Position numbers and translations under genes: made by a program | Shown: positions 1 through 64,000 of the stretch, piece after piece | How the letters are laid out: every line of letters begins with the position of its first letter | Numbering within the stretch: the stretch's first letter is position 1 | The notes under the pieces: model-generated | What the model saw: the letters and a program-made list of their open reading frames with translations, nothing else | Told to the model about the DNA's origin: nothing | The model's database searches: none | Assembly: GCA_945883505.1 (NCBI GenBank) | Contig: CAMCXL010000009.1 | Span: 1-64,000 of the forward strand | DNA length: 64,000 bases | Direction of reading: 5' to 3' | From: Rhodoluna limnophila | GTDB lineage: Bacteria; Actinomycetota; Actinomycetes; Actinomycetales; Microbacteriaceae

Positions 1-45
1 ATTTGGTGAGAACCACCTGCTTCACACAACCGGTCAGGAGATGAA

Positions 46-384
46 ATGGCTGCAATTCAGATGCGAATAACATTTCAGTTCATTTCCGAGTCTGCCCCTG
101 AGCAAGTCTTTGATACTGTCACCGAGGCACTATTTGATCTAGAAGCAGCTAGCGAAACACTGCTGGATGCCGACGTCACCTCAAGCCTGAGTGAAAACAC
201 TATTTCTCTTAGCATTGTGGGAACCGGCGAAACCATCGAAGCCGCCTCCGAGAATGCCTCCAGCGGTATCCGCGCAGCAATTCATAAAAGCGGTGGCGCA
301 ACCCCAGGATGGGACCAAACGGTGGAAATTGCCAGACACCAGGCTGTGTTCAAGTTTCTAGAGCAAACAGCTTCTCTCGCCTAG
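46..384 (+). CDS. hypothetical small protein
   Basis: Complete ORF with RBS-like AGGAG just upstream; no family recognised. Confidence 0.6.
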   Translation: MAAIQMRITFQFISESAPEQVFDTVTEALFDLEAASETLLDADVTSSLSENTISLSIVGTGETIEAASENASSGIRAAIHKSGGATPGWDQTVEIARHQAVFKFLEQTASLA

Positions 385-417
385 TTTGTAAACGGCAAAA
401 TCTTTTCTAGAGAAAAA

Positions 418-819
418 TTAAACCGAAGAGCTAGCTTCTTTCGGTGAGCCCCCGTACTTGTTATCACCCTTGTTCGAGTCTTCAACTGTGAACACCAAAA
501 GCACAATGGCTCCAGCTACTGGAACAAGGCCAATTAGTGCCCACCAACCACTTCGGTTCGTGTCGTGAAGGCGTCTGATTAGCACAGCAATTGCCGGAAC
601 AATTGTGGCGAGAATCCAGATCAGTCCAACGATTCCGCCGCCGCCGTTAGCGATAAAGCGATCGACGTCACCATCCATTAGGGCCAGATCAATTGCGGCT
701 ACCGCGATGTTGGTCAGCACTAGAAACAGCTGTATAAACCAATACTCAGACCTGCGAGCACGGCCCTTGAAGTTTGAATAGTTAGACCAAAATGCTTTTA
801 TTGCTGTTCCAAAATTCAT
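418..819 (-). CDS. DUF805-family membrane protein
   Basis: MNFGTAIKAFWSNYSNFKGRARRSEYW...RLHDTNRSGWWAL is typical DUF805; start moved from 996 to the internal Met at 819. Confidence 0.85.
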   Translation of the reverse strand: MNFGTAIKAFWSNYSNFKGRARRSEYWFIQLFLVLTNIAVAAIDLALMDGDVDRFIANGGGGIVGLIWILATIVPAIAVLIRRLHDTNRSGWWALIGLVPVAGAIVLLVFTVEDSNKGDNKYGGSPKEASSSV

Positions 820-910
820 TTGGGATTCCTCTCGTTCGTTAATGCAATCTAACCCAATGCTGGCCTGGTTCTCTAGCTGAGAAGCAAGGGCCTGGCAGAT
901 TGCTGCGATG

Positions 911-949
911 GATAAGTGTTGCACTAGCACTAAAAGTGCTACACTTATC
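911..949. promoter_or_regulatory. inverted-repeat operator overlapping a putative leaderless promoter of the toxin-antitoxin pair
   Basis: GATAAGTGTTGCACT-(9 nt)-AGTGCTACACTTATC: 15-bp arms with one mismatch, ending 2 nt before the ATG at 952. Confidence 0.65.
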
Positions 950-951
950 AC

Positions 952-1221
952 ATGCCAACAAATCGCCCGCGTCACATGATTACCGAAACCGATCAAATCG
1001 GAGCTGACCTTACTGCCGCAGCCAAAGTCTGGCCAGAACTTGCCGGGCAGCGCACGCTGCTCTTGCGAAAGGTTCTCGAGGTTGGTTTTGCGACTGTCGA
1101 ATTACAAGCAAACGAGAAGATCAAAGGCAGATTAGCTACGGTCCAAAAACTAGCCGGCTCTATGGATGGAGTCTGGCCTACTGACTGGAGAAAAGAATTG
1201 GCTGAAGATTGGCCCAGCTAG
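952..1221 (+). CDS. putative antitoxin, VapB-like
   Basis: Small ORF overlapping a PIN-domain toxin ORF; operator immediately upstream. Confidence 0.6.
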   Translation: MPTNRPRHMITETDQIGADLTAAAKVWPELAGQRTLLLRKVLEVGFATVELQANEKIKGRLATVQKLAGSMDGVWPTDWRKELAEDWPS

Positions 1222-1604
1222 TTGTCCTTGATGCCAGTGCACTCATCGCTCTTGTCTCTTCTAAAGACCCTCACCATAACTGGGCTCTAGACATGTTTCG
1301 AGATACCGCCAGCTTCGAATTACAAATGAGCGCACTGACCCAAGCAGAAGTGCTGGTTCATCCAGCTCGTGCCGGCAAGCTAGAGAAGTTTCTAACGCTA
1401 GTTCGCCAGCTTGGTTTGGAGATCACGCCAATTGAAGAAGTTGATGCAAGCAGGCTAGCAAGCATCAGGTCAAACACAAATCTCAAAATGCCAGACGCTG
1501 TAGTTTTGCACCAGGCCCTGAAAGTCAACGGTTCGATTGCGACCACTGACAACAAGCTAGCTCGGGTTGCGAAAGCAAAAGGACTTGGGGTCTTCAAGCC
1601 TTGA
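1209..1604 (+). CDS. vapC: PIN-domain toxin, VapC-like ribonuclease
   Basis: LVVLDASALIAL N-terminal motif, MPDAVVLHQAL and ATTDNKLARVAKAKGL C-terminal motifs. Confidence 0.85.
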   Translation: MAQLVVLDASALIALVSSKDPHHNWALDMFRDTASFELQMSALTQAEVLVHPARAGKLEKFLTLVRQLGLEITPIEEVDASRLASIRSNTNLKMPDAVVLHQALKVNGSIATTDNKLARVAKAKGLGVFKP

Positions 1605-1629
1605 CTAGTTTGCTTCTCTCCTGCAGAGC

Positions 1630-3027
1630 TTAGAGCGCCTTCAAAATGTCGTTGACCTTGTCCTTGGCATCGCCGAAGAGCATCTTGGCATTTGACTTAT
1701 AGAACAGTGGGTTAGCAACCCCTGCATATCCTGAAGCCATCGACCTCTTGAAGACAATCACGTTCTCGGCTTCCCAAACCTTTAGCACCGGCATGCCGGC
1801 AATCGGGCTTGATGGGTTCTCGGTTGCAGCTGGGTTCACGGTGTCGTTGGCTCCAATAACCAAAACAACATTTGTGCCGGCGAGGTCCTCGTTGATCTCG
1901 TCCATTTCTAGAACGATGTCGTATGGAACTTTGGCTTCGGCAAGAAGTACGTTCATGTGTCCAGGAAGTCTTCCTGCAACCGGGTGAATACCGAAGCGAA
2001 CCTCGATGCCCTTCTCACGTAACTTCTTGGCAAGTTCTGCAACCGGGTACTGAGCCTGGGCTACGGCCATGCCATATCCCGGAGTAATCACTACCGACTT
2101 AGCGTTGGACAATAGCTCAGCTACCGATGAGGCTTCGATCTCGGTGTGCTCGCCGACTTCTTCGTCAGACCCGGAAGGAGCTTCGATTCCATAACCTCCA
2201 AAGATCACCGAGATAAAGCTTCGGTTCATCGCCCGGCACATGATGTATGAAAGGTACGCACCAGAGGATCCAACCAGGGCACCGGTGACAATCAGCAAGT
2301 CATTGCTTAGCAAGAATCCGGTTGCCGCAGCTGCCCAACCCGAGTAGCTGTTCAGCATCGAGACAACCACCGGCATGTCTCCTCCACCGATGGAGGCAAC
2401 CAAATGCCAACCAAGGGCTAGCGCCAAGGCGGTCACTGCAATAAGAAGTCCAAGTTCTGGGGTGATCACGTAGGCCACCGTGAGGACAACAAATACAACC
2501 AGTGCCGAAAGGTTCAGCAGGTTTCGACCTGGAAGAATCAACGGCTTTGATGACATCTTCGCCGAGAGCTTTAGATAAGCAACGATCGAACCGGTAAATG
2601 TAATGGCTCCAATAAATACACCGATGAATACTTCGGCGCTATGGACGGCTGCAAGAGTTGGAGTTAGCTCCTTAGCGTGCAGCGCTCCATTCCAACCAAC
2701 CAAAACTGCCGTTAGACCCACGAAGCTGTGAAACAGTGCAATAAGTTCTGGCATGCCGGTCATGGCAACTACCTTTGCTCGCCAGAGTCCAATCACGGCA
2801 CCAATAGCTAGCGCAGCAACCAAAAGACCAAGACCTAGCAGGGTCGAATCGGTCCACTCACCAGACAGGGTCAGCCAAACAGTTGCCGACATGGCAATTG
2901 CCATTCCGGCAATTCCATAGCGAATACCGGTTCTACCGGTTTCGTGCTTGCTAAGGCCAGCAAGGCTCATGATGAATAGGAGGGCAGCAGCAACATAGGC
3001 TGCGTTAGCAACAGCTTGAGCGGTCAT
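1630..3027 (-). CDS. pntB: NAD(P) transhydrogenase subunit beta
   Basis: [54 protein letters not shown] and ANDTVNPAA motifs. Confidence 0.97.
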
Positions 3028-4559
3028 TCGTTATCTCCCCTCGTGAACATCTTGAGCATTCGAGAGGTAACAGCGAAGCCACCGAAGACGTTGATGCTTG
3101 CAAGGAGTACTCCAAAGAACGCAAGAATCTGAACCAACAAGATGGTGTCGGTGACCTGCAAGATCGCCGCCACAACAACAATTCCCGAGATCGCGTTGGT
3201 CACGGACATGAGAGGTGTGTGCAGGGCGTGGTGGACCTTACCGATCACGTAGAACCCAACCACCACCGAGAGCATCAAAACCAAGAAGTGCTGCGGTAGT
3301 GGCGCTGGAGCCAAAGAGACAATTCCAAACAGAGTAGCCAAACCAAGGGCGATTAGCCCGGCCTTAGTTTTGGCAGACATCTTCTTTTTCTCCGGCATTG
3401 CAACTGGCTCGGCCTTGGCGACCGGGGCTGCCGAGACTTGAACCGGTGGCGGTGGCCAGGTGGTTTCACCGTCTTTGACAACCGTGACCGATCGCATGAT
3501 TACGTCTTCGAAGTCGATGACGGTTTTGCCATCTTTGGCCGGGGTTAGAAGCTTGAGTAAGTTCACGAGGTTTGTGCCATAGAGCTGTGAGGACTGAGCC
3601 GGCAAACGTGAGGGAAGATCGGTGTATCCCAAGATGGTTACGCCGTTAGCGGTTACTACCTTTTGTCCCGCAACCGATCCTGCAACGTTTCCACCCTGAG
3701 CTGCGGCCATGTCAACGATGACGCTACCTGGCTTCATGAGTGCAACATCTTCTGCTGTGATCAGTTTTGGAGCAGGTCTTCCAGGGATTAGCGCGGTGGT
3801 AATAATAATGTCAACATCGGCTGCCTGCTCGGAATACATCTCGGCAGCTCTTTGCTCGTAGGCTTTGCTAGTTTCCTTTGCGTAGCCATCGCTTGATTCC
3901 ATCTTTTCTTCGACTTCAACCAAAAGGTATTCGCCGCCGATTGATTTGACCTGGTCGGCTACCTCTGGTCTTGGATCGGTGGCACGAACGATTGCACCAA
4001 GACTTGATGCTGAACCAATTGCAGCAAGACCTGCAACACCGGCTCCGGCAACCAAAACTTTGGCAGGAGCAACTTTTCCAGCGGCTGTGACCTGACCTGT
4101 GAAGAAGCGACCAAATTCGTGAGCTGCTTCAACAACCGCACGATATCCTGCGATGTTGGCCATCGAGGAAAGTACGTCCATCGACTGTGCACGAGAAATT
4201 CTTGGAACTGCGTCCATAGCCAAAGCTGTTACTCCTTGAGCAGCCAGTGCCGCAAGTAATTCAGGCTTTAGGGCTGGGCTCAAAACTCCAACCAGGATGG
4301 CGCCTTTTTTGAGTTTTTTGATTTCAGCATCGGCTGGTGCGCTAACGGTTAGAACAATGTCCGCACCCCAAGCGGAATCTCCAGATTCAACCCTGGCTCC
4401 GGCTGCTTCATAGGCTGAGTCTGGGAAAGACGCTTTTGCTCCGGCACCTTTTTCAACCACAACGTCATAACCCAGGGAGCGGATGACCTTGACTGTTTCG
4501 GGCGTTGCGGCAACCCGAGATTCGGCTTGCTGCTCTAGAACTACACCAATTAACGACAC
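3024..4559 (-). CDS. pntA: NAD(P) transhydrogenase subunit alpha
   Basis: AlaDH/PNT domain ([45 protein letters not shown]) plus C-terminal TM domain; 4-bp overlap with pntB. Confidence 0.97.
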
Positions 4560-4657
4560 GCTGCTCCTTCAAAAAAGTGCCTGAACTTGGATTCTAGTAG
4601 CTGATTAGTTTGCTCAAATTCGCAAGCTAGCTAATCCCCCCTGGCCCTTGCCAGCTC

Positions 4658-5299
4658 CTAGGGACCTGGCTCTTCGCCAGAACCCATCTGATCCATCATC
4701 GCCTTCAAGGTCTCGTCAGCACTTGTCACAATCTCGTAGGTTCGACCAATTAGCTCCTCGGCGGACTGAGAAGCAAGCAAATCCATTTGATCGAGCTGTC
4801 CTACCGGCAATACCCCGGCCAGCTGCCAGCAAGCCTGCATTGGGTCATCGCTTAGCTCAACATCAGATCCATACTGCAGATCACCGAACTCGCTGGCAAA
4901 GGCAAGTAATTGTCTGACTTTGGTTTCTAGGTGAACCCTGGAGGGCATCAGGGTGTCCTCCCAAATCAGATCTGGCAGAAAATCGATATCGGCAATTGGA
5001 TATGGATCATCTGGCAACCAGGCGTTTACTCGAAAGCGCCTTGCCCCTACCGATTCCAGACCGTAGAACTCTTCCAGGGTTCCGATATCGGTCACCTGGG
5101 CAATGGTTCCGATTTCCATTCGCTTCTCACCGCCACCAACTTCTTGGCCGCGCTCAATCAACACAACCCCGAACTCAGGGTTCTCTGCTGCAACTAGATC
5201 CCCTAAAAGCTTCAGGTATCGAGGTTCAAAGATTCGAAGGGGAAGAGGCATCGCTGGCATCAAAACAGAGCCAAGCGGAAACATGGGCATTACTGGCAT
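4658..5299 (-). CDS. LON substrate-binding domain protein
   Basis: MFPLGSVLMPAMPLPLRIFEPRYLKLLGDL; start placed at the internal Met at 5299. Confidence 0.85.
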   Translation of the reverse strand: MPVMPMFPLGSVLMPAMPLPLRIFEPRYLKLLGDLVAAENPEFGVVLIERGQEVGGGEKRMEIGTIAQVTDIGTLEEFYGLESVGARRFRVNAWLPDDPYPIADIDFLPDLIWEDTLMPSRVHLETKVRQLLAFASEFGDLQYGSDVELSDDPMQACWQLAGVLPVGQLDQMDLLASQSAEELIGRTYEIVTSADETLKAMMDQMGSGEEPGP

Positions 5300-5436
5300 G
5301 GATTTGCTGTCCAGAATTTGGTCACAGGGCAATCTTAAGCTGAACTGCGAAAGCCTCCAACTTTTATAAGCTTCTGACCACCTGGTTGATACATTTTCGT
5401 TTCGTCTGCTTGTCAGTGTTGGGCTAACATCATGAA

Positions 5437-6495
5437 ATGGCCATGTTTGCGGAAGCCCCAAAGCTATTCGATTTATCAGATTTCCCTGAGCCTGAAATCA
5501 TTGAGCCCGATTCGGTTCCTTCGCTCCGGTGGGGAATCTTGGGAGCTGGTGACATAGCAGAGGTCTTCGCTGAGACGCTTGAGACAAACACCAATCAAAA
5601 AATTGTGGCGGTAGCTTCCAAGACTGCTGGAAAAGGTGAGGCCTTTGCCTCGCGCTTTGGAATTCCAAAGGCTTACACGAACTACGAAGAGTTGGTGCAG
5701 GATTCAGAAGTTGATGCCGTATACGTTGCAACCTTGCCGCACACTCACAAACTAGATGCCCTGCTTGCCATCAAAGCCTCTAAGCATGTGCTGATTGAAA
5801 AACCTTCGGCTTTGTTGGCGCTGGATGCAGAATTCATTTACTCAGAGGCGAAAAAGGCCAAGGTCTTTGCCATGGAGGCGATGTGGTCGAGGTACCTACC
5901 CCAGGCCAGCATTATTCGCCAACTGGTTTCAAGCGGTGCAATTGGTCAGATCGAGCTGTTGCAGGCAGACTTTGGCCAAGACAACCGAACTATAGATCGA
6001 CTCTGGATTCCGGGGCAGTCGAGCATCATGCAAGACATGGGCATCTATCCGATTTCTTTTGCCCAGATGCTTTTAGGTGATCCCGTGAGGATCACGGCAA
6101 CCGGAACTTTGCATAACGGAGTATCGGAATCTTTTGCATCAGCAGTTCTGGAGTTTGAATCTGGTGCCAGGGCCGTAATCAACGTCGCGGGCAAAGCCCA
6201 CCTTCCCACCGAGGCTTCAATTTCTGGAACTCTGGGTGTGGTGCTAGTCGACGGGCCTTTCTTTATTCCTTCCGCCCTTGAGCTAAGGCCCGCTCTATAC
6301 AACTCAAGCGGGCCTAAGTGGAAAGATGAAAGTTCAATTCAGGGTCACGCTGGCCTTAGCTACCAGATCAACCACTTCGCGAAGTACGTGGGCGATGGCC
6401 TTCTAGAATCCCCGCTTCATTCCCACAAAGACACCGTGTCGGTTATTCGAATCGGTGAGGAAATCAGACGCCAGGTTGGCGTCCAGATTCCATAA
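5437..6495 (+). CDS. Gfo/Idh/MocA-family oxidoreductase
   Basis: RWGILGAGDIAEVFAETL Rossmann motif and HVLIEKPSAL EKP motif. Confidence 0.92.
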   Translation: MAMFAEAPKLFDLSDFPEPEIIEPDSVPSLRWGILGAGDIAEVFAETLETNTNQKIVAVASKTAGKGEAFASRFGIPKAYTNYEELVQDSEVDAVYVATLPHTHKLDALLAIKASKHVLIEKPSALLALDAEFIYSEAKKAKVFAMEAMWSRYLPQASIIRQLVSSGAIGQIELLQADFGQDNRTIDRLWIPGQSSIMQDMGIYPISFAQMLLGDPVRITATGTLHNGVSESFASAVLEFESGARAVINVAGKAHLPTEASISGTLGVVLVDGPFFIPSALELRPALYNSSGPKWKDESSIQGHAGLSYQINHFAKYVGDGLLESPLHSHKDTVSVIRIGEEIRRQVGVQIP

Positions 6496-6521
6496 AGCTG
6501 CCGGCTAGAAAAACTCTCCGT

Positions 6522-6965
6522 CTAGGAAAGCTTTAGGGCTAATACGAACTGCCCGCCACCAGAACTCACTTGAGTCTCAAAAGTTAGCTCCGGGGCAAGT
6601 CTTGAAAGCCGATCCAGTAGCCAACTCGATGCTTCGTTAGCTTCTTGCTCGCCGGGGCAGCGAGCGATGATCTCTCTGCCACCTTTTTTGCGAAGGCGTT
6701 CCACGGTTTCAAAAATGGGTGATGGGTCAACAACAAAGATCTCTTTGGGCCAGGGAACCACAGGGGCTATCTTGCCCTTCATGGTGTTGCACTGCCTGTG
6801 AGCTATGCGCTCAACTGCAGTGGAACCTTTTTTGACCCTGGTTGCAGCGAAGCTGTCAACACTTGGTCCAAGATCTGAATTCACTGAAGCGTCTTGGTCA
6901 ACTGCTTTGTCGCAGAGCCAACAAATCCAGTTGTCTTTGTCTCCGACTGTTGTTAGATCGCTCAT
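6522..6965 (-). CDS. hypothetical protein with HNH-like zinc motif
   Basis: WICWLCDK (CxxC) and AHRQCNTMKGK (H-x2-C-N) resemble the HNH fold. Confidence 0.5.
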   Translation of the reverse strand: MSDLTTVGDKDNWICWLCDKAVDQDASVNSDLGPSVDSFAATRVKKGSTAVERIAHRQCNTMKGKIAPVVPWPKEIFVVDPSPIFETVERLRKKGGREIIARCPGEQEANEASSWLLDRLSRLAPELTFETQVSSGGGQFVLALKLS

Positions 6966-7012
6966 GCTCTAAAGGCTACGGCAAGAAGCGTTAGTAGGAA
7001 ATGAATTAGGTG

Positions 7013-7711
7013 CTAGCGAAGAAACAGCATGCCGTTTCGCTCAACCACGGCAAAGTTTTTAAGTTCTCCGGATGCTGGTCCAGAAATTCTCTTTCCGTCC
7101 TCTGTTGAAAATTGTGAATCGTGACAGGTGCAGATGATTGCTTGAGCTGTGGCACGGCTCACCTCACAACCAGCGTGTGTGCAAATAGCAGAGTAGGCGG
7201 CAAAGTTTCCCCTGGTGGGTTGAACAATCATCAGCACACCAGCTGTTGAATCAACTTTCACTCCCCCGCCAACTGGGACCTTAGAGCTTTCGATCAGGCT
7301 TCCTGTTATTGGGGCAGCTACTGCCCCAATGGTTGCAACCAGAACGCCATTGACAATCTTGATTGGGACTTTTTCCAAGCCGGTGGTGGCAGGACCAGAA
7401 ATCCTTGCCCCGGTTGAAGCATTGAAGACGCTTTTATCTGTTGGGCAGGTTATTCTCCCAGCTCGAACACCGGAGGCTGTGAGATTGGTCTTATCACTTG
7501 GGCAGCTAGCTATGAACCCGGAGAACTTTCTTGCGGTTCTGCGATAAACCAGGATTCGGGTGCTACCGGAGGTGAAGTTCTTGGCTGCCTTGGTCTTGAT
7601 CTGGTCGAATCGACCCAGACTGATGCTGCTGCCGAAGGCGGCGGGTCCAGCCCAGAGAAACCCGGCGAGCGCAACGGCTCCTGCGATTAGCTCTCGTCTT
7701 CGAATTCCCAT
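7013..7711 (-). CDS. Rieske 2Fe-2S protein with an additional degenerate Rieske-like N-terminal domain
   Basis: CTHAGC...CTCHDSQF Rieske motifs; Tat-like N-terminus MGIRRRELIAG; first half aligns to the second without cluster ligands. Confidence 0.85.
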   Translation of the reverse strand: MGIRRRELIAGAVALAGFLWAGPAAFGSSISLGRFDQIKTKAAKNFTSGSTRILVYRRTARKFSGFIASCPSDKTNLTASGVRAGRITCPTDKSVFNASTGARISGPATTGLEKVPIKIVNGVLVATIGAVAAPITGSLIESSKVPVGGGVKVDSTAGVLMIVQPTRGNFAAYSAICTHAGCEVSRATAQAIICTCHDSQFSTEDGKRISGPASGELKNFAVVERNGMLFLR

Positions 7712-7939
7712 TTGAGGACCAACCTAGGCGATTGCTGGGCGCTTGAACAGGCCTTTTCCAGGGGGGTCAATAATGTCGGTGGCTAGCCACAAAATTAGAC
7801 CCCGAGCTGGCCTCTTTTTGAGACTTTTGAACAATTCCGGCGACACGCCTGAGAATGAGCTGATAAAAGCCTCAAGTTAAGGTTTAGTCTTCGGATTACA
7901 ACTAAAAACAACTAAATAAGTGAAGTTTTTTCCGTGTCG

Positions 7940-7955
7940 GTACTAGATGTAGTGG
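7940..7955. promoter_or_regulatory. candidate NrdR box upstream of nrdHIEF
   Basis: gtaCTAGATGTAGtgg resembles the NrdR-box consensus acaCwAtATaTwGtgt. Confidence 0.5.
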
Positions 7956-8052
7956 TTTAGTGCTAATGTAATAAATCCGAACTTCGAGAGAATTTCACGA
8001 ATTTAGCTCAAAACAGGGGCATTTTGCCCCGTATTTCAGGAGGAACCACCAG

Positions 8053-8277
8053 ATGTCAGTAACCGTTTATACGCTCCCATCCTGCGTCCAGTGCGATAGC
8101 ACCAAGCGCATGCTCAAGAGCATCGATGTTGACTACGAAGAAGTAGACATGAGCCAGGATCCGGTTGCTCTAGAAATGGTAAAGACCCTGGGATACACCG
8201 CAGCACCAGTAGTTGTTTCCGGCGATGACCACTGGAGTGGTTTCCGTATGGAAAAAATCCAAGCACTAAGCGCCTAG
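8053..8277 (+). CDS. nrdH: NrdH glutaredoxin-like redoxin
   Basis: SVTVYTLPSCVQCDSTKRML (CxxC) and DHWSGFR; RBS aggagga. Confidence 0.95.
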   Translation: MSVTVYTLPSCVQCDSTKRMLKSIDVDYEEVDMSQDPVALEMVKTLGYTAAPVVVSGDDHWSGFRMEKIQALSA

Positions 8278-8289
8278 AAATATAGGCGG

Positions 8290-8709
8290 GTGTTTTCCAA
8301 AGTGCTCGATATCGTTTACTTTTCGAGCGTCTCAGAAAACACAAAAAGGTTTGTAGACAAACTCGGCACCAAAGCTATTCGGATTCCCCTAAAGTCCGAG
8401 GAAGCAGCCGAGTTTGTATACGAAAGGGACAACGTTTTAGTTGTACCTACTTATGGGGGCGGAAACGACGGATCTACTGTTCCTAAGCAGGTCATCAAAT
8501 TTCTGAACAATCCTGAGAACCGCAAGCACATCAAAGCGGTAATCGGCGGGGGAAATACCAATTTTGGTAGTCACTTCTGCAAAGCCGGTGACATTGTCGC
8601 CACCAAGCTCGGTGTTCCATTGATTTACAAATTCGAAATCACTGGAACTCCGGAAGACGTAATCGAAGTTAAAGAAAGGCTGGCCCAGCTGTGGCAAACC
8701 AACTCGTAG
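8290..8709 (+). CDS. nrdI: ribonucleotide reductase assembly flavodoxin NrdI
   Basis: [45 protein letters not shown] start. Confidence 0.95.
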
Positions 8710-10868
8710 AGATCGCTGACGATCAAGGAAACCTCCTAGGCAAAACTGGAGTTGAGTCCGCCATGAGTTATCAGGACCTCAACGCCATGATCAACCTGTG
8801 GGGTGAGGACGAGAAGCTACAACTTGAAAAAGACAAGCTAGCCGTTCGTAAGTACTTCCTAGAGCACGTCAACCAGAACACCGTCTTCTTTCACTCGTTG
8901 AAGGAGCGCCTGGACTACCTGGTTGAGCACGAGTACTACGAGAAGGAAATCCTTGACCAGTACTCCTTCGAGTTCATCAAGGCCCTAGAAGAACTTGCCT
9001 ACTCAAAGAAGTTCCGCTTCGAAGCTTTCATGGGTGCCTACAAGTTCTACACCGGCTACGCACTAAAGACCTTCGATGGCACTCGCTACCTAGAAAGATT
9101 CGAAGACCGCGTGGTAATGGTTGCCCTTACCCTTGCAGCAGGCGATGAGACAGTAGCAACCAGCCTGGTTGAGGAAATGATTTCTGGAAGATTCCAGCCA
9201 GCCACCCCAACATTTTTGAACTGCGGTAAGAAACAGCGCGGCGAGTTCGTTTCCTGTTTCCTTCTTCGCATCGAAGACAACATGGAGTCAATCTCTCGTG
9301 GAATCAACTCAGCTCTGCAGCTTTCAAAGCGCGGTGGCGGTGTTGCACTTTCGCTTTCTAATATCCGTGAGTATGGCGCTCCGATCAAGAAAATCGAAGG
9401 CCAGTCCTCCGGAATCATTCCGGTGATGAAGCTTCTAGAAGACAGCTTCTCCTACGCCAACCAGCTGGGTGCTCGTCAGGGAGCAGGAGCGGTTTACCTA
9501 AACGCTCACCACCCAGACATCCTGAGATTCCTAGACACCAAGCGTGAGAACGCTGACGAGAAGACTCGTATCAAGACACTTTCTATTGGTGTTGTCGTTC
9601 CCGATGTCACCATGGAACTAGCCAAGAACAACGAGGACATGTACCTGTTTAGCCCATACGATGTCGAGAAGGTTTATGGCATCCCATTTGGAGATATCTC
9701 GGTCACCGAGAAGTACAACGAGATGGTTGATGACCCGAGAATCAAAAAGTCCAAGATCAAGGCTCGTGAGCTATTCGAGCGCATCGCGGAGCTTCAGTTC
9801 GAGTCCGGCTACCCATACGTTATGTATGAAGACACCGTGAACCGTGCGAACCCAATTGAGGGCCGCATCAACATGTCAAACCTTTGCTCTGAGATCCTGC
9901 AGGTAAACACCCCAACCACCTACAACGCCGACCTGTCCTATGACAACATCGGTAAGGACATCTCCTGCAACCTAGGCTCTATGAACATTGCCATGGCGAT
10001 GGATGGACCTGACTTTGCTAAGACTGTCGAGGCAGCTATCCGTGCCCTAACTGCAGTTTCTGACATGTCAGACATCGAGTCGGTAAGGTCTATCTCCGAT
10101 GGAAACCACAAGAGCCATGCCATTGGCCTAGGTCAGATGAACCTGCACGGTTATTTGGCCCGTGAGCACGTCCACTACGGATCCGAAGAAGCGCTGGATT
10201 TCACCAACATGTACTTCTACACCGTTGTGTACAACGCCATCAAGGCTTCCAACAAGATTGCTATCGAGCGTAAAAGCTCATTCCATAACTTCGAGAACTC
10301 GAAGTATGCAAGTGGTGAGTACTTCGAGAAGTACACCGACCAGGTTTGGGCTCCGGCAACTCAGAAGGTCAAGGAGCTCTTTGGTAAGAGCAACATCCAG
10401 ATTCCTTCTCAGGATGACTGGAAGGCTCTGAAAGAGTCAGTTATGAAGCACGGTATCTACAACCAGAACCTTCAGGCTGTTCCACCAACCGGGTCCATCT
10501 CTTACATCAACAACTCAACTAGCTCCATCCACCCAATCGCATCTCGCATCGAGGTTCGCAAGGAAGGAAAGCTAGGAAGGGTTTACTACCCAGCTCCTTT
10601 CTTGGACCAAGAAAACTGGGACTACTACGAGGACGCCTACGAGGTAGGCCCTGAGAAGATCATCGACACCTACGCCGTTGCCACACAGCACGTCGACCAG
10701 GGCTTGTCTTTGACGCTGTTCTTCAAGGACACTGCCACCACCCGTGATGTCAACAGAAGCCAGATCTACGCATGGCGTAAGGGCATCAAGACCATTTACT
10801 ATATCCGTATTCGTCAGGCGGCCCTCGAGGGTACCGAAGTCGAAAACTGCGTCAGCTGCATGCTCTAG
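8691..10868 (+). CDS. nrdE: class Ib ribonucleoside-diphosphate reductase alpha subunit
   Basis: Full-length NrdE motifs, C-terminal CVSCML redox pair; position after nrdHI. Confidence 0.98.
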
Positions 10869-10883
10869 GAAGAGAGACAATAA

Positions 10884-11855
<972 letters not shown>

Positions 11856-11868
11856 GAAAGGAAATCTC

Positions 11869-11919
11869 ATGGATTGCAATTGCAGTAAAGACGGTTGTGG
11901 TTGCGGAAGCAAGAGCTAA
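11869..11919 (+). CDS. 16-aa Cys-rich micropeptide MDCNCSKDGCGCGSKS, last ORF of the nrd operon (not in the ORF track)
   Basis: ATG..TAA 13 nt after the nrdF stop, SD-like gaaagga at good spacing, terminator directly downstream. Confidence 0.6.
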   Translation: MDCNCSKDGCGCGSKS

Positions 11920-11937
11920 CCAACCCATTTGAAACAG

Positions 11938-11965
11938 CCGGCTAACTGCTGTTAGCCGGTTTTTT
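11938..11965 (+). terminator. Rho-independent terminator of the nrd operon
   Basis: CCGGCTAAC-TGCT-GTTAGCCGG followed by TTTTTT. Confidence 0.92.
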
Positions 11966-12029
11966 CATCCCCTAAAGTTTTAATCCCAGCCCCAGTAGCC
12001 TCAACAAATAGTCACGGAAGGTAAGCCTC

Positions 12030-12857
12030 ATGGACAGCGCAGTCATCCTGGCCTTCACGGTCACGCTGTTTGCTGGCCTTGCAACCGGTATTGGTTCCGC
12101 GATTGCCTTTTTGTCTAAGACAACCAACAAAGCTTTCTTTGCTCTTTCGATGGGCTTTTCAGCCGGTGTGATGATCTACCTGAGCTTCGCAGAGATCTTG
12201 CCAAAGGCCTCCGGCTACATCGCTTCCGAAAGCGGAGAAAGCAATGCCGCGGCCATTGCCGCAGCTTCTCTAATTGGCGGCATGATCTTGATGGCGCTTA
12301 TCGATGCGCTGGTTCCATCGGGTGCTAACCCGCACGAGAATACCCGCGTTGAGCTGATGAGCGAGCCGGCTGGCACCCTAGAAGAAATTGGTATCTCCCA
12401 AAAGCGCCTGCTGCAGATGGGTATCTTCGTAGCGCTGGCAATCGCCATCCACAACTTCCCCGAAGGTCTTGCAACATTTCTTCTTGTTCTTGACGATCCC
12501 GAAATCGGTATTGCTCTGGCAGTTGCCGTTGCAATGCATAACATCCCAGAAGGTATTGCCGTATCGGTTCCGGTTTACTACGCGACCAAAAGCAAGATCA
12601 AGGCGTTTCGCCTGAGCTTCCTCTCGGGCCTTGCTGAGCCAGCCGGAGCGGTGATTGGGTATCTGATCTTGGCGCCATTCCTGAGTGATTTTGTTCTGGG
12701 GGTTATCTTCGCGATGGTTGCCGGAGTCATGGTCTTTCTTGCAATTGACACCTTGCTACCGACCGCCAGAAACTCATCCCGCGGTCACCTAACGGTTTAT
12801 GGGTTGATTGGTGGCATGGCGGTTATGGCTGGAAGTTTGGTACTGCTGAGTCTTTAG
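12030..12857 (+). CDS. ZIP-family metal transporter, ZupT-like
   Basis: AIAIHNFPEGLATF and AVAMHNIPEGIAVS ZIP motifs. Confidence 0.93.
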   Translation: MDSAVILAFTVTLFAGLATGIGSAIAFLSKTTNKAFFALSMGFSAGVMIYLSFAEILPKASGYIASESGESNAAAIAAASLIGGMILMALIDALVPSGANPHENTRVELMSEPAGTLEEIGISQKRLLQMGIFVALAIAIHNFPEGLATFLLVLDDPEIGIALAVAVAMHNIPEGIAVSVPVYYATKSKIKAFRLSFLSGLAEPAGAVIGYLILAPFLSDFVLGVIFAMVAGVMVFLAIDTLLPTARNSSRGHLTVYGLIGGMAVMAGSLVLLSL

Positions 12858-12880
12858 AAGAAAGATCTCTAGAAATGCAC

Positions 12881-12914
12881 AAAGCCCCAGCTGCCTGAAG
12901 CAAGCTGGGGCTTT
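12881..12914. terminator. bidirectional terminator between the ZIP and heliorhodopsin genes
   Basis: aaagccccagct...agctggggcttt. Confidence 0.9.
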
Positions 12915-12932
12915 GTAATTTTTTGTTCTTTG

Positions 12933-13736
12933 TTAGCCAACAATCGCCGGAATGATGGCTCCAGAGAATACCTGCCAAGCAAGGATTGACTTCGCTACCA
13001 AGCTCAGGGTGATGTATGTTGCCTCACCATAGAGATAGTTCTTCCAAGGACCAATTTTCTTGTATTGGAAGGCCTGGTTGAAGGCAAAGGTGTTGAAGAA
13101 GAAGAAAAGTGCAGCGATGATGCCATAGACGAATCCAGGAATCTCTGCTGCGCTTTCGCTACCTGGCTGCAGGGTATACAAACCAATGATTAGCCAAGGA
13201 ACGATACCAGTCATGGAACCGAAGATAAATGGCAGTCCCTGGCCGTTTCCTGGGGTTTCATACTTCTCCTGAATAGCACCGAAGAAGATCATCGAAGCAT
13301 TGACGGCAAAGATACCGGCAAGGGCAGCGAAGTCAGAAACTCCGGTTAGCTGAGCGATCAGCCAAATCATTACCGACGAGGAAAGTGAATACTCAACCCA
13401 GCGGAAGTAGTTGTGGTTTAGCTTTAGCCCTGCCTTATAGCGAGGGAAGAACTGGTTAGAGGAGATTAGGAAGTGGAAAAAAGCCGAAAGCAGCAAGAAT
13501 CCAACAACTCCGGCACCGATGTTGACATCGAATAGCTCAACGCGCTCTGGCGGAACTGGAACCCCTGGAGGGCCAGTTGGGTAATCGATAGTTGCCGGGA
13601 AAAGAATCTGGTTATCAAGCAGAGTCAGAACATATCCAAGGCCTGCTGCCTGGATTAGGTGCAGAAAGCCTGCGATGACGTTGTATCTGCGCAGACCATC
13701 AATTTGTTGATTTGGTGTTCGTGTTTTCTTGGCCAA
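12933..13736 (-). CDS. heliorhodopsin
   Basis: LRRYNVIAGFLHLIQA, RWVEYSLSSSVMIWLI and YGEATYITLSLVAKSILAWQVF (Schiff-base Lys); TTG start with AGGAGG upstream. Confidence 0.93.
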   Translation of the reverse strand: MAKKTRTPNQQIDGLRRYNVIAGFLHLIQAAGLGYVLTLLDNQILFPATIDYPTGPPGVPVPPERVELFDVNIGAGVVGFLLLSAFFHFLISSNQFFPRYKAGLKLNHNYFRWVEYSLSSSVMIWLIAQLTGVSDFAALAGIFAVNASMIFFGAIQEKYETPGNGQGLPFIFGSMTGIVPWLIIGLYTLQPGSESAAEIPGFVYGIIAALFFFFNTFAFNQAFQYKKIGPWKNYLYGEATYITLSLVAKSILAWQVFSGAIIPAIVG

Positions 13737-13932
13737 GTGGTGCCTCCTATTTGTAGCCGTATTCCAACCCTAGAGGCAAGGAGGTTTTGGCTTTGGGAAA
13801 TACGCCATAAATTGGCACCCTGGCTGCCCTAGAGCACCGGCCTGAGCCTGCCAAGCAGTTTCCTCAAAGGATTTAGAGCTAGCGCTCCAAACTAGAATAT
13901 TGATGTTCAACAACGGTCGAAGGAAACTATTC

Positions 13933-14379
13933 ATGCCAACCAAGTCCACCAAAAGCCCCAAAACACCGACAGCTATGTCAGCCGCTGAAAAGCAGGCAAT
14001 CAAGGAACGCGCCCTTGAGCTAAAGGCCCAGGCCAAAGGCCAAAAGGGTGAGGCAGAGGTTGAGGCTAAGTGGAAACTCATGAAACCAGAAAACCGCCTG
14101 CTGGCTCAGTCAATCCACAAACTCGTTAAGGCAGTTGACCCAAGCATTGAAGCAAAGACTTGGTATTCCATGCCGGCCTATTACAAAGACGGGAAACTGA
14201 TCTGCTTTTTCCAAAGTGCCGATAAGTGGGGAACCAGGTATGGGACTTTGGGTTTTGATGAAAACGCCAAGCTAGATAACGGTTCGATGTGGGCAACATC
14301 GTTTGCAATCACAAAACTGACCCCAGCCAATTCCAAAGCCATTGCGGCTCTGGTGAAAAAGGCCATCGGGAAGAAGTAG
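13933..14379 (+). CDS. DUF1801-family protein
   Basis: IHKLVKAVDPSIEAKTWYSMPAYYKDGKLICFFQ; start at the Met at 13933. Confidence 0.7.
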   Translation: MPTKSTKSPKTPTAMSAAEKQAIKERALELKAQAKGQKGEAEVEAKWKLMKPENRLLAQSIHKLVKAVDPSIEAKTWYSMPAYYKDGKLICFFQSADKWGTRYGTLGFDENAKLDNGSMWATSFAITKLTPANSKAIAALVKKAIGKK

Positions 14380-14419
14380 CCGACGCCGGCCCAGTGCAGC
14401 TAAAGCTAGACTCAATTTC

Positions 14420-15907
14420 ATGAAGAACATCCCCCTCTGGATCAACGGCAAGGCCGTCGAGAGTAAGTCCGGTCGCTTCGGTGACGTCTTTGATCCAGCC
14501 CTCGGAGAAGTAGCCGGCAAAGTTGGCTTTGCCAACCAGGACGAGATCAATCAAACCATCGCTGCAGCCAAAGCTGCGTTCCCGGAATGGCGTGATCAGT
14601 CACTCACCAAGCGGATTCAGATCATGTTCAAATTCCGCGAACTACTAGAGGCCAAAAAGGGCGAGCTGGCCGAGATCATCACCTCAGAGCACGGCAAGGT
14701 CATCTCAGATGCGCTCGGGGAGATTACCCGCGGTCAAGAGGTAGTTGAGTTTGCCTGCGGTATGCCGCAGATGTTAAAGGGTGAATATTCCGAGAATGCT
14801 TCAACCAACGTCGATGTTTACTCGGTGAAGCAGCCACTTGGTGTGGTTGGAATAATCAGCCCGTTTAACTTCCCCGCCATGGTTCCGATGTGGTTTTTCC
14901 CGGTAGCTATCGCGGCAGGAAACACTGTTGTATTGAAGCCAAGCGAAAAAGACCCATCCGCTGCCCTATGGCTTGCCAAGCTCTGGAAAGAAGCAGGACT
15001 ACCTGATGGAGTATTCAACGTTCTAAATGGTGACAAGGAAGCTGTCGATGGCTTGCTCACCCATCCAGACGTTGCTTCCATTTCTTTTGTTGGATCAACA
15101 CCGATTGCCCAGTACATCTACGAGACCTCGGCCAAGCACGGCAAGCGCGTCCAAGCTCTTGGAGGAGCTAAGAACCACATGCTGGTTCTTCCAGATGCCG
15201 ACCTTGACCTAGTTGCCGACTCGGCTGTGAACGCAGGCTTTGGTTCAGCCGGTGAAAGGTGCATGGCTATCTCTGTCGTGGTGGCAGTTGAGCCAGTTGC
15301 CGATCAACTGATTGAAAAGATCAGCTCTCGCATGGCCCAGATCAAGGTTGGCGATGGCAGAAGATCCTGTGACATGGGACCTCTTGTCACCAAGGTGCAC
15401 CGCGACAAAGTTGCTTCCTATATTGAGATCGCTGAAAAAGATGGCGCCAAGGTTGTTGTGGACGGAAGAGATGTCGTCCCAGATGGCGCACCCGGTGGCT
15501 ACTGGCTAGGCCCAACACTTATTGATAAGGTCCCAACCTCTTCGAAGGTATACACCGAGGAGATCTTTGGTCCGGTGCTTTCTATTGTTCGAGTCAAGAC
15601 TTACGAAGAAGGACTGCAACTAATCAACTCCGGAGCCTTTGGAAATGGAACCGCCATCTTCACAAACGATGGCGGTGCAGCTCGTAAGTTCCAGAACGAG
15701 GTTGAGGTTGGAATGATTGGAATCAACGTTCCGATTCCGGTACCAGTTGCATACTTTAGCTTCGGTGGTTGGAAGCACTCGCTGTTTGGTGACTCCAGGG
15801 CTCACGGCGAAGAGGGTTTCCGCTTCTTCACCAAGACCAAGGTAATTACCTCGCGTTGGTTAGATCCAAGCCACGGCGGATTGAACTTAGGTTTCCCTCA
15901 GAACTAG
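14420..15907 (+). CDS. mmsA: CoA-acylating methylmalonate-semialdehyde dehydrogenase
   Basis: GKAVESKSGRFGDVFDPALGEV, AGERCMAIS active site, C-terminal FFTKTKVITSRW. Confidence 0.95.
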   Translation: MKNIPLWINGKAVESKSGRFGDVFDPALGEVAGKVGFANQDEINQTIAAAKAAFPEWRDQSLTKRIQIMFKFRELLEAKKGELAEIITSEHGKVISDALGEITRGQEVVEFACGMPQMLKGEYSENASTNVDVYSVKQPLGVVGIISPFNFPAMVPMWFFPVAIAAGNTVVLKPSEKDPSAALWLAKLWKEAGLPDGVFNVLNGDKEAVDGLLTHPDVASISFVGSTPIAQYIYETSAKHGKRVQALGGAKNHMLVLPDADLDLVADSAVNAGFGSAGERCMAISVVVAVEPVADQLIEKISSRMAQIKVGDGRRSCDMGPLVTKVHRDKVASYIEIAEKDGAKVVVDGRDVVPDGAPGGYWLGPTLIDKVPTSSKVYTEEIFGPVLSIVRVKTYEEGLQLINSGAFGNGTAIFTNDGGAARKFQNEVEVGMIGINVPIPVPVAYFSFGGWKHSLFGDSRAHGEEGFRFFTKTKVITSRWLDPSHGGLNLGFPQN

Positions 15908-15909
15908 AA

Positions 15910-15938
15910 AAACGGCGGACATAAAATGTCCGCCGTTT
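15910..15938. terminator. bidirectional terminator
   Basis: AAACGGCGGACAT-AAA-ATGTCCGCCGTTT. Confidence 0.92.
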
Positions 15939-15952
15939 CCAATTCAACTTTC

Positions 15953-17359
15953 CTAACCCCTAAGCGCCTGAGCCAACTCCCTAAAGCTCTCAACCATCTT
16001 GTTCATATCCCTCTGGGTGTGAGCGAAGGAAACCAACCACTGCTCATCAAGACCCGGAGGGGTGATGATGCCGCGGTTGATGCCCCATAGCCAACTGAGT
16101 TCAGCGAGTTCAAAGTTGGTTGCTTTGAAGTCGCGGTAATTACGAACTGCTGTTGGTGACCAGATAACTGCTCCCTTAACACCAAAACCCACAGTGTGTG
16201 CGGGGAGGGCATACTCATCGATGATTGCATCCATCTTGTCCAGGGTGTCGTTGTTGATCTTTTCTGCAGCGGCTAGCTTTGCTTCTGTTGCAATTTGATC
16301 AACAGCGATAGCAGCTGCCATAACTAGGGGGCTACCGTTATAGGTTCCGAAGTGAGGCATGCGACCGTCTACGACGGTCTCCATGTATTCCTGCTTACCT
16401 CCAAAAGCTGCCAGCGGTAAACCGCCACCGATGCTCTTGGCCAAAGTAATTAGATCCGGCTTCACGCCAACTCTTGCGGCTGCTCCAGCTACTCCAGCGG
16501 TTAGACCAGATTTCACCTCGTCAAAGATCAGTGCGACTTTGTATTTATCGCAAAGCTCTCTTACGCCTTTGAGGTAGCCCTCGTCTGGCAAGATTATCGA
16601 AAGATTTTCAACAATTGGCTCGACCATGAAGCAGGCAATTGTCTTTGAGTGCTTCTTTAGAATTGCCTCGAGGCGATCCAGGTCGTTGTATCCAACGACG
16701 AATACTTCGCCACCTTCTACCGCTTTTGGATAGTAAGGCTTAGGTGCCTTGGCAGAGCCAATCTTGTCTAGTGGTGCCTTCACAGAAACCAGAAGTGGGT
16801 CATACCCGCCGTGGTATCCACCCTCAACTTTGATAACGCCGTTCTTTCCGGTGGCTGCTCTGGCAGCCCGGATTGCGTACATCGTCGACTCGGTTCCCGA
16901 GTTGGTGAAACGAACCATGTCAACATCGAAGCGCTTCTGGAATCTCTCGGCTGCCTCGGTGGCGATAGGTGTTGGCGTCACAAACAACGTTCCGGTGTAG
17001 CGCATGGCTTTCTTGACGGCCCTGACAACATCTTTGTTGAGGTGACCTACCAGCATTGCTCCAAAGCCCATCGACAGGTCCAGTAGCTTTCGACCGTCAA
17101 CGTCTTTGAAGTAAGCGCCCTTGGCGGACACTATTGAAAGTGGGTATGGATTCCAGTGTTGGAAGCTCGAGGTAACTCCAAGCGGAAGTGATTTACTTGC
17201 CTGCTTATTGTGCTCGGCTGAAGCTGGTGTTTGGTCACGGAATTTCTTCCATTCAGCTTTAGTTAATTTTTTGACCCGAGATTCACTTACCGGGGTGTAT
17301 CTTGCCGGGGTTCTTCGTCTTCCGGCTGAATCGTGTTTTACGCTCGAAATATTCGACAC
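15953..17359 (-). CDS. class-III aminotransferase, glutamate-1-semialdehyde aminomutase-like
   Basis: DLSMGFGAMLVGHLN, FTNSGTESTMYAIRAARAATGK, LIFDEVKSGL..DLITLAKSIGGGLPLAAFGG. Confidence 0.9.
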   Translation of the reverse strand: MSNISSVKHDSAGRRRTPARYTPVSESRVKKLTKAEWKKFRDQTPASAEHNKQASKSLPLGVTSSFQHWNPYPLSIVSAKGAYFKDVDGRKLLDLSMGFGAMLVGHLNKDVVRAVKKAMRYTGTLFVTPTPIATEAAERFQKRFDVDMVRFTNSGTESTMYAIRAARAATGKNGVIKVEGGYHGGYDPLLVSVKAPLDKIGSAKAPKPYYPKAVEGGEVFVVGYNDLDRLEAILKKHSKTIACFMVEPIVENLSIILPDEGYLKGVRELCDKYKVALIFDEVKSGLTAGVAGAAARVGVKPDLITLAKSIGGGLPLAAFGGKQEYMETVVDGRMPHFGTYNGSPLVMAAAIAVDQIATEAKLAAAEKINNDTLDKMDAIIDEYALPAHTVGFGVKGAVIWSPTAVRNYRDFKATNFELAELSWLWGINRGIITPPGLDEQWLVSFAHTQRDMNKMVESFRELAQALRG

Positions 17360-17582
17360 GTTATCACTCCTTCGTGTCCTTCCATTCTCTACTAGGAATC
17401 AAATAAACGCCAATCCGCGTAAACAAAGGCGTGTGGGACCGATATTTTTTGAGTTTTTGCAAAAAACTTTTTTATTTTTGATGACTTTTTTGTGGAAAGT
17501 CACCAATTAACTTGCTTTTTCCCAGAATCAACACTCAGTCCTAAAAAAGCTAAGGCGAGAACCTTCCAATAGGCTTTGACTG

Positions 17583-18440
17583 ATGAGAGCAGATCTTTTA
17601 GCACTTGGCGCGATTGTGCTTTGGGCATCGCTTGCTACCTTGGCAACCCTGCTTTCAGAAATCCCACCACTACTTCTTACTGGCACAGGTCTTGTGATTG
17701 GTTCGGTAATTTCTCTGCCGCTATCGGGATTCAAGCTTTCGGCTTGGAAGATTCCTATGAAGACTTTGGCTGTCGGGGTCTATGGACTATTTGGTTACCA
17801 CCTGATGCTGTTTGTTGCTCTCCAGAGCGCTCCCGCGGTTGAAGCCAACCTGGTGAACTACCTCTGGCCGCTACTGATTGTTGTTCTGGCTCCGCTATTT
17901 ACCAAGTCACTAACTCTTGGACTCAGACACATCGTGGCAGCCATATCAGGATTCGCTGGAGCGGCGCTGGCCATAACTTCGGCCTCCCAGATCGGTGGGT
18001 CACTGGGGTTTGAGACCGGCTACCTGTTTGCTCTGGCAGCTGCCGTTATATGGGCAACCTATTCGCTGATGACCACAAAGTTGCCAGCTTTTCCAACTTC
18101 AGCTATCGGGGCCTTTGGGTTGGTTGCTGGTCTGTTGGCAATCGGAGCGCACTTCCTCCTCGAGCAGCCGGCAGCTATTTCGGGAACCGACTGGTTGCTA
18201 CTTGCACTTCTTGGACTTGGTCCGCTGGGAGCATCCTTTTACTTCTGGGACGCCGCTCTAAAGATCGGCGACCCGAGAAGAATCGGATTGTTGGCTTTTT
18301 TGACTCCGCTTTTGTCAACTGTCTTGCTACTTATAGTTAGCGGCAAACCACTTTCTTGGCAGCTTGCCATTGCAACCGCTTTGATTGTTGGTGGAGCGGT
18401 ACTTGGTTCTAGAACTTCGAGTGTTGCGAACAGTTATTAG
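17583..18440 (+). CDS. EamA-family (DMT) transporter
   Basis: Ten-TM DMT pattern, two EamA-like halves. Confidence 0.85.
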   Translation: MRADLLALGAIVLWASLATLATLLSEIPPLLLTGTGLVIGSVISLPLSGFKLSAWKIPMKTLAVGVYGLFGYHLMLFVALQSAPAVEANLVNYLWPLLIVVLAPLFTKSLTLGLRHIVAAISGFAGAALAITSASQIGGSLGFETGYLFALAAAVIWATYSLMTTKLPAFPTSAIGAFGLVAGLLAIGAHFLLEQPAAISGTDWLLLALLGLGPLGASFYFWDAALKIGDPRRIGLLAFLTPLLSTVLLLIVSGKPLSWQLAIATALIVGGAVLGSRTSSVANSY

Positions 18441-18466
18441 AAGCTGATTCTTGGGAGAATTGCCAG

Positions 18467-19396
18467 ATGAGCAATGCTGAGCAAAACCCGGTAGCAAAAA
18501 GTAGAGCCTTGAACTTTGGACTGAACTTTTTGCGCGGTGGCCTGATAGGAATTGCGGAGATCATTCCAGGTGTTTCGGGTGGAACAATTGCGCTAATAAC
18601 CGGTGTCTATACCAGGATTATAAACTCGGCCTCGGACGCGGTCCGAGGCTTTCTGTTACTATTTGGTTTCTCTAAAACAAAGCTTGCCGAATCAAGAACC
18701 AGATTCAAGGCAATGTCTTGGGCGCTTTTAGTTCCGCTACTTATTGGGATGGTCACCGCAATCTTTGTTGCGGCCGGTGTTGTTGAACCGCTACTCGAGC
18801 AGTACCCAACTTTGACCAGGGCTTTATTTGCAGGGCTGATTGCAGCTTCGCTGATTGTTCCAATCAGGCTTTCGGGAGCTCGCTGGGGTCTTTTTGATTA
18901 TGCACTTGCACTACTAGCAGCGCTAGCGGCTTTTGCGCTGACTTCTATCCCCAGAGCAATGGATGCTGACCCAGGATTTTTTGTGATTGTTGCTTCGGCG
19001 GCGCTAGCGGTGTGTGCTCTTGTGCTACCTGGAATCTCTGGTTCTTATTTGCTGCTGGCTTTAGGAATGTATGCCCCAACCCTTGCCGCTGTAAACAATC
19101 GAGACTTTGGTTACCTCGGAACTTTCGTGCTGGGAGCAATCTTAGGTCTGGCTGGTTTCGTCAGTGCTTTGCAGTGGCTACTGGAGCATAAGCGGAAGCT
19201 AACTCTGGTTGTCATGACCGGACTTATGGTTGGATCCCTCAGAGCGCTTTGGCCCTGGCAGTCTGAAAACGGTGAACTAATGCCGGCTACAAACTTCCAG
19301 TTTGAAATCCTGGCGTTTGTAGTTGGGGTTTTGTTCGTGGCTGCGATGATCTGGTTTGAGAAGTTGGCACTGAATAAAGCCTCAAAGCTTTCGTGA
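18467..19396 (+). CDS. DUF368 membrane protein (PopT-type polyprenyl-phosphate transporter family)
   Basis: GLIGIAEIIPGVSGGTIALITGVY and LVLPGISGSYLLLALGMY DUF368 motifs. Confidence 0.92.
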   Translation: MSNAEQNPVAKSRALNFGLNFLRGGLIGIAEIIPGVSGGTIALITGVYTRIINSASDAVRGFLLLFGFSKTKLAESRTRFKAMSWALLVPLLIGMVTAIFVAAGVVEPLLEQYPTLTRALFAGLIAASLIVPIRLSGARWGLFDYALALLAALAAFALTSIPRAMDADPGFFVIVASAALAVCALVLPGISGSYLLLALGMYAPTLAAVNNRDFGYLGTFVLGAILGLAGFVSALQWLLEHKRKLTLVVMTGLMVGSLRALWPWQSENGELMPATNFQFEILAFVVGVLFVAAMIWFEKLALNKASKLS

Positions 19397-19438
19397 GAGA
19401 ATCTAGGCAATAGCTAAGTATTGCTCGGGGGCAGGTCA

Positions 19439-20368
19439 GTGAATCAAGTAATCGGTCGGCCCTGGGTCGCCATGTATACGGTCGCTGGTCTTATCTGGGG
19501 CGGTTCCTTTCTTTTTGTCGAGTACGCCCTAACAGCCCTAACCCCAATTGGGGTGGCCTTCTGGCGAACAGCCTTTGGGGCTATTGCGATGCTAATCGCA
19601 ATACTTATCTATCGTTCAAAGCTTCCAACAAGCATTGATGCTTGGCGCAAGATGGCAATCGCCGGAATGCTGATGAGCTCAATTCCTTTTACCCTGTTTG
19701 CCTTTGCTCAGACCTATGTGACAAGTGCACTGGCCAGCATCTTGAACGCTGTGACACCAATCGCCACAGTGATTGTGATGTTGATTGCTTTTAGGTCCGA
19801 GAAGCTATTGCCGCATGTAGTTGTGGGGTTAGTTGTTGGCCTTTTTGGGGTGCTAATAGTTTTGGGGGTTTGGCAGGGCTTTGGTGATAACGAGCCCCTG
19901 GCAATTGTGGCTTTGCTTGCAGCGGTGACCTGCTACGGCATTGGAACCCCCTACGTCAGAAAATACTTAGCGCCCCTGAAGCTCTCAACCGAGGTTGCGG
20001 TATTTGGCCAGATCGGAACAGCAGCACTTACGCTGCTGCCGGTTTATTTGCTCTCTGGTCAGTACTTCACATCCGTTCCAACCGTCACAGCAATAGCCTC
20101 GGTGGTTGCTATCGGGGCGCTTGGAAGCGGTGTTGCATACCTGCTGTTTTACAAAGTGCTAGATGTTGTTGGGAGTGCAATCGCCTCTTCTGTGACATAC
20201 ATCACTCCAATCATTGCCGTTATCCTCGGGGTGCTACTACTAAACGAAGAGCTGCACTGGTACGAGCCAGTGGGTGGAGTGATAATCATTCTTGGCGCTG
20301 CCATTTCTCAAGGAAGCATCCTTGAGATATTTAGGTCCAGAAGATCAGGGGTCAAACAAAATGCTTAG
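19439..20368 (+). CDS. EamA-family transporter
   Basis: Two EamA repeats; GTG start chosen over the upstream TTG at 19421. Confidence 0.88.
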   Translation: MNQVIGRPWVAMYTVAGLIWGGSFLFVEYALTALTPIGVAFWRTAFGAIAMLIAILIYRSKLPTSIDAWRKMAIAGMLMSSIPFTLFAFAQTYVTSALASILNAVTPIATVIVMLIAFRSEKLLPHVVVGLVVGLFGVLIVLGVWQGFGDNEPLAIVALLAAVTCYGIGTPYVRKYLAPLKLSTEVAVFGQIGTAALTLLPVYLLSGQYFTSVPTVTAIASVVAIGALGSGVAYLLFYKVLDVVGSAIASSVTYITPIIAVILGVLLLNEELHWYEPVGGVIIILGAAISQGSILEIFRSRRSGVKQNA

Positions 20369-21272
20369 CGCCATCAAGGCCTCCAAGGTCGACCTAGTTT
20401 TATTGGCCGTTGCCATAGTCTGGGGGGCAAGCTATCTCTCAGCTAAGGCCATCACGCCGTTTGCAACTGTCCCGGCGATGCTTTCTGTTCGCTTTGCGAT
20501 AGCAACCCTGGCCATGGTTGCTATTTGGCTAATTCGAAGAAAAAAGTTTTCCAAGACCGATCTGGTGCTTGGAACAATCTTTGGACTAACCCAGTCAGCG
20601 ATCATGAGTGTTGAGACCTTCGGTCTCAAGATCACCTCGGCAACCAACGCTGGACTACTTATCTCTTTGACCATCATCTTCACCCCCATCATGGAATCGG
20701 CCTGGAATAAGCGCTGGCTACCAAGATCGTTCTTTTTAGCTGCCGTTGGCGCAATAGTCGGCGTTGCCTTACTGGTGACCGGCAACGGCATCCAAGAACC
20801 AAACTTCGGTGATGTGCTGTTGTTTATTGCGGCCATCGTTCGGGCCGTTCACGTAACAGCCCAGGGAGTTCTAACCAGAAACCGCGAAGCATCGAGTTTC
20901 AACATGATCTTGATGCAGTGCCTAACGGCCACCGTGGTGTTCTTTGTCTTTGATGTTCAGGGAGCCTTTGATGCGATTGCAACCTTTGGTCCGGCTCAGT
21001 GGGCAGGAACTTTGTTCCTGGCACTATTTTGTTCGGTCTTTGCTTTCGTCGCCCAGCTCTGGGCAATTAGAAGAACCTCTGCCTCGAGGTCATCACTTTT
21101 GTTGGCAACCGAGCCAATCTGGGCGGTAGTCATCGCTGTTCTATTCGGCGGCGAGACCCTGGCTCTTCTTGGAATAGTTGGAGCCGTTGTAATTATCGCC
21201 AGCACCTACGTGGGCCAAGGAATTGAAACCAGACACCGCGAGAAGTTCGAAGCTCAGTTTCCAAAGAGCTAG
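20361..21272 (+). CDS. EamA-family transporter
   Basis: EamA topology; start at the Met at 20361, 8-bp overlap with the preceding gene. Confidence 0.88.
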   Translation: MLSAIKASKVDLVLLAVAIVWGASYLSAKAITPFATVPAMLSVRFAIATLAMVAIWLIRRKKFSKTDLVLGTIFGLTQSAIMSVETFGLKITSATNAGLLISLTIIFTPIMESAWNKRWLPRSFFLAAVGAIVGVALLVTGNGIQEPNFGDVLLFIAAIVRAVHVTAQGVLTRNREASSFNMILMQCLTATVVFFVFDVQGAFDAIATFGPAQWAGTLFLALFCSVFAFVAQLWAIRRTSASRSSLLLATEPIWAVVIAVLFGGETLALLGIVGAVVIIASTYVGQGIETRHREKFEAQFPKS

Positions 21273-22933
21273 AGCGGGCGGATTGGAAGCCTGAGTGCTC
21301 CAGATGCTGACGAAGAAACGGCTGGGTTTATTGGAGCCACCGGCTCAACAACTTCAAAGTTTTCTCCTAGTGCTGGCCTTTGATCCTGCTCGCCCTTATT
21401 GGGCCAGTGGGCCATCGCCCACTCGGCCAAAGCTGTGATCGATAGCGATGGGTTCACACCAGGGTTTGCAGACAAAGCCGAGCCATCGACGATGTGAAGG
21501 CCTGGTTGACCAAAGACTCGAAGATATCCATCCACCACACCCTCGGAAGGATTGCTGCCGATCACCGCTCCTCCTAGAAAGTGTGCGGTGAGTGGAATGC
21601 CGAAGGGTTCTCCAACTACCGCTCCCGGGGTGCCGTTAACATCACTCGCAATTTGTCTTGCAACGGTGTGACCCATTGGAACCCAGGCTGGGTTTTTCTC
21701 GCCGTGACCCTGACGCGAAGTAAGTCGTCTTTTCCAAAAGGTAGTGAGCGAGTTATCGCGCGATTGCATCACCAGCAAGATAAGAGTCCGCTCGGGCCAA
21801 GAACGAAGGTTATAAAAATTAGGTAGCTTGGGGAAATTTTTGAGCGTCGCCCACAAAAGCCTAAAAATGTTAGGCGCCTGACCCTTTGGTCCCGATGCCA
21901 CCACCGACTGCAGTAGACCCATAAAGCCAGAGCCCTTGCCGTAGCGAACCGGTTCGATATGGGTATCTTCATCAGGAAAGACCGAGGAGGTAATTGCAGA
22001 ACCAGAAGAAAAATCAATGTCTTTGCTCTTGGCGACAACGCCAAGCAAAGACTCACTGTTGGTTCTGCTTAGTTCTCCCAGCCTTGAACTTATCCCAGCT
22101 AGATTTCCTTTGGCACGAACCGAATGAAGAAGCTTTGCAGAACCTAAGGCACCGGCAGCAACAATAACCTCTGGAACCAAAAGCTGAAGTTTTTTAGGAA
22201 ACAACTTATCGCTTTGAATCAGGGTCAACTTATAGCCTTGATCGACCTGCTCGATGTTGACCACCTTGGTTAGCGGCATGATTTTGGTGCCGAGTTTCTC
22301 CGCTAGGAACAGATAGTTTTTAACTAGGGTGTTTTTAGCTCCGTGCCGACAGCCGGTCATACACTCGCCGCAGTTGGTGCAGCCGGTGCGGTTTGGGCCC
22401 GCTCCTCCAAAGTATGGATCGGATACCGCTTTGCCCGGTTCACCGAAGTAAATACCGAGCGGGGCCATCTGAAAGGTACCCCCGAAGCCCAGGGCATCGC
22501 TGGCTTTTTTGAGGGCTTCATCGGCAGGAGAGAAGAACTTATTTGTTTCCACCCCCAGCATGCGCTCGGCCTGGTCGTAGTAAGGCTCCAGAAGTTGCTG
22601 CCAGTTAGCCATGTCTTTCCAGCTACCGGTTGAATAAAACTTCTGTGGTGGCCGATACAAAGTGTTGGCATAAACCAGTGAGCCGCCGCCAACGCCGGCA
22701 CCGCTCATGACAATCACGTTTTTGAGAAGGTCTATGCGCTGAATGCCCTTCAAGCCAAGCTTTGGAAAGAACAAAAACTTCTTCAGATTAAAGGAGTTTT
22801 TAGCAAAGTCTTGATCTTCGAATCTGGCACCAGATTCGATGACTAGGACTTTATACCCTTTTTCACTAAGACGTAAAGCAGCTACCGATCCACCGAAGCC
22901 GGATCCAATGACTGCAACGTCAAAGTTTTCCAA
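21269..22933 (-). CDS. GMC-family oxidoreductase (cholesterol-oxidase-like)
   Basis: DVAVIGSGFGGSVAALRLSEKGYKVLVIESG and C-terminal VDGSALSANPGVNPSLSITALAEWA. Confidence 0.88.
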   Translation of the reverse strand: MENFDVAVIGSGFGGSVAALRLSEKGYKVLVIESGARFEDQDFAKNSFNLKKFLFFPKLGLKGIQRIDLLKNVIVMSGAGVGGGSLVYANTLYRPPQKFYSTGSWKDMANWQQLLEPYYDQAERMLGVETNKFFSPADEALKKASDALGFGGTFQMAPLGIYFGEPGKAVSDPYFGGAGPNRTGCTNCGECMTGCRHGAKNTLVKNYLFLAEKLGTKIMPLTKVVNIEQVDQGYKLTLIQSDKLFPKKLQLLVPEVIVAAGALGSAKLLHSVRAKGNLAGISSRLGELSRTNSESLLGVVAKSKDIDFSSGSAITSSVFPDEDTHIEPVRYGKGSGFMGLLQSVVASGPKGQAPNIFRLLWATLKNFPKLPNFYNLRSWPERTLILLVMQSRDNSLTTFWKRRLTSRQGHGEKNPAWVPMGHTVARQIASDVNGTPGAVVGEPFGIPLTAHFLGGAVIGSNPSEGVVDGYLRVFGQPGLHIVDGSALSANPGVNPSLSITALAEWAMAHWPNKGEQDQRPALGENFEVVEPVAPINPAVSSSASGALRLPIRPL

Positions 22934-22947
22934 AGAGCTTCTCCTTT

Positions 22948-24234
22948 TTATGGAAGAGCCAGCGGGTTAGCTGGCAATCTCTCCTGAGCAAACCATCTCT
23001 GGTGATACCCCGTTGATGATGACATTAGCTCCAAAAAGGGCTTTGGTGCAAACTCTTCTGGTGCCTTTACTCCAACTCCAGCCCACTTACCCTCGGCGAT
23101 TAGCTCCAAGGCAATCACCGGGTTGAAAGCGGTCTGCATCACGATGCACTGAGCGTCGTACTCTTTCATGGTCTCGGCGTTATCGGCCACGTGGTAGATG
23201 TAGGTAGCGCGGTCCCTGCCGGATTTATCCTTTCCGGTGACTAGCACTCCAGCACAAGCCTTACCCTCCATTAGAGGACCGATGTGTGCCGGGTCTGGCA
23301 AAACCGCAACCAATACATCTCTTGGGGAGACATCAACTGGGCCGGAGGCCGAGCGAACCCGCACCGGCTTGGTGGCATCAATGCCTAGGTGGTGCAGGGT
23401 CTTTAGCACGTCAATAAAGTCTGAACCCAGTCCGTACTTGAAAGTTACCTTTTTGACATCCATGGTTCTAGGAAGCATCGGGATCTCTTCGTGCTCAACG
23501 TTCACACACTCAACCGCTCCGATACCCTCCGGGAACTCAAAGATCTCCGGCTCGCTGAAGGGTTGGGTGGTATAAAAACCCCTGTCCTTCTCATAGATGA
23601 TTGGTGGGTTTAGGCACTCCTCGATAACCGTCCAGATCGAAAACGACGGAGCGAAGATTGATTCGCCGGCTTCGTTTCTAACAATTAGGTTCGAGCCGTC
23701 TTTGATGCTGACTTCGTCAACCTCACTAAAGAGCTCATCGTAGGCATACTTGGCAAAGATGTTTGAAAGTCCGGGCTCAACACCCATTCCAATCAGAGCC
23801 AACTTGCCGGCCTTTTCCCACTGGTCATTTAGCGCATACTGCGCATCGCCTAGCTTGATGCCCGGTTTGTTGTAAGGGTCGGTCTCGTGTGGTTCTGAGA
23901 GCGACATCGCCATGTCAACATAGCCAACACCTGCGGTGTAAGCGGCAGAGAACACCGTTGGCACGAACTTGGGCTCAACTGCGTTGATCAGGTGAGTGAT
24001 GTTGTGGGCTCTGCAAAGCTCAACAACATTGGATGCATTGGATGCATCAATCTTTGCTGCGATGAATCTAGCGGCAACTTCATCGCCGTGGCGATTTCTA
24101 ATCCATTCGATTGCATGTTCTGCTCTTGAAAGGTCAAAGTCTGATACGACCATTACCTCGAAGAAAGATCTTTCTGAAGCGACTTTGGCAATGGCGTCTC
24201 CGACGCCGCCCGCGCCAACAAGTAAAATCCTCAT
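22948..24234 (-). CDS. saccharopine dehydrogenase-family protein
   Basis: MRILLVGAGGVGDAIAKVA and MGVEPGLSNIFAKYA. Confidence 0.9.
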   Translation of the reverse strand: MRILLVGAGGVGDAIAKVASERSFFEVMVVSDFDLSRAEHAIEWIRNRHGDEVAARFIAAKIDASNASNVVELCRAHNITHLINAVEPKFVPTVFSAAYTAGVGYVDMAMSLSEPHETDPYNKPGIKLGDAQYALNDQWEKAGKLALIGMGVEPGLSNIFAKYAYDELFSEVDEVSIKDGSNLIVRNEAGESIFAPSFSIWTVIEECLNPPIIYEKDRGFYTTQPFSEPEIFEFPEGIGAVECVNVEHEEIPMLPRTMDVKKVTFKYGLGSDFIDVLKTLHHLGIDATKPVRVRSASGPVDVSPRDVLVAVLPDPAHIGPLMEGKACAGVLVTGKDKSGRDRATYIYHVADNAETMKEYDAQCIVMQTAFNPVIALELIAEGKWAGVGVKAPEEFAPKPFLELMSSSTGYHQRWFAQERLPANPLALP

Positions 24235-24319
24235 TTCTTGATTTCACGTTCCTTAGATAAGCTGCCACCCCATCTAAGGGCCAATGCGGCAACTTGGTAT
24301 ACCTCTAGGATACCTCGGA

Positions 24320-25558
24320 CTACTCTTTTATGAGCTCCGGTACGCTACCTGGCCTAACAACCAAGAAAAACACCGCTATTGCCCCCAGGTGCGTAAGCAT
24401 CACCGTGATCCCAAGGCCGGTTGTTGTGGCGCTTCCAATAATGGGATAAAGCGGAGCTGCCGCAGCAGCAATAAAAGAGTTCATAACCCCAAGCACCGAT
24501 GCCGCTGTGCCGGCCTCGGGACCATGGCCCTGCAGGGCAATGGTTTGAATTGGGGTGATGGTCATTCCAAAAGAAACCAAGAACATCGCCATTAGTGGAA
24601 CCACGCTTTCGATTCCAACATCCAGCTGTCCAATTAGGTATAAACCGCCACCTGCAATCACCGCAAGCACCAGCGCACCAAAGATCACCCAGTGAGCTTT
24701 GAACATCCTTCCGAGCTTGGCTCCGGCCTGTATTCCTAAGAACCAACAGAAGGCAGTGATGGAAAAAGCAATTGAGAATTCCACCGGGGTAAGACCCAAG
24801 CTGTCCTGATACAAAAACGGAATGACGTTTAGATAGCCAAACAATCCAACGGTCTGGAACATCCCGATCAACACCAGACCCACCAAGATCCGGTCTTTGA
24901 AAACCGCAATGAATCTTTTGTTGACTCCTTCGAAGCCCTTGGATCGACGGTTGTCTCTATGCAAAGTCTCAACCAGTGCCCTGGAAGCAAATATAAATAT
25001 TGCGACTCCGAAAATTGCAAGAGCCAGAGGAATAACCCGCCAGTCCGGAGCAACTAGCAGAAGTTGTGCTCCGATCACGGGGCTCACCATTGGAGCTAGC
25101 CCCGAAATCAACCAGGCCCGGGAGAGCATCTTGAGCATGGCGTTTCCAACAAACATGTCTCGGATTATGGCCTGAGCGATAACGGCAGTTGCGGCACCTG
25201 CTAAGCCCTGTAGAAAACGAAACGCCACGAAGGCCTCGATGCCGGGGGCAACATAGAGTGCTGCCGAAGCAAAACTGAAAAGCCCAAGAGCTAAAAGAAC
25301 TGGCTTTTTTCTTCCCATCGAATCCGATAGCGGACCTGCAACAAAGAATCCAATTGCAGCACCTAGGGTCACGGCGGAGAGTGAATACTGAACAAAGGCA
25401 TCCGGCACTTGAAAAAAGCTTGCAATCATCGGGTGAGCCGGTAGAAACATGTCTGTGACGAGAGTTTGAACCATCAGTAAGAAGCCGAGTACGAAGATGT
25501 AGGTGAGGCGCTGCTTATCGGAAATATCAAGCTTGGGGGCGCTAATTTTTGAACTCAA
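24320..25558 (-). CDS. Bcr/CflA-family MFS drug transporter
   Basis: TDMFLPAHPMIASFFQV, GPLSDSMGRKKPVL, FRFLQGLAGAATAVIAQAIIRD. Confidence 0.93.
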   Translation of the reverse strand: MSSKISAPKLDISDKQRLTYIFVLGFLLMVQTLVTDMFLPAHPMIASFFQVPDAFVQYSLSAVTLGAAIGFFVAGPLSDSMGRKKPVLLALGLFSFASAALYVAPGIEAFVAFRFLQGLAGAATAVIAQAIIRDMFVGNAMLKMLSRAWLISGLAPMVSPVIGAQLLLVAPDWRVIPLALAIFGVAIFIFASRALVETLHRDNRRSKGFEGVNKRFIAVFKDRILVGLVLIGMFQTVGLFGYLNVIPFLYQDSLGLTPVEFSIAFSITAFCWFLGIQAGAKLGRMFKAHWVIFGALVLAVIAGGGLYLIGQLDVGIESVVPLMAMFLVSFGMTITPIQTIALQGHGPEAGTAASVLGVMNSFIAAAAAPLYPIIGSATTTGLGITVMLTHLGAIAVFFLVVRPGSVPELIKE

Positions 25559-25621
25559 GTTGGCTAGTCGTTTCTAAAAAGATTGGTGAACAAAGATTGA
25601 GCCTACTTCACCCAAAAAGCT

Positions 25622-25660
25622 AAAAACCCCAACCTCACTCGCGTAGGGTTGGGGTTTTTA
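25622..25660 (-). terminator. terminator downstream of rplJL
   Basis: taaaaaccccaacc...ggttggggttttta stem. Confidence 0.9.
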
Positions 25661-25674
25661 TATGAAACTTGGAA

Positions 25675-26061
25675 TTACTTAAGGGTGACCTTACCGCCGG
25701 CTGCCTCTAGAGCTGCCTTCGCCTTCTCGGCGGTCTCCTTGTTTGCGCCCTCAAGGATTGTTGAAGGAGCACCATCAACTAGAGCCTTGGCTTCGCCAAG
25801 ACCTAGGTTGGTTAGTGCACGAACTTCCTTGATGACCTGGATCTTTGCGTCTCCTGCTGCGTCAAGAACAACATCGAATGAGTCCTTCTCTTCTGCTGCT
25901 TCGCCGCCTCCGCCGCCTGCTGGTGCTGCTGCTGCAACTGCCATTGGTGCTGCAGCTGTAACCTCGAACACCTCTTCAAACTTCTTTACGAACTCAGAAA
26001 GCTCGATTAGTGATAGCTCCTTGAAGCCATCGATTAGCTGATCGGTTGATAGCTTTGCCAT
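25675..26061 (-). CDS. rplL: 50S ribosomal protein L7/L12
   Basis: [19 protein letters not shown] and [27 protein letters not shown]. Confidence 0.98.
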
Positions 26062-26082
26062 TTGTTTTTCTCCTTATTTTCT

Positions 26083-26598
26083 TTAAGCGTTTGTGGCTTG
26101 CTTGGCGCGTAGGGCGTCGACTGTGCGAACGGCCTGGGCCATTGGGGCCTGGAACATGTAAGCAGCCTTGAACATTGAAGCCTTGAACAGTCCTGCGGCC
26201 TTGGCCAGAAGAACATCGCGGGATTCAAGATCAGCAAGCTTCTTAACCTCTTCTTGAGACAAGACAACGCCATCCATGATGCCGGTCTTGACTACCAGTA
26301 GAGGATTTGCCTTGGCAAAGTCACGCATTGATTTGGCCACGGCGACGGTGTCTCCGTGAACAAATGCCATTGCGGATGGACCGAAGAGCTGACCCTCAAA
26401 TGCGGTCACCCCTGCGTTCTTAGCCGCAATGGTTAGTAGCGTGTTCTTTGCCACGGCGTAGGTTGCGTGCTCACTGATTGAACGGCGCAGCTCCTTGAGC
26501 TGGCCAACAGTGAGACCGCGGTACTCGGTTAGCAAAATAGCGGCTGAGTTCTGGAACTTGTCCGTGAGCTCGGCAACCGTTGCTTCCTTGTTCGCCAT
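26083..26598 (-). CDS. rplJ: 50S ribosomal protein L10
   Basis: FQNSAAILLTEYRGLTVGQLKELRRSI, adjacent to rplL. Confidence 0.98.
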   Translation of the reverse strand: MANKEATVAELTDKFQNSAAILLTEYRGLTVGQLKELRRSISEHATYAVAKNTLLTIAAKNAGVTAFEGQLFGPSAMAFVHGDTVAVAKSMRDFAKANPLLVVKTGIMDGVVLSQEEVKKLADLESRDVLLAKAAGLFKASMFKAAYMFQAPMAQAVRTVDALRAKQATNA

Positions 26599-26641
26599 GG
26601 CACTCCTTGATTATCTATAATTTGTCGGCTAGCCCAGAAAC

Positions 26642-26671
26642 AAAAAAATGCTCCCCACATAAGTGGAGAGC
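26642..26671 (-). terminator. attenuator terminator in the rplJ leader
   Basis: Minus strand GCTCTCCAC-TTAT-GTGGGGAGC-A-TTTTTTT, located inside the leader about 45 nt before the rplJ start. Confidence 0.8.
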
Positions 26672-26860
26672 AAAAGAAAATAGAGAAATCTCTAACCTTT
26701 TAATCTTCACCTACGTGGGCAAACACTTGTAGTGTTCCTTAGTCAAAACAAGCCAAACCTCAAGAAAACCTGTGATTTGATTTGCCTTAAACCGACGGTC
26801 TTTGGCTTCTGCCAGTTTAGGGCCTTGGGGCCTTGCCTGTAAAGCCCGAGATTTGGCCCT
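26642..26860 (-). ncRNA. ribosomal protein L10 leader (cis-regulatory RNA)
   Basis: Long structured 5' region of rplJ with AGACCG..GG and CCCACGUAGGUG elements and alternative pairings; 5' boundary uncertain. Confidence 0.65.
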
Positions 26861-26906
26861 AATCTGGCCTCAGGGCAAACCCCTTTTCCAACCCCAAGCG
26901 AAAAGT

Positions 26907-26934
26907 AAACCCCGCCCCAAAAGGGGCGGGGTTT
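26907..26934. terminator. bidirectional strong hairpin between helicase and rplJ leader
   Basis: AAACCCCGCCCC-AAAA-GGGGCGGGGTTT perfect stem. Confidence 0.88.
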
Positions 26935-26973
26935 AAGCGCTGTCTCTATTCGCTTTTACTCCTCGAACTATTT

Positions 26974-29229
26974 CTAGTTCGAATACTTTTTAGCCCTCGG
27001 GCGCTTATCGCCTGATGGCTTATCTGCCCAGCGGCCCTTACCAGAACCCTGGTAGTTGCCTTTTTTCTTAGGCCTTGAATCACGGTCACGGTCACGCCCG
27101 CGGTGGTTTGAACCTCCGCCGCGTGAGTCCCCGAAGTCCAGAATGTCTGGAGCTGCCGGTGGTGGTGCGATAGGTCCTGCTAGTTCTTCGATCAGTTCAG
27201 AGCCTGGGCGAACATCGGTGATCTTCGCGTCTCTTTCAGCCCTTCGAAGGAGGTCTTCGACTTTCCTTCTCTTAGATCTTGGAATCAAGGTGATAACAAC
27301 ACCTTCCTTGCCAGCTCGGCCGGTACGGCCCGAGCGGTGAAGGTAGGTCTTGTATTCCTCTGGTGGGTCAACCTGAATAACCAGTGCAACGTCGTCAACG
27401 TGGATTCCACGAGCTGCAACATCGGTTGCTACCAGCACTCGAACTGCACCCTTGACAAATCTTTCAAGGTTCCGGGTTCTCTGGTTCTGGTTTAGGTCTC
27501 CGTGCAAACGCGCTGCTGGAACACCGTTATTGGTTAGTGATTCACTTAGGCGTTCTGCTGTCATCTTGGTGCGGGTAAATATGAGGCTCTTGCCTTCACC
27601 TTGAACCAGACGAAGTAGTACCTGTGAGCGGTCATCTGGGTCTACGACCAAGATGCGGTGCTCGATGGTTGAAGTTTCCTGGGTCTCGTTAGGAACCTCG
27701 TAAACAAACGGGCTTGGCATGAACTCTTTAACTAGAGCATCAACCTCGCGGTCCAGGGTTGCCGAGAACAAAAGCTTCTGGGATTCACCGGTAGCGCGCA
27801 GAACTCGTCTTACTCCTTCGATGAAACCAAGATCACACATGTGGTCGGCCTCATCGATAACCATGGTCTCAACTTCAGATAGGTCAATGATTCTTTGCGC
27901 CATTAGGTCTTCGAGTCTTCCCGGAGTTGCAACCAGGATGTCAACACCGCGGCTCAACGCAATCTCTTGCCTCCGCTGAGGAACGCCACCGTAAACACAA
28001 GCGGTGTAGAAACCAACAGAGCGAGCCAGTGCCGACATTGTTCTATCGATCTGATCTGCAAGCTCACGGGTTGGAGCTAGTACCAGCGCTCTTGGCTTGT
28101 TTGGCTTTCTAGGAACAGAACCAGCTGCAACCATCTTGGAGATGATCGGAACAGCAAAGGCAATTGTTTTTCCAGATCCAGTTTTTCCTCTACCCAAAAC
28201 ATCTCTACCCTCAAGGGCAGCAGGGATAGTTGACTGCTGAATTGGGAAAGGAGTTTCTGCTCCCATGCCACGAAGAGCTGTGACGAGCTTTGGGTGAAGA
28301 CCCATCTCTTCGAAGCTGCCCTGAATGATTACTTCAGACGCATCTGCGCTAACTAGCTTGTCTAGAACCTTGTCCTCGAAGAAGGCCTTCTTGTTTGGGT
28401 TCTTGTCGCGAGCGCCTACGAAGCTCTCATCCCTTGAGCGGTCTCTAGAGACTCTGTCTTCACGGTAAGGATTTCTATCCCTGTCATACTCGCGTGAGTT
28501 TGAACGAGGAACAAAGCCTCTGGAATCTGACGAGCGCTCTGATCTATCTGATCTTGGAGAACGTGATTCCCATGGTTTGCCAGAACCTGGTCGGTCAGAG
28601 TTTGAACGTGCTGGACGCTCGCTGCGGTCTGATGATCCTCTGTCGTAAGAAGGTCTGTCGCTTCTGTCTGATCTTGGAGAACGTGACTCCCAAGGACGGT
28701 CAGAGTTGGTGCGAGGAGAAGAAGTTCTTGATTCCCAAGGGCGGTCTGAACGGGAGGCTGGCTTACGCTCGCCTCTGGAATCAGAACCGCGTGAGTCAGA
28801 ACCGCGAGATTCGTTTCTATCGCCATAGGAAGGACGGTCTGACCAGCTCTTGCGCTCTGGGCGGTCGGTTTTTCCCTGGCCGTAGCGAGGCTTGTCTGAC
28901 CACTCTTTTCTTTGAGTTCTGTCATCTGAAGATCTTGGTGCACGGTCATCTGACCTTGGAGCATCGAAGAAACTTCTGGTTCCGCGCGCTGCGCGGTCTT
29001 CTGCTGTGTGACGGGGCTTCCGACCGGCTTCTGTCCTAGGAGACTTTGGCTCCCAGTTGTTGCCGCGGTCTGGCTTACGCCCACTCATCTCGCGAGGCTC
29101 TAATGATCCCTTGCGGTGAGGCTTTTTGGGAGCTGATGATTTTGCTCCGAATGGGGAGCTTGCTCGCTTAGGAGCTGCTTTTGATGCACCGGTCTTTGGA
29201 CGCGGTGATGCTTTGCCGAAATTGGCCAT
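26974..29229 (-). CDS. DEAD-box RNA helicase with long RS/RG-rich N-terminal extension
   Basis: GRGKTGSGKTIAFAVP, PTRELADQI, VIDEADHM, SATLD, HRSGRTGRAG motifs; start at the internal Met at 29229. Confidence 0.95.
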   Translation of the reverse strand: MANFGKASPRPKTGASKAAPKRASSPFGAKSSAPKKPHRKGSLEPREMSGRKPDRGNNWEPKSPRTEAGRKPRHTAEDRAARGTRSFFDAPRSDDRAPRSSDDRTQRKEWSDKPRYGQGKTDRPERKSWSDRPSYGDRNESRGSDSRGSDSRGERKPASRSDRPWESRTSSPRTNSDRPWESRSPRSDRSDRPSYDRGSSDRSERPARSNSDRPGSGKPWESRSPRSDRSERSSDSRGFVPRSNSREYDRDRNPYREDRVSRDRSRDESFVGARDKNPNKKAFFEDKVLDKLVSADASEVIIQGSFEEMGLHPKLVTALRGMGAETPFPIQQSTIPAALEGRDVLGRGKTGSGKTIAFAVPIISKMVAAGSVPRKPNKPRALVLAPTRELADQIDRTMSALARSVGFYTACVYGGVPQRRQEIALSRGVDILVATPGRLEDLMAQRIIDLSEVETMVIDEADHMCDLGFIEGVRRVLRATGESQKLLFSATLDREVDALVKEFMPSPFVYEVPNETQETSTIEHRILVVDPDDRSQVLLRLVQGEGKSLIFTRTKMTAERLSESLTNNGVPAARLHGDLNQNQRTRNLERFVKGAVRVLVATDVAARGIHVDDVALVIQVDPPEEYKTYLHRSGRTGRAGKEGVVITLIPRSKRRKVEDLLRRAERDAKITDVRPGSELIEELAGPIAPPPAAPDILDFGDSRGGGSNHRGRDRDRDSRPKKKGNYQGSGKGRWADKPSGDKRPRAKKYSN
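28548..28697 (-). repeat. intragenic repeat (120-bp period) in the helicase tail
   Basis: ctgatcttggagaacgtgattccca at 28548 recurs with few changes at 28668; encodes WESRSPRSDRS(D/E)R. Confidence 0.75.
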
Positions 29230-29432
29230 GGCTTTACTTATTCCTCTTTTATGTGGCGAGCACGGCCAAAGCAAACCCCAAAAAGAGGCAAATGCAATAA
29301 CTAATGTTCGTCGTTGCGGTCTAGTCGAACTGCGCTAGACCTTTAGCTGATCTGGTTCTTGCCAGGGCTAATAAGAGGTAAAGACTGATGCACGCTTAGT
29401 GCACTGCAAACGACTACTGCTGGGATGTTCCC

Positions 29433-29479
29433 AACTTTTCTAGCCTAGGGGCAATCTCCCTAAATAGCTAGGAAAAGTT
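29433..29479. repeat. long inverted repeat (hairpin) between the mycoredoxin and helicase genes
   Basis: AACTTTTCTAGC...GCTAGGAAAAGTT with nested TAGGG/CCCTA. Confidence 0.7.
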
Positions 29480-29731
29480 CTAAGAAATAAGCCCGCGGAG
29501 CTTTAGCTCTGCGTGGAGCTCTGGATCTGAGGGCTCAACTAGGTGCTTGCCATCAGCAAAGACAATCACCGGGATGTTAGTTCTGCCCGAAATGGCCCTA
29601 GCTTCCTCAGTGAATTCAGCGCTTTCGTCAACGTCTTTGACCTCGAAGTCAATGCCGGTTGCGTTCAAAAGGGCCTTAGACCTTCGGCAATCGCCACACC
29701 AGTCGGCTCCATACATCGTTACTTCTGCCAT
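29480..29731 (-). CDS. glutaredoxin/mycoredoxin-like protein
   Basis: VTMYGADWCGDCRRSKALLNATGIDFEVKDVDE; NIPVIVFADGKHLVEPSDPEL. Confidence 0.88.
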   Translation of the reverse strand: MAEVTMYGADWCGDCRRSKALLNATGIDFEVKDVDESAEFTEEARAISGRTNIPVIVFADGKHLVEPSDPELHAELKLRGLIS

Positions 29732-29734
29732 TTG

Positions 29735-30379
29735 CTATCTCCTTAGAATTTTCTCTTCCGGTATGAATAACTTGAATCCATCAAAGCTGATTCCCGCCAA
29801 ATCTTCAATAACGATATCGGCTTCGGTATCTAGGGCCCTAACCGATACCCCAATAACCAGCTTGACCCCCGCTTTCTTACCTGCCACAACCCCTGCTTGG
29901 GCGTCTTCAAACACTATGCAGTCTTTTGGATCAAAACCCAGTCGCTTGGCACCTAGTAGATAGGGATCTGGCGCAGGCTTACCTTGTTCCACATCGCCAC
30001 CGGTCACCAAATGCTTTGGAACCGGAAGCCCGGCTGCCTGAATCCTGGCAAGCCCAAGTCTTGGGTTGGCTGATGTGCAGATGGTCCAGCGGTCACTGGG
30101 TATCGAGGGAAGCAATTCAACTGCACCTGGAAGCGCAACGGTCAGGTGAGCTGATTCTTGCTCGAGTTCGTTGATTCGGTTGTTGGCTTCCTCAAATCTT
30201 TCTTCGCCAACTAGCGAAAGCACAAGATCTTGAGCACGGGTTCCGTAGTGCTCTGAAATCACTAGGTCCTTAACACCAAACTCTATTGCCCACCGGTCCC
30301 AGCACTTATCGACAGTGTCATGCGAATCAACTAGCACCCCGTCGTTATCAAAGAGCAGGGCTTTAACTTCAAAGATCAA
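29735..30379 (-). CDS. HAD-superfamily hydrolase / sugar phosphatase
   Basis: LLFDNDGVLVDSHDTV, GKPAPDPYLLGAKRLGFDPKDCIVFEDAQAG. Confidence 0.92.
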   Translation of the reverse strand: MIFEVKALLFDNDGVLVDSHDTVDKCWDRWAIEFGVKDLVISEHYGTRAQDLVLSLVGEERFEEANNRINELEQESAHLTVALPGAVELLPSIPSDRWTICTSANPRLGLARIQAAGLPVPKHLVTGGDVEQGKPAPDPYLLGAKRLGFDPKDCIVFEDAQAGVVAGKKAGVKLVIGVSVRALDTEADIVIEDLAGISFDGFKLFIPEEKILRR

Positions 30380-30392
30380 TTACTAGCTACCC

Positions 30393-31448
30393 TTATGTCT
30401 CGGACCGGGTGGAGGACAAAGTCGAAGGAGCTAGCTTATTTCTTTCGGTAATTGAGAGGTACGTTCCAGCTGCGGCTAGGAATAGCAAGACCAGTGCTGG
30501 AACCATGTTTTCTATAAACCAGTTGATGCTAAAAGCAGAAACTTCCCAGCTGTAGTTATAAACAACATCTTCTCCGGGCTTGGGTTCTTCATATTCTGGA
30601 TAGACCCTAAGTTGTTCGATAGCTGATGCTCCAAAGCCAAAGGACATGATTGAGACAACTGCAGCAAAAACAATCGAGAGCACAAAGTTCAAATTGGCAG
30701 CTCCGGCTGCCAAGGTGGCACGGGGTTTCGGCGCTTCAGCCTTGGCGCTTTTTGCCTTGGTGGAGAACCTAGTTCCAAGCAAAATACCGATTGCGATGAT
30801 GACCTGGATTATTACCCAAACCCAAACCTGAAGGTCTGTTCTGGTCACATCGTAAACCGCCAGGCCAAATATGATTGCAATCGCGGTTGCAATGATCGGC
30901 ACCGCGTAGCCAAGACCTAAGGCCTTTTCGGATTCGGACATGCCTTCTTTTTTGGCACCCTTGGCCACCTGCTTCCTAAAAACAAAAGCTCGAAGCAGGA
31001 TATAAACAACCAATCCGGTTGCCAAAAGAATCGGGATGTAAACATCAAATAGTCGAACCAGGAGATTTTCTTCGCGATCGAAGGAAGTGAAAGCTCCTAG
31101 GAAGTTGCCGATTGCGAATACCGCTCCGGCAACCAGTGCAACAATCACAGCCAAGTTTCCAAAGCGGTGGCTAGCTCTTGCCAGGGAGTTTTCCAGTCCG
31201 GCTAATTCTCTTGCCCGAAGGGCTAGGCGCTGGCCAAAAAGAGCCAAGAGCCCAAAGACCACGATGCCTGCAAGAAACAAATAAGTGGAGATTCGGACTA
31301 CTTGCTCTTCCCCCTGATACATCCCTTGGGCGTCATAGATCGGGTAAACAAACAAATTGGAGTAGATCGCAAACATGAACAGAGTCCAAGCAACCACCAG
31401 TCCAATAAGGGGTGTGAGGATGGCCTGCTTCGATAATTTGATTTCCAT
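30393..31448 (-). CDS. multi-pass membrane protein (possibly DUF5671-like)
   Basis: Repeated hydrophobic segments; family assignment tentative. Confidence 0.6.
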   Translation of the reverse strand: MEIKLSKQAILTPLIGLVVAWTLFMFAIYSNLFVYPIYDAQGMYQGEEQVVRISTYLFLAGIVVFGLLALFGQRLALRARELAGLENSLARASHRFGNLAVIVALVAGAVFAIGNFLGAFTSFDREENLLVRLFDVYIPILLATGLVVYILLRAFVFRKQVAKGAKKEGMSESEKALGLGYAVPIIATAIAIIFGLAVYDVTRTDLQVWVWVIIQVIIAIGILLGTRFSTKAKSAKAEAPKPRATLAAGAANLNFVLSIVFAAVVSIMSFGFGASAIEQLRVYPEYEEPKPGEDVVYNYSWEVSAFSINWFIENMVPALVLLFLAAAGTYLSITERNKLAPSTLSSTRSET

Positions 31449-31483
31449 ATCTCTAGCCTAGAGGTGAGCTCTAAACTGGCCCA

Positions 31484-32473
31484 GTGATAGTTGTTATCGG
31501 GGAAGCCCTTATTGACCTAATTGAGGACAAAAAAGCCCAAGGCGCCTACCAAGCGGTGGTTGGCGGAGCCAACGCCAATGTTGCAATTGCCCTTGCGAGA
31601 TTAGGTGCCAAGCAACAGCTTCTGGCCCGAATCTCACAAGACGCCTTCGGTCAGAAAATTCGTCAGAGACTAGTCGATAACAAAGTGGGCCTCGATTACG
31701 CAATTAGTGCCACGCAGCAGTCAACTGTTGCCATCGCATCGATTGGTGAATCAGGTGGTGCCAATTACTCTTTCTACGTTGAAAATACCGCCGACTGGGG
31801 ATGGACCAAAGCTGAGCTTCCAACCCTCGAAGTGATGCAAACACTCGGTGCAACAACAATTCAGTTTGGCTGCTTGACGATGGCGATGCCGCCAGGAAAC
31901 GCTGTTATCGAAGCCTGGGCCAAAGAGTTTTTCGACAAAGAGCTACTAACTATTTCACACGATATAAACGTCCGGCCAGCTCTTGGCTTTGAGGAATCAA
32001 TAGAGCGTGAACGCGTGGAGCGCGTGAACTCCTTTTCTCATCTGATCAAAGCCTCCGACGACGACATAGCTTGGCTATACGGTTTGGAAGGTTCATCAGA
32101 TACCGCCGATGCGATTGACCAAATTGCTTGGGGCTGGATTGGTAACACCGCAAAGATTGTGTTTGTCACCCGAGGCGGCGATGGGGTGAGTATCTACCGG
32201 AAAGACAAAACCCGAATCGATGTTGCTTCCAGAAAAGTCCAGGTCCAAGACACCGTTGGTGCGGGGGATACTTTTTGTGCCAACACATTGATTCAGCTTG
32301 ATAGCCTTTCGGCGCTTGGATCAAAAGCCTTTGAAAGACTCGAGAGGGTTTCTAACTCGGAGCTTTCCGAGATAGCCAGGGTGTCTGGAATTGCGGCCAG
32401 CATGGCCTGCGAAAAAATGGGAGCGGAGCCTCCAAACGCAGCCGAGCTCAAAGCTTTACTTGCAACTATCTAG
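31484..32473 (+). CDS. PfkB-family sugar kinase (fructokinase-like)
   Basis: GEALIDLIEDK, GGANANVAIALARLG, DTVGAGDTFCANTLIQL. Confidence 0.92.
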   Translation: MIVVIGEALIDLIEDKKAQGAYQAVVGGANANVAIALARLGAKQQLLARISQDAFGQKIRQRLVDNKVGLDYAISATQQSTVAIASIGESGGANYSFYVENTADWGWTKAELPTLEVMQTLGATTIQFGCLTMAMPPGNAVIEAWAKEFFDKELLTISHDINVRPALGFEESIERERVERVNSFSHLIKASDDDIAWLYGLEGSSDTADAIDQIAWGWIGNTAKIVFVTRGGDGVSIYRKDKTRIDVASRKVQVQDTVGAGDTFCANTLIQLDSLSALGSKAFERLERVSNSELSEIARVSGIAASMACEKMGAEPPNAAELKALLATI

Positions 32474-32475
32474 CT

Positions 32476-34221
32476 TTAGCTTTCCTGACCCAAAACAATC
32501 TCAGCGTAGGAAACTGTTCTGTTTTCTACTCGGCTCTGTCTCCAAACAAGGCTTAGCTCGGTTAGTAGCTTTGAACCAAAGCCCGGCTTAGCCCCGGGGG
32601 GAACTCCCTGACCGTCGTCGGTCACCTCAACTGCCAGGCGGTAGGGGTCAACCCTGAAAACTCGAAGCGAGATATTCTCGGCCTTGCCGTGCTTGATGGC
32701 GTTGTTGATGAATTCCCTTGAGATTTCAATCAGGGCTTCGCTGGTTAGGGGTTGATGGGAAATCTCCCGCTCGAGCTGCTCCGGAAGCAAGATTGTGATT
32801 TTGGCGGCGTCGGACCAGATCTCGACGATTTGTTCCAGCACCGCTGAGATTTCTTCACCTGCAAGATTGCTGGGGTTGTTGAGTTTTTCAAGGGCATCTT
32901 GAATGTCTTTATCAACCTCGGCAACCAGTTGTGGAGTTGGCTCCGGAGCTTGGGAAAGTTTCATGGCGGAGGCGAACAATGCAGCCTGGACCGGCCCGTG
33001 CAAGACCGACGCAGTTCTTCGTCGATTTAGCCAAAGCTCCTGACGAAGCGAGGCGTTTAGGATTTCGAGCTGCTGGTTCACACCAATGAGTTTTTCTGTG
33101 GTGGTTTTTCGTTGCAGCTGAGAGAACTGAGCCGCGAAGGTAATAGCCCCAACAATTGTCCCAAACAGCAACAGGGCATGAATCTGCTCGGTTCTGACGT
33201 CCCAGTCCAGTAAACCGGCCATCAAATACATCGGCGAGAGCGAAAGTGCGTAAAGCGGCGGGATTAGAACTGCTGCAAAGATTGGGTGCACCGGGAGCTT
33301 CATAGTTAGCTTTTGGATTAGGCCCGAGCACAAAAGCATTGAGAAAAATGTGCCAAAGATTATCGCAACTGCATTTAGGGGCTCCTCGACTAAGAAGGCT
33401 GTGGCAACCAAACCGATAGAGCTAATTAGGGCTGCCCAAAGCGGAACCAAAAACTCCCCGAGAAATATCCGACTCGGTAGTGGGGCTTTTTCTCTTAGGA
33501 CCGCCTTACCCGATTCCGCCTCCAGCTCATCGGTTGTGTCCGCCACCTCAAGACTCAGTGGCCGAACTACATCGTCAACAGTTGATTTCAAATCGTTGAT
33601 TACTGCAATCGATGACTGACCTGACAGGTTGGCCTGAATCTTTGCTATCGCCGGATCCAAAAGATTTCTAACCTTGCTTAGAAGTTCCTCGCGCTGAATT
33701 TGAACCTTGGCCCTAATTCCCGCCGAGCGAATCTGCAGTCGGTAGCGCTCGTCGGCCAATGCCGACAGCGACTCTCGGTGTCTTTGGTAGTTCGATGCCA
33801 GTACGGCTGCAACGGTTAGGGTCACAAAGGTAAATACCGGACCGCCCAGTAATCGAAATAGCTCTTCTCCGGGCTGGTGCTGCATGGTCCAGATATCGGC
33901 AATCAAAATAGTGACGCCCCTGAAAGCTCCGGCAATTAGAAAAACGGCCAGAACAAAACCGGGCCGGCTTTTATTTTTATCCCCCGGCCAAATCGTTCTT
34001 GCGGCAATCAGAACAGCAATGGTCGCTAGGTAACCTGCGGTTGCGACCAAGAACCTTTCCAAAAAGGTTGTCTCCAGCCGCAGCGACTCGAAAACAAAGC
34101 CGGTCCCATAGGCGGGGATAAGAAAGAAAAGCAGTACTTGATTGGATAGCGCGTAGCGCGATCCAATCTGATTCAGTAACCGCTTTGCGGTTGGGCGATG
34201 CGGTTTGTAGCTATCGCTCAT
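32476..34221 (-). CDS. sensor histidine kinase
   Basis: N-terminal TM segments, ASVLHGPVQAALFASAMKL H-box, EFINNAIKHGKAENISL N-box, TDDGQGVPPGAKPGFGSKLL. Confidence 0.88.
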   Translation of the reverse strand: MSDSYKPHRPTAKRLLNQIGSRYALSNQVLLFFLIPAYGTGFVFESLRLETTFLERFLVATAGYLATIAVLIAARTIWPGDKNKSRPGFVLAVFLIAGAFRGVTILIADIWTMQHQPGEELFRLLGGPVFTFVTLTVAAVLASNYQRHRESLSALADERYRLQIRSAGIRAKVQIQREELLSKVRNLLDPAIAKIQANLSGQSSIAVINDLKSTVDDVVRPLSLEVADTTDELEAESGKAVLREKAPLPSRIFLGEFLVPLWAALISSIGLVATAFLVEEPLNAVAIIFGTFFSMLLCSGLIQKLTMKLPVHPIFAAVLIPPLYALSLSPMYLMAGLLDWDVRTEQIHALLLFGTIVGAITFAAQFSQLQRKTTTEKLIGVNQQLEILNASLRQELWLNRRRTASVLHGPVQAALFASAMKLSQAPEPTPQLVAEVDKDIQDALEKLNNPSNLAGEEISAVLEQIVEIWSDAAKITILLPEQLEREISHQPLTSEALIEISREFINNAIKHGKAENISLRVFRVDPYRLAVEVTDDGQGVPPGAKPGFGSKLLTELSLVWRQSRVENRTVSYAEIVLGQES

Positions 34222-34871
34222 TCGTCGACCGTGACAGCTCCGGCAGCAGCTAGATACATCTTGGTGGCTTCGACTCTTGCGTTTCCAGACCCTTGAGCAT
34301 CAATGCCAAGGGCTTGAAAGATTCGAGAGACCATTCCCTCAACCGCGCGCACGGTGGTTCCACGAGCTTCTGCAATTTGAGCATTTGAGAAACCGTCAGA
34401 GACAAGCTTCAGGACAGCAATCTGTCTTCTAGAAAGAGCCACTAGTGGACGCTCTGCTCTTTGGTCGTGACGGAAATCCTCAACCTTGTCTTCTTTTAGA
34501 ACTGCGTTCACAGCTTCAACCAGTTCCTTAGAATCAACCAGCTGAGACTTCCGAAGGTAGGCCTGGTTTTGCTTCACAGATTTAGCGTCACGGTTAGCAA
34601 ACCTTGGGTCAGGAAGGTTTGTTAGAAACACGACCCCAACATCGGGAGAGTCACGGCCTAGAAATTCGGCAAAGTCGAAGCCGTTTGGGCCAGGGCCCAG
34701 TTCTATATCCACAACGCAAGCATCCGGATCGGCTGCCTTGACAGCTCGTTTAGCATCGGCTGCGTTAGCAGCGGTTGAGACGTTAAACCCTGAGGCTTCC
34801 AAGCTTCGGGCAATTAGGTCTCGAAGCAAGGACTCGTTCTCCACCACAACGATGGTTCGGGAAAGGGGCAC
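34218..34871 (-). CDS. LuxR-family response regulator
   Basis: REC domain with VVDIELG and HTH LSRRQIAVLKLVSDGFSNAQIAEARGTTVRAVEGMVSRIFQALGI; 4-bp overlap with the kinase. Confidence 0.92.
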   Translation of the reverse strand: MPLSRTIVVVENESLLRDLIARSLEASGFNVSTAANAADAKRAVKAADPDACVVDIELGPGPNGFDFAEFLGRDSPDVGVVFLTNLPDPRFANRDAKSVKQNQAYLRKSQLVDSKELVEAVNAVLKEDKVEDFRHDQRAERPLVALSRRQIAVLKLVSDGFSNAQIAEARGTTVRAVEGMVSRIFQALGIDAQGSGNARVEATKMYLAAAGAVTVDE

Positions 34872-35008
34872 TTGAGGGGTCCTAGCTATTCGAGAAAAAG
34901 TTCGCTTGAGCTTCCATTATGACCCTGGGTGGCCCGACTGGAAGAGAAAATATAGTGCTAGCACCCTGTTAGCCCCATTGTCCTAGGCCCCTGCCAGACT
35001 GGTATTCA

Positions 35009-38000
35009 ATGAAAAAACACGACTCTGACCTATGGTCCTTCAACACCCGTGATTTGATGCGCTCAAGCGGCTGCGAGCACTGCTCGGCCCTTGCTATCGC
35101 AAGGGAGCACGATATTGCCGGGGTCAGGGAATTAGTCGAAGAGTATTACGTAAAGCCGGACGGGCTAGCGCTTACCTACGGCATGGTCTTTGAGGAAGCT
35201 CTTGAGCAAGAGCTGCTGGATCAACTTGGGCCAAATGACTTTAGACGGCCCGAAGATGGCAATGAGTTTGATGGCACCGTAGCTCTTATGCGAGAGCAGG
35301 TGCCGGTGATATTTCAGGGCTACCTGAGACACCAGGTTGGAACACTCCAGTTCAATGGAAAGCCCGACTTTCTTGTCCGGGGTGACTACCGATTGGAATT
35401 TGTTGCCGGGAAACTCACCGCCAATAAAACCTCTTCGGGAGAAAAAGACAAATACGTAGCTTGGGATGCCAAGTTATCCTCCACGGCAAAACCTAATCAC
35501 CTTTTGCAGATTGCCCTCTACGCGGATGCGCTGAGCGCCCTTGGCATGAAATCAAACGGTGAGCCAGGGCTGATCCTTGGCTCAAGAGTTTTGGAGACCT
35601 TCGAAGAGTCTGAGATTGTTCCTGCGATGCAGCTTGCAAGAAAAGAGCTAGCTCAAGCGATTAAAGCTTTTGATACCGGTATCGCTCTTTCTGATCTAAC
35701 CCTTTACTGCGACACCAAGGACTCCTGCAAGGTTTGTGAATATCCGGCTCTTTGCGAACAAGCCAGATTCGATGTTGATCACCTGGTTCAAGTTGCTGGA
35801 ATAAACCGAAGCCAAATAGAAAAGCTTTCCGAAAACGGAATTGTTACAATGGCCGGACTTGCCAAAGCCAAGGACTCCGACCGCCCGGCAGATATCTTGG
35901 TTCACACCTTCGAAAAGATTCGCCAGCAAGCAAAGCTTCAAACCGACTACAAAAAGTCTCAAGAGCACAGCTACATCATTTTGCCCGACCCTGAAATTGC
36001 CGTGCTACCACCGGCCTCAGAAAACGATATCTTCTTCGACATGGAGGGATTTCCTTACTTCCCCGAAAAAGGAGGATTGGAATACCTGTTCGGAAACACT
36101 CTTCGATCCGGTGAATTTGTTCCGTTCTTCGCTCACGATCGAAAGCAAGAGAAGAAAGCTTTTCAAGAGTTCATAAAGTTTGTGACCGAGAAATTAGCAA
36201 AGGATAAATCGGCTCACGTCTACCACTACGCCAGCTACGAGGTCACGGCACTAAATCGCTTAGCTGCAAGGCACGGCGTTTTGGAAAAGGAAGTATCGGA
36301 GCTGGTTTCTTCTGGCCGAATGGTTGATCTATACAAAGTGGTCAAGGGCTCGATCATGGTCTCGCAGCCTTCCTACTCAATCAAAAAACTCGAGGCGTTC
36401 TACGAATTCGAACGAAAGAGCAAGGTGCTGGACGCAGGTTCATCAATCGATGAGTACGATTTCTACCGCCAGCAGATTGAACTTGGCGAAGAAGGGGCAG
36501 AAGAAACTCTCAAGCAGATCACCGACTACAACGAGGATGACTGCGTTTCAACCATGGCGCTATACAACTGGTTATCTTCTATGCCCGGTGCCCACGAAAG
36601 ATACCAAGAGTTTGAGCGGACCAAAGATATAAAAAAAGCCCGCGAGGCTAGAAGCCAAGCCGAGCGCGAGGACTCACCCGAGGCATCCAGGGCAAGAAAA
36701 GCTGAGCTCGAACTTGCCAAGCTAATTCAAAAAACTGCTCGCATGGAAAAAGCCCTTGAGGGCTTTAGCTTTGGGCTTGACCCGGAAGCTGACTACCGAG
36801 CAAAGATTTGGCTTGCCCTTACACACTCAATGCTTTACTACAACCGCGAGGATGTAATTCGCTGGCGTGATTGGGCAATTCGAAAAGATGCCACCTACGA
36901 CCAACTGCACAGAGACAGAAAAGCCTTGGTGGTTCAAGGTGCAACTACCGATGCCAACACTTCCGACTTTTTTGGAGTTGACCCCGAAACCAAAGTGAAG
37001 CTGGTGTACCGGTACATATTGGAGCCGGGTCAAACCAGCTTTCTAAAGCAAGATCAGAAGATTTTCGTTCGCTATAGCCTCGGTGCCAATCAACAAGACA
37101 CCGACTACGGCAAGGTGCTTTTGGTTTTAGGCGATGAAGTTATCTTCGAGCGGGACGCCACTTACCAAAACATGAGTCTGGAACCAAACGCCATATTCGA
37201 ATACGAGTGGATTCCTCCTGGCCAAAAGCCCGAGGTGGTTGGAGACCTGGTTCAAGAACTTGTTGGCCTTTGGGGATCCCCCGTAAATGAGCCAGAGATC
37301 AAACACCCGGCAATGGATCTACTGCTTAGAAATTCTCCAAGGCTAAAGACACTGCCTGGTTTGCCAGTTGCTACCGAGGGCGATGCCCTCGGTGCAATCA
37401 CCGAGGCGGTTATTGATCTAGATCACTCAGTGCTTGCAATCCAAGGTCCTCCAGGATCTGGCAAGACATTCATTGGCTCGAGGGTAATCAAGGAGCTAGT
37501 TGACAGGGGAAAGAAGGTGGGAGTTGTTGCCAACTCCCACTCCGCCATCGAGAACCTGATGTGGGCGTGCTTAGAAGCTGGCGTCTCGCCTGATGCCATG
37601 GCCAAGAAAACCCAAGCCGGGGACAAGCAAGCCAAGGGTTGGATCACCCCAACAACAAATAAGGTGCTGGGCAACTGGAGGGCTGGAAACCAGGGGTATG
37701 TGGTTGGTGGAACCTCTTGGAGTTTTTGTGCGAAGGAAATGTTTGAAGATTCGTTTGACTACATCTTTGTTGACGAGGCTGCCCAGTTCTCGCTGGTTGA
37801 TGCCATTGCAGTTAGCGCAAACTCAAAAAACCTTGTGCTACTCGGTGACCCGAGACAACTGACCCAAGTGGTCCAAGCCATTCACCCCGGAGGAGTTGAT
37901 AACTCAGCTCTTGGTCACTACATGGGAGAAGCTGCAATCCTGGAAAGCTCGTCTGGCTACTTCCTGGATGTGACAAGAAGGATGCACGAGGCGGTGAATG

Positions 38001-38539
38001 CTCCGGTTAGCGCACTGTCCTATCAGAACAAGCTTCACTCTCATCCAGACACCAGCGGCCATCAGGTGGCAGGTATTGCTCCGGGACTTATTGCTATTCC
38101 AGTTCAGCACCGGGCTAACTCCTCAAGATCGATGGAGGAGGCAAAAAAGGTCCTAGAGATTGCGAGCCCACAGGTCAAATTGGTGGGTGGCTCCGAGGTA
38201 CTAATTGTTGCTCCCTATAACGCACAGGTTGATCTGATTCGTGAACTTCTTGATGCAGAGAACTTGCAAGAAGTTGCGGTTGGAACTGTTGATAAGTTTC
38301 AGGGTCGCGAGGCGATGGTTGTTATTGTCAGCCTTGCGGCATCCAGCGCGCTGGATGCTCCGCGCGGTTTGGATTTTCTACTCGATCGAAATCGCCTAAA
38401 TGTTGCACTCTCACGCGCCAAGGCAAATTGCTATCTTGTTTACTCTCCGAGGCTTACTAGATCGAGGTTTAGAGACATCGAAGAATTGAAGTCAATTTCG
38501 CGAATTAATGGTCTTTTGGGCTTTTCTAGAGAAAGATAA
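35009..38539 (+). CDS. TM0106-type RecB-like nuclease / DEDD exonuclease / SF1 helicase fusion
   Basis: CEHC, GKPDFL, WDAKLS, QIALYADAL and CKVCEYPALC (Cas4/RecB-like); FFDMEG...DYNEDDC (DEDD exonuclease); GPPGSGKTFIG, FVDEAAQFSL, GTVDKFQGREAMVV, RLNVALSRAK (SF1). Confidence 0.92.
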   Translation: MKKHDSDLWSFNTRDLMRSSGCEHCSALAIAREHDIAGVRELVEEYYVKPDGLALTYGMVFEEALEQELLDQLGPNDFRRPEDGNEFDGTVALMREQVPVIFQGYLRHQVGTLQFNGKPDFLVRGDYRLEFVAGKLTANKTSSGEKDKYVAWDAKLSSTAKPNHLLQIALYADALSALGMKSNGEPGLILGSRVLETFEESEIVPAMQLARKELAQAIKAFDTGIALSDLTLYCDTKDSCKVCEYPALCEQARFDVDHLVQVAGINRSQIEKLSENGIVTMAGLAKAKDSDRPADILVHTFEKIRQQAKLQTDYKKSQEHSYIILPDPEIAVLPPASENDIFFDMEGFPYFPEKGGLEYLFGNTLRSGEFVPFFAHDRKQEKKAFQEFIKFVTEKLAKDKSAHVYHYASYEVTALNRLAARHGVLEKEVSELVSSGRMVDLYKVVKGSIMVSQPSYSIKKLEAFYEFERKSKVLDAGSSIDEYDFYRQQIELGEEGAEETLKQITDYNEDDCVSTMALYNWLSSMPGAHERYQEFERTKDIKKAREARSQAEREDSPEASRARKAELELAKLIQKTARMEKALEGFSFGLDPEADYRAKIWLALTHSMLYYNREDVIRWRDWAIRKDATYDQLHRDRKALVVQGATTDANTSDFFGVDPETKVKLVYRYILEPGQTSFLKQDQKIFVRYSLGANQQDTDYGKVLLVLGDEVIFERDATYQNMSLEPNAIFEYEWIPPGQKPEVVGDLVQELVGLWGSPVNEPEIKHPAMDLLLRNSPRLKTLPGLPVATEGDALGAITEAVIDLDHSVLAIQGPPGSGKTFIGSRVIKELVDRGKKVGVVANSHSAIENLMWACLEAGVSPDAMAKKTQAGDKQAKGWITPTTNKVLGNWRAGNQGYVVGGTSWSFCAKEMFEDSFDYIFVDEAAQFSLVDAIAVSANSKNLVLLGDPRQLTQVVQAIHPGGVDNSALGHYMGEAAILESSSGYFLDVTRRMHEAVNAPVSALSYQNKLHSHPDTSGHQVAGIAPGLIAIPVQHRANSSRSMEEAKKVLEIASPQVKLVGGSEVLIVAPYNAQVDLIRELLDAENLQEVAVGTVDKFQGREAMVVIVSLAASSALDAPRGLDFLLDRNRLNVALSRAKANCYLVYSPRLTRSRFRDIEELKSISRINGLLGFSRER

Positions 38540-38643
38540 TTTCTACTGTTTACCTAGCGTTTAGCGGTAATTGTGAAAATCAATTTGCGATTTTTTCGAT
38601 GCTTACTAGGGTGGAAATGAAGCATCCAGCGATTGGAGGCACT

Positions 38644-39486
38644 ATGAAAGTTGGGCTATTCGGGTTCGGTAAAACCGGACGAGCTGTTGCAACAGTTCTA
38701 ATAAATGAAAAGGCAACCAGGCTTCAGTGGGTTGCCAAAAGAAACAAAGATGAGCAGTTTTCTTCTGCTCCTGAATCTCTTGGTATTGACACAGTGGAGC
38801 CTGGAAAATTCATCGATACCGGTTCCATCGACATCGGCAAACTTCTTGATAAGAACCCAGTTGATGTGATTGTTGACTTCTCCTCTGAGTCAGGACTTGA
38901 TTACTATGGCGAAGAAGCCGCCAAGCGAGGCATCAGTATTGTGACCGCGGTTTCCCAATACGACCCAAAGAAACAAGCAACCCTAAAAAAGCTTGCCCAG
39001 AAAACTAGGGTGCTGTGGTCACCGAATATCACCCTTGGAATAAACTTCATGTTCATGGCCTCCAAGGCCCTGAAGCAAGCCTCGCCCGATTCTGACATCC
39101 AGATATCCGAGGAGCACTTCAGGGAAAAAGCCGAGATCTCAGGAACCGCAATCCGGCTTGCCAAGCTCATGGGCCAGGGAGTCGAGTCCATAAACTCGGT
39201 TCGGGCCGGAGGTATTGTGGGGATCCACGAGGTGCTCTTTGGTTTTCAAAACGAGACCCTGAGGCTTCGGCACGAGTCGATTTCGCGTGAGGCTTTTGGA
39301 AACGGTGCCTTCTTTGCAGCCACCAACTTGCCGCACTGGCCGGTTGGCTATTACAACATGCAGGATCTAATCCAGCCTTACTTCTCTAACCAGCCAACCG
39401 ACACCGGAACCATGAGGCGTGCAACCCCTGGACTCAGGGGAAGGCTTGCCCGAGTGCTCCGGATGGTGGCCCGCAGGATCGACTAG
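38644..39486 (+). CDS. dapB: 4-hydroxy-tetrahydrodipicolinate reductase-like
   Basis: MKVGLFGFGKTGRAVA, VDVIVDFSSESGLDYYGEEAAKRGISIVTAVS, ISEEHFREKAEISGTA. Confidence 0.8.
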   Translation: MKVGLFGFGKTGRAVATVLINEKATRLQWVAKRNKDEQFSSAPESLGIDTVEPGKFIDTGSIDIGKLLDKNPVDVIVDFSSESGLDYYGEEAAKRGISIVTAVSQYDPKKQATLKKLAQKTRVLWSPNITLGINFMFMASKALKQASPDSDIQISEEHFREKAEISGTAIRLAKLMGQGVESINSVRAGGIVGIHEVLFGFQNETLRLRHESISREAFGNGAFFAATNLPHWPVGYYNMQDLIQPYFSNQPTDTGTMRRATPGLRGRLARVLRMVARRID

Positions 39487-39513
39487 CTCGAATCCTGTTA
39501 GCGTTGGATTGAA

Positions 39514-40047
39514 ATGGGAATCGAATTTCTACTAATCGGAGCTGGCATCGCGATCTTGGTCGTGGTGCTGGCTCGTCGTCGCCTGTTTCAAAAGCGCCTG
39601 ATTGAGAACAAGGAATTACTTTCCGGACTAAAGTTTGACTCGGTTATCCCCGAGGAAATTGAAAAGATTTTCAAGAAAGCGCCTCGCCTCAAAGGCGACG
39701 GAGGCTATTTATTCAAAGCCATGGGTTGTGTCCCCTTCGCCGATAACTTTGAAGCCATCCGGGTGTCTCGTCGCATCTACTTTGTTGAGCCAACCGATAT
39801 CGAAGTCTTGCTTATTCCAGAGCCTGGAAACTTTGAACGCAAGCTCGCAGTTGCGATAACTGTGGACTCAAGGCTTTTGGGCTACGTCCCAGCTAAGGAA
39901 GCGGCCGAAATGCATAAGTATCTGCTTGCTCACTCAGCGGGACTACGAGCCAATGCCAAGATCTACCTTGGGTCTAGACCGGAATACAACGGAGTGATGC
40001 TTGATTTTGCCAAGCCGCTTAGGCTCGAGTCTTCAAGAAAGTCCTAG
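39514..40047 (+). CDS. hypothetical protein with one N-terminal TM segment
   Basis: Complete ORF in coding-dense region; no family recognised. Confidence 0.65.
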   Translation: MGIEFLLIGAGIAILVVVLARRRLFQKRLIENKELLSGLKFDSVIPEEIEKIFKKAPRLKGDGGYLFKAMGCVPFADNFEAIRVSRRIYFVEPTDIEVLLIPEPGNFERKLAVAITVDSRLLGYVPAKEAAEMHKYLLAHSAGLRANAKIYLGSRPEYNGVMLDFAKPLRLESSRKS

Positions 40048-40093
40048 CTCAAACCACAGGACTTGATCTATGGCACCCAACTAGGCTGAAGCA

Positions 40094-41479
40094 ATGACTA
40101 ACTGGCTATCAAGATCAGAAGAAATAACCTCCCGAATCCCAAAGGGATTCATTTTTGGAGCTGCAACCTCCTCCTGGCAAATCGAAGGTTCCAGTCACCT
40201 CCGGGGACGATCAATCTGGGAAGACTTTGCCGATACTCCAGGCAAAATTCTTGATGGCGCGGGCGCTGATCCTGCGACCGATCACTTCAACAGGTTGGAA
40301 AGCGATCTTGATTTACTTGCCGATCTTGGAGTTGACTCTTACCGATTCTCAGTTTCTTGGCCACGCATCTTGCCCACCGGCGAAGGAGCAGTTGATCAAA
40401 AGGGTATTGATTTCTACGACCGGTTGATTGATGGCCTGCTTGAGCGAAACATAAAGCCTGCACTGACTCTTTATCACTGGGATTTGCCGAGTGCTCTGCA
40501 GGAAAAGGGTGGTTGGGCAAGCAAAGAGATATACGAGCACTTTGAAAACTATGCCGACATCTTGGCAAGTAAGTTTGCCGACCGAGTCTTTACCTGGGCA
40601 ACCCTGAATGAGCCCTGGGTCATTGCCTTCCTGGGTAATGCCGCTGGCATTCATGCCCCCGGCATCAAAGACCCCGCTACCGCCCTTGAGGTTGCCTACC
40701 GCCTGATGGTTTCAAGCGGTAAGGCTCTTGAGGTGCTTCGCTCAAACAAGGCCAATAACCCGGGCGTTGTTTTGAACCTGACAACAATCATTGCTGACGA
40801 TGACAAGATTCAAGACGCCGCAAATCACATCGACAACCTCCAAAACCGCTTCTGGTTGGATTTGCTTGCAGGCCGAGGCATCGCACCTGAGATCATGGAT
40901 TCAACCAGCCAGTACACCAACTGGGACTTTGTTGAAGAAGCCGACTTGAGGGCTGCAGCAAACAAGATCGACTGGCTAGGAATTAACTACTACTCGCCGA
41001 TGAGAGTTGCCTCGAAGCCTGCAAAGGGTCCAGATCACATCGTTGGTCAAACACCTGCTTTGTTCCCAGGATCTCCTCCGCTGCACTTCGTGCCCCGGGA
41101 GCCACAAACAGACATGGGCTGGGAGATGCACGCTCCTTCGCTAACAACCACTCTTACAAGGATTACCAAGGATCTGCCAGGGGTTCCACTGTTCATTACC
41201 GAAAATGGCGGAGCCTTCCCGGACAAGCTGGTGGACGGTGTTGTGGATGATCAGGACCGCGTCGATTACTACGCAACCCATTTGCTGGCAGCTATGGATG
41301 CCATCGACCAGGGAGTTGACCTTCGCGGGTATTACGCCTGGTCCCTGATGGATAACTTGGAGTGGGCAGAGGGTTGGACCAAGCGATTCGGTATCGTTCG
41401 GGTATCAGAAGATGACCCAACCAGAATCCCTAAGAGAAGCTTTGAGTTTCTAAAGAAAGTTTTTGTGGAAAGAAACTAG
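40094..41479 (+). CDS. GH1 beta-glucosidase
   Basis: FIFGAATSSWQIEG, TWATLNEPW, LFITENGGAF, GYYAWSLMDNLEWAEGWTKRFGIV. Confidence 0.97.
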   Translation: MTNWLSRSEEITSRIPKGFIFGAATSSWQIEGSSHLRGRSIWEDFADTPGKILDGAGADPATDHFNRLESDLDLLADLGVDSYRFSVSWPRILPTGEGAVDQKGIDFYDRLIDGLLERNIKPALTLYHWDLPSALQEKGGWASKEIYEHFENYADILASKFADRVFTWATLNEPWVIAFLGNAAGIHAPGIKDPATALEVAYRLMVSSGKALEVLRSNKANNPGVVLNLTTIIADDDKIQDAANHIDNLQNRFWLDLLAGRGIAPEIMDSTSQYTNWDFVEEADLRAAANKIDWLGINYYSPMRVASKPAKGPDHIVGQTPALFPGSPPLHFVPREPQTDMGWEMHAPSLTTTLTRITKDLPGVPLFITENGGAFPDKLVDGVVDDQDRVDYYATHLLAAMDAIDQGVDLRGYYAWSLMDNLEWAEGWTKRFGIVRVSEDDPTRIPKRSFEFLKKVFVERN

Positions 41480-42655
41480 TTACTCGTCTTTTTTCAAAGC
41501 TGTCAAGGTTGAAACAATGGTTGCTGCCTGTAAGGCTGCGAGCATATAGAAAACACCTGCGGTTGTGGCACCCGCAACTAATCCGGCAAGGGCAGGCATT
41601 GCAACTTGTCCAAAACGGTTCGCACTCAAACGAATCGAGATTGCTAGACCCCGACTCTCAGGGGATGAGATTCGAGAAACCCAAGCCATGGTTGCGGGTT
41701 GGCCGATTCCCATCGCGAAACCAGAGACAGCCATGATCAGGGCAATCCACCAGAAGTTTGAGGTTAGGCCAAGGGCAACCATGGAAACTAAGGTCACAAG
41801 CGATCCCCAGAAGATGATCCTTCGAAGCCCCAGTCGATTAGATATTTCTCCGAGCACCAGACGAACGGCCAAGGAGAAAATGGCACGAACCGCAAGCAAG
41901 ATACCGATGTCGGTGACGCTGAGGCCAATCTCGCGGCCATACAGCGGTAAGAAAATAAGAACAACGTCAACAACGGCAGTTGTTGCCCCTGAGACGAAAA
42001 TGGCCGACTTGAAAGTTGGAATCGCCAGCACTTGGGTGACCTTGGCTTTTTCGAGGGGCTTGATAGGTTTAGGGTTTTCCTTTTTTGTACTCAGTGCGAT
42101 GGTTCCGATAACTGCTGCCACAAACAGAGCCAGGGCAAACAAGAAGGCGGCATTGGCGTTAACAGTCACTTCACCGGAGTCAGCTAGGTACCCTCCAACA
42201 AAAGGTCCAACGGCGTGCCCAGCGGAAGCATAAAAGGTAAGCAGGCCAAAGTTTTTCTCATACTGCTTAGAGTTGGACCGATTTGCAATCAAAGTTTGAC
42301 CCCCCACCATAACCAAGAGGTGTCCCATACCAAGAGCTGGCATCGCCAGCATCAAAAGGGGGATGGAGTTTATAAAAAGCAGGGCAATGGTAGTAAGCAC
42401 CAAAATAATTGAACCGAGCAATAGAGCAAGTCCCGATCGTCCCCGATCCGCAAACCGCCCCACTTGAATAGCAAACACCAGTGGAGCCAAGGCAAAGGTT
42501 GCGCCGATTAGACCAACTAGAGCCGCGTCAGCGCCCAGCTCGACGGATTTATAGGTGATGATCGGCCTAACAACGTAGATGCCGGCCTGGATCAACAGGG
42601 AGTTCAGTAAAACAAGTGGCAGCCAGCGGCTACCACTTGTTGCACTCTTACTCAT
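41480..42655 (-). CDS. MFS transporter
   Basis: 12-TM-like, VGRFADRGRSGLALL. Confidence 0.88.
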   Translation of the reverse strand: MSKSATSGSRWLPLVLLNSLLIQAGIYVVRPIITYKSVELGADAALVGLIGATFALAPLVFAIQVGRFADRGRSGLALLLGSIILVLTTIALLFINSIPLLMLAMPALGMGHLLVMVGGQTLIANRSNSKQYEKNFGLLTFYASAGHAVGPFVGGYLADSGEVTVNANAAFLFALALFVAAVIGTIALSTKKENPKPIKPLEKAKVTQVLAIPTFKSAIFVSGATTAVVDVVLIFLPLYGREIGLSVTDIGILLAVRAIFSLAVRLVLGEISNRLGLRRIIFWGSLVTLVSMVALGLTSNFWWIALIMAVSGFAMGIGQPATMAWVSRISSPESRGLAISIRLSANRFGQVAMPALAGLVAGATTAGVFYMLAALQAATIVSTLTALKKDE

Positions 42656-42675
42656 TTTGAATTGGTTCTACTTTC

Positions 42676-42693
42676 ATTGTCGTCGTAGACAAT
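42676..42693. promoter_or_regulatory. candidate operator upstream of the MFS gene
   Basis: ATTGTC-GTCGTA-GACAAT perfect 6-bp inverted repeat in the 5' region of the MFS gene. Confidence 0.5.
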
Positions 42694-42763
42694 TCTCTCC
42701 ACCTAAGGGCCCTCAGACGATAAGGCGCACGTAGTCAGAGAAAAAATGCCAGTGACTAAGCCG

Positions 42764-44275
42764 TTACTTTCTTCGGGTCTTTTCTTTCACGACAATTAGT
42801 GGCTTGAGGAACTTCCAAATCCATGGCCAAGCAAGAGCAATAATCATCAGAGTATAAGTCGCCCATGTAAATGGGGTGCTTAGCAAGATGCTGGTATCTC
42901 CCTGACTTAGTTGCATGGACCTGCGGAATTGTATTTCAGCCATAGGGCCTAAAATCGCACCAATAATTAGAGGGGTAATTGGATATCCAAATCTCCTCAA
43001 AGCCACACCCAAGACTCCGATGCCAATCGCAACCAACAAATCAAAAGTTGAGTACTTGATTGAGTAGGCGCCTATCATTGCGAACACAAGGATGCCCGCG
43101 AATAGGTAAGGGCCAGGCACTCTAAGAATCTGAATCCACATCTTGATCAGCGGAAGATTGATAATCAGAAGCAAGAAGTTAGCAATAAACAAAGATGCAA
43201 CCAGCGTCCACACCAAAAGAGGCTCGTCGACAAAGAGCATCGGACCGGCATTAATGCGGAACTGATCAAACGCTGCGAGCATGACAGCCGCAGTTCCCGA
43301 GGTTGGAATACCTAGAGCCAACAGCGGGACAAGCGCGCCCGAGGCGTTTGCGTTGTTGGCCGCCTCTGGACCGGCAACACCTTCGATGGCGCCTTTGCCG
43401 AACTCTCCCTTATTTTTAGAGAGGCGCTTTTCCCAGGTGTAGCTCAAAAACGTTGGGATTTCCGATCCACCGGCAGGCAAGACACCGAGTGGGAAACCAA
43501 CCGCTGTTCCTCGAAGCCAAGGCTTCCAGGACCGGCCCCATTCGGCTTTAGTCATTCGAGCAGAACCGATTAGTTTGTTCACCTTTCCAGCTTCGAGCCT
43601 TCCAGAGAGCGCAATATAAAGAGCTTCCGCAACAGCAAACAGGGACACAATGACGATGACCGTTTGGAATCCTTCCATGGCCTCCGGAAGATCGAACGAT
43701 AATCGAGGCGCGCCAGAGTTCGGGTCGGTGCCTACCATTCCGATTACTACACCAAGGGTTAGCGAAAGCAGGCCTCGGCTAATTGATTTGCCCAGTAGTG
43801 AACTCACCGTGACGAAAGCAAGGATCATGAGAGCGAAGAAATCCGGTGGGGTCATTCGAAGACCAAGGTCCGCAATAGCCGGGGCAGCGAAGGCAAGTAT
43901 TCCGGTGCCAATTGAGCCAGCAACGAATGATCCGATGGCAGCGGTGGCCAGAGCAGCACCGGCTTTACCAGTCTTGGCCATCCTGTTGCCTTCAATCGCG
44001 GTCATTACCGAACCGGATTCACCAGGCGTGTTCAAAAGAATAGAAGTGGTAGATCCACCAAACATAGCTCCGTAATAGATTGCGCAGAACATAATCAACG
44101 CGCTCTGGGGCTCCAAGCCATAGGTGACAGGAAACAGGAGAGCGATTGCCAATGCTGGTCCGATTCCTGGAAGGATTCCGACCATTGTTCCAAGGATTGC
44201 GCCAAGCAGACCAAATCCGAGATTGGTAAGGGTTAATGAGTTAGCAAAGCCTTCAAGAAATAATGAAAGATCCAT
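42764..44275 (-). CDS. tctA: tripartite tricarboxylate transporter permease, TctA family
   Basis: [58 protein letters not shown]. Confidence 0.97.
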
Positions 44276-44808
44276 TACCAGTCCTCTTCCACAATTACTT
44301 CGGTGGTACCGAAATTAAGATCCAACCAAAGCGGCAGGTCAATCTGTAGCCCTAGAGTAAAGCCAAAATAAGTCACTAGGGCAGTTGCGGCTGCAATCGG
44401 AACAACTACCAACAACTTGGTTTTGCCAGGCTTGAGGGCATAGACGACCATGGTAAACAAAATTGTTGCCGCGATTGGGAAGCCGATGAAGGGCACACCC
44501 AAAGCGAATATAAGAAGTCCGCTCAGCATGAGCAGAAACGGCTTCCAGTAAACCTTTGTTTCTATGCGGGCACCTTCAACCTCTTCAGGTTGCCCTAAAT
44601 TACCCCTAGCAACCGAGAAGAGTTGAATTCCAGCAAGCGCCACGAGGACCCAACCGACGATGCTTGGGAAAGTACTGGAGCCAACGAAGTCGGCAATTCC
44701 CAATTGAGGTAGCTGGCTAGCGTCCCAAAGTACTACAACCCCCACAACAAAGAGGAAGCTGGTGAAAACCAGCTCCCCCTTTGCTGAGCGTTTGGTGCTA
44801 CGGGTCAC
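44275..44808 (-). CDS. tctB: tripartite tricarboxylate transporter small subunit, TctB family
   Basis: Four-TM small protein between tctC and tctA. Confidence 0.9.
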   Translation of the reverse strand: MTRSTKRSAKGELVFTSFLFVVGVVVLWDASQLPQLGIADFVGSSTFPSIVGWVLVALAGIQLFSVARGNLGQPEEVEGARIETKVYWKPFLLMLSGLLIFALGVPFIGFPIAATILFTMVVYALKPGKTKLLVVVPIAAATALVTYFGFTLGLQIDLPLWLDLNFGTTEVIVEEDW

Positions 44809-45920
44809 AAAAGACCGATATCTGCGTAGAGTGTCCGGAGATCTCTCTCAAAACGCTTCAACCAGGTGTCGAACTTAGCACCAGGCAACCAGCCGGAGGA
44901 TGCCTTGTTGTCCGCAAGGTAGGTCTTGTATGTCTTCGAAGCCTGTACCACGTCCATAGCGCGAAGTACTAGTGCTTTTCCTGCTGCGCTGGTCTTTGGC
45001 GGAACAAGAATTCCTCGCCAGTTCTCAACCACAGTATTTACTCCACTGGCCTTCAGGGTTGGAGCCTTGATTCCCTTGATTCTTGTAGGAGCGGAAATTG
45101 CAAGAACTCGAATTGTTCCGGCTTCAACAAATGATCTGAAGTCACCGTAGCTTGAGATTGCAAATGCATACTTTGCATCGCTCAAGATTCCTGCTTGGAC
45201 GTTACCAGAACCTGTGTAGTTCAAGTCCTTGATGTCTAGACCAAGAGCGTCAAACATTTGAGCAGCTAGGTAAGTGTCGACTCCACCAAGGGTTCCACCA
45301 ATAATAGCCATTGACTTTGGATCCTTCTTTAGGTCCGCAACCAGCTCTTTGATGTTCTTGTACTTGGAATCTGCCTTTACACCGATGCCGCTGTACTCAG
45401 CGTACATACGAGCGATTGGCTCTGCGTCAGAAGCTTTCCATGCACTGTTGGATGTTAGACCACCACCAACTACCGCTAAGCCTGTAACTGCAAGCTTGCC
45501 GGCCTTGCCAGCCATGTCAACGTTCAGAAAGCGAAGTGGGCCGTTGTACGGAGGTAGCTTGTAGGTCAATACTGGCTCGTTGGTAGTTAGACCTTCGGCC
45601 TTCAATGCATCATTGATGATCCTTCCAAATCCAGCAAAACCTGAAGTCGGGCTGTTAGGGATGATCATGTCTACATTTCTAATTTTGGGAAGAGTTGGGT
45701 AGTGCCAAACTCTCTTGCCCTTCATTCCACCCACGGTTGCGTTTTTGCAGACCAAGTTTGAGCCGTCGGCTCCCTTGCCTACTGCAATTGCACCGAGAGT
45801 TGCACACTCTGCAAGCACTGATGCGCTTGACGCTGCAACTGGTGCTGCGCTAGCGGGAGTAGCTGTTATTCCGGTAGCAATCAGCGCGAATGCCGTTGCT
45901 CCAATTAGGATTTTTTTCAC
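44805..45920 (-). CDS. tctC: tripartite tricarboxylate transporter substrate-binding protein, TctC family
   Basis: Signal peptide and TctC-like periplasmic-binding fold; order tctC-tctB-tctA with short overlaps. Confidence 0.9.
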   Translation of the reverse strand: MKKILIGATAFALIATGITATPASAAPVAASSASVLAECATLGAIAVGKGADGSNLVCKNATVGGMKGKRVWHYPTLPKIRNVDMIIPNSPTSGFAGFGRIINDALKAEGLTTNEPVLTYKLPPYNGPLRFLNVDMAGKAGKLAVTGLAVVGGGLTSNSAWKASDAEPIARMYAEYSGIGVKADSKYKNIKELVADLKKDPKSMAIIGGTLGGVDTYLAAQMFDALGLDIKDLNYTGSGNVQAGILSDAKYAFAISSYGDFRSFVEAGTIRVLAISAPTRIKGIKAPTLKASGVNTVVENWRGILVPPKTSAAGKALVLRAMDVVQASKTYKTYLADNKASSGWLPGAKFDTWLKRFERDLRTLYADIGLL

Positions 45921-45958
45921 TATGTTGTGTCCTCCAGTTTTGAATCGAGGACTCCCCG

Positions 45959-46076
45959 GCGGAAAGTCCGCTTCAGAAAACTGTGGGGGCTAGGGCAGTC
46001 TTTGCCGTCAACCCCATCGTTGACTAAAGACTGAGTCTCTCCATCACTATTACTAGTGACCGAATGCCCGGGCATT
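45959..46076 (-). promoter_or_regulatory. inverted-repeat-dense leader/promoter of tctCBA
   Basis: AATGCCCGGGCATT (46063-46076), TCACTA-TTAC-TAGTGA (46044-46059), two-part hairpin 45997-46032, GCGGA-AAG-TCCGC (45959-45971). Confidence 0.6.
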
Positions 46077-46242
46077 GCTGCCGGGAATGGCGATGCATTC
46101 GCTTTGGGATACTCCCCCAGTAGTTGAAAACCTTACCCCATTTCAAAAGGCCAAAAATACCAATATCCAAAATTGGTACTTGGGGGCAGGAAACCACCCG
46201 TTAAAGATGCTCCCTGGCGAATGCCAAGCAAACAGAACCAAA

Positions 46243-46283
46243 AAGCCCCCTCAGTGCCCCTAGAGAGGCCCTGAGGGGGCTAA
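46243..46283. terminator. terminator downstream of the sugar ABC operon
   Basis: agccccctcag...ctgagggggct, followed by TTTTT on the minus strand. Confidence 0.88.
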
Positions 46284-46303
46284 ATCACAGACTTGAAAAG
46301 TAC

Positions 46304-47272
46304 TTAGCCCTTAACAGAGCCCGCCAGCAAGCCCCGTACGAAGTATCTCTGGAGGGCAAAGAAAACAATCAGCGGAACGATCATCGAGATGAAGGCTCCG
46401 GCGGTTAGGACCTCCCAGTTTGAGCCACGGGTACCAACCATCTCGGCCAAGCGCACAGTCAATGGAGCGATGTCCTTCACACCGCCACCGAAGGTGAGCC
46501 CCACCAGCAGGTCATTCCACACCCAGAGGAACTGGAAGATTGCAAAGGAAGCAATGGCCGGGATGCTCAGTGGAAAGACCACCTGACGAAATAGCGAGAA
46601 CCAACCGGCACCGTCCACGCGAGCTGCTTCAATAAGTTCTCTTGGGATCTGGCGCAGGAAGTTATGCATCAGGAAGATCGCAAGCGGCAAAGCAAAGATG
46701 GTGTGTGCAATCCAGATCGGGATATAGGTTCCAGTTATCCCAAGCGGAGGAATAAGAACGCTGTCCCCGAATACGAGACCCTTGGCAAAAAGCTGAAGCA
46801 GTGGAACCAGGGACATCTGAAGCGGAATAACCTGCAGGGCAAAGATTCCAAAGAAAATGAAATTTTTTCCTTTGAAGTCAAACCAAGCCAGAGCGTAGGC
46901 GGCAAAGACAGCCAGGGTCAGTGGGAAGATGGCGGCTGGCAAAGTGATTGCAAAGCTGTTGAAAAAGTACTGGCTCAAAGGAGGCGTGACGGCAGTTCCC
47001 TGGAATAGCGCACTCTCGTAGTTTTCGAGAGTGACGTTTGGGCTCAGAAAGAAAGTCCACCAACCCGAATTGTTGATGTCTAGTTCTGGACGGAAAGACG
47101 AAACCAAAAGCCCGAAGGTTGGAATGGTCCAGAAAATCGCAATCACGATTGCAGCAAACGAGGCCCACGGGGAGCTGAAGGCATCCTTCATCTTCTTTAC
47201 CCCAGCAGAAGGTTCCTTGGATGGCTTAGCTACCTTGATCTTCTTGGCTGGCTTATCAGCTTGAATGCTCAT
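46304..47272 (-). CDS. sugar ABC transporter permease (MalG/AglG-like)
   Basis: EAARVDGAGWFSLFRQVVFPLSIPAIASFAIFQFLWVWNDLL EAA motif. Confidence 0.95.
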   Translation of the reverse strand: MSIQADKPAKKIKVAKPSKEPSAGVKKMKDAFSSPWASFAAIVIAIFWTIPTFGLLVSSFRPELDINNSGWWTFFLSPNVTLENYESALFQGTAVTPPLSQYFFNSFAITLPAAIFPLTLAVFAAYALAWFDFKGKNFIFFGIFALQVIPLQMSLVPLLQLFAKGLVFGDSVLIPPLGITGTYIPIWIAHTIFALPLAIFLMHNFLRQIPRELIEAARVDGAGWFSLFRQVVFPLSIPAIASFAIFQFLWVWNDLLVGLTFGGGVKDIAPLTVRLAEMVGTRGSNWEVLTAGAFISMIVPLIVFFALQRYFVRGLLAGSVKG

Positions 47273-48309
47273 TAGCGCTCCGTCCTCTCAAGGCGTAGTT
47301 GCTTGATGTTATACAAAATGATTGGAACAACGCCTAAGAACAAGATCACCGCAAGGGCGGAGCCGGTTCCGTAGTTCAAAGACCTAAAGGTCTGGGTATA
47401 CATCTCGTTGGCGATGACGTTGGTTTGGAAGTTTCCGCCGGTCATGGTTCGAACGATGTCGAACACCTTTAGGGTTCCGATGGTGATGGTGGTTAGCACC
47501 ACCACAATCGAAGCCCTGATCATCGGGATGGTGATCTGAATAAATCTCTTGAGCTGGGATGCCCCATCGAGCATCGAAGCCTCGACCACTTCGTCGGGAA
47601 TGTTTTTCATGGCAGCCGAGAGAACAACCATCGCGAAACCGGTCTGGATCCAAATCATTACGGCAATAAGCAAGAAGGTGTTCAGAGGGTTCTCAAGGAG
47701 CCAGTTTGGCGGTTCCATCCCAAGGCCCTTAGAGATGGCGCTTAGCAAACCAATATCTACCTTCTTGGCGCTTGGCTCGTAGTCGTAGACAAACTTCCAA
47801 ATGATGGAAGCTCCAACCATGGAGATGGCCATCGGCATAAAGATCAACGACTTCACAACAGCGGCCGATTTCATTCGGTCAGTTAGGTAAGCGATGACCA
47901 GACCAATAAAAGTCGAGACGGTTGGAACAACGAACACCCAGATTGCAGTGTTCAAAAGAACCTGAAGAATCTCAGGTCTGGTGAATGCCCAGATATAGTT
48001 TTCTACTCCAACAAACTCTTCGCTGTTGGCATTCATGAAAGATAAAAGAATTGTTCGAGCGGCCGGGTAGATAAGTCCAATAATGAGTAGGGCTAGGGCC
48101 GGAACCAGGAAGACTAAGTACTTGACCCACTCCTGGGCCTTGACGGAAGTTCGCTCAGCGAGAAGGAAAATCAAAACCACTAGAGCTGCGAAGGCGACAA
48201 GACCTGATATCAAAGTGATTAGGTTGGGCGCAATAATTTCCCAGGTGGTTTTTCTAGCAACCAAGTCAATAACGTGCACTGGTTCTCCCTCGCCCGTGAA
48301 TACTGCCAA
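47272..48309 (-). CDS. sugar ABC transporter permease (MalF/AglF-like)
   Basis: EASMLDGASQLKRFIQITIPMIRASIVVVLTT EAA-like loop; 1-bp overlap with next permease. Confidence 0.94.
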   Translation of the reverse strand: MAVFTGEGEPVHVIDLVARKTTWEIIAPNLITLISGLVAFAALVVLIFLLAERTSVKAQEWVKYLVFLVPALALLIIGLIYPAARTILLSFMNANSEEFVGVENYIWAFTRPEILQVLLNTAIWVFVVPTVSTFIGLVIAYLTDRMKSAAVVKSLIFMPMAISMVGASIIWKFVYDYEPSAKKVDIGLLSAISKGLGMEPPNWLLENPLNTFLLIAVMIWIQTGFAMVVLSAAMKNIPDEVVEASMLDGASQLKRFIQITIPMIRASIVVVLTTITIGTLKVFDIVRTMTGGNFQTNVIANEMYTQTFRSLNYGTGSALAVILFLGVVPIILYNIKQLRLERTER

Positions 48310-48396
48310 AACGAATCTGTTTTGATGCTAGTTGGTTTTGAGGTGCCACTCCAAAACGAGATTCTTGTTTGGAGGTAAAAACCACTGTGCCTGAAT

Positions 48397-48421
48397 GATT
48401 GGGTCTAAACGATTGGGTCTA
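48397..48421. repeat. direct repeat GATTGGGTCTA x2, 14-bp period
   Basis: gattgggtcta-aac-gattgggtcta between the binding-protein and permease genes. Confidence 0.75.
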
Positions 48422-48428
48422 GATAAAA

Positions 48429-48458
48429 GTGTGGGCCCAGATTTCTCTGGGCCCACAC
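48429..48458 (-). terminator. intra-operon hairpin after the substrate-binding protein gene
   Basis: GTGTGGGCCCAGA-GAAA-TCTGGGCCCACAC (minus strand), followed by TTTTAT. Confidence 0.88.
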
Positions 48459-48487
48459 AATTCAATCAATTGCGGTTGGTTCTAGCC

Positions 48488-49837
48488 TTAGCTAGCTGGC
48501 CAACCTGCCTGAATTGCATCTAGAACAGCCTTGTCGGCCTTGTCCTCTGCAACCCATGCGGTCATTTCTTTCCAGAAAGTACCGGCACCAACAGCTGCTG
48601 GCATCAAGTCAGATGCGTCGAAGCGGAAGGTAGTTGCGTTCTGAAGGATCTCAACAGCTACAGCGTTTACTGGGTCAGCAACGTTTGCAGTGTCTAGACC
48701 TAGGTGAGCGGAGAACCAGCCACCAAGGGATGCCTTCTTGTTGTTCCAGTCAGCGCTGGTTAGGTATAGCTGAACAGCCTGAACCTCTGGACGGTCAGAG
48801 AAAGCTCCTACGAACTCTCCACCACCAAGGGCTGGCTTGTTGTCTGCAGAAACACCTGGGAAGTAGAAGGTTGTGATTCCACCCTCAACGTCGGTGTCAG
48901 CAGGAGTAACAATTTCAGCTCCGTAGTCACCGGCAAGGATTCCACCGATGAAGGATGCCTGACGGTGCATGGCGCAAGAACCGTCAACGATGCCTGCTCC
49001 ACCATCCTGGAAGGTTGTGGTTGCAATAGCTGCAACGTCGCCTACGTAGTCAGGGTTCTTTAGGATCTTTCCAGCCTCAGCAAGAACTTCAGCAACCTTA
49101 GGGTCGTTGAACTTCATCTCGTTGGAAACCCACTTGTCGTAGGTGGCTGCGTCCTGGAAGCGAAGCATTAGGTCTTCCATCCAGTCAGTTCCAACCCAAC
49201 CGGTAGCTTCACCGGAACCGAAACCAACACACCATGGCTGTACATCAGTAGCAGCAATGGTGTCGGATAGAGCTAGAAGCTCTGACCAAGTCGATGGGAT
49301 TGCCCAGCCGTTGTCAGCGAAAGTCTTTGGTGAGTACCAGACGAAGGACTTCACGTTTGCACCTAGAGGAGCAGCGTAGAAGGTACCGTCAACGGTTCCG
49401 TAGTTCTTCCAGTCTGGGGTGTAGTTTGCGTCAACCGATGCAGCTACTGCAGAAGATGCAGGAACCATTTCACCAGTTGCAACCATTGCAGCCAAAAGAC
49501 CTGGCTGTGGGAAAATTGCTAGGTCAGGTGCGGTTCCACCAGCAACACGAACAGGTAGCTGAGCTTCGAACTCCTGGCTTCCGTTCCAGTTAATGGTGAT
49601 GCCGGTGCACTCTTCGAAGTCAAGGAATGACTCCTGGAATAGGTCGGCTTCTGGGCTAACGATGGTTGTGTACATCTCAACCTCGGTACCCTCGTTGCCT
49701 AGGTAGTCGGCATATGCTGAACAGTCTGCGTCAGAAGTTGCTTCTTCTTCGGTAGCTGCACAACCTGATAGTGCTAGTGCTGCAACTGCAAGAGTTGCCA
49801 CACCAATTGTTGAACGACGGCGTAGAGTTGCCCTCAT
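48488..49837 (-). CDS. sugar ABC transporter substrate-binding lipoprotein
   Basis: Lipobox LALSGCAA; family-1 extracellular solute-binding protein pattern. Confidence 0.93.
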   Translation of the reverse strand: MRATLRRRSTIGVATLAVAALALSGCAATEEEATSDADCSAYADYLGNEGTEVEMYTTIVSPEADLFQESFLDFEECTGITINWNGSQEFEAQLPVRVAGGTAPDLAIFPQPGLLAAMVATGEMVPASSAVAASVDANYTPDWKNYGTVDGTFYAAPLGANVKSFVWYSPKTFADNGWAIPSTWSELLALSDTIAATDVQPWCVGFGSGEATGWVGTDWMEDLMLRFQDAATYDKWVSNEMKFNDPKVAEVLAEAGKILKNPDYVGDVAAIATTTFQDGGAGIVDGSCAMHRQASFIGGILAGDYGAEIVTPADTDVEGGITTFYFPGVSADNKPALGGGEFVGAFSDRPEVQAVQLYLTSADWNNKKASLGGWFSAHLGLDTANVADPVNAVAVEILQNATTFRFDASDLMPAAVGAGTFWKEMTAWVAEDKADKAVLDAIQAGWPAS

Positions 49838-49941
49838 GTGTTCTCCTTAATTTTGATTGTGTTGGGGAATAACGGACCCAAAAGGCCCCCATGCCCACTT
49901 AACCTCTTCAGGTTACCGCAGCCCAAAACAGCAGGCCTTTG

Positions 49942-49956
49942 AATCGGGTCCCGATT
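49942..49956. promoter_or_regulatory. candidate operator of the sugar ABC operon
   Basis: AATCGGG-T-CCCGATT perfect odd-centred palindrome upstream of the binding-protein gene. Confidence 0.55.
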
Positions 49957-50068
49957 AGATAACAATTGAGCAACTAACCGTAATTGGCGTCCCTTGGCGC
50001 TTTCAGAAGACTCTCAGACTCCAATGAGACCGCTAACAACCCTCCAGTAGCTTGCCTAAACTGATGAG

Positions 50069-51673
50069 ATGAGCACCCAGCTAGATGTAGTCATTGTTGG
50101 CGGTGGCCACAATGGCCTAACCGCCGCTGCCTATTTAGCCAAGGCGGGTCTTTCAGTTACGGTTCTTGAGCGGCTGTCAACCTTTGGCGGGGCAGCGGTA
50201 TCAACAAAAAGCTTTGCTGGGGTTGATGCCAAGCTATCGAGATATTCCTATCTGGTGTCTTTACTTCCAAAGCAAATCATTGAAGATCTTGGGTTAGATC
50301 TAAAGCTTGCCCCAAGGCGCTACTCCTCTTATACACCGCTACCTGGATCAGACAAGGGCCTGCTGGTTGACAATCACGACCGGGTAAACACCCAAAGCTC
50401 ATTTGATTCAATCGATGCACACAACGATGCCAAGGCTTGGGGTGAGTTTTACCAGAAGACCACAACACTAGCCAAAGCACTTTTCCCAACAGTGCTTGAG
50501 CCCCTGATGACCAGAACGGAAGCCAAAAAAAGAGTAGAGGTGCTTGCTGGCTCAGATCAGATCTGGGACGAGTTCATTGAGAAACCAGTTGGTCAAGTAA
50601 TCGAAGAAAGCTTCCAGTCTGATCTGGTTCGAGGGGTAGTTCTAACCGACGGCATGATTGGAACCTTCGGTTCCAATCTGGATTCAAACCTGGATGTCAA
50701 CAAGTGCTTTTTGTATCACGTGATTGGCAATGAAACCGGTGAATGGGCAATCCCTATTGGAGGCATGGGACAAGTGTCCGACGGACTTAGAAAAGCAGCC
50801 CTAGAAGCAGGAGCGACTCTTCTTTCTGATTGCGACGTAAGAGCAATTGCAAGCGATGGAACAGTTTCTTACACTTCTCACAGCCCAGAACATGCCGATG
50901 AGGTTTTAGATGCGCAGCACCTACGTGCCAAGTTTGTTCTTGCCAATGTTTCGCCCAGCGAACTTGAAAAGTTGACCGGTATCAAAGACGTTGTTCCGCA
51001 CGCCAAAAAAGCTGACGGTGCTCAGGTCAAGGTGAACCTATTGTTGAAAAGACTCCCGAAGCTCAAAGATCAGTCGCTGGATCCAGTTGCCGCCTTTGGT
51101 GGAACTTTCCACATCAACGAAACCTATAACCAGTTGCAAACTGCTTTTGAGCAGGCGTCCCGTGGTGAGATTCCAAACCCATTACCTTGCGAGATCTATT
51201 GCCATAGCTTGACTGACCCGAGCATTCTTTCAAAAGAACTTCAGAACCAAGGAGCTCAGACCTTGACGGTCTTCGCACTTCACACCCCGCACTCGCTGCT
51301 TGCAGGCAAAGATAACGACGAGATGCGTGAAGCTCTCACCCGGGCGGTGCTGGATTCTTTGAACTCAGTTCTCGCAGAGCCAATTGAAGATCTTCTGATG
51401 CTGGATGAAAACGGTAAGCCTTGCATCGAAGCAAAAACGACTCAGGATCTAGTTGAGGACCTTCGCCTCCCCGGAGGAAACATTTTCCACGGAGCACTGG
51501 AGTGGCCATTTGCTGAAGACGGTGACGACCTCAGCACAGCTGCCCAAAGATGGGGTGTTGCAACCAAACAAGAGAACTTGCTGGTTTGTGGTTCGGGAGC
51601 AAGAAGAGGCGGTGCCGTGAGCGGCATTGCTGGACACAATGCCGCCATGGCGGTGCTAGAGCTTCTTGGCTGA
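50069..51673 (+). CDS. FAD-dependent phytoene dehydrogenase-like oxidoreductase (CrtI/PYROXD2 type)
   Basis: DVVIVGGGHNGLTAAAYLAKAGLSVTVLERLSTFGGAA; LPGGNIFHG C-terminal motif. Confidence 0.9.
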   Translation: MSTQLDVVIVGGGHNGLTAAAYLAKAGLSVTVLERLSTFGGAAVSTKSFAGVDAKLSRYSYLVSLLPKQIIEDLGLDLKLAPRRYSSYTPLPGSDKGLLVDNHDRVNTQSSFDSIDAHNDAKAWGEFYQKTTTLAKALFPTVLEPLMTRTEAKKRVEVLAGSDQIWDEFIEKPVGQVIEESFQSDLVRGVVLTDGMIGTFGSNLDSNLDVNKCFLYHVIGNETGEWAIPIGGMGQVSDGLRKAALEAGATLLSDCDVRAIASDGTVSYTSHSPEHADEVLDAQHLRAKFVLANVSPSELEKLTGIKDVVPHAKKADGAQVKVNLLLKRLPKLKDQSLDPVAAFGGTFHINETYNQLQTAFEQASRGEIPNPLPCEIYCHSLTDPSILSKELQNQGAQTLTVFALHTPHSLLAGKDNDEMREALTRAVLDSLNSVLAEPIEDLLMLDENGKPCIEAKTTQDLVEDLRLPGGNIFHGALEWPFAEDGDDLSTAAQRWGVATKQENLLVCGSGARRGGAVSGIAGHNAAMAVLELLG

Positions 51674-51678
51674 GGGCT

Positions 51679-52824
51679 TTAGCTAACCGGGTTCAACCAG
51701 CTGGCTGAAAGGGTGACGCGGTTATTTTTCTTGGCAGTTGAAGAGCTGCCTTTTCCAGCCACGCTAGTTCTTTCAAAGGTTGCCTCAACACCTAGCGAGC
51801 GCAGGTACCGAACAACTGCGGTGTTCCGCTTTTTACCCAGTTTGGTTGGTGCTGCTTTATGCCTTCTAGATACCAGGCTGACCTGGATTTGGTTTCGGTC
51901 GTCAAGCACATCGGCTAGATCGCGCAAGATCAATTTCTGGCTGTTCCGAAGAACAGAGCTACCTGGTGCAAAGAACACCCTCGAGGAAGCCTTAGTGCTT
52001 TGGATTCTCCAGATTGCAAACAGTGACTGCTGGGAAACCAGGGGAACATAAGAAGTCGGGTTAGAGACAACCTTTCCGGTTGGGCTGGTGGACCAGCCCA
52101 TAAAGTCATACCCGGCTCGCCTTAGGGTCATCTCTGACAACACAGGAAGGTTTAGGCGTTCCCCTCCCGCAAAGTAAGTCAGGGAAGTAGGAATGGTTCC
52201 GGTGGCGGCACCGTTGGGGTTGAAAGAAACAGTCTTGATCCAAGCTGCGTAAAAAGTTCTATTGCCGGTGTCTGAGATGGTCGCCGAATAGGAGCTAAGC
52301 CTGGTAGTTGAAGCGGTAGTTGCAAGCCATCCCCCGAAAGCAAACCCGGCCTTTACAGCTGTACCCGAGGTTGGCAAGGTCAGGGTCTGACTAAATCGGT
52401 AGGTGTCCGAAACTTTTCCAGACGCCAGTGAACCGGAGTCAGCTCCATTCAAGTTGTAACTCAAAGTGGTGTTCCATACCGCATACAGGGTGACAGATGT
52501 GTCGGAAGTGGTGGCGGTAGTCACCGCCGTGACAGCAGGTCCCCCTGCTGTTAGAGACCAACCACCGAAGGTGTATCCGGGTTGGGTGGTTGTAGCAACC
52601 TGAGTCAAGGCGGTAGTTGTAAGGGTCAAAGAGTCAGCCGGTGTTCTAGTGGATGTTCCGTTGGCTGGAACTGATGTTGCCAAGACGTTGCCGTTGAAGA
52701 CAATTGTTGGGTTAGTTGCGGTTGTTGCAAGAGCCGGGACTCCCAAGCTAAATATGCCCGTTAGGGCAAGTGAAACAATTGCCGAAATAGCTATAGATTT
52801 TTTGCTTGGGTGCTTTGCCAACAT
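51679..52824 (-). CDS. secreted protein with three Listeria-Bacteroides (InlB B-type) repeats and an OmpA-like C-terminus
   Basis: Three units ending FGGW..LYAVW / FGGW..FYAAW / FMGW..LFAIW; C-terminal FFAPGSSVLRNSQKLILRDLADVL..RNTAVVRYLRSLGVEA. Confidence 0.8.
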   Translation of the reverse strand: MLAKHPSKKSIAISAIVSLALTGIFSLGVPALATTATNPTIVFNGNVLATSVPANGTSTRTPADSLTLTTTALTQVATTTQPGYTFGGWSLTAGGPAVTAVTTATTSDTSVTLYAVWNTTLSYNLNGADSGSLASGKVSDTYRFSQTLTLPTSGTAVKAGFAFGGWLATTASTTRLSSYSATISDTGNRTFYAAWIKTVSFNPNGAATGTIPTSLTYFAGGERLNLPVLSEMTLRRAGYDFMGWSTSPTGKVVSNPTSYVPLVSQQSLFAIWRIQSTKASSRVFFAPGSSVLRNSQKLILRDLADVLDDRNQIQVSLVSRRHKAAPTKLGKKRNTAVVRYLRSLGVEATFERTSVAGKGSSSTAKKNNRVTLSASWLNPVS

Positions 52825-52863
52825 GCGAATCTTGTCCTTTGGTAAGGGGGCGTTAATTGCAGT

Positions 52864-54609
52864 CTAACCAGTGATGATTAAAGGTCTGGAGAAATCGAGC
52901 AGCCTTTTGATAAATTCACCTGTTGTTTCAGAAGGCCCAAGTATCAAGTCGTAGGTAATCAAGCTGTGATCTGGAACAAACAGCGGATCAAGATCGGGTC
53001 TATAAAGCCCATGCTCTAGGCCATTTAGCCTAAGCAGCATGTGATTCAGTGGGTGATGCTTCAAATACCAAGCTTTGGAGGGCCCAAGCTTTGCAACAAC
53101 TGCTTCGCAGTCGGTGGCGTTAGCCACCGGCACCATCACAACATCGGGTGCCAGGGATTTGAACTCGTTTCGTTTCAAGAGCTTGCTAACAGCTAGAAGG
53201 CTTGTGACCTGGTTTAAAACCAGCACTAGTTTCTTATTCGGGCGGTCGCCCTGCTGAGCTTGGTTTGCTGGTTGTTGTCTCAGAACTGCCTCGACCGAAG
53301 GAACCACGGATTTACCGTTGAAAGGATCACTTAGGTGAACGTAGAACTCGTCAGATCTTTCAAGCTTCGCAAGCTGCTTCGCAGTTGACCAGCTACCTGT
53401 CAGCCGCAACAGCTCCCGGATGGCAAAGTTTGGATAGCGAAGTAATCCCAGTGTGCCACCGCGCGACTCAAATGAATATAGTCTCGGGAAATCTTGAGAA
53501 ACCAGTCTTTCCTCGCGAAGAGCTATAGCTTCAGCAACAGCACTGGCGAAGTGCTCGTCGGATTGGCTGGTTGGCTGCCTGAAGTAGTGGTCGTTTAGCT
53601 CTGCAGAAAGCTTTTTGTGCTCTGAGGTTTCATTGAACTGATCGGCTATTAACTTGTCAATGCCATCTAGATCTGAGCTAGTGATTGAGTAAAGCTTGTC
53701 AACCAAAGGAAAGTCTTCAACAACTGCCTTTTTCTCAACCGGCTTGGTCAAAAGTATTGGATTGCCGGTTGAGAGCCAGTCATAGGCAATAGCGGAGATG
53801 TCAGAGATCATCAGGTCGTGATACCCGAGGTGCCAACCGAAGGGACTTTCGTCGATGTAGTGAGCGGCAGAGCTATCTGACTTATCTGCCTGCCTGATGA
53901 TCTTCTTGATTGCCTCGTTCGCACTTTTCACTTCTCCGTCACGAGAGCCCGATAACGGGTGAGGTCGGTAAGTCACCTGATACTCACCCGAATCAACTAG
54001 GGCCTGCACAAGCTTTGCTCCGTGGCTAACAATCGAGGTATAACGGGTTGCCTTCGTGACACCCTCCCAGGTTGGAGCATAAAGAATTTTCTTTTTGCTA
54101 CTTTTGACAAAGTTTTCAGGCAGTAGATACTTATCGAGCGACTGCGGCCTACCAATCTGAACGATGCGCTTTGATGTGTCGTAGTGAGCAACCTTGGAAG
54201 AGATGCGATCGATGGCGGCTTGGCCGGCTGCGAAGTAGAGGTCGTACCTCTTGATTGTGTTTTGCGACATGTAAGCCTTGTCAGACTCACCGTGGCTGAC
54301 AAAGACATGAACTGCTTCTGAGTATCTCAGCGCATAGAAGTTTCTAACGTTTTGGTTTGGATATAAAAGCACTTTGGGAGAAAGCTCATAGAGCTTGGCC
54401 GTTAGCTCATCCTGGCCTTCGAAGTAAACACCCTCGACTGAGCTCCCCTCAAGTTCTTTGGCAACATCCGGTGAGGTGAAGAAAACCTTGACAGAGAATT
54501 TAGCCTGCAGCCGCTCAAGCGGCTGCAGCCACTGCCTTAGCTGGTAGAGACTCTGGTCCTCGTAGTCAACAAAGACAAAGCCAACATCGAGCGATTGCTC
54601 TCGAATCAC
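52864..54609 (-). CDS. CDP-glycerol glycerophosphotransferase-like protein
   Basis: KKILYAPTWEGVTKATRYTS, YRPHPLSGSRDG, DLMISDISAIAYDWLSTGNPILL. Confidence 0.75.
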   Translation of the reverse strand: MIREQSLDVGFVFVDYEDQSLYQLRQWLQPLERLQAKFSVKVFFTSPDVAKELEGSSVEGVYFEGQDELTAKLYELSPKVLLYPNQNVRNFYALRYSEAVHVFVSHGESDKAYMSQNTIKRYDLYFAAGQAAIDRISSKVAHYDTSKRIVQIGRPQSLDKYLLPENFVKSSKKKILYAPTWEGVTKATRYTSIVSHGAKLVQALVDSGEYQVTYRPHPLSGSRDGEVKSANEAIKKIIRQADKSDSSAAHYIDESPFGWHLGYHDLMISDISAIAYDWLSTGNPILLTKPVEKKAVVEDFPLVDKLYSITSSDLDGIDKLIADQFNETSEHKKLSAELNDHYFRQPTSQSDEHFASAVAEAIALREERLVSQDFPRLYSFESRGGTLGLLRYPNFAIRELLRLTGSWSTAKQLAKLERSDEFYVHLSDPFNGKSVVPSVEAVLRQQPANQAQQGDRPNKKLVLVLNQVTSLLAVSKLLKRNEFKSLAPDVVMVPVANATDCEAVVAKLGPSKAWYLKHHPLNHMLLRLNGLEHGLYRPDLDPLFVPDHSLITYDLILGPSETTGEFIKRLLDFSRPLIITG

Positions 54610-55736
54610 TAGATTGCTCTCTGTTTCTTCACAACCAAGCGCTTGAAATCGCGCTTCAGGTTCTTTGAGGCACGCTTGAGCACGAGCTTCAAAAGAGAGG
54701 TGGTTTTGAAAGAATCAAGAACAGTTTCTCGAGTTCTGGCCAAGATGGGTTCAACAAGTGCGTCGATCGCAATACTTTCTGGAATCATGTTCTGGCCATA
54801 GGAAGTCTTTGCCAGAGAATCAACATCCCCTATCACGGTGACGCCCAGAGCCTTTATCCCTTCAGTCACCTCAAGAACCCTCTGGTCGATTCGCTCCTTG
54901 AACTTCTCGGGGTTAGCTAACCTTCCAGGGGAGTTTTCGGAAGGTACGCTCTGAGTCCAGGTCTTCACGATTGTGCTCCTGATACTCGCCACGTACTCAT
55001 CCCACCCGAGGTTCCGATCAAATTTCTCGTTGATTCGCCTAAGAAGTTCCATCTCCGCAACATCCATTGAGCGATTCACAATGTCCTTTTTGGATTCTCT
55101 GAAACTGTCTGTACTTGCCCCAATCAACTCAAAGAAACTGTCGGTCAAAAACTCTGGCCTCGACTCATCAGAAACAATCACAGAGATGTTGGCTACGCCA
55201 ACAATCTCTGCCCACTTAGCAATCTCCAGATGATGAGAATGCCTCTTCCAGAACCTCGTTCTAACCCGGCTCTCCTTCTCGGAATCTAATACTCTGACCA
55301 ACCACTTGTCGTAGGTCAGCTTGGAGCCGTTCTTGACCTCCTGCTGATATGCAGAGGGCAAGATCTTGGCCACCGGCCTAACTGTAAAGATCACCCGAAG
55401 CTCTTTGTCCCCAATCGAAGAAGATAGCTTCTTGATGTGTTCAGGACTTAGCTCCGAGAGGAACTCTGAGCTAACGATGAGGTTTTGCTTCGAGGAGCGA
55501 ATCAGCTTGAACATTCTTCTGGCAGGACCGGGTCCTGCCTGAGAGCCGCCAAACTGCTTCCAGCCCCAGCCCCTTTGCCCAACAGACCAGGCGAACTCGT
55601 GCTGAGCACGGAACTTTCTGGTCTTTGGGTAGATAATCCCTTGCGACTCAAGCTCCTTGCGGTTGCGGTTTAGGGCATCCTGCAGCGAGGTGGTTCCGGT
55701 TTTATGGAACCCAACGTGCAGGAAAAGCTTTGCCAA
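54609..55736 (-). CDS. sulfotransferase-like protein
   Basis: LFLHVGFHKTGTTSLQDALNRNR 5'-PSB-like loop, VIFTVRPVAKILPSAYQQEVK. Confidence 0.75.
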   Translation of the reverse strand: MAKLFLHVGFHKTGTTSLQDALNRNRKELESQGIIYPKTRKFRAQHEFAWSVGQRGWGWKQFGGSQAGPGPARRMFKLIRSSKQNLIVSSEFLSELSPEHIKKLSSSIGDKELRVIFTVRPVAKILPSAYQQEVKNGSKLTYDKWLVRVLDSEKESRVRTRFWKRHSHHLEIAKWAEIVGVANISVIVSDESRPEFLTDSFFELIGASTDSFRESKKDIVNRSMDVAEMELLRRINEKFDRNLGWDEYVASIRSTIVKTWTQSVPSENSPGRLANPEKFKERIDQRVLEVTEGIKALGVTVIGDVDSLAKTSYGQNMIPESIAIDALVEPILARTRETVLDSFKTTSLLKLVLKRASKNLKRDFKRLVVKKQRAI

Positions 55737-55871
55737 GGTAAATGCCTAACTTGTCTTGAAGGTCTTTGATCTCAAGTTTACCGACTGCGCTCTCTTGGCC
55801 TTGGGCAAACCAGCTCGATAGTCGAGATTGCTTTAGATTGAGCGCTAGCGGAAGGTTTTCTAGCCGACTCT

Positions 55872-56783
55872 CTAATGACTCATGAACCACTGATAGGTGG
55901 CCCTGATTCCTTCTTCTAGACCGATAGTTGGCTTCCACCCCAAGGATTTGATTCTAGAAACATCGAGCAGTTTCCTCGGCGTTCCATCCGGCTTTGAAGA
56001 ATCCCACTCAATAACTCCTTCAAATCCAACTATCGCCTTGATCAATTCGGCTAGTTCCTTGATCGAGATGTCTTCGCCCACCCCAACATTGATTGCGATG
56101 TCATCGTCATAGTTTTCAATCAGGAACAAACTGGCTCTTCCAAGGTCATCAGAGTGCAGAAATTCCCTTTTTGGTGATCCAGAACCCCAGAGGGTTAAAG
56201 AAGAATCTCCCCGGGTTCTGGCATCGTGGAACTTACGAATGAGAGCGGGAAGAACATGAGAGTTCTCCAAATCGAAGTCGTCCTCCGGACCATACATGTT
56301 GGTTGGCATAGCCGAAATCCACTTGTGACCATACTGTTTGCGATAGGCCTGAACTAGTTTCAAGCCGGATATTTTTGCGATCGCGTAAGCCTCATTGGTT
56401 GGCTCGAGGGCACCGGTAAGTAAGTACTCCTCTTTTATGGGCTGCTCGGCCATCTTTGGATAGACACACGACGAACCTAGAAAGAGGAGCCGCTCAATTC
56501 CAGCTGCGTGAGCCCCATCCATGAGGTTGGACTCAATTTGGAGGTTCTGCGTCAAGAATTCAACGGGGTAGGCGTTATTGGCGTGAATTCCTCCAACTTT
56601 TGCCGCAGCAATTACAACTGAATCTGGCTTTTCCTTAGATAGGAAATCCAAAACGGCCTTTCTATTAAGAAGATCCAGCTCCGCCCTCGTCTTGCCAATC
56701 CAAGTATGTTTACCCTCTGCTTCTATTGCCCTGACAATGGCGGAGCCGACTAGACCTCTGTGTCCTGCGACGTAGATTTTCAT
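55872..56783 (-). CDS. fcl: GDP-L-fucose synthase
   Basis: [71 protein letters not shown]. Confidence 0.96.
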   Translation of the reverse strand: MKIYVAGHRGLVGSAIVRAIEAEGKHTWIGKTRAELDLLNRKAVLDFLSKEKPDSVVIAAAKVGGIHANNAYPVEFLTQNLQIESNLMDGAHAAGIERLLFLGSSCVYPKMAEQPIKEEYLLTGALEPTNEAYAIAKISGLKLVQAYRKQYGHKWISAMPTNMYGPEDDFDLENSHVLPALIRKFHDARTRGDSSLTLWGSGSPKREFLHSDDLGRASLFLIENYDDDIAINVGVGEDISIKELAELIKAIVGFEGVIEWDSSKPDGTPRKLLDVSRIKSLGWKPTIGLEEGIRATYQWFMSH

Positions 56784-57568
56784 TTTGTTCGGGCTTTCGA
56801 TTGGGCATTTGCTTTTGCAGTTATGCGCTTTCCAGCTATAAGGGTAGCTTGCTGAACTGGGTATTCCCATAGGAATGAAATTGACCGCAGCCAAGTGGGT
56901 AGATGCGAGACTCGAACCTTACTTGCCTCCGCCACTGATTTTTTGCGGTGTTCAACGGAAAGCGATTCTGGATGCCAGCGAAACTGGGCCAGGGTTTTGT
57001 TGACGTACTTGACCTTCCCGGCTTTTGAAAGTCGTATGAACAAGTCGAAATCAAACGCCCAACCCAAGTCCGTTCTTAGGCCACCTGCGGCTTCAAAGGA
57101 GGTCCTTCGAAATAGCGCCCCCGGCTGAGGAATAAGGTCGGGACCAAACCGCAATAGCGGCACTGACCACTGACCTGATTTGTTGGTCCATAGCACGTGT
57201 CCGTCCCCGTCGACGTAATCGCAGGCGCCAAACACCATGACCTCATTAGGGTTTGAGTCAAGATGCTGTTCCGTGATTTCTAGGGATCCTTCGGTAAGCA
57301 AATCATCATCGCCTAGCCAGTTGACGTATTCAACAGTGCTTGGAAGGGATTTGATTCCTTTGTTTATAGCCCCCGCAAGGCCGGTCCCTTCATCCGTTTC
57401 CATGGAATCGATAAGCCCTTTATGCAGCAGGGCTTGTGAGTTGAATGAGGTCGGGACAACCAAGATTATGTGAGCGTTACCAGCAGCCCGGATTGAACTG
57501 AGGCAATTTTCTATGTAGTCAGGTCGTTGCCCAAGGGTTGGGACAACTATTCCAACCCGTGGGTTCAA
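56780..57568 (-). CDS. family-2 glycosyltransferase
   Basis: [40 protein letters not shown]; 4-bp overlaps with both neighbours. Confidence 0.88.
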
Positions 57569-58590
57569 CTAACTGCCTCGGCCCAAACTGTGCCAACCGG
57601 TTTATCCGGAACAAATCCATTGATTGTTGCGATGTCGTGTTCAACCATTATTGCGGCGAGTTGCTCAGGCCCAACGCTTGCCTTCCAGCCCAGTTCTCCT
57701 TCGGCTTTGGAGGCATCAGCTACGAGACTGTCGACCTCGGTTGGGCGGAGATATTTCTCGTCAAATCGCACGAACTTCTCCCAATCCAAATCCACATGCT
57801 CGAAAGCTAGACGAACAAAGTCTTTGACGCTGAAGTCGGTGCCGGTGCCAATCACATAATCATCAGGTTTGTCTACCTGAAGAATTTTCCACATGCCTAC
57901 CACATACTCAGGAGCATATCCCCAGTCTCTCCTGGCATCAAGATTTCCGAGGAATAGCTCTTTCTGCTGGCCCTTGGCTATACGAGCAACTGCTCTAGTG
58001 ATTTTGCGAGTCACAAATGTCTCACCACGGCGCGGGCTTTCGTGATTAAAGAGAATCCCGTTGGTTGTAAATAGGCCGTAGGCCTCGCGGTAGTTCTTGG
58101 TGATCCAGTAAGAGTAAACCTTTGCCACACCATAAGGAGAGCGCGGGTAAAATTCAGTTGATTCATTTTGTGGAGGGTTGGCAGCGCCGAACATTTCCGA
58201 AGAAGATGCCTGATAGAACTTGGCTTCCGGTACAGATTGGCGAATTGCCTCAAGGAGGCGAATAGTTCCCAGGCCAGTGGTGTCGCCTGTGTATTCAGGT
58301 TCATCAAAGGAGACGCGGACATGGCTTTGGGCGGCTAAATTGTAAATTTCATCTGGCCTAATTTGAGAAAGTAAAGTCGCCAGGCGCGACCCATCCGTTA
58401 GGTCGGCGTAGTGCAGAAAAAGCCTAGCTCTCGGGTCGTGAGGATCAAGGTAAAGATGGTCGATTCTCTGAGTGTTGAATGTAGATGAGCGTCTAATAAG
58501 ACCGTGAACAACATATCCCTTGGATAGCAGAAGCTCGGTTAGATAAGAGCCGTCTTGACCCGTAATTCCTGTTACTAAGGCGGTGGGCAT
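57565..58590 (-). CDS. gmd: GDP-mannose 4,6-dehydratase
   Basis: [44 protein letters not shown]. Confidence 0.97.
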
Positions 58591-58677
58591 GATTTTCGTG
58601 TCCTAATTTTCGTGGAGCCAAACCCTGAAACTGTTTCTTATCTGATTCTACTTGGAGTGCCGCTGTAATCTAATGAT

Positions 58678-59865
58678 GTGAAGGTAGACCACATTACGTT
58701 TTCTCAATCCGGTGGAGCTGGGTTGGTAGCCAGCACCCTGGTGACACACCAACGAGGCCTTGGCGTAGAAGCCCGATTGAACACAATTATCGAATCAGAC
58801 TTATTCCGCGACCCCCTTAGCCACCCTGTAATCACAGGTGCGGCGATTGTAGATAGGTACGGGGTGGCTAATTCATCTACCAACACGCTGTTCAGCCTCT
58901 ATCGCAACAAAATCGGTGCGATAAAAACGAGGAATCTGGGTGAGGACTCGATACTCCATTTTCACTGGATAAACGGTGTAATAACCTTTGAGGATCTGAT
59001 CTTGGCCTTGGAATCTGGTCGTCGGGTGATTTGGACGCTGCACGACATGTCCCCATTCACGGGAGGTTGCCACCATGCGCATAGCTGCCAAAAATTTGAA
59101 ACGGACTGCTCAAATTGCCCTCAGGTCCGTGCGTTATTCAAAAAGAGTATTGAGATTGGAAAGAAAAAAGAGCTCTTTCCCCGGGTGTACCCAAACTTAA
59201 CTTTGGTAACACCTACCCTCTGGATGGAAAAAGGAGTAAAAGCTAGCAGTAGATTCAGTGACTTCGACGTGGTCACTATTCCAAACCCCATTTCTGAAGA
59301 ATTCTTGCTAGATAACAATAAGAAATCAGCAAGAGACAAACTGGGAATTCAATCCGATTCAGTGGTCTTCCTTGCAGTTGCGAATAACCTAAACGACCCT
59401 GCGAAAAATATTCAAGGAACCGTCGAGGCCTTCAAAATGCTACAAGTTTCAAGTCAAAACAACCACACTTTGCTGCTAGTGGGGGCTAACGGCGAAAGGT
59501 TCTCCAACCCAGAACTCAATATTCGCTGGCTGGGCAAAATGGGACCATCTTCCTTAGCGGAAGTGGGGGCTGCTTCCGACTGGGTTCTGTCAAAGTCAAT
59601 GGCCGAATCAGCTGGCATGACTATTGCAGAGTGTGGGGCTCTGGGTGTCCCGGCAATTGTTTTGGATTCCGGGGGGATCTCGGAGATGCTTCTGCCCTCG
59701 GAATCAGGCTTAATTGCGAGAAGCGACGAGGAGTTTGTGAAACAGATTTTATTAGCAGGTTCAAAAATGGTAGACCAGGAAACTATGGGGAAGCACGCAA
59801 GGATTTTTGCAAGAAGCCGGTTCAGTCCTAGGTACATAGCTGAGAACTACATAAAACTTTACTGA
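58678..59865 (+). CDS. GT4-type glycosyltransferase
   Basis: LHFHWINGVITFEDL, TLHDMSPFTGGCHHAHSCQKF, SKSMAESAGMTIAECGALGVPAIVLDSGGISEML; GTG start. Confidence 0.88.
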   Translation: MKVDHITFSQSGGAGLVASTLVTHQRGLGVEARLNTIIESDLFRDPLSHPVITGAAIVDRYGVANSSTNTLFSLYRNKIGAIKTRNLGEDSILHFHWINGVITFEDLILALESGRRVIWTLHDMSPFTGGCHHAHSCQKFETDCSNCPQVRALFKKSIEIGKKKELFPRVYPNLTLVTPTLWMEKGVKASSRFSDFDVVTIPNPISEEFLLDNNKKSARDKLGIQSDSVVFLAVANNLNDPAKNIQGTVEAFKMLQVSSQNNHTLLLVGANGERFSNPELNIRWLGKMGPSSLAEVGAASDWVLSKSMAESAGMTIAECGALGVPAIVLDSGGISEMLLPSESGLIARSDEEFVKQILLAGSKMVDQETMGKHARIFARSRFSPRYIAENYIKLY

Positions 59866-59932
59866 ATGGTCTGGGTGGGATTATGAAACCAGTTACTCAG
59901 GACTTGAGATTCTTAAGTGCCAATTCCTGAAA

Positions 59933-60847
59933 TTAGTCGTTCCAATAACTCTTTGCAGGAACCCAGTCATCAGGGAATAGATCCGCTGGGTCAGCTAGCC
60001 CTCGAAACCACTTCTCCGGGCGAACAACTTTTTCGGCCCGAGCACTCAAGAATGCAGACCACCAAGAGAAGGAGGAGTTTCCTATAACTAGAAATTCTGC
60101 CTCAGTCATTGCCAGCAAGGACTCTCCGGGGAGAGCACTGGAAGGAGGTCTAACTACTTTAAGGTTTTCTTTTTTTATTAGTTGCGAAAACTCTGCTTCC
60201 ACAGTCTCTGGATCGTCTGTATAGATCCAGCCATTAACCCACCGTGCTCCCAAATTCCTAAGGTCTTCTATCGCTCGAGAATAGTACTCTGCAGAAAGAA
60301 GCCCGATTGACTCATCATGTTTTATATAGTCCCCCCTTCTGACGTGAAGAACTAGTGTTTTGCCTAAACCTTGCTGGCCTAATTGCCACCGATACCAGTC
60401 ACTCGGATTTGCTAGGGACGGCCTTGGAAAGACTCCTTGGTCCATAAGTGACTTTGAGTAGCGCCACGTTTGAAAGAACCCCCAAATGGATAAATTTGTA
60501 TTTGACGTTCTTGGGTTAAGCATCGGATCAAATCCGACGACCTCCGAGACAAACCAGTTATGGTTCGGTATGAGAAATTGGAATTTGCTGCCTAGGCGCG
60601 AGAGCGTTTTTTCCCAATTCCTCCTAAAAATTGCCAAGGATAGCAGCACCTTATTATCCGAGGTTGCTTCAATAAACTTTCCGGGTAATCCGAGCCCTGA
60701 GATACTTGCGGAATGTCCCGTTCGGCCAAACAGACTAAAGGTTGAATCAATCAAGAGTTGTTCCGAATCGCCATTCACTAAATAGAGTCCGGCGTAATAC
60801 TGAAATAGTTGGTTGCCCAAACCACCGACGAGATTTACCCGCGCCAC
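59933..60847 (-). CDS. GT11-family alpha-1,2-fucosyltransferase-like
   Basis: LVGGLGNQLFQYYAGLYL, VLHVRRGDYIKH, LVIGNSSFSWWSAFLS. Confidence 0.92.
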   Translation of the reverse strand: MARVNLVGGLGNQLFQYYAGLYLVNGDSEQLLIDSTFSLFGRTGHSASISGLGLPGKFIEATSDNKVLLSLAIFRRNWEKTLSRLGSKFQFLIPNHNWFVSEVVGFDPMLNPRTSNTNLSIWGFFQTWRYSKSLMDQGVFPRPSLANPSDWYRWQLGQQGLGKTLVLHVRRGDYIKHDESIGLLSAEYYSRAIEDLRNLGARWVNGWIYTDDPETVEAEFSQLIKKENLKVVRPPSSALPGESLLAMTEAEFLVIGNSSFSWWSAFLSARAEKVVRPEKWFRGLADPADLFPDDWVPAKSYWND

Positions 60848-60902
60848 TTAGAAAGACCGGGCTCTTTTGAGGTTGCAGTTTAGGTCGTCATTAATGAATA
60901 AA

Positions 60903-61601
60903 TTAAGCATCTGAGTCAAGGGCCTTACTTCCGTGAACACGGGACTCCTGTTCAATCGCACTTGTGAAAAGGCGGCCAAACCTATTATTTGAATCCTGAC
61001 GTGCCAAACTTTCAAAGAAGTTATCTGCCGCCAGAACCGTAGGTATGTTAGCACCCACTAATTCTTTCGCTAAAGGTCTATTCACTATGTACGCGTGTGC
61101 GCCTGCACGGAATTCCCCCAGGACGATTCGGGTTGCTAAGCTCCTTTGGTGAACAATCCGATTTGCTCTAAATGCTAGTGCAAGGTCCAACAAGCCCCGA
61201 GGTTTCGAGAGTTTGTAAAGCTGACTTATGAAACCTACCTGCAACATGGACAAGCTCAGTTTTTCCATCGCGGAGAGCCACTTCGAGAGACTCTCACTGC
61301 TTATCGGTGAGTTTGCTAAGTGGGCGTCATCTTCCAGTATTAGGGCATGTTTGGATTCAGACTTAAGGAAGTCAGACAACGCTTTTTGATGTGAACTCCA
61401 GATTGCCCTTTCGCCTGGTGTAAGTAATTCCATTTCACTTTCCACCGCTGGCTCCGTTGAGCCATCTACAGCCACAACCCTATTGAACTTGAGGTTCCGG
61501 CTTGTAAGAGCTGATTCAAGGCGCTTTAACCGGTCAGGTCGTCTATCTAAGTTAAGTACGTAGATTTCGACTTCTGAGATCACACTCTCCGCACCGTACA
61601 T
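60903..61601 (-). CDS. GT25-family glycosyltransferase
   Basis: IYVLNLDRRPDRLKRLESAL, GERAIWSSHQKALSDFL, ALILEDDAHLA, AGAHAYIVNRPLAKELV. Confidence 0.87.
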   Translation of the reverse strand: MYGAESVISEVEIYVLNLDRRPDRLKRLESALTSRNLKFNRVVAVDGSTEPAVESEMELLTPGERAIWSSHQKALSDFLKSESKHALILEDDAHLANSPISSESLSKWLSAMEKLSLSMLQVGFISQLYKLSKPRGLLDLALAFRANRIVHQRSLATRIVLGEFRAGAHAYIVNRPLAKELVGANIPTVLAADNFFESLARQDSNNRFGRLFTSAIEQESRVHGSKALDSDA

Positions 61602-61680
61602 AGTTCCGATTCCTTAGTGTTTAATCTGTTTGAAATCAGCTTACTAATCACGCGTCCGTTCATTATGTTTCTGATTCCAA

Positions 61681-62676
61681 TTACCTACCGAGAACAATTT
61701 CAAGCATTTTTTCATAAACGTTCTCGTGGCTCCATTGTTCGATTGTTTTCTCATCATCAAGGAACTTTCGAAGTTCCTGTTGGAAATTCTCGAAAATCAT
61801 CCCTTTCGCCCTATCTAAAGACTTTTTTATTGATTTGAGGTTTGGCTCTGCTTGCAACACAAGGTTCTTTGGGATGCCATAATCTGCGACGTTAGGCCCA
61901 ACATAGATGGGAATGCAGCCAGCGAAAAATGCATCAAACAGCTTCTCTGACATGTACTCAGCTGAGTTCTCAATAACTAATGCGTACTTGTTTTTTGACA
62001 TAGTTTCTAATTTGTCAGCGATGACACCTCTAGATTTTGGGTAGCTCTGAAACCAGAGCCTAAAGCCTGAAACCTTCGGAAACTTTAGGCTGAGGATGGT
62101 GTGGGCAAAACTCTTAAGCGCTATTGTCAATCGAGACATGAAGCTTGAGTCCCATTCTGTCCCGTACAAATCCAGGATGTCGAGCGCATTGATAGCCTCC
62201 CTTCGGAGGGAATAGAGCTCACCTTTTATCAGACTCATCTTGTTTCCGTTAATCAGCACAATTCGCTCAGCTCTTTCATTTGCAAATAGTTTGTCAAGTT
62301 TGGATGACGAGGGCCAGATCAGTGGCCAATTAACCGAGGCTGAATCTTTATTTGACTGGGGTCCACCCACAGTTACGATTTGGCTAAATTGTTTGTTTCT
62401 TGCACGTGTGAAGTTAGCTGGTAGGACAACGCTTGGTTCCATTCGCACAAGCGTGCAGTCTACAGAGCTCACACCTTGTTCCTTGATTTGGCCGCGAACT
62501 ACAGGTGAGTAGTCAATACAGACGATTTTTTCGATACTTGAATCAATTTTGAAGGTGAGCAATCCTCGATCAAGAAGAAACTTGCCAAAGCTTTTAGGGA
62601 CTGGTTCATGTCCCTTCAGGTTGGAATTGACCCCGGTTAGGAATATCAGTTTTTTGGCTTCCAAGATAAATTCCAA
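61681..62676 (-). CDS. GT10-family fucosyltransferase-like
   Basis: YALVIENSAEYMSEKLFDAFFAGCIPIYVGPNVADYGIPKNLVLQ is the GT10 signature region. Confidence 0.82.
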   Translation of the reverse strand: MEFILEAKKLIFLTGVNSNLKGHEPVPKSFGKFLLDRGLLTFKIDSSIEKIVCIDYSPVVRGQIKEQGVSSVDCTLVRMEPSVVLPANFTRARNKQFSQIVTVGGPQSNKDSASVNWPLIWPSSSKLDKLFANERAERIVLINGNKMSLIKGELYSLRREAINALDILDLYGTEWDSSFMSRLTIALKSFAHTILSLKFPKVSGFRLWFQSYPKSRGVIADKLETMSKNKYALVIENSAEYMSEKLFDAFFAGCIPIYVGPNVADYGIPKNLVLQAEPNLKSIKKSLDRAKGMIFENFQQELRKFLDDEKTIEQWSHENVYEKMLEIVLGR

Positions 62677-63950
62677 GGTGATGAGGGGTTAAATCTTGCA
62701 TAATTGCGAACAACGAAGGAAACCACTTTTCTCCTTACTGGAAGAGGGAATATTCTTCCAATCAAACTGAGTACCACACGCTGCACCCCTCCGGCTTGAG
62801 TATTTGAAGGCGGTGTCGCGGCACTCAGGAGCTTTTCTAGTTCAATCTGGGCTTCAGAAAAAGGTTGGTTATGTGTAGCCGTTTGGGTCGAATTGCCCTC
62901 AGTGTAGAAAGTGCCTAGGTCATCGAGTAGTTTGGTCGTACGGCCATCCTCTGCCAACTTGTAGGTTGACAGAATCTGATCTCTGGAGCTTTTTTCTGAG
63001 TAGTCCCAGGCCAGGCCCATGGATTCAGCGGCTATAAGTTTTACCAGCTCACTAAATGGGGAGGCCCCAAGGCGAATGTCTATACCTTCAAGAACAGCCC
63101 TTGAAAAGCCCTCTCTCTCCTTTTCGGGAACAGCCAAGCAAAGGCGTAGAAAACTATCCGAAGCCATGACGCGAGTCAAAGAGGCAAAAGGCCCAAGCAC
63201 TCGTTCTTTTGGATTCAGGTCATGGGACTCGCTTTTTGGGTTCATCCGATAAAGCATAGTTAGCTCTGGAACAAACCTAAAGAATCCCTGTGATGCCTGC
63301 AAAAGAGTCACTTCTGTATCTGGAAAACTGCTTGAGTGCCAAGCGATTTGAATCGGAAGAATCCCAGAAGTCCTAAATGCTCCAGAAGGGTAGCTCACTG
63401 ATTGCTGGACGAGGTTCGCCATAAAAGCAGATTGAGGGGTTTCTAAGTTTGCAACCCAGCTTTGTCTGATGGGGGTGTAAATCTTCTTATTCTTCATATT
63501 TTGAGTGCCCATGTCGGTGAAGATTACTATTTCGTCGGGACTAGATTGTTCAATCGCCTCACTCAATACCTGGACGTGATTTGGCCCATACGTGTCGTCC
63601 TGGTGCATAGTTATTAGCCATTCAGTCTCTATTTGATCAGAGTTAAGCGCAAAGCTCCCTCCACCCCCTAAATTTATTGGGTTTCGAATAAGCTTTGCTC
63701 GAGCTAAAACCGCTTTCGGCCACGCCAAAATTTTATTCCAGCTTTCATCGCTTGAGGCATTATCAACAATCACTAGCGGAAAATCTCTTTGGGTTTGCTT
63801 TTCAAGCTGCATTAACAAAGAGTCAATGTATGGCGTCCCGTTGTAGACCCCTAAGTACACCGTAAATGGACTGGTTTCTACGAGTCGATGGTAGCGATTA
63901 CCTTCGACTATATCTCTAGAAGAGCGAAGTTTTTGTGATCTAATCTGCAT
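62646..63950 (-). CDS. family-2 glycosyltransferase
   Basis: VYLGVYNGTPYIDSLLMQLEKQTQRDFPLVIVDNASSDES; MHQDDTYGPNHV. Confidence 0.87.
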   Translation of the reverse strand: MQIRSQKLRSSRDIVEGNRYHRLVETSPFTVYLGVYNGTPYIDSLLMQLEKQTQRDFPLVIVDNASSDESWNKILAWPKAVLARAKLIRNPINLGGGGSFALNSDQIETEWLITMHQDDTYGPNHVQVLSEAIEQSSPDEIVIFTDMGTQNMKNKKIYTPIRQSWVANLETPQSAFMANLVQQSVSYPSGAFRTSGILPIQIAWHSSSFPDTEVTLLQASQGFFRFVPELTMLYRMNPKSESHDLNPKERVLGPFASLTRVMASDSFLRLCLAVPEKEREGFSRAVLEGIDIRLGASPFSELVKLIAAESMGLAWDYSEKSSRDQILSTYKLAEDGRTTKLLDDLGTFYTEGNSTQTATHNQPFSEAQIELEKLLSAATPPSNTQAGGVQRVVLSLIGRIFPLPVRRKVVSFVVRNYARFNPSSPWNLSWKPKN

Positions 63951-64000
63951 GTTTAGGTTTTAACTCAGCGTGTCATGAATGAGGACAGCTGTTCTAGCGT

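Follow-up and report, generated by a model that had tools for sequence, protein, structure and literature searches.

A Conserved Four-Cysteine Micro-ORF Behind nrdF in One Microbacteriaceae Lineage, with a Putative Thiol-Based Role

The nrdHIEF operon in the window (the whole 64,000-nucleotide stretch of Rhodoluna limnophila DNA analyzed here) ends with an additional, very small cistron encoding a 16-residue peptide with four cysteines, MDCNCSKDGCGCGSKS. The protein sequence has been kept by evolution, so its product is very probably a real protein; judged by comparison of orthologs, the micro-ORF is very probably a real gene and not a chance ORF. We accept a putative thiol-based role, of the metal or redox type, for this peptide, and we tentatively favor, at a probability of roughly 0.4, a guard against thiophilic metals: a peptide with two dithiols that would bind Zn or Cu(I) and shield the Mn enzyme encoded by the same operon.

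Genomic Context

The genes nrdH, nrdI, nrdE and nrdF follow one another in this order on one strand, which identifies a class Ib ribonucleotide reductase (RNR) operon (Table 1). No RNR large subunit other than the encoded NrdE was found in this genome, which is 98% complete. Class Ib RNR relies on a Mn cofactor (PMC9936198). The region upstream of nrdH contains a conserved ACTAGATGTAGTGG element, represented by ACTA[CG]AT[GC]TAGT in relatives, and the corresponding region in a sister genus contains an AAGTT[CA]AAGTTGTGG-like element; both resemble NrdR boxes. On the opposite strand, the operon and its downstream neighbor are flanked by genes for a Rieske protein and a heliorhodopsin.

Table 1. 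Coordinates of the nrdHIEF operon, the micro-ORF and neighboring features in the window.
Feature	Position	Strand	Description
Rieske [2Fe-2S] protein gene	7013-7711	-	Divergent from nrdH
nrdH upstream region	7842-8052		Conserved element resembling NrdR boxes
nrdH	8053..8277	+	Redoxin, CVQC active site, first operon gene; PF00462, glutaredoxin family
nrdI	8290..8709	+	Flavodoxin-like activase of Mn-NrdF; PF07972
nrdE	8691..10868	+	Large subunit of class Ib RNR with the tail ...VENCVSCML
nrdF	10887..11855	+	Class Ib RNR small subunit
nrdF stop and micro-ORF ribosome-binding site, TAAGAAAGGA	11853..11862	+	GGAGG in most relatives
Micro-ORF, MDCNCSKDGCGCGSKS	11869..11919	+	Probable CxC-x4-CxC microprotein; conserved in relatives, protein-level selection
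Intrinsic terminator	11936..11965	+	Closes the operon; hairpin 11936-11961, then T's
ZIP-family metal transporter gene	12030..12857	+	Next gene after the operon; PF02535
Heliorhodopsin gene	12933-13736	-	Tail-to-tail with the ZIP transporter gene; PF18761 (E 7e-93)

The micro-ORF is 51 nt long, with ATG at 11869-11871 and TAA at 11917-11919, and consists of the codons ATG GAT TGC AAT TGC AGT AAA GAC GGT TGT GGT TGC GGA AGC AAG AGC TAA. Its cysteines, arranged as C3-x-C5-x4-C10-x-C12, account for 4 of the 16 residues (25%); every one of them is part of a CxC, with Gly, Ser, Lys and Asp between them and no aromatic residues. A spacer of 13 nt separates the nrdF stop codon (TAA, 11853-11855) from the ATG, and the ribosome-binding site, AAGAAAGGA, overlaps this stop codon and ends 6 nt before the ATG. 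The terminator, an 11-bp hairpin with a T tract, starts 16 nt 3′ of the micro-ORF stop; the stem sequence varies in relatives, with the hairpin retained. The sequence-only reading had described this four-cysteine ORF as the last cistron of nrdHIEF, preceded by a Shine-Dalgarno-like site at good spacing and followed by a terminator. Re-reading returned the same coordinates and translation, both signals are in place, the four nrd genes are confirmed upstream, and the position behind nrdF is conserved. The CxC-x4-CxC codon pattern occurs once in the window against 0.11 occurrences expected by chance; as a clean short ORF it occurs once genome-wide, and no paralogs are found elsewhere in the genome.

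Occurrence in Related Genomes

The nrdF loci of relatives were gathered first without using the motif, and the region 3′ of nrdF was then read. The micro-ORF follows nrdF in 20 of the 22 nrdF-bearing genomes of one neighboring (sister) genus; Aquiluna-named records fall in the same NrdF clades as this genus. Within the window's own genus it is present at 3 of the 21 loci with a readable nrdF 3′ end, and a third genus carries it at its single nrdF locus (one genome). The remaining actinobacterial nrdF loci that were read, those of Microbacteriaceae genera, mycobacteria and rhodococci among them, do not have it. A pattern scan of 401 genomes of the family recovered the micro-ORF in 3 of 85 genera, and the reversed pattern produced one match. 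The same kind of scan in metagenomes found it behind an nrdF end on 68 contigs, with a length of 15-16 codons. A conserved cysteine-rich short ORF, which the sequence-only reading had proposed to look for in relatives, is thus found there. The carriers form a group of very small actinobacteria from fresh and marine waters.

Pattern matches with a recognizable NrdF upstream always encode a peptide of 15-16 aa; longer, shorter or non-nrdF matches were rejected as homologs, being unrelated sequences located away from nrdF. A separate metallothionein-like ORF of 35 aa with 12 Cys, MDCKCEKCGCNCHCDKVCKTCANDVCTGCECKHCK, was encountered at L203:11069-11176 (+) and also in L117, L128, L147, L190 and L223. 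It is unrelated to nrdF, and its surroundings in L203, the one context read, are phage-like DNA.

On a NrdF tree of 66 sequences, the presence of the micro-ORF requires three changes, compared with a mean of 19.3 after shuffling; it is clustered much more tightly than chance would give. This fits one origin in one nrdF lineage combined with some loss, on a tree whose deep branches are weak. At L032 and L264, TAAGCACTAG lies directly behind nrdF and the micro-ORF is absent, as if a deletion had brought TAAG up against the CACTA that ends the micro-ORF. At least one loss is apparent. Genome G104 (L265) is also without the micro-ORF.

Selection on the Encoded Peptide

An ORF this short could have arisen by chance, or could be an incidentally open part of a structured 3′ UTR or sRNA. 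The antisense register-matched frame of the alignment also has a low pN/pS (0.16/0.51), though this is expected of a mirror frame. We consider a non-coding explanation highly improbable in view of the substitution pattern among 17 distinct aligned micro-ORF sequences, all found through NrdF alone: pS is 0.633, pN is 0.137 and dN/dS is 0.109, a value that 2000 column shuffles never reached, and this low-dN/dS pattern is missing from the other sense frames. Length differences among orthologs comprise whole codons only, and the start codon and Shine-Dalgarno sequence (mostly GGAGG, retained 4-9 nt before the ATG) are conserved despite variable spacing to nrdF. The sequence-only reading had named synonymous bias and frame-disrupting indels as deciding points; the former is present and the latter are missing from the relatives aligned. 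Start, ribosome-binding site and frame are thus all conserved together with a synonymous bias, as in protein-coding genes. Mean pairwise identity falls from 0.78 within the micro-ORF to 0.50 in the short spacer and to 0.34 over the 20 nt that follow the stop codon.

None of the four cysteines varies: their codons have a pN of 0 and a pS of 0.41, reflecting TGC/TGT swaps. The non-Cys codons have a pN/pS of 0.29, with 5 of 2000 shuffles as low, and residues besides Cys are therefore also kept; the selected positions are D/G2, N4, K7, D8 and the GKH end. In the L277 ortholog the spacer between the cysteine pairs is shortened, resulting in CNCGGSCGC.

The distance from the nrdF stop to the micro-ORF varies from 9 to 14 nt across orthologs, and so does the relative frame. 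The micro-ORF is therefore not an extension of NrdF, and readthrough or frameshifting is ruled out.

Genes Following the Operon

The next gene in most micro-ORF-bearing loci encodes a ZIP transporter, but it is replaced by an Nramp transporter in L165, L177 and L198, by an MFS transporter in L173 and L141, and by a convergent S13 peptidase gene in L143 and its relatives. Conversely, ZIP genes lie behind nrdF without the micro-ORF in G063, G104 and G484, and in relatives lacking the micro-ORF Nramp often comes straight after nrdF. Whatever gene comes next, the micro-ORF keeps its place behind nrdF, and it therefore belongs to nrdF and not to the downstream gene. Several related lineages (L007-L012, L242, L243 and others) have an MntH-like Nramp gene directly 3′ of nrdF.

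A short, cysteine-rich ORF with first a terminator and next a metal transporter gene behind it is also the arrangement of a cysteine-sensing leader, in which ribosome stalling at Cys codons would control termination before the ZIP gene. Cysteine-rich upstream ORFs are proposed attenuators in mycobacteria (PMC4633059). However, a co-oriented downstream gene is not present in all orthologs, no conserved alternative hairpin competing with the terminator appears among the 15 sequences folded, and selection extends to non-Cys residues. We therefore regard the attenuator explanation as improbable and, given the convergent downstream genes, largely refuted; as a leader of the ZIP gene in particular the micro-ORF was rejected, since the downstream gene varies. 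A structured RNA was likewise ruled out: the 15 micro-ORF-bearing sequences folded with a complete terminator share no fold besides that terminator, and an Rfam search yielded nothing above threshold, its sole sub-threshold match being the terminator.

ZIP or Nramp (Mn/Fe) transporters come next in most loci, which ties the locus to divalent-metal supply. The type of importer beside the Mn-RNR has apparently been swapped repeatedly, with Nramp elsewhere and ZIP in the window's lineage, and such repeated coupling is consistent with class Ib RNR having a Mn cofactor.

Possible Function

Since the four invariant cysteines form two CxC pairs, the peptide is most naturally read as having a metal-related or thiol-redox role, and both kinds of chemistry would fit such pairs. 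To this extent the metal-binding or redox microprotein suggested by the sequence-only reading holds; its details, Mn loading of NrdF and re-reduction of NrdE/NrdH, are unsupported. Mn(II) and thiolates are poorly matched, and delivery of Mn by the peptide is therefore unlikely, direct Mn loading being chemically improbable for a thiolate peptide.

We hypothesize instead that a cytosolic microprotein of 15-16 aa would be made together with NrdF from the last nrdHIEF cistron, with the two CxC dithiols as its functional core. Acting as a minimal thiolate binder, it may grip Zn2+ and Cu+, as its motif suggests, and may thereby keep these ions from the apo-NrdF dimetal site and from the RNR thiols. 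Meanwhile, Mn would enter through the neighboring ZIP or Nramp importer and be loaded into NrdF with the help of NrdI. CxC peptides are tight binders of Zn(II) (for Ac-CSC-NH2, log beta ZnL2 is 19.77; PMC8028610), and in a bacterium Cu is able to displace the Mn of NrdF (PMC8557878).

The same invariant cysteines could make the peptide a dithiol redox microprotein, whose CxC pairs would cycle between dithiol and disulfide, passing electrons to the C-terminal CVSC tail of NrdE or to NrdH, or repairing these after oxidation. CxC is a known redox-active arrangement, and the chemistry of the operon is itself dithiol-based (NrdH CVQC, NrdE CVSCML). However, wherever NrdH could be read in micro-ORF loci it is intact, its CVQC does not differ from that of relatives lacking the micro-ORF, and the cysteine pair of the NrdE tail is likewise the same with and without it, so that no redox gap is visible. 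The shortened inter-pair spacer of the L277 ortholog and the little docking surface offered by 16 residues also speak against this possibility, which we consider doubtful, though a serious rival of the metal-guard model.

Another candidate role, in our view unlikely though likewise a serious rival, is that of a binding partner or metal clasp: the peptide would attach to NrdF, to NrdI or to the metal importer, perhaps by way of a Zn site that both share, and would tune assembly or import, much as E. coli MntS influences Mn availability. Its strict linkage to nrdF while the adjoining importer changes and the selection on its non-Cys residues are consistent with docking, and small proteins influencing Mn supply are known, as MntS illustrates (PMC4361602). 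Nevertheless, no residue of NrdF, NrdE or NrdH, Cys or other, tracks the presence of the micro-ORF among the loci compared; NrdI has one separating column, which is poorly constrained and uninformative.

The same NrdHIEF is present in many relatives, close ones included, without the micro-ORF, and this, along with the lack of a tracking RNR residue, indicates that the peptide is accessory and not a core subunit. Both observations also weigh against the details proposed by the sequence-only reading; a role at the importer step, or the protection from thiophilic metals that we favor, fits as well as re-reduction of NrdE/NrdH or better.

Comparison with Known Systems

Metallothioneins, like the micro-ORF peptide, are very small and Cys-rich and contain CxC arrays; the peptide differs in having only 15-16 aa and 4 Cys and in being encoded inside an RNR operon, and we do not claim homology. 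Fungal Cu-thioneins have 26 aa and 7 Cys, and to our knowledge the peptide has fewer Cys than any known metallothionein. Of the metallothioneins reported, fungal forms with 26 aa once counted as the shortest (PMC4755600), and the peptide is shorter still.

Closest to the peptide in putative function, besides metallothioneins, is MntS, a small protein linked to Mn supply that helped activate NrdEF in E. coli under Mn limitation (PMC4361602). MntS is set apart by length (42 versus 16 aa) and by gene position, being encoded away from nrdHIEF under MntR; here, too, homology is not claimed. The mycobacterial Cys-rich upstream ORFs are similarly tiny, conserved, actinobacterial and missed by annotation (PMC4633059), but they lie upstream of Cys-metabolism or other genes, whereas the micro-ORF is last in its operon and is kept even where the gene behind it is a different one or lies convergently. 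In gene order, NrdH CVQC, NrdI, the NrdE CVSC tail and NrdF, the operon in the window matches standard nrdHIEF operons; the micro-cistron in fifth place is extra and was seen in a single Microbacteriaceae lineage.

A search of the openly accessible literature yielded no account of a Cys-rich peptide in an nrd operon. When the reading of the peptide was artificially extended for a PDB search, only meaningless matches to cathepsin K were returned (E 0.77 or worse).

Implications

On balance, we consider it slightly more probable than its opposite that the micro-ORF represents a microprotein family that is new and counts among the smallest conserved proteins known; this family would serve class Ib RNR as a dedicated metal guard or redox partner of Mn-NrdF and would have evolved inside nrdHIEF of streamlined aquatic actinobacteria. 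A selected four-cysteine peptide from the same operon offers a new, concrete candidate in two matters: the way in which Mn-RNR escapes mismetallation, and the possibility of helpers besides NrdI and NrdH. The case also shows that conserved genes of 15 codons exist in streamlined genomes, well under the limits of gene callers, and that sequence comparison alone can recognize them.
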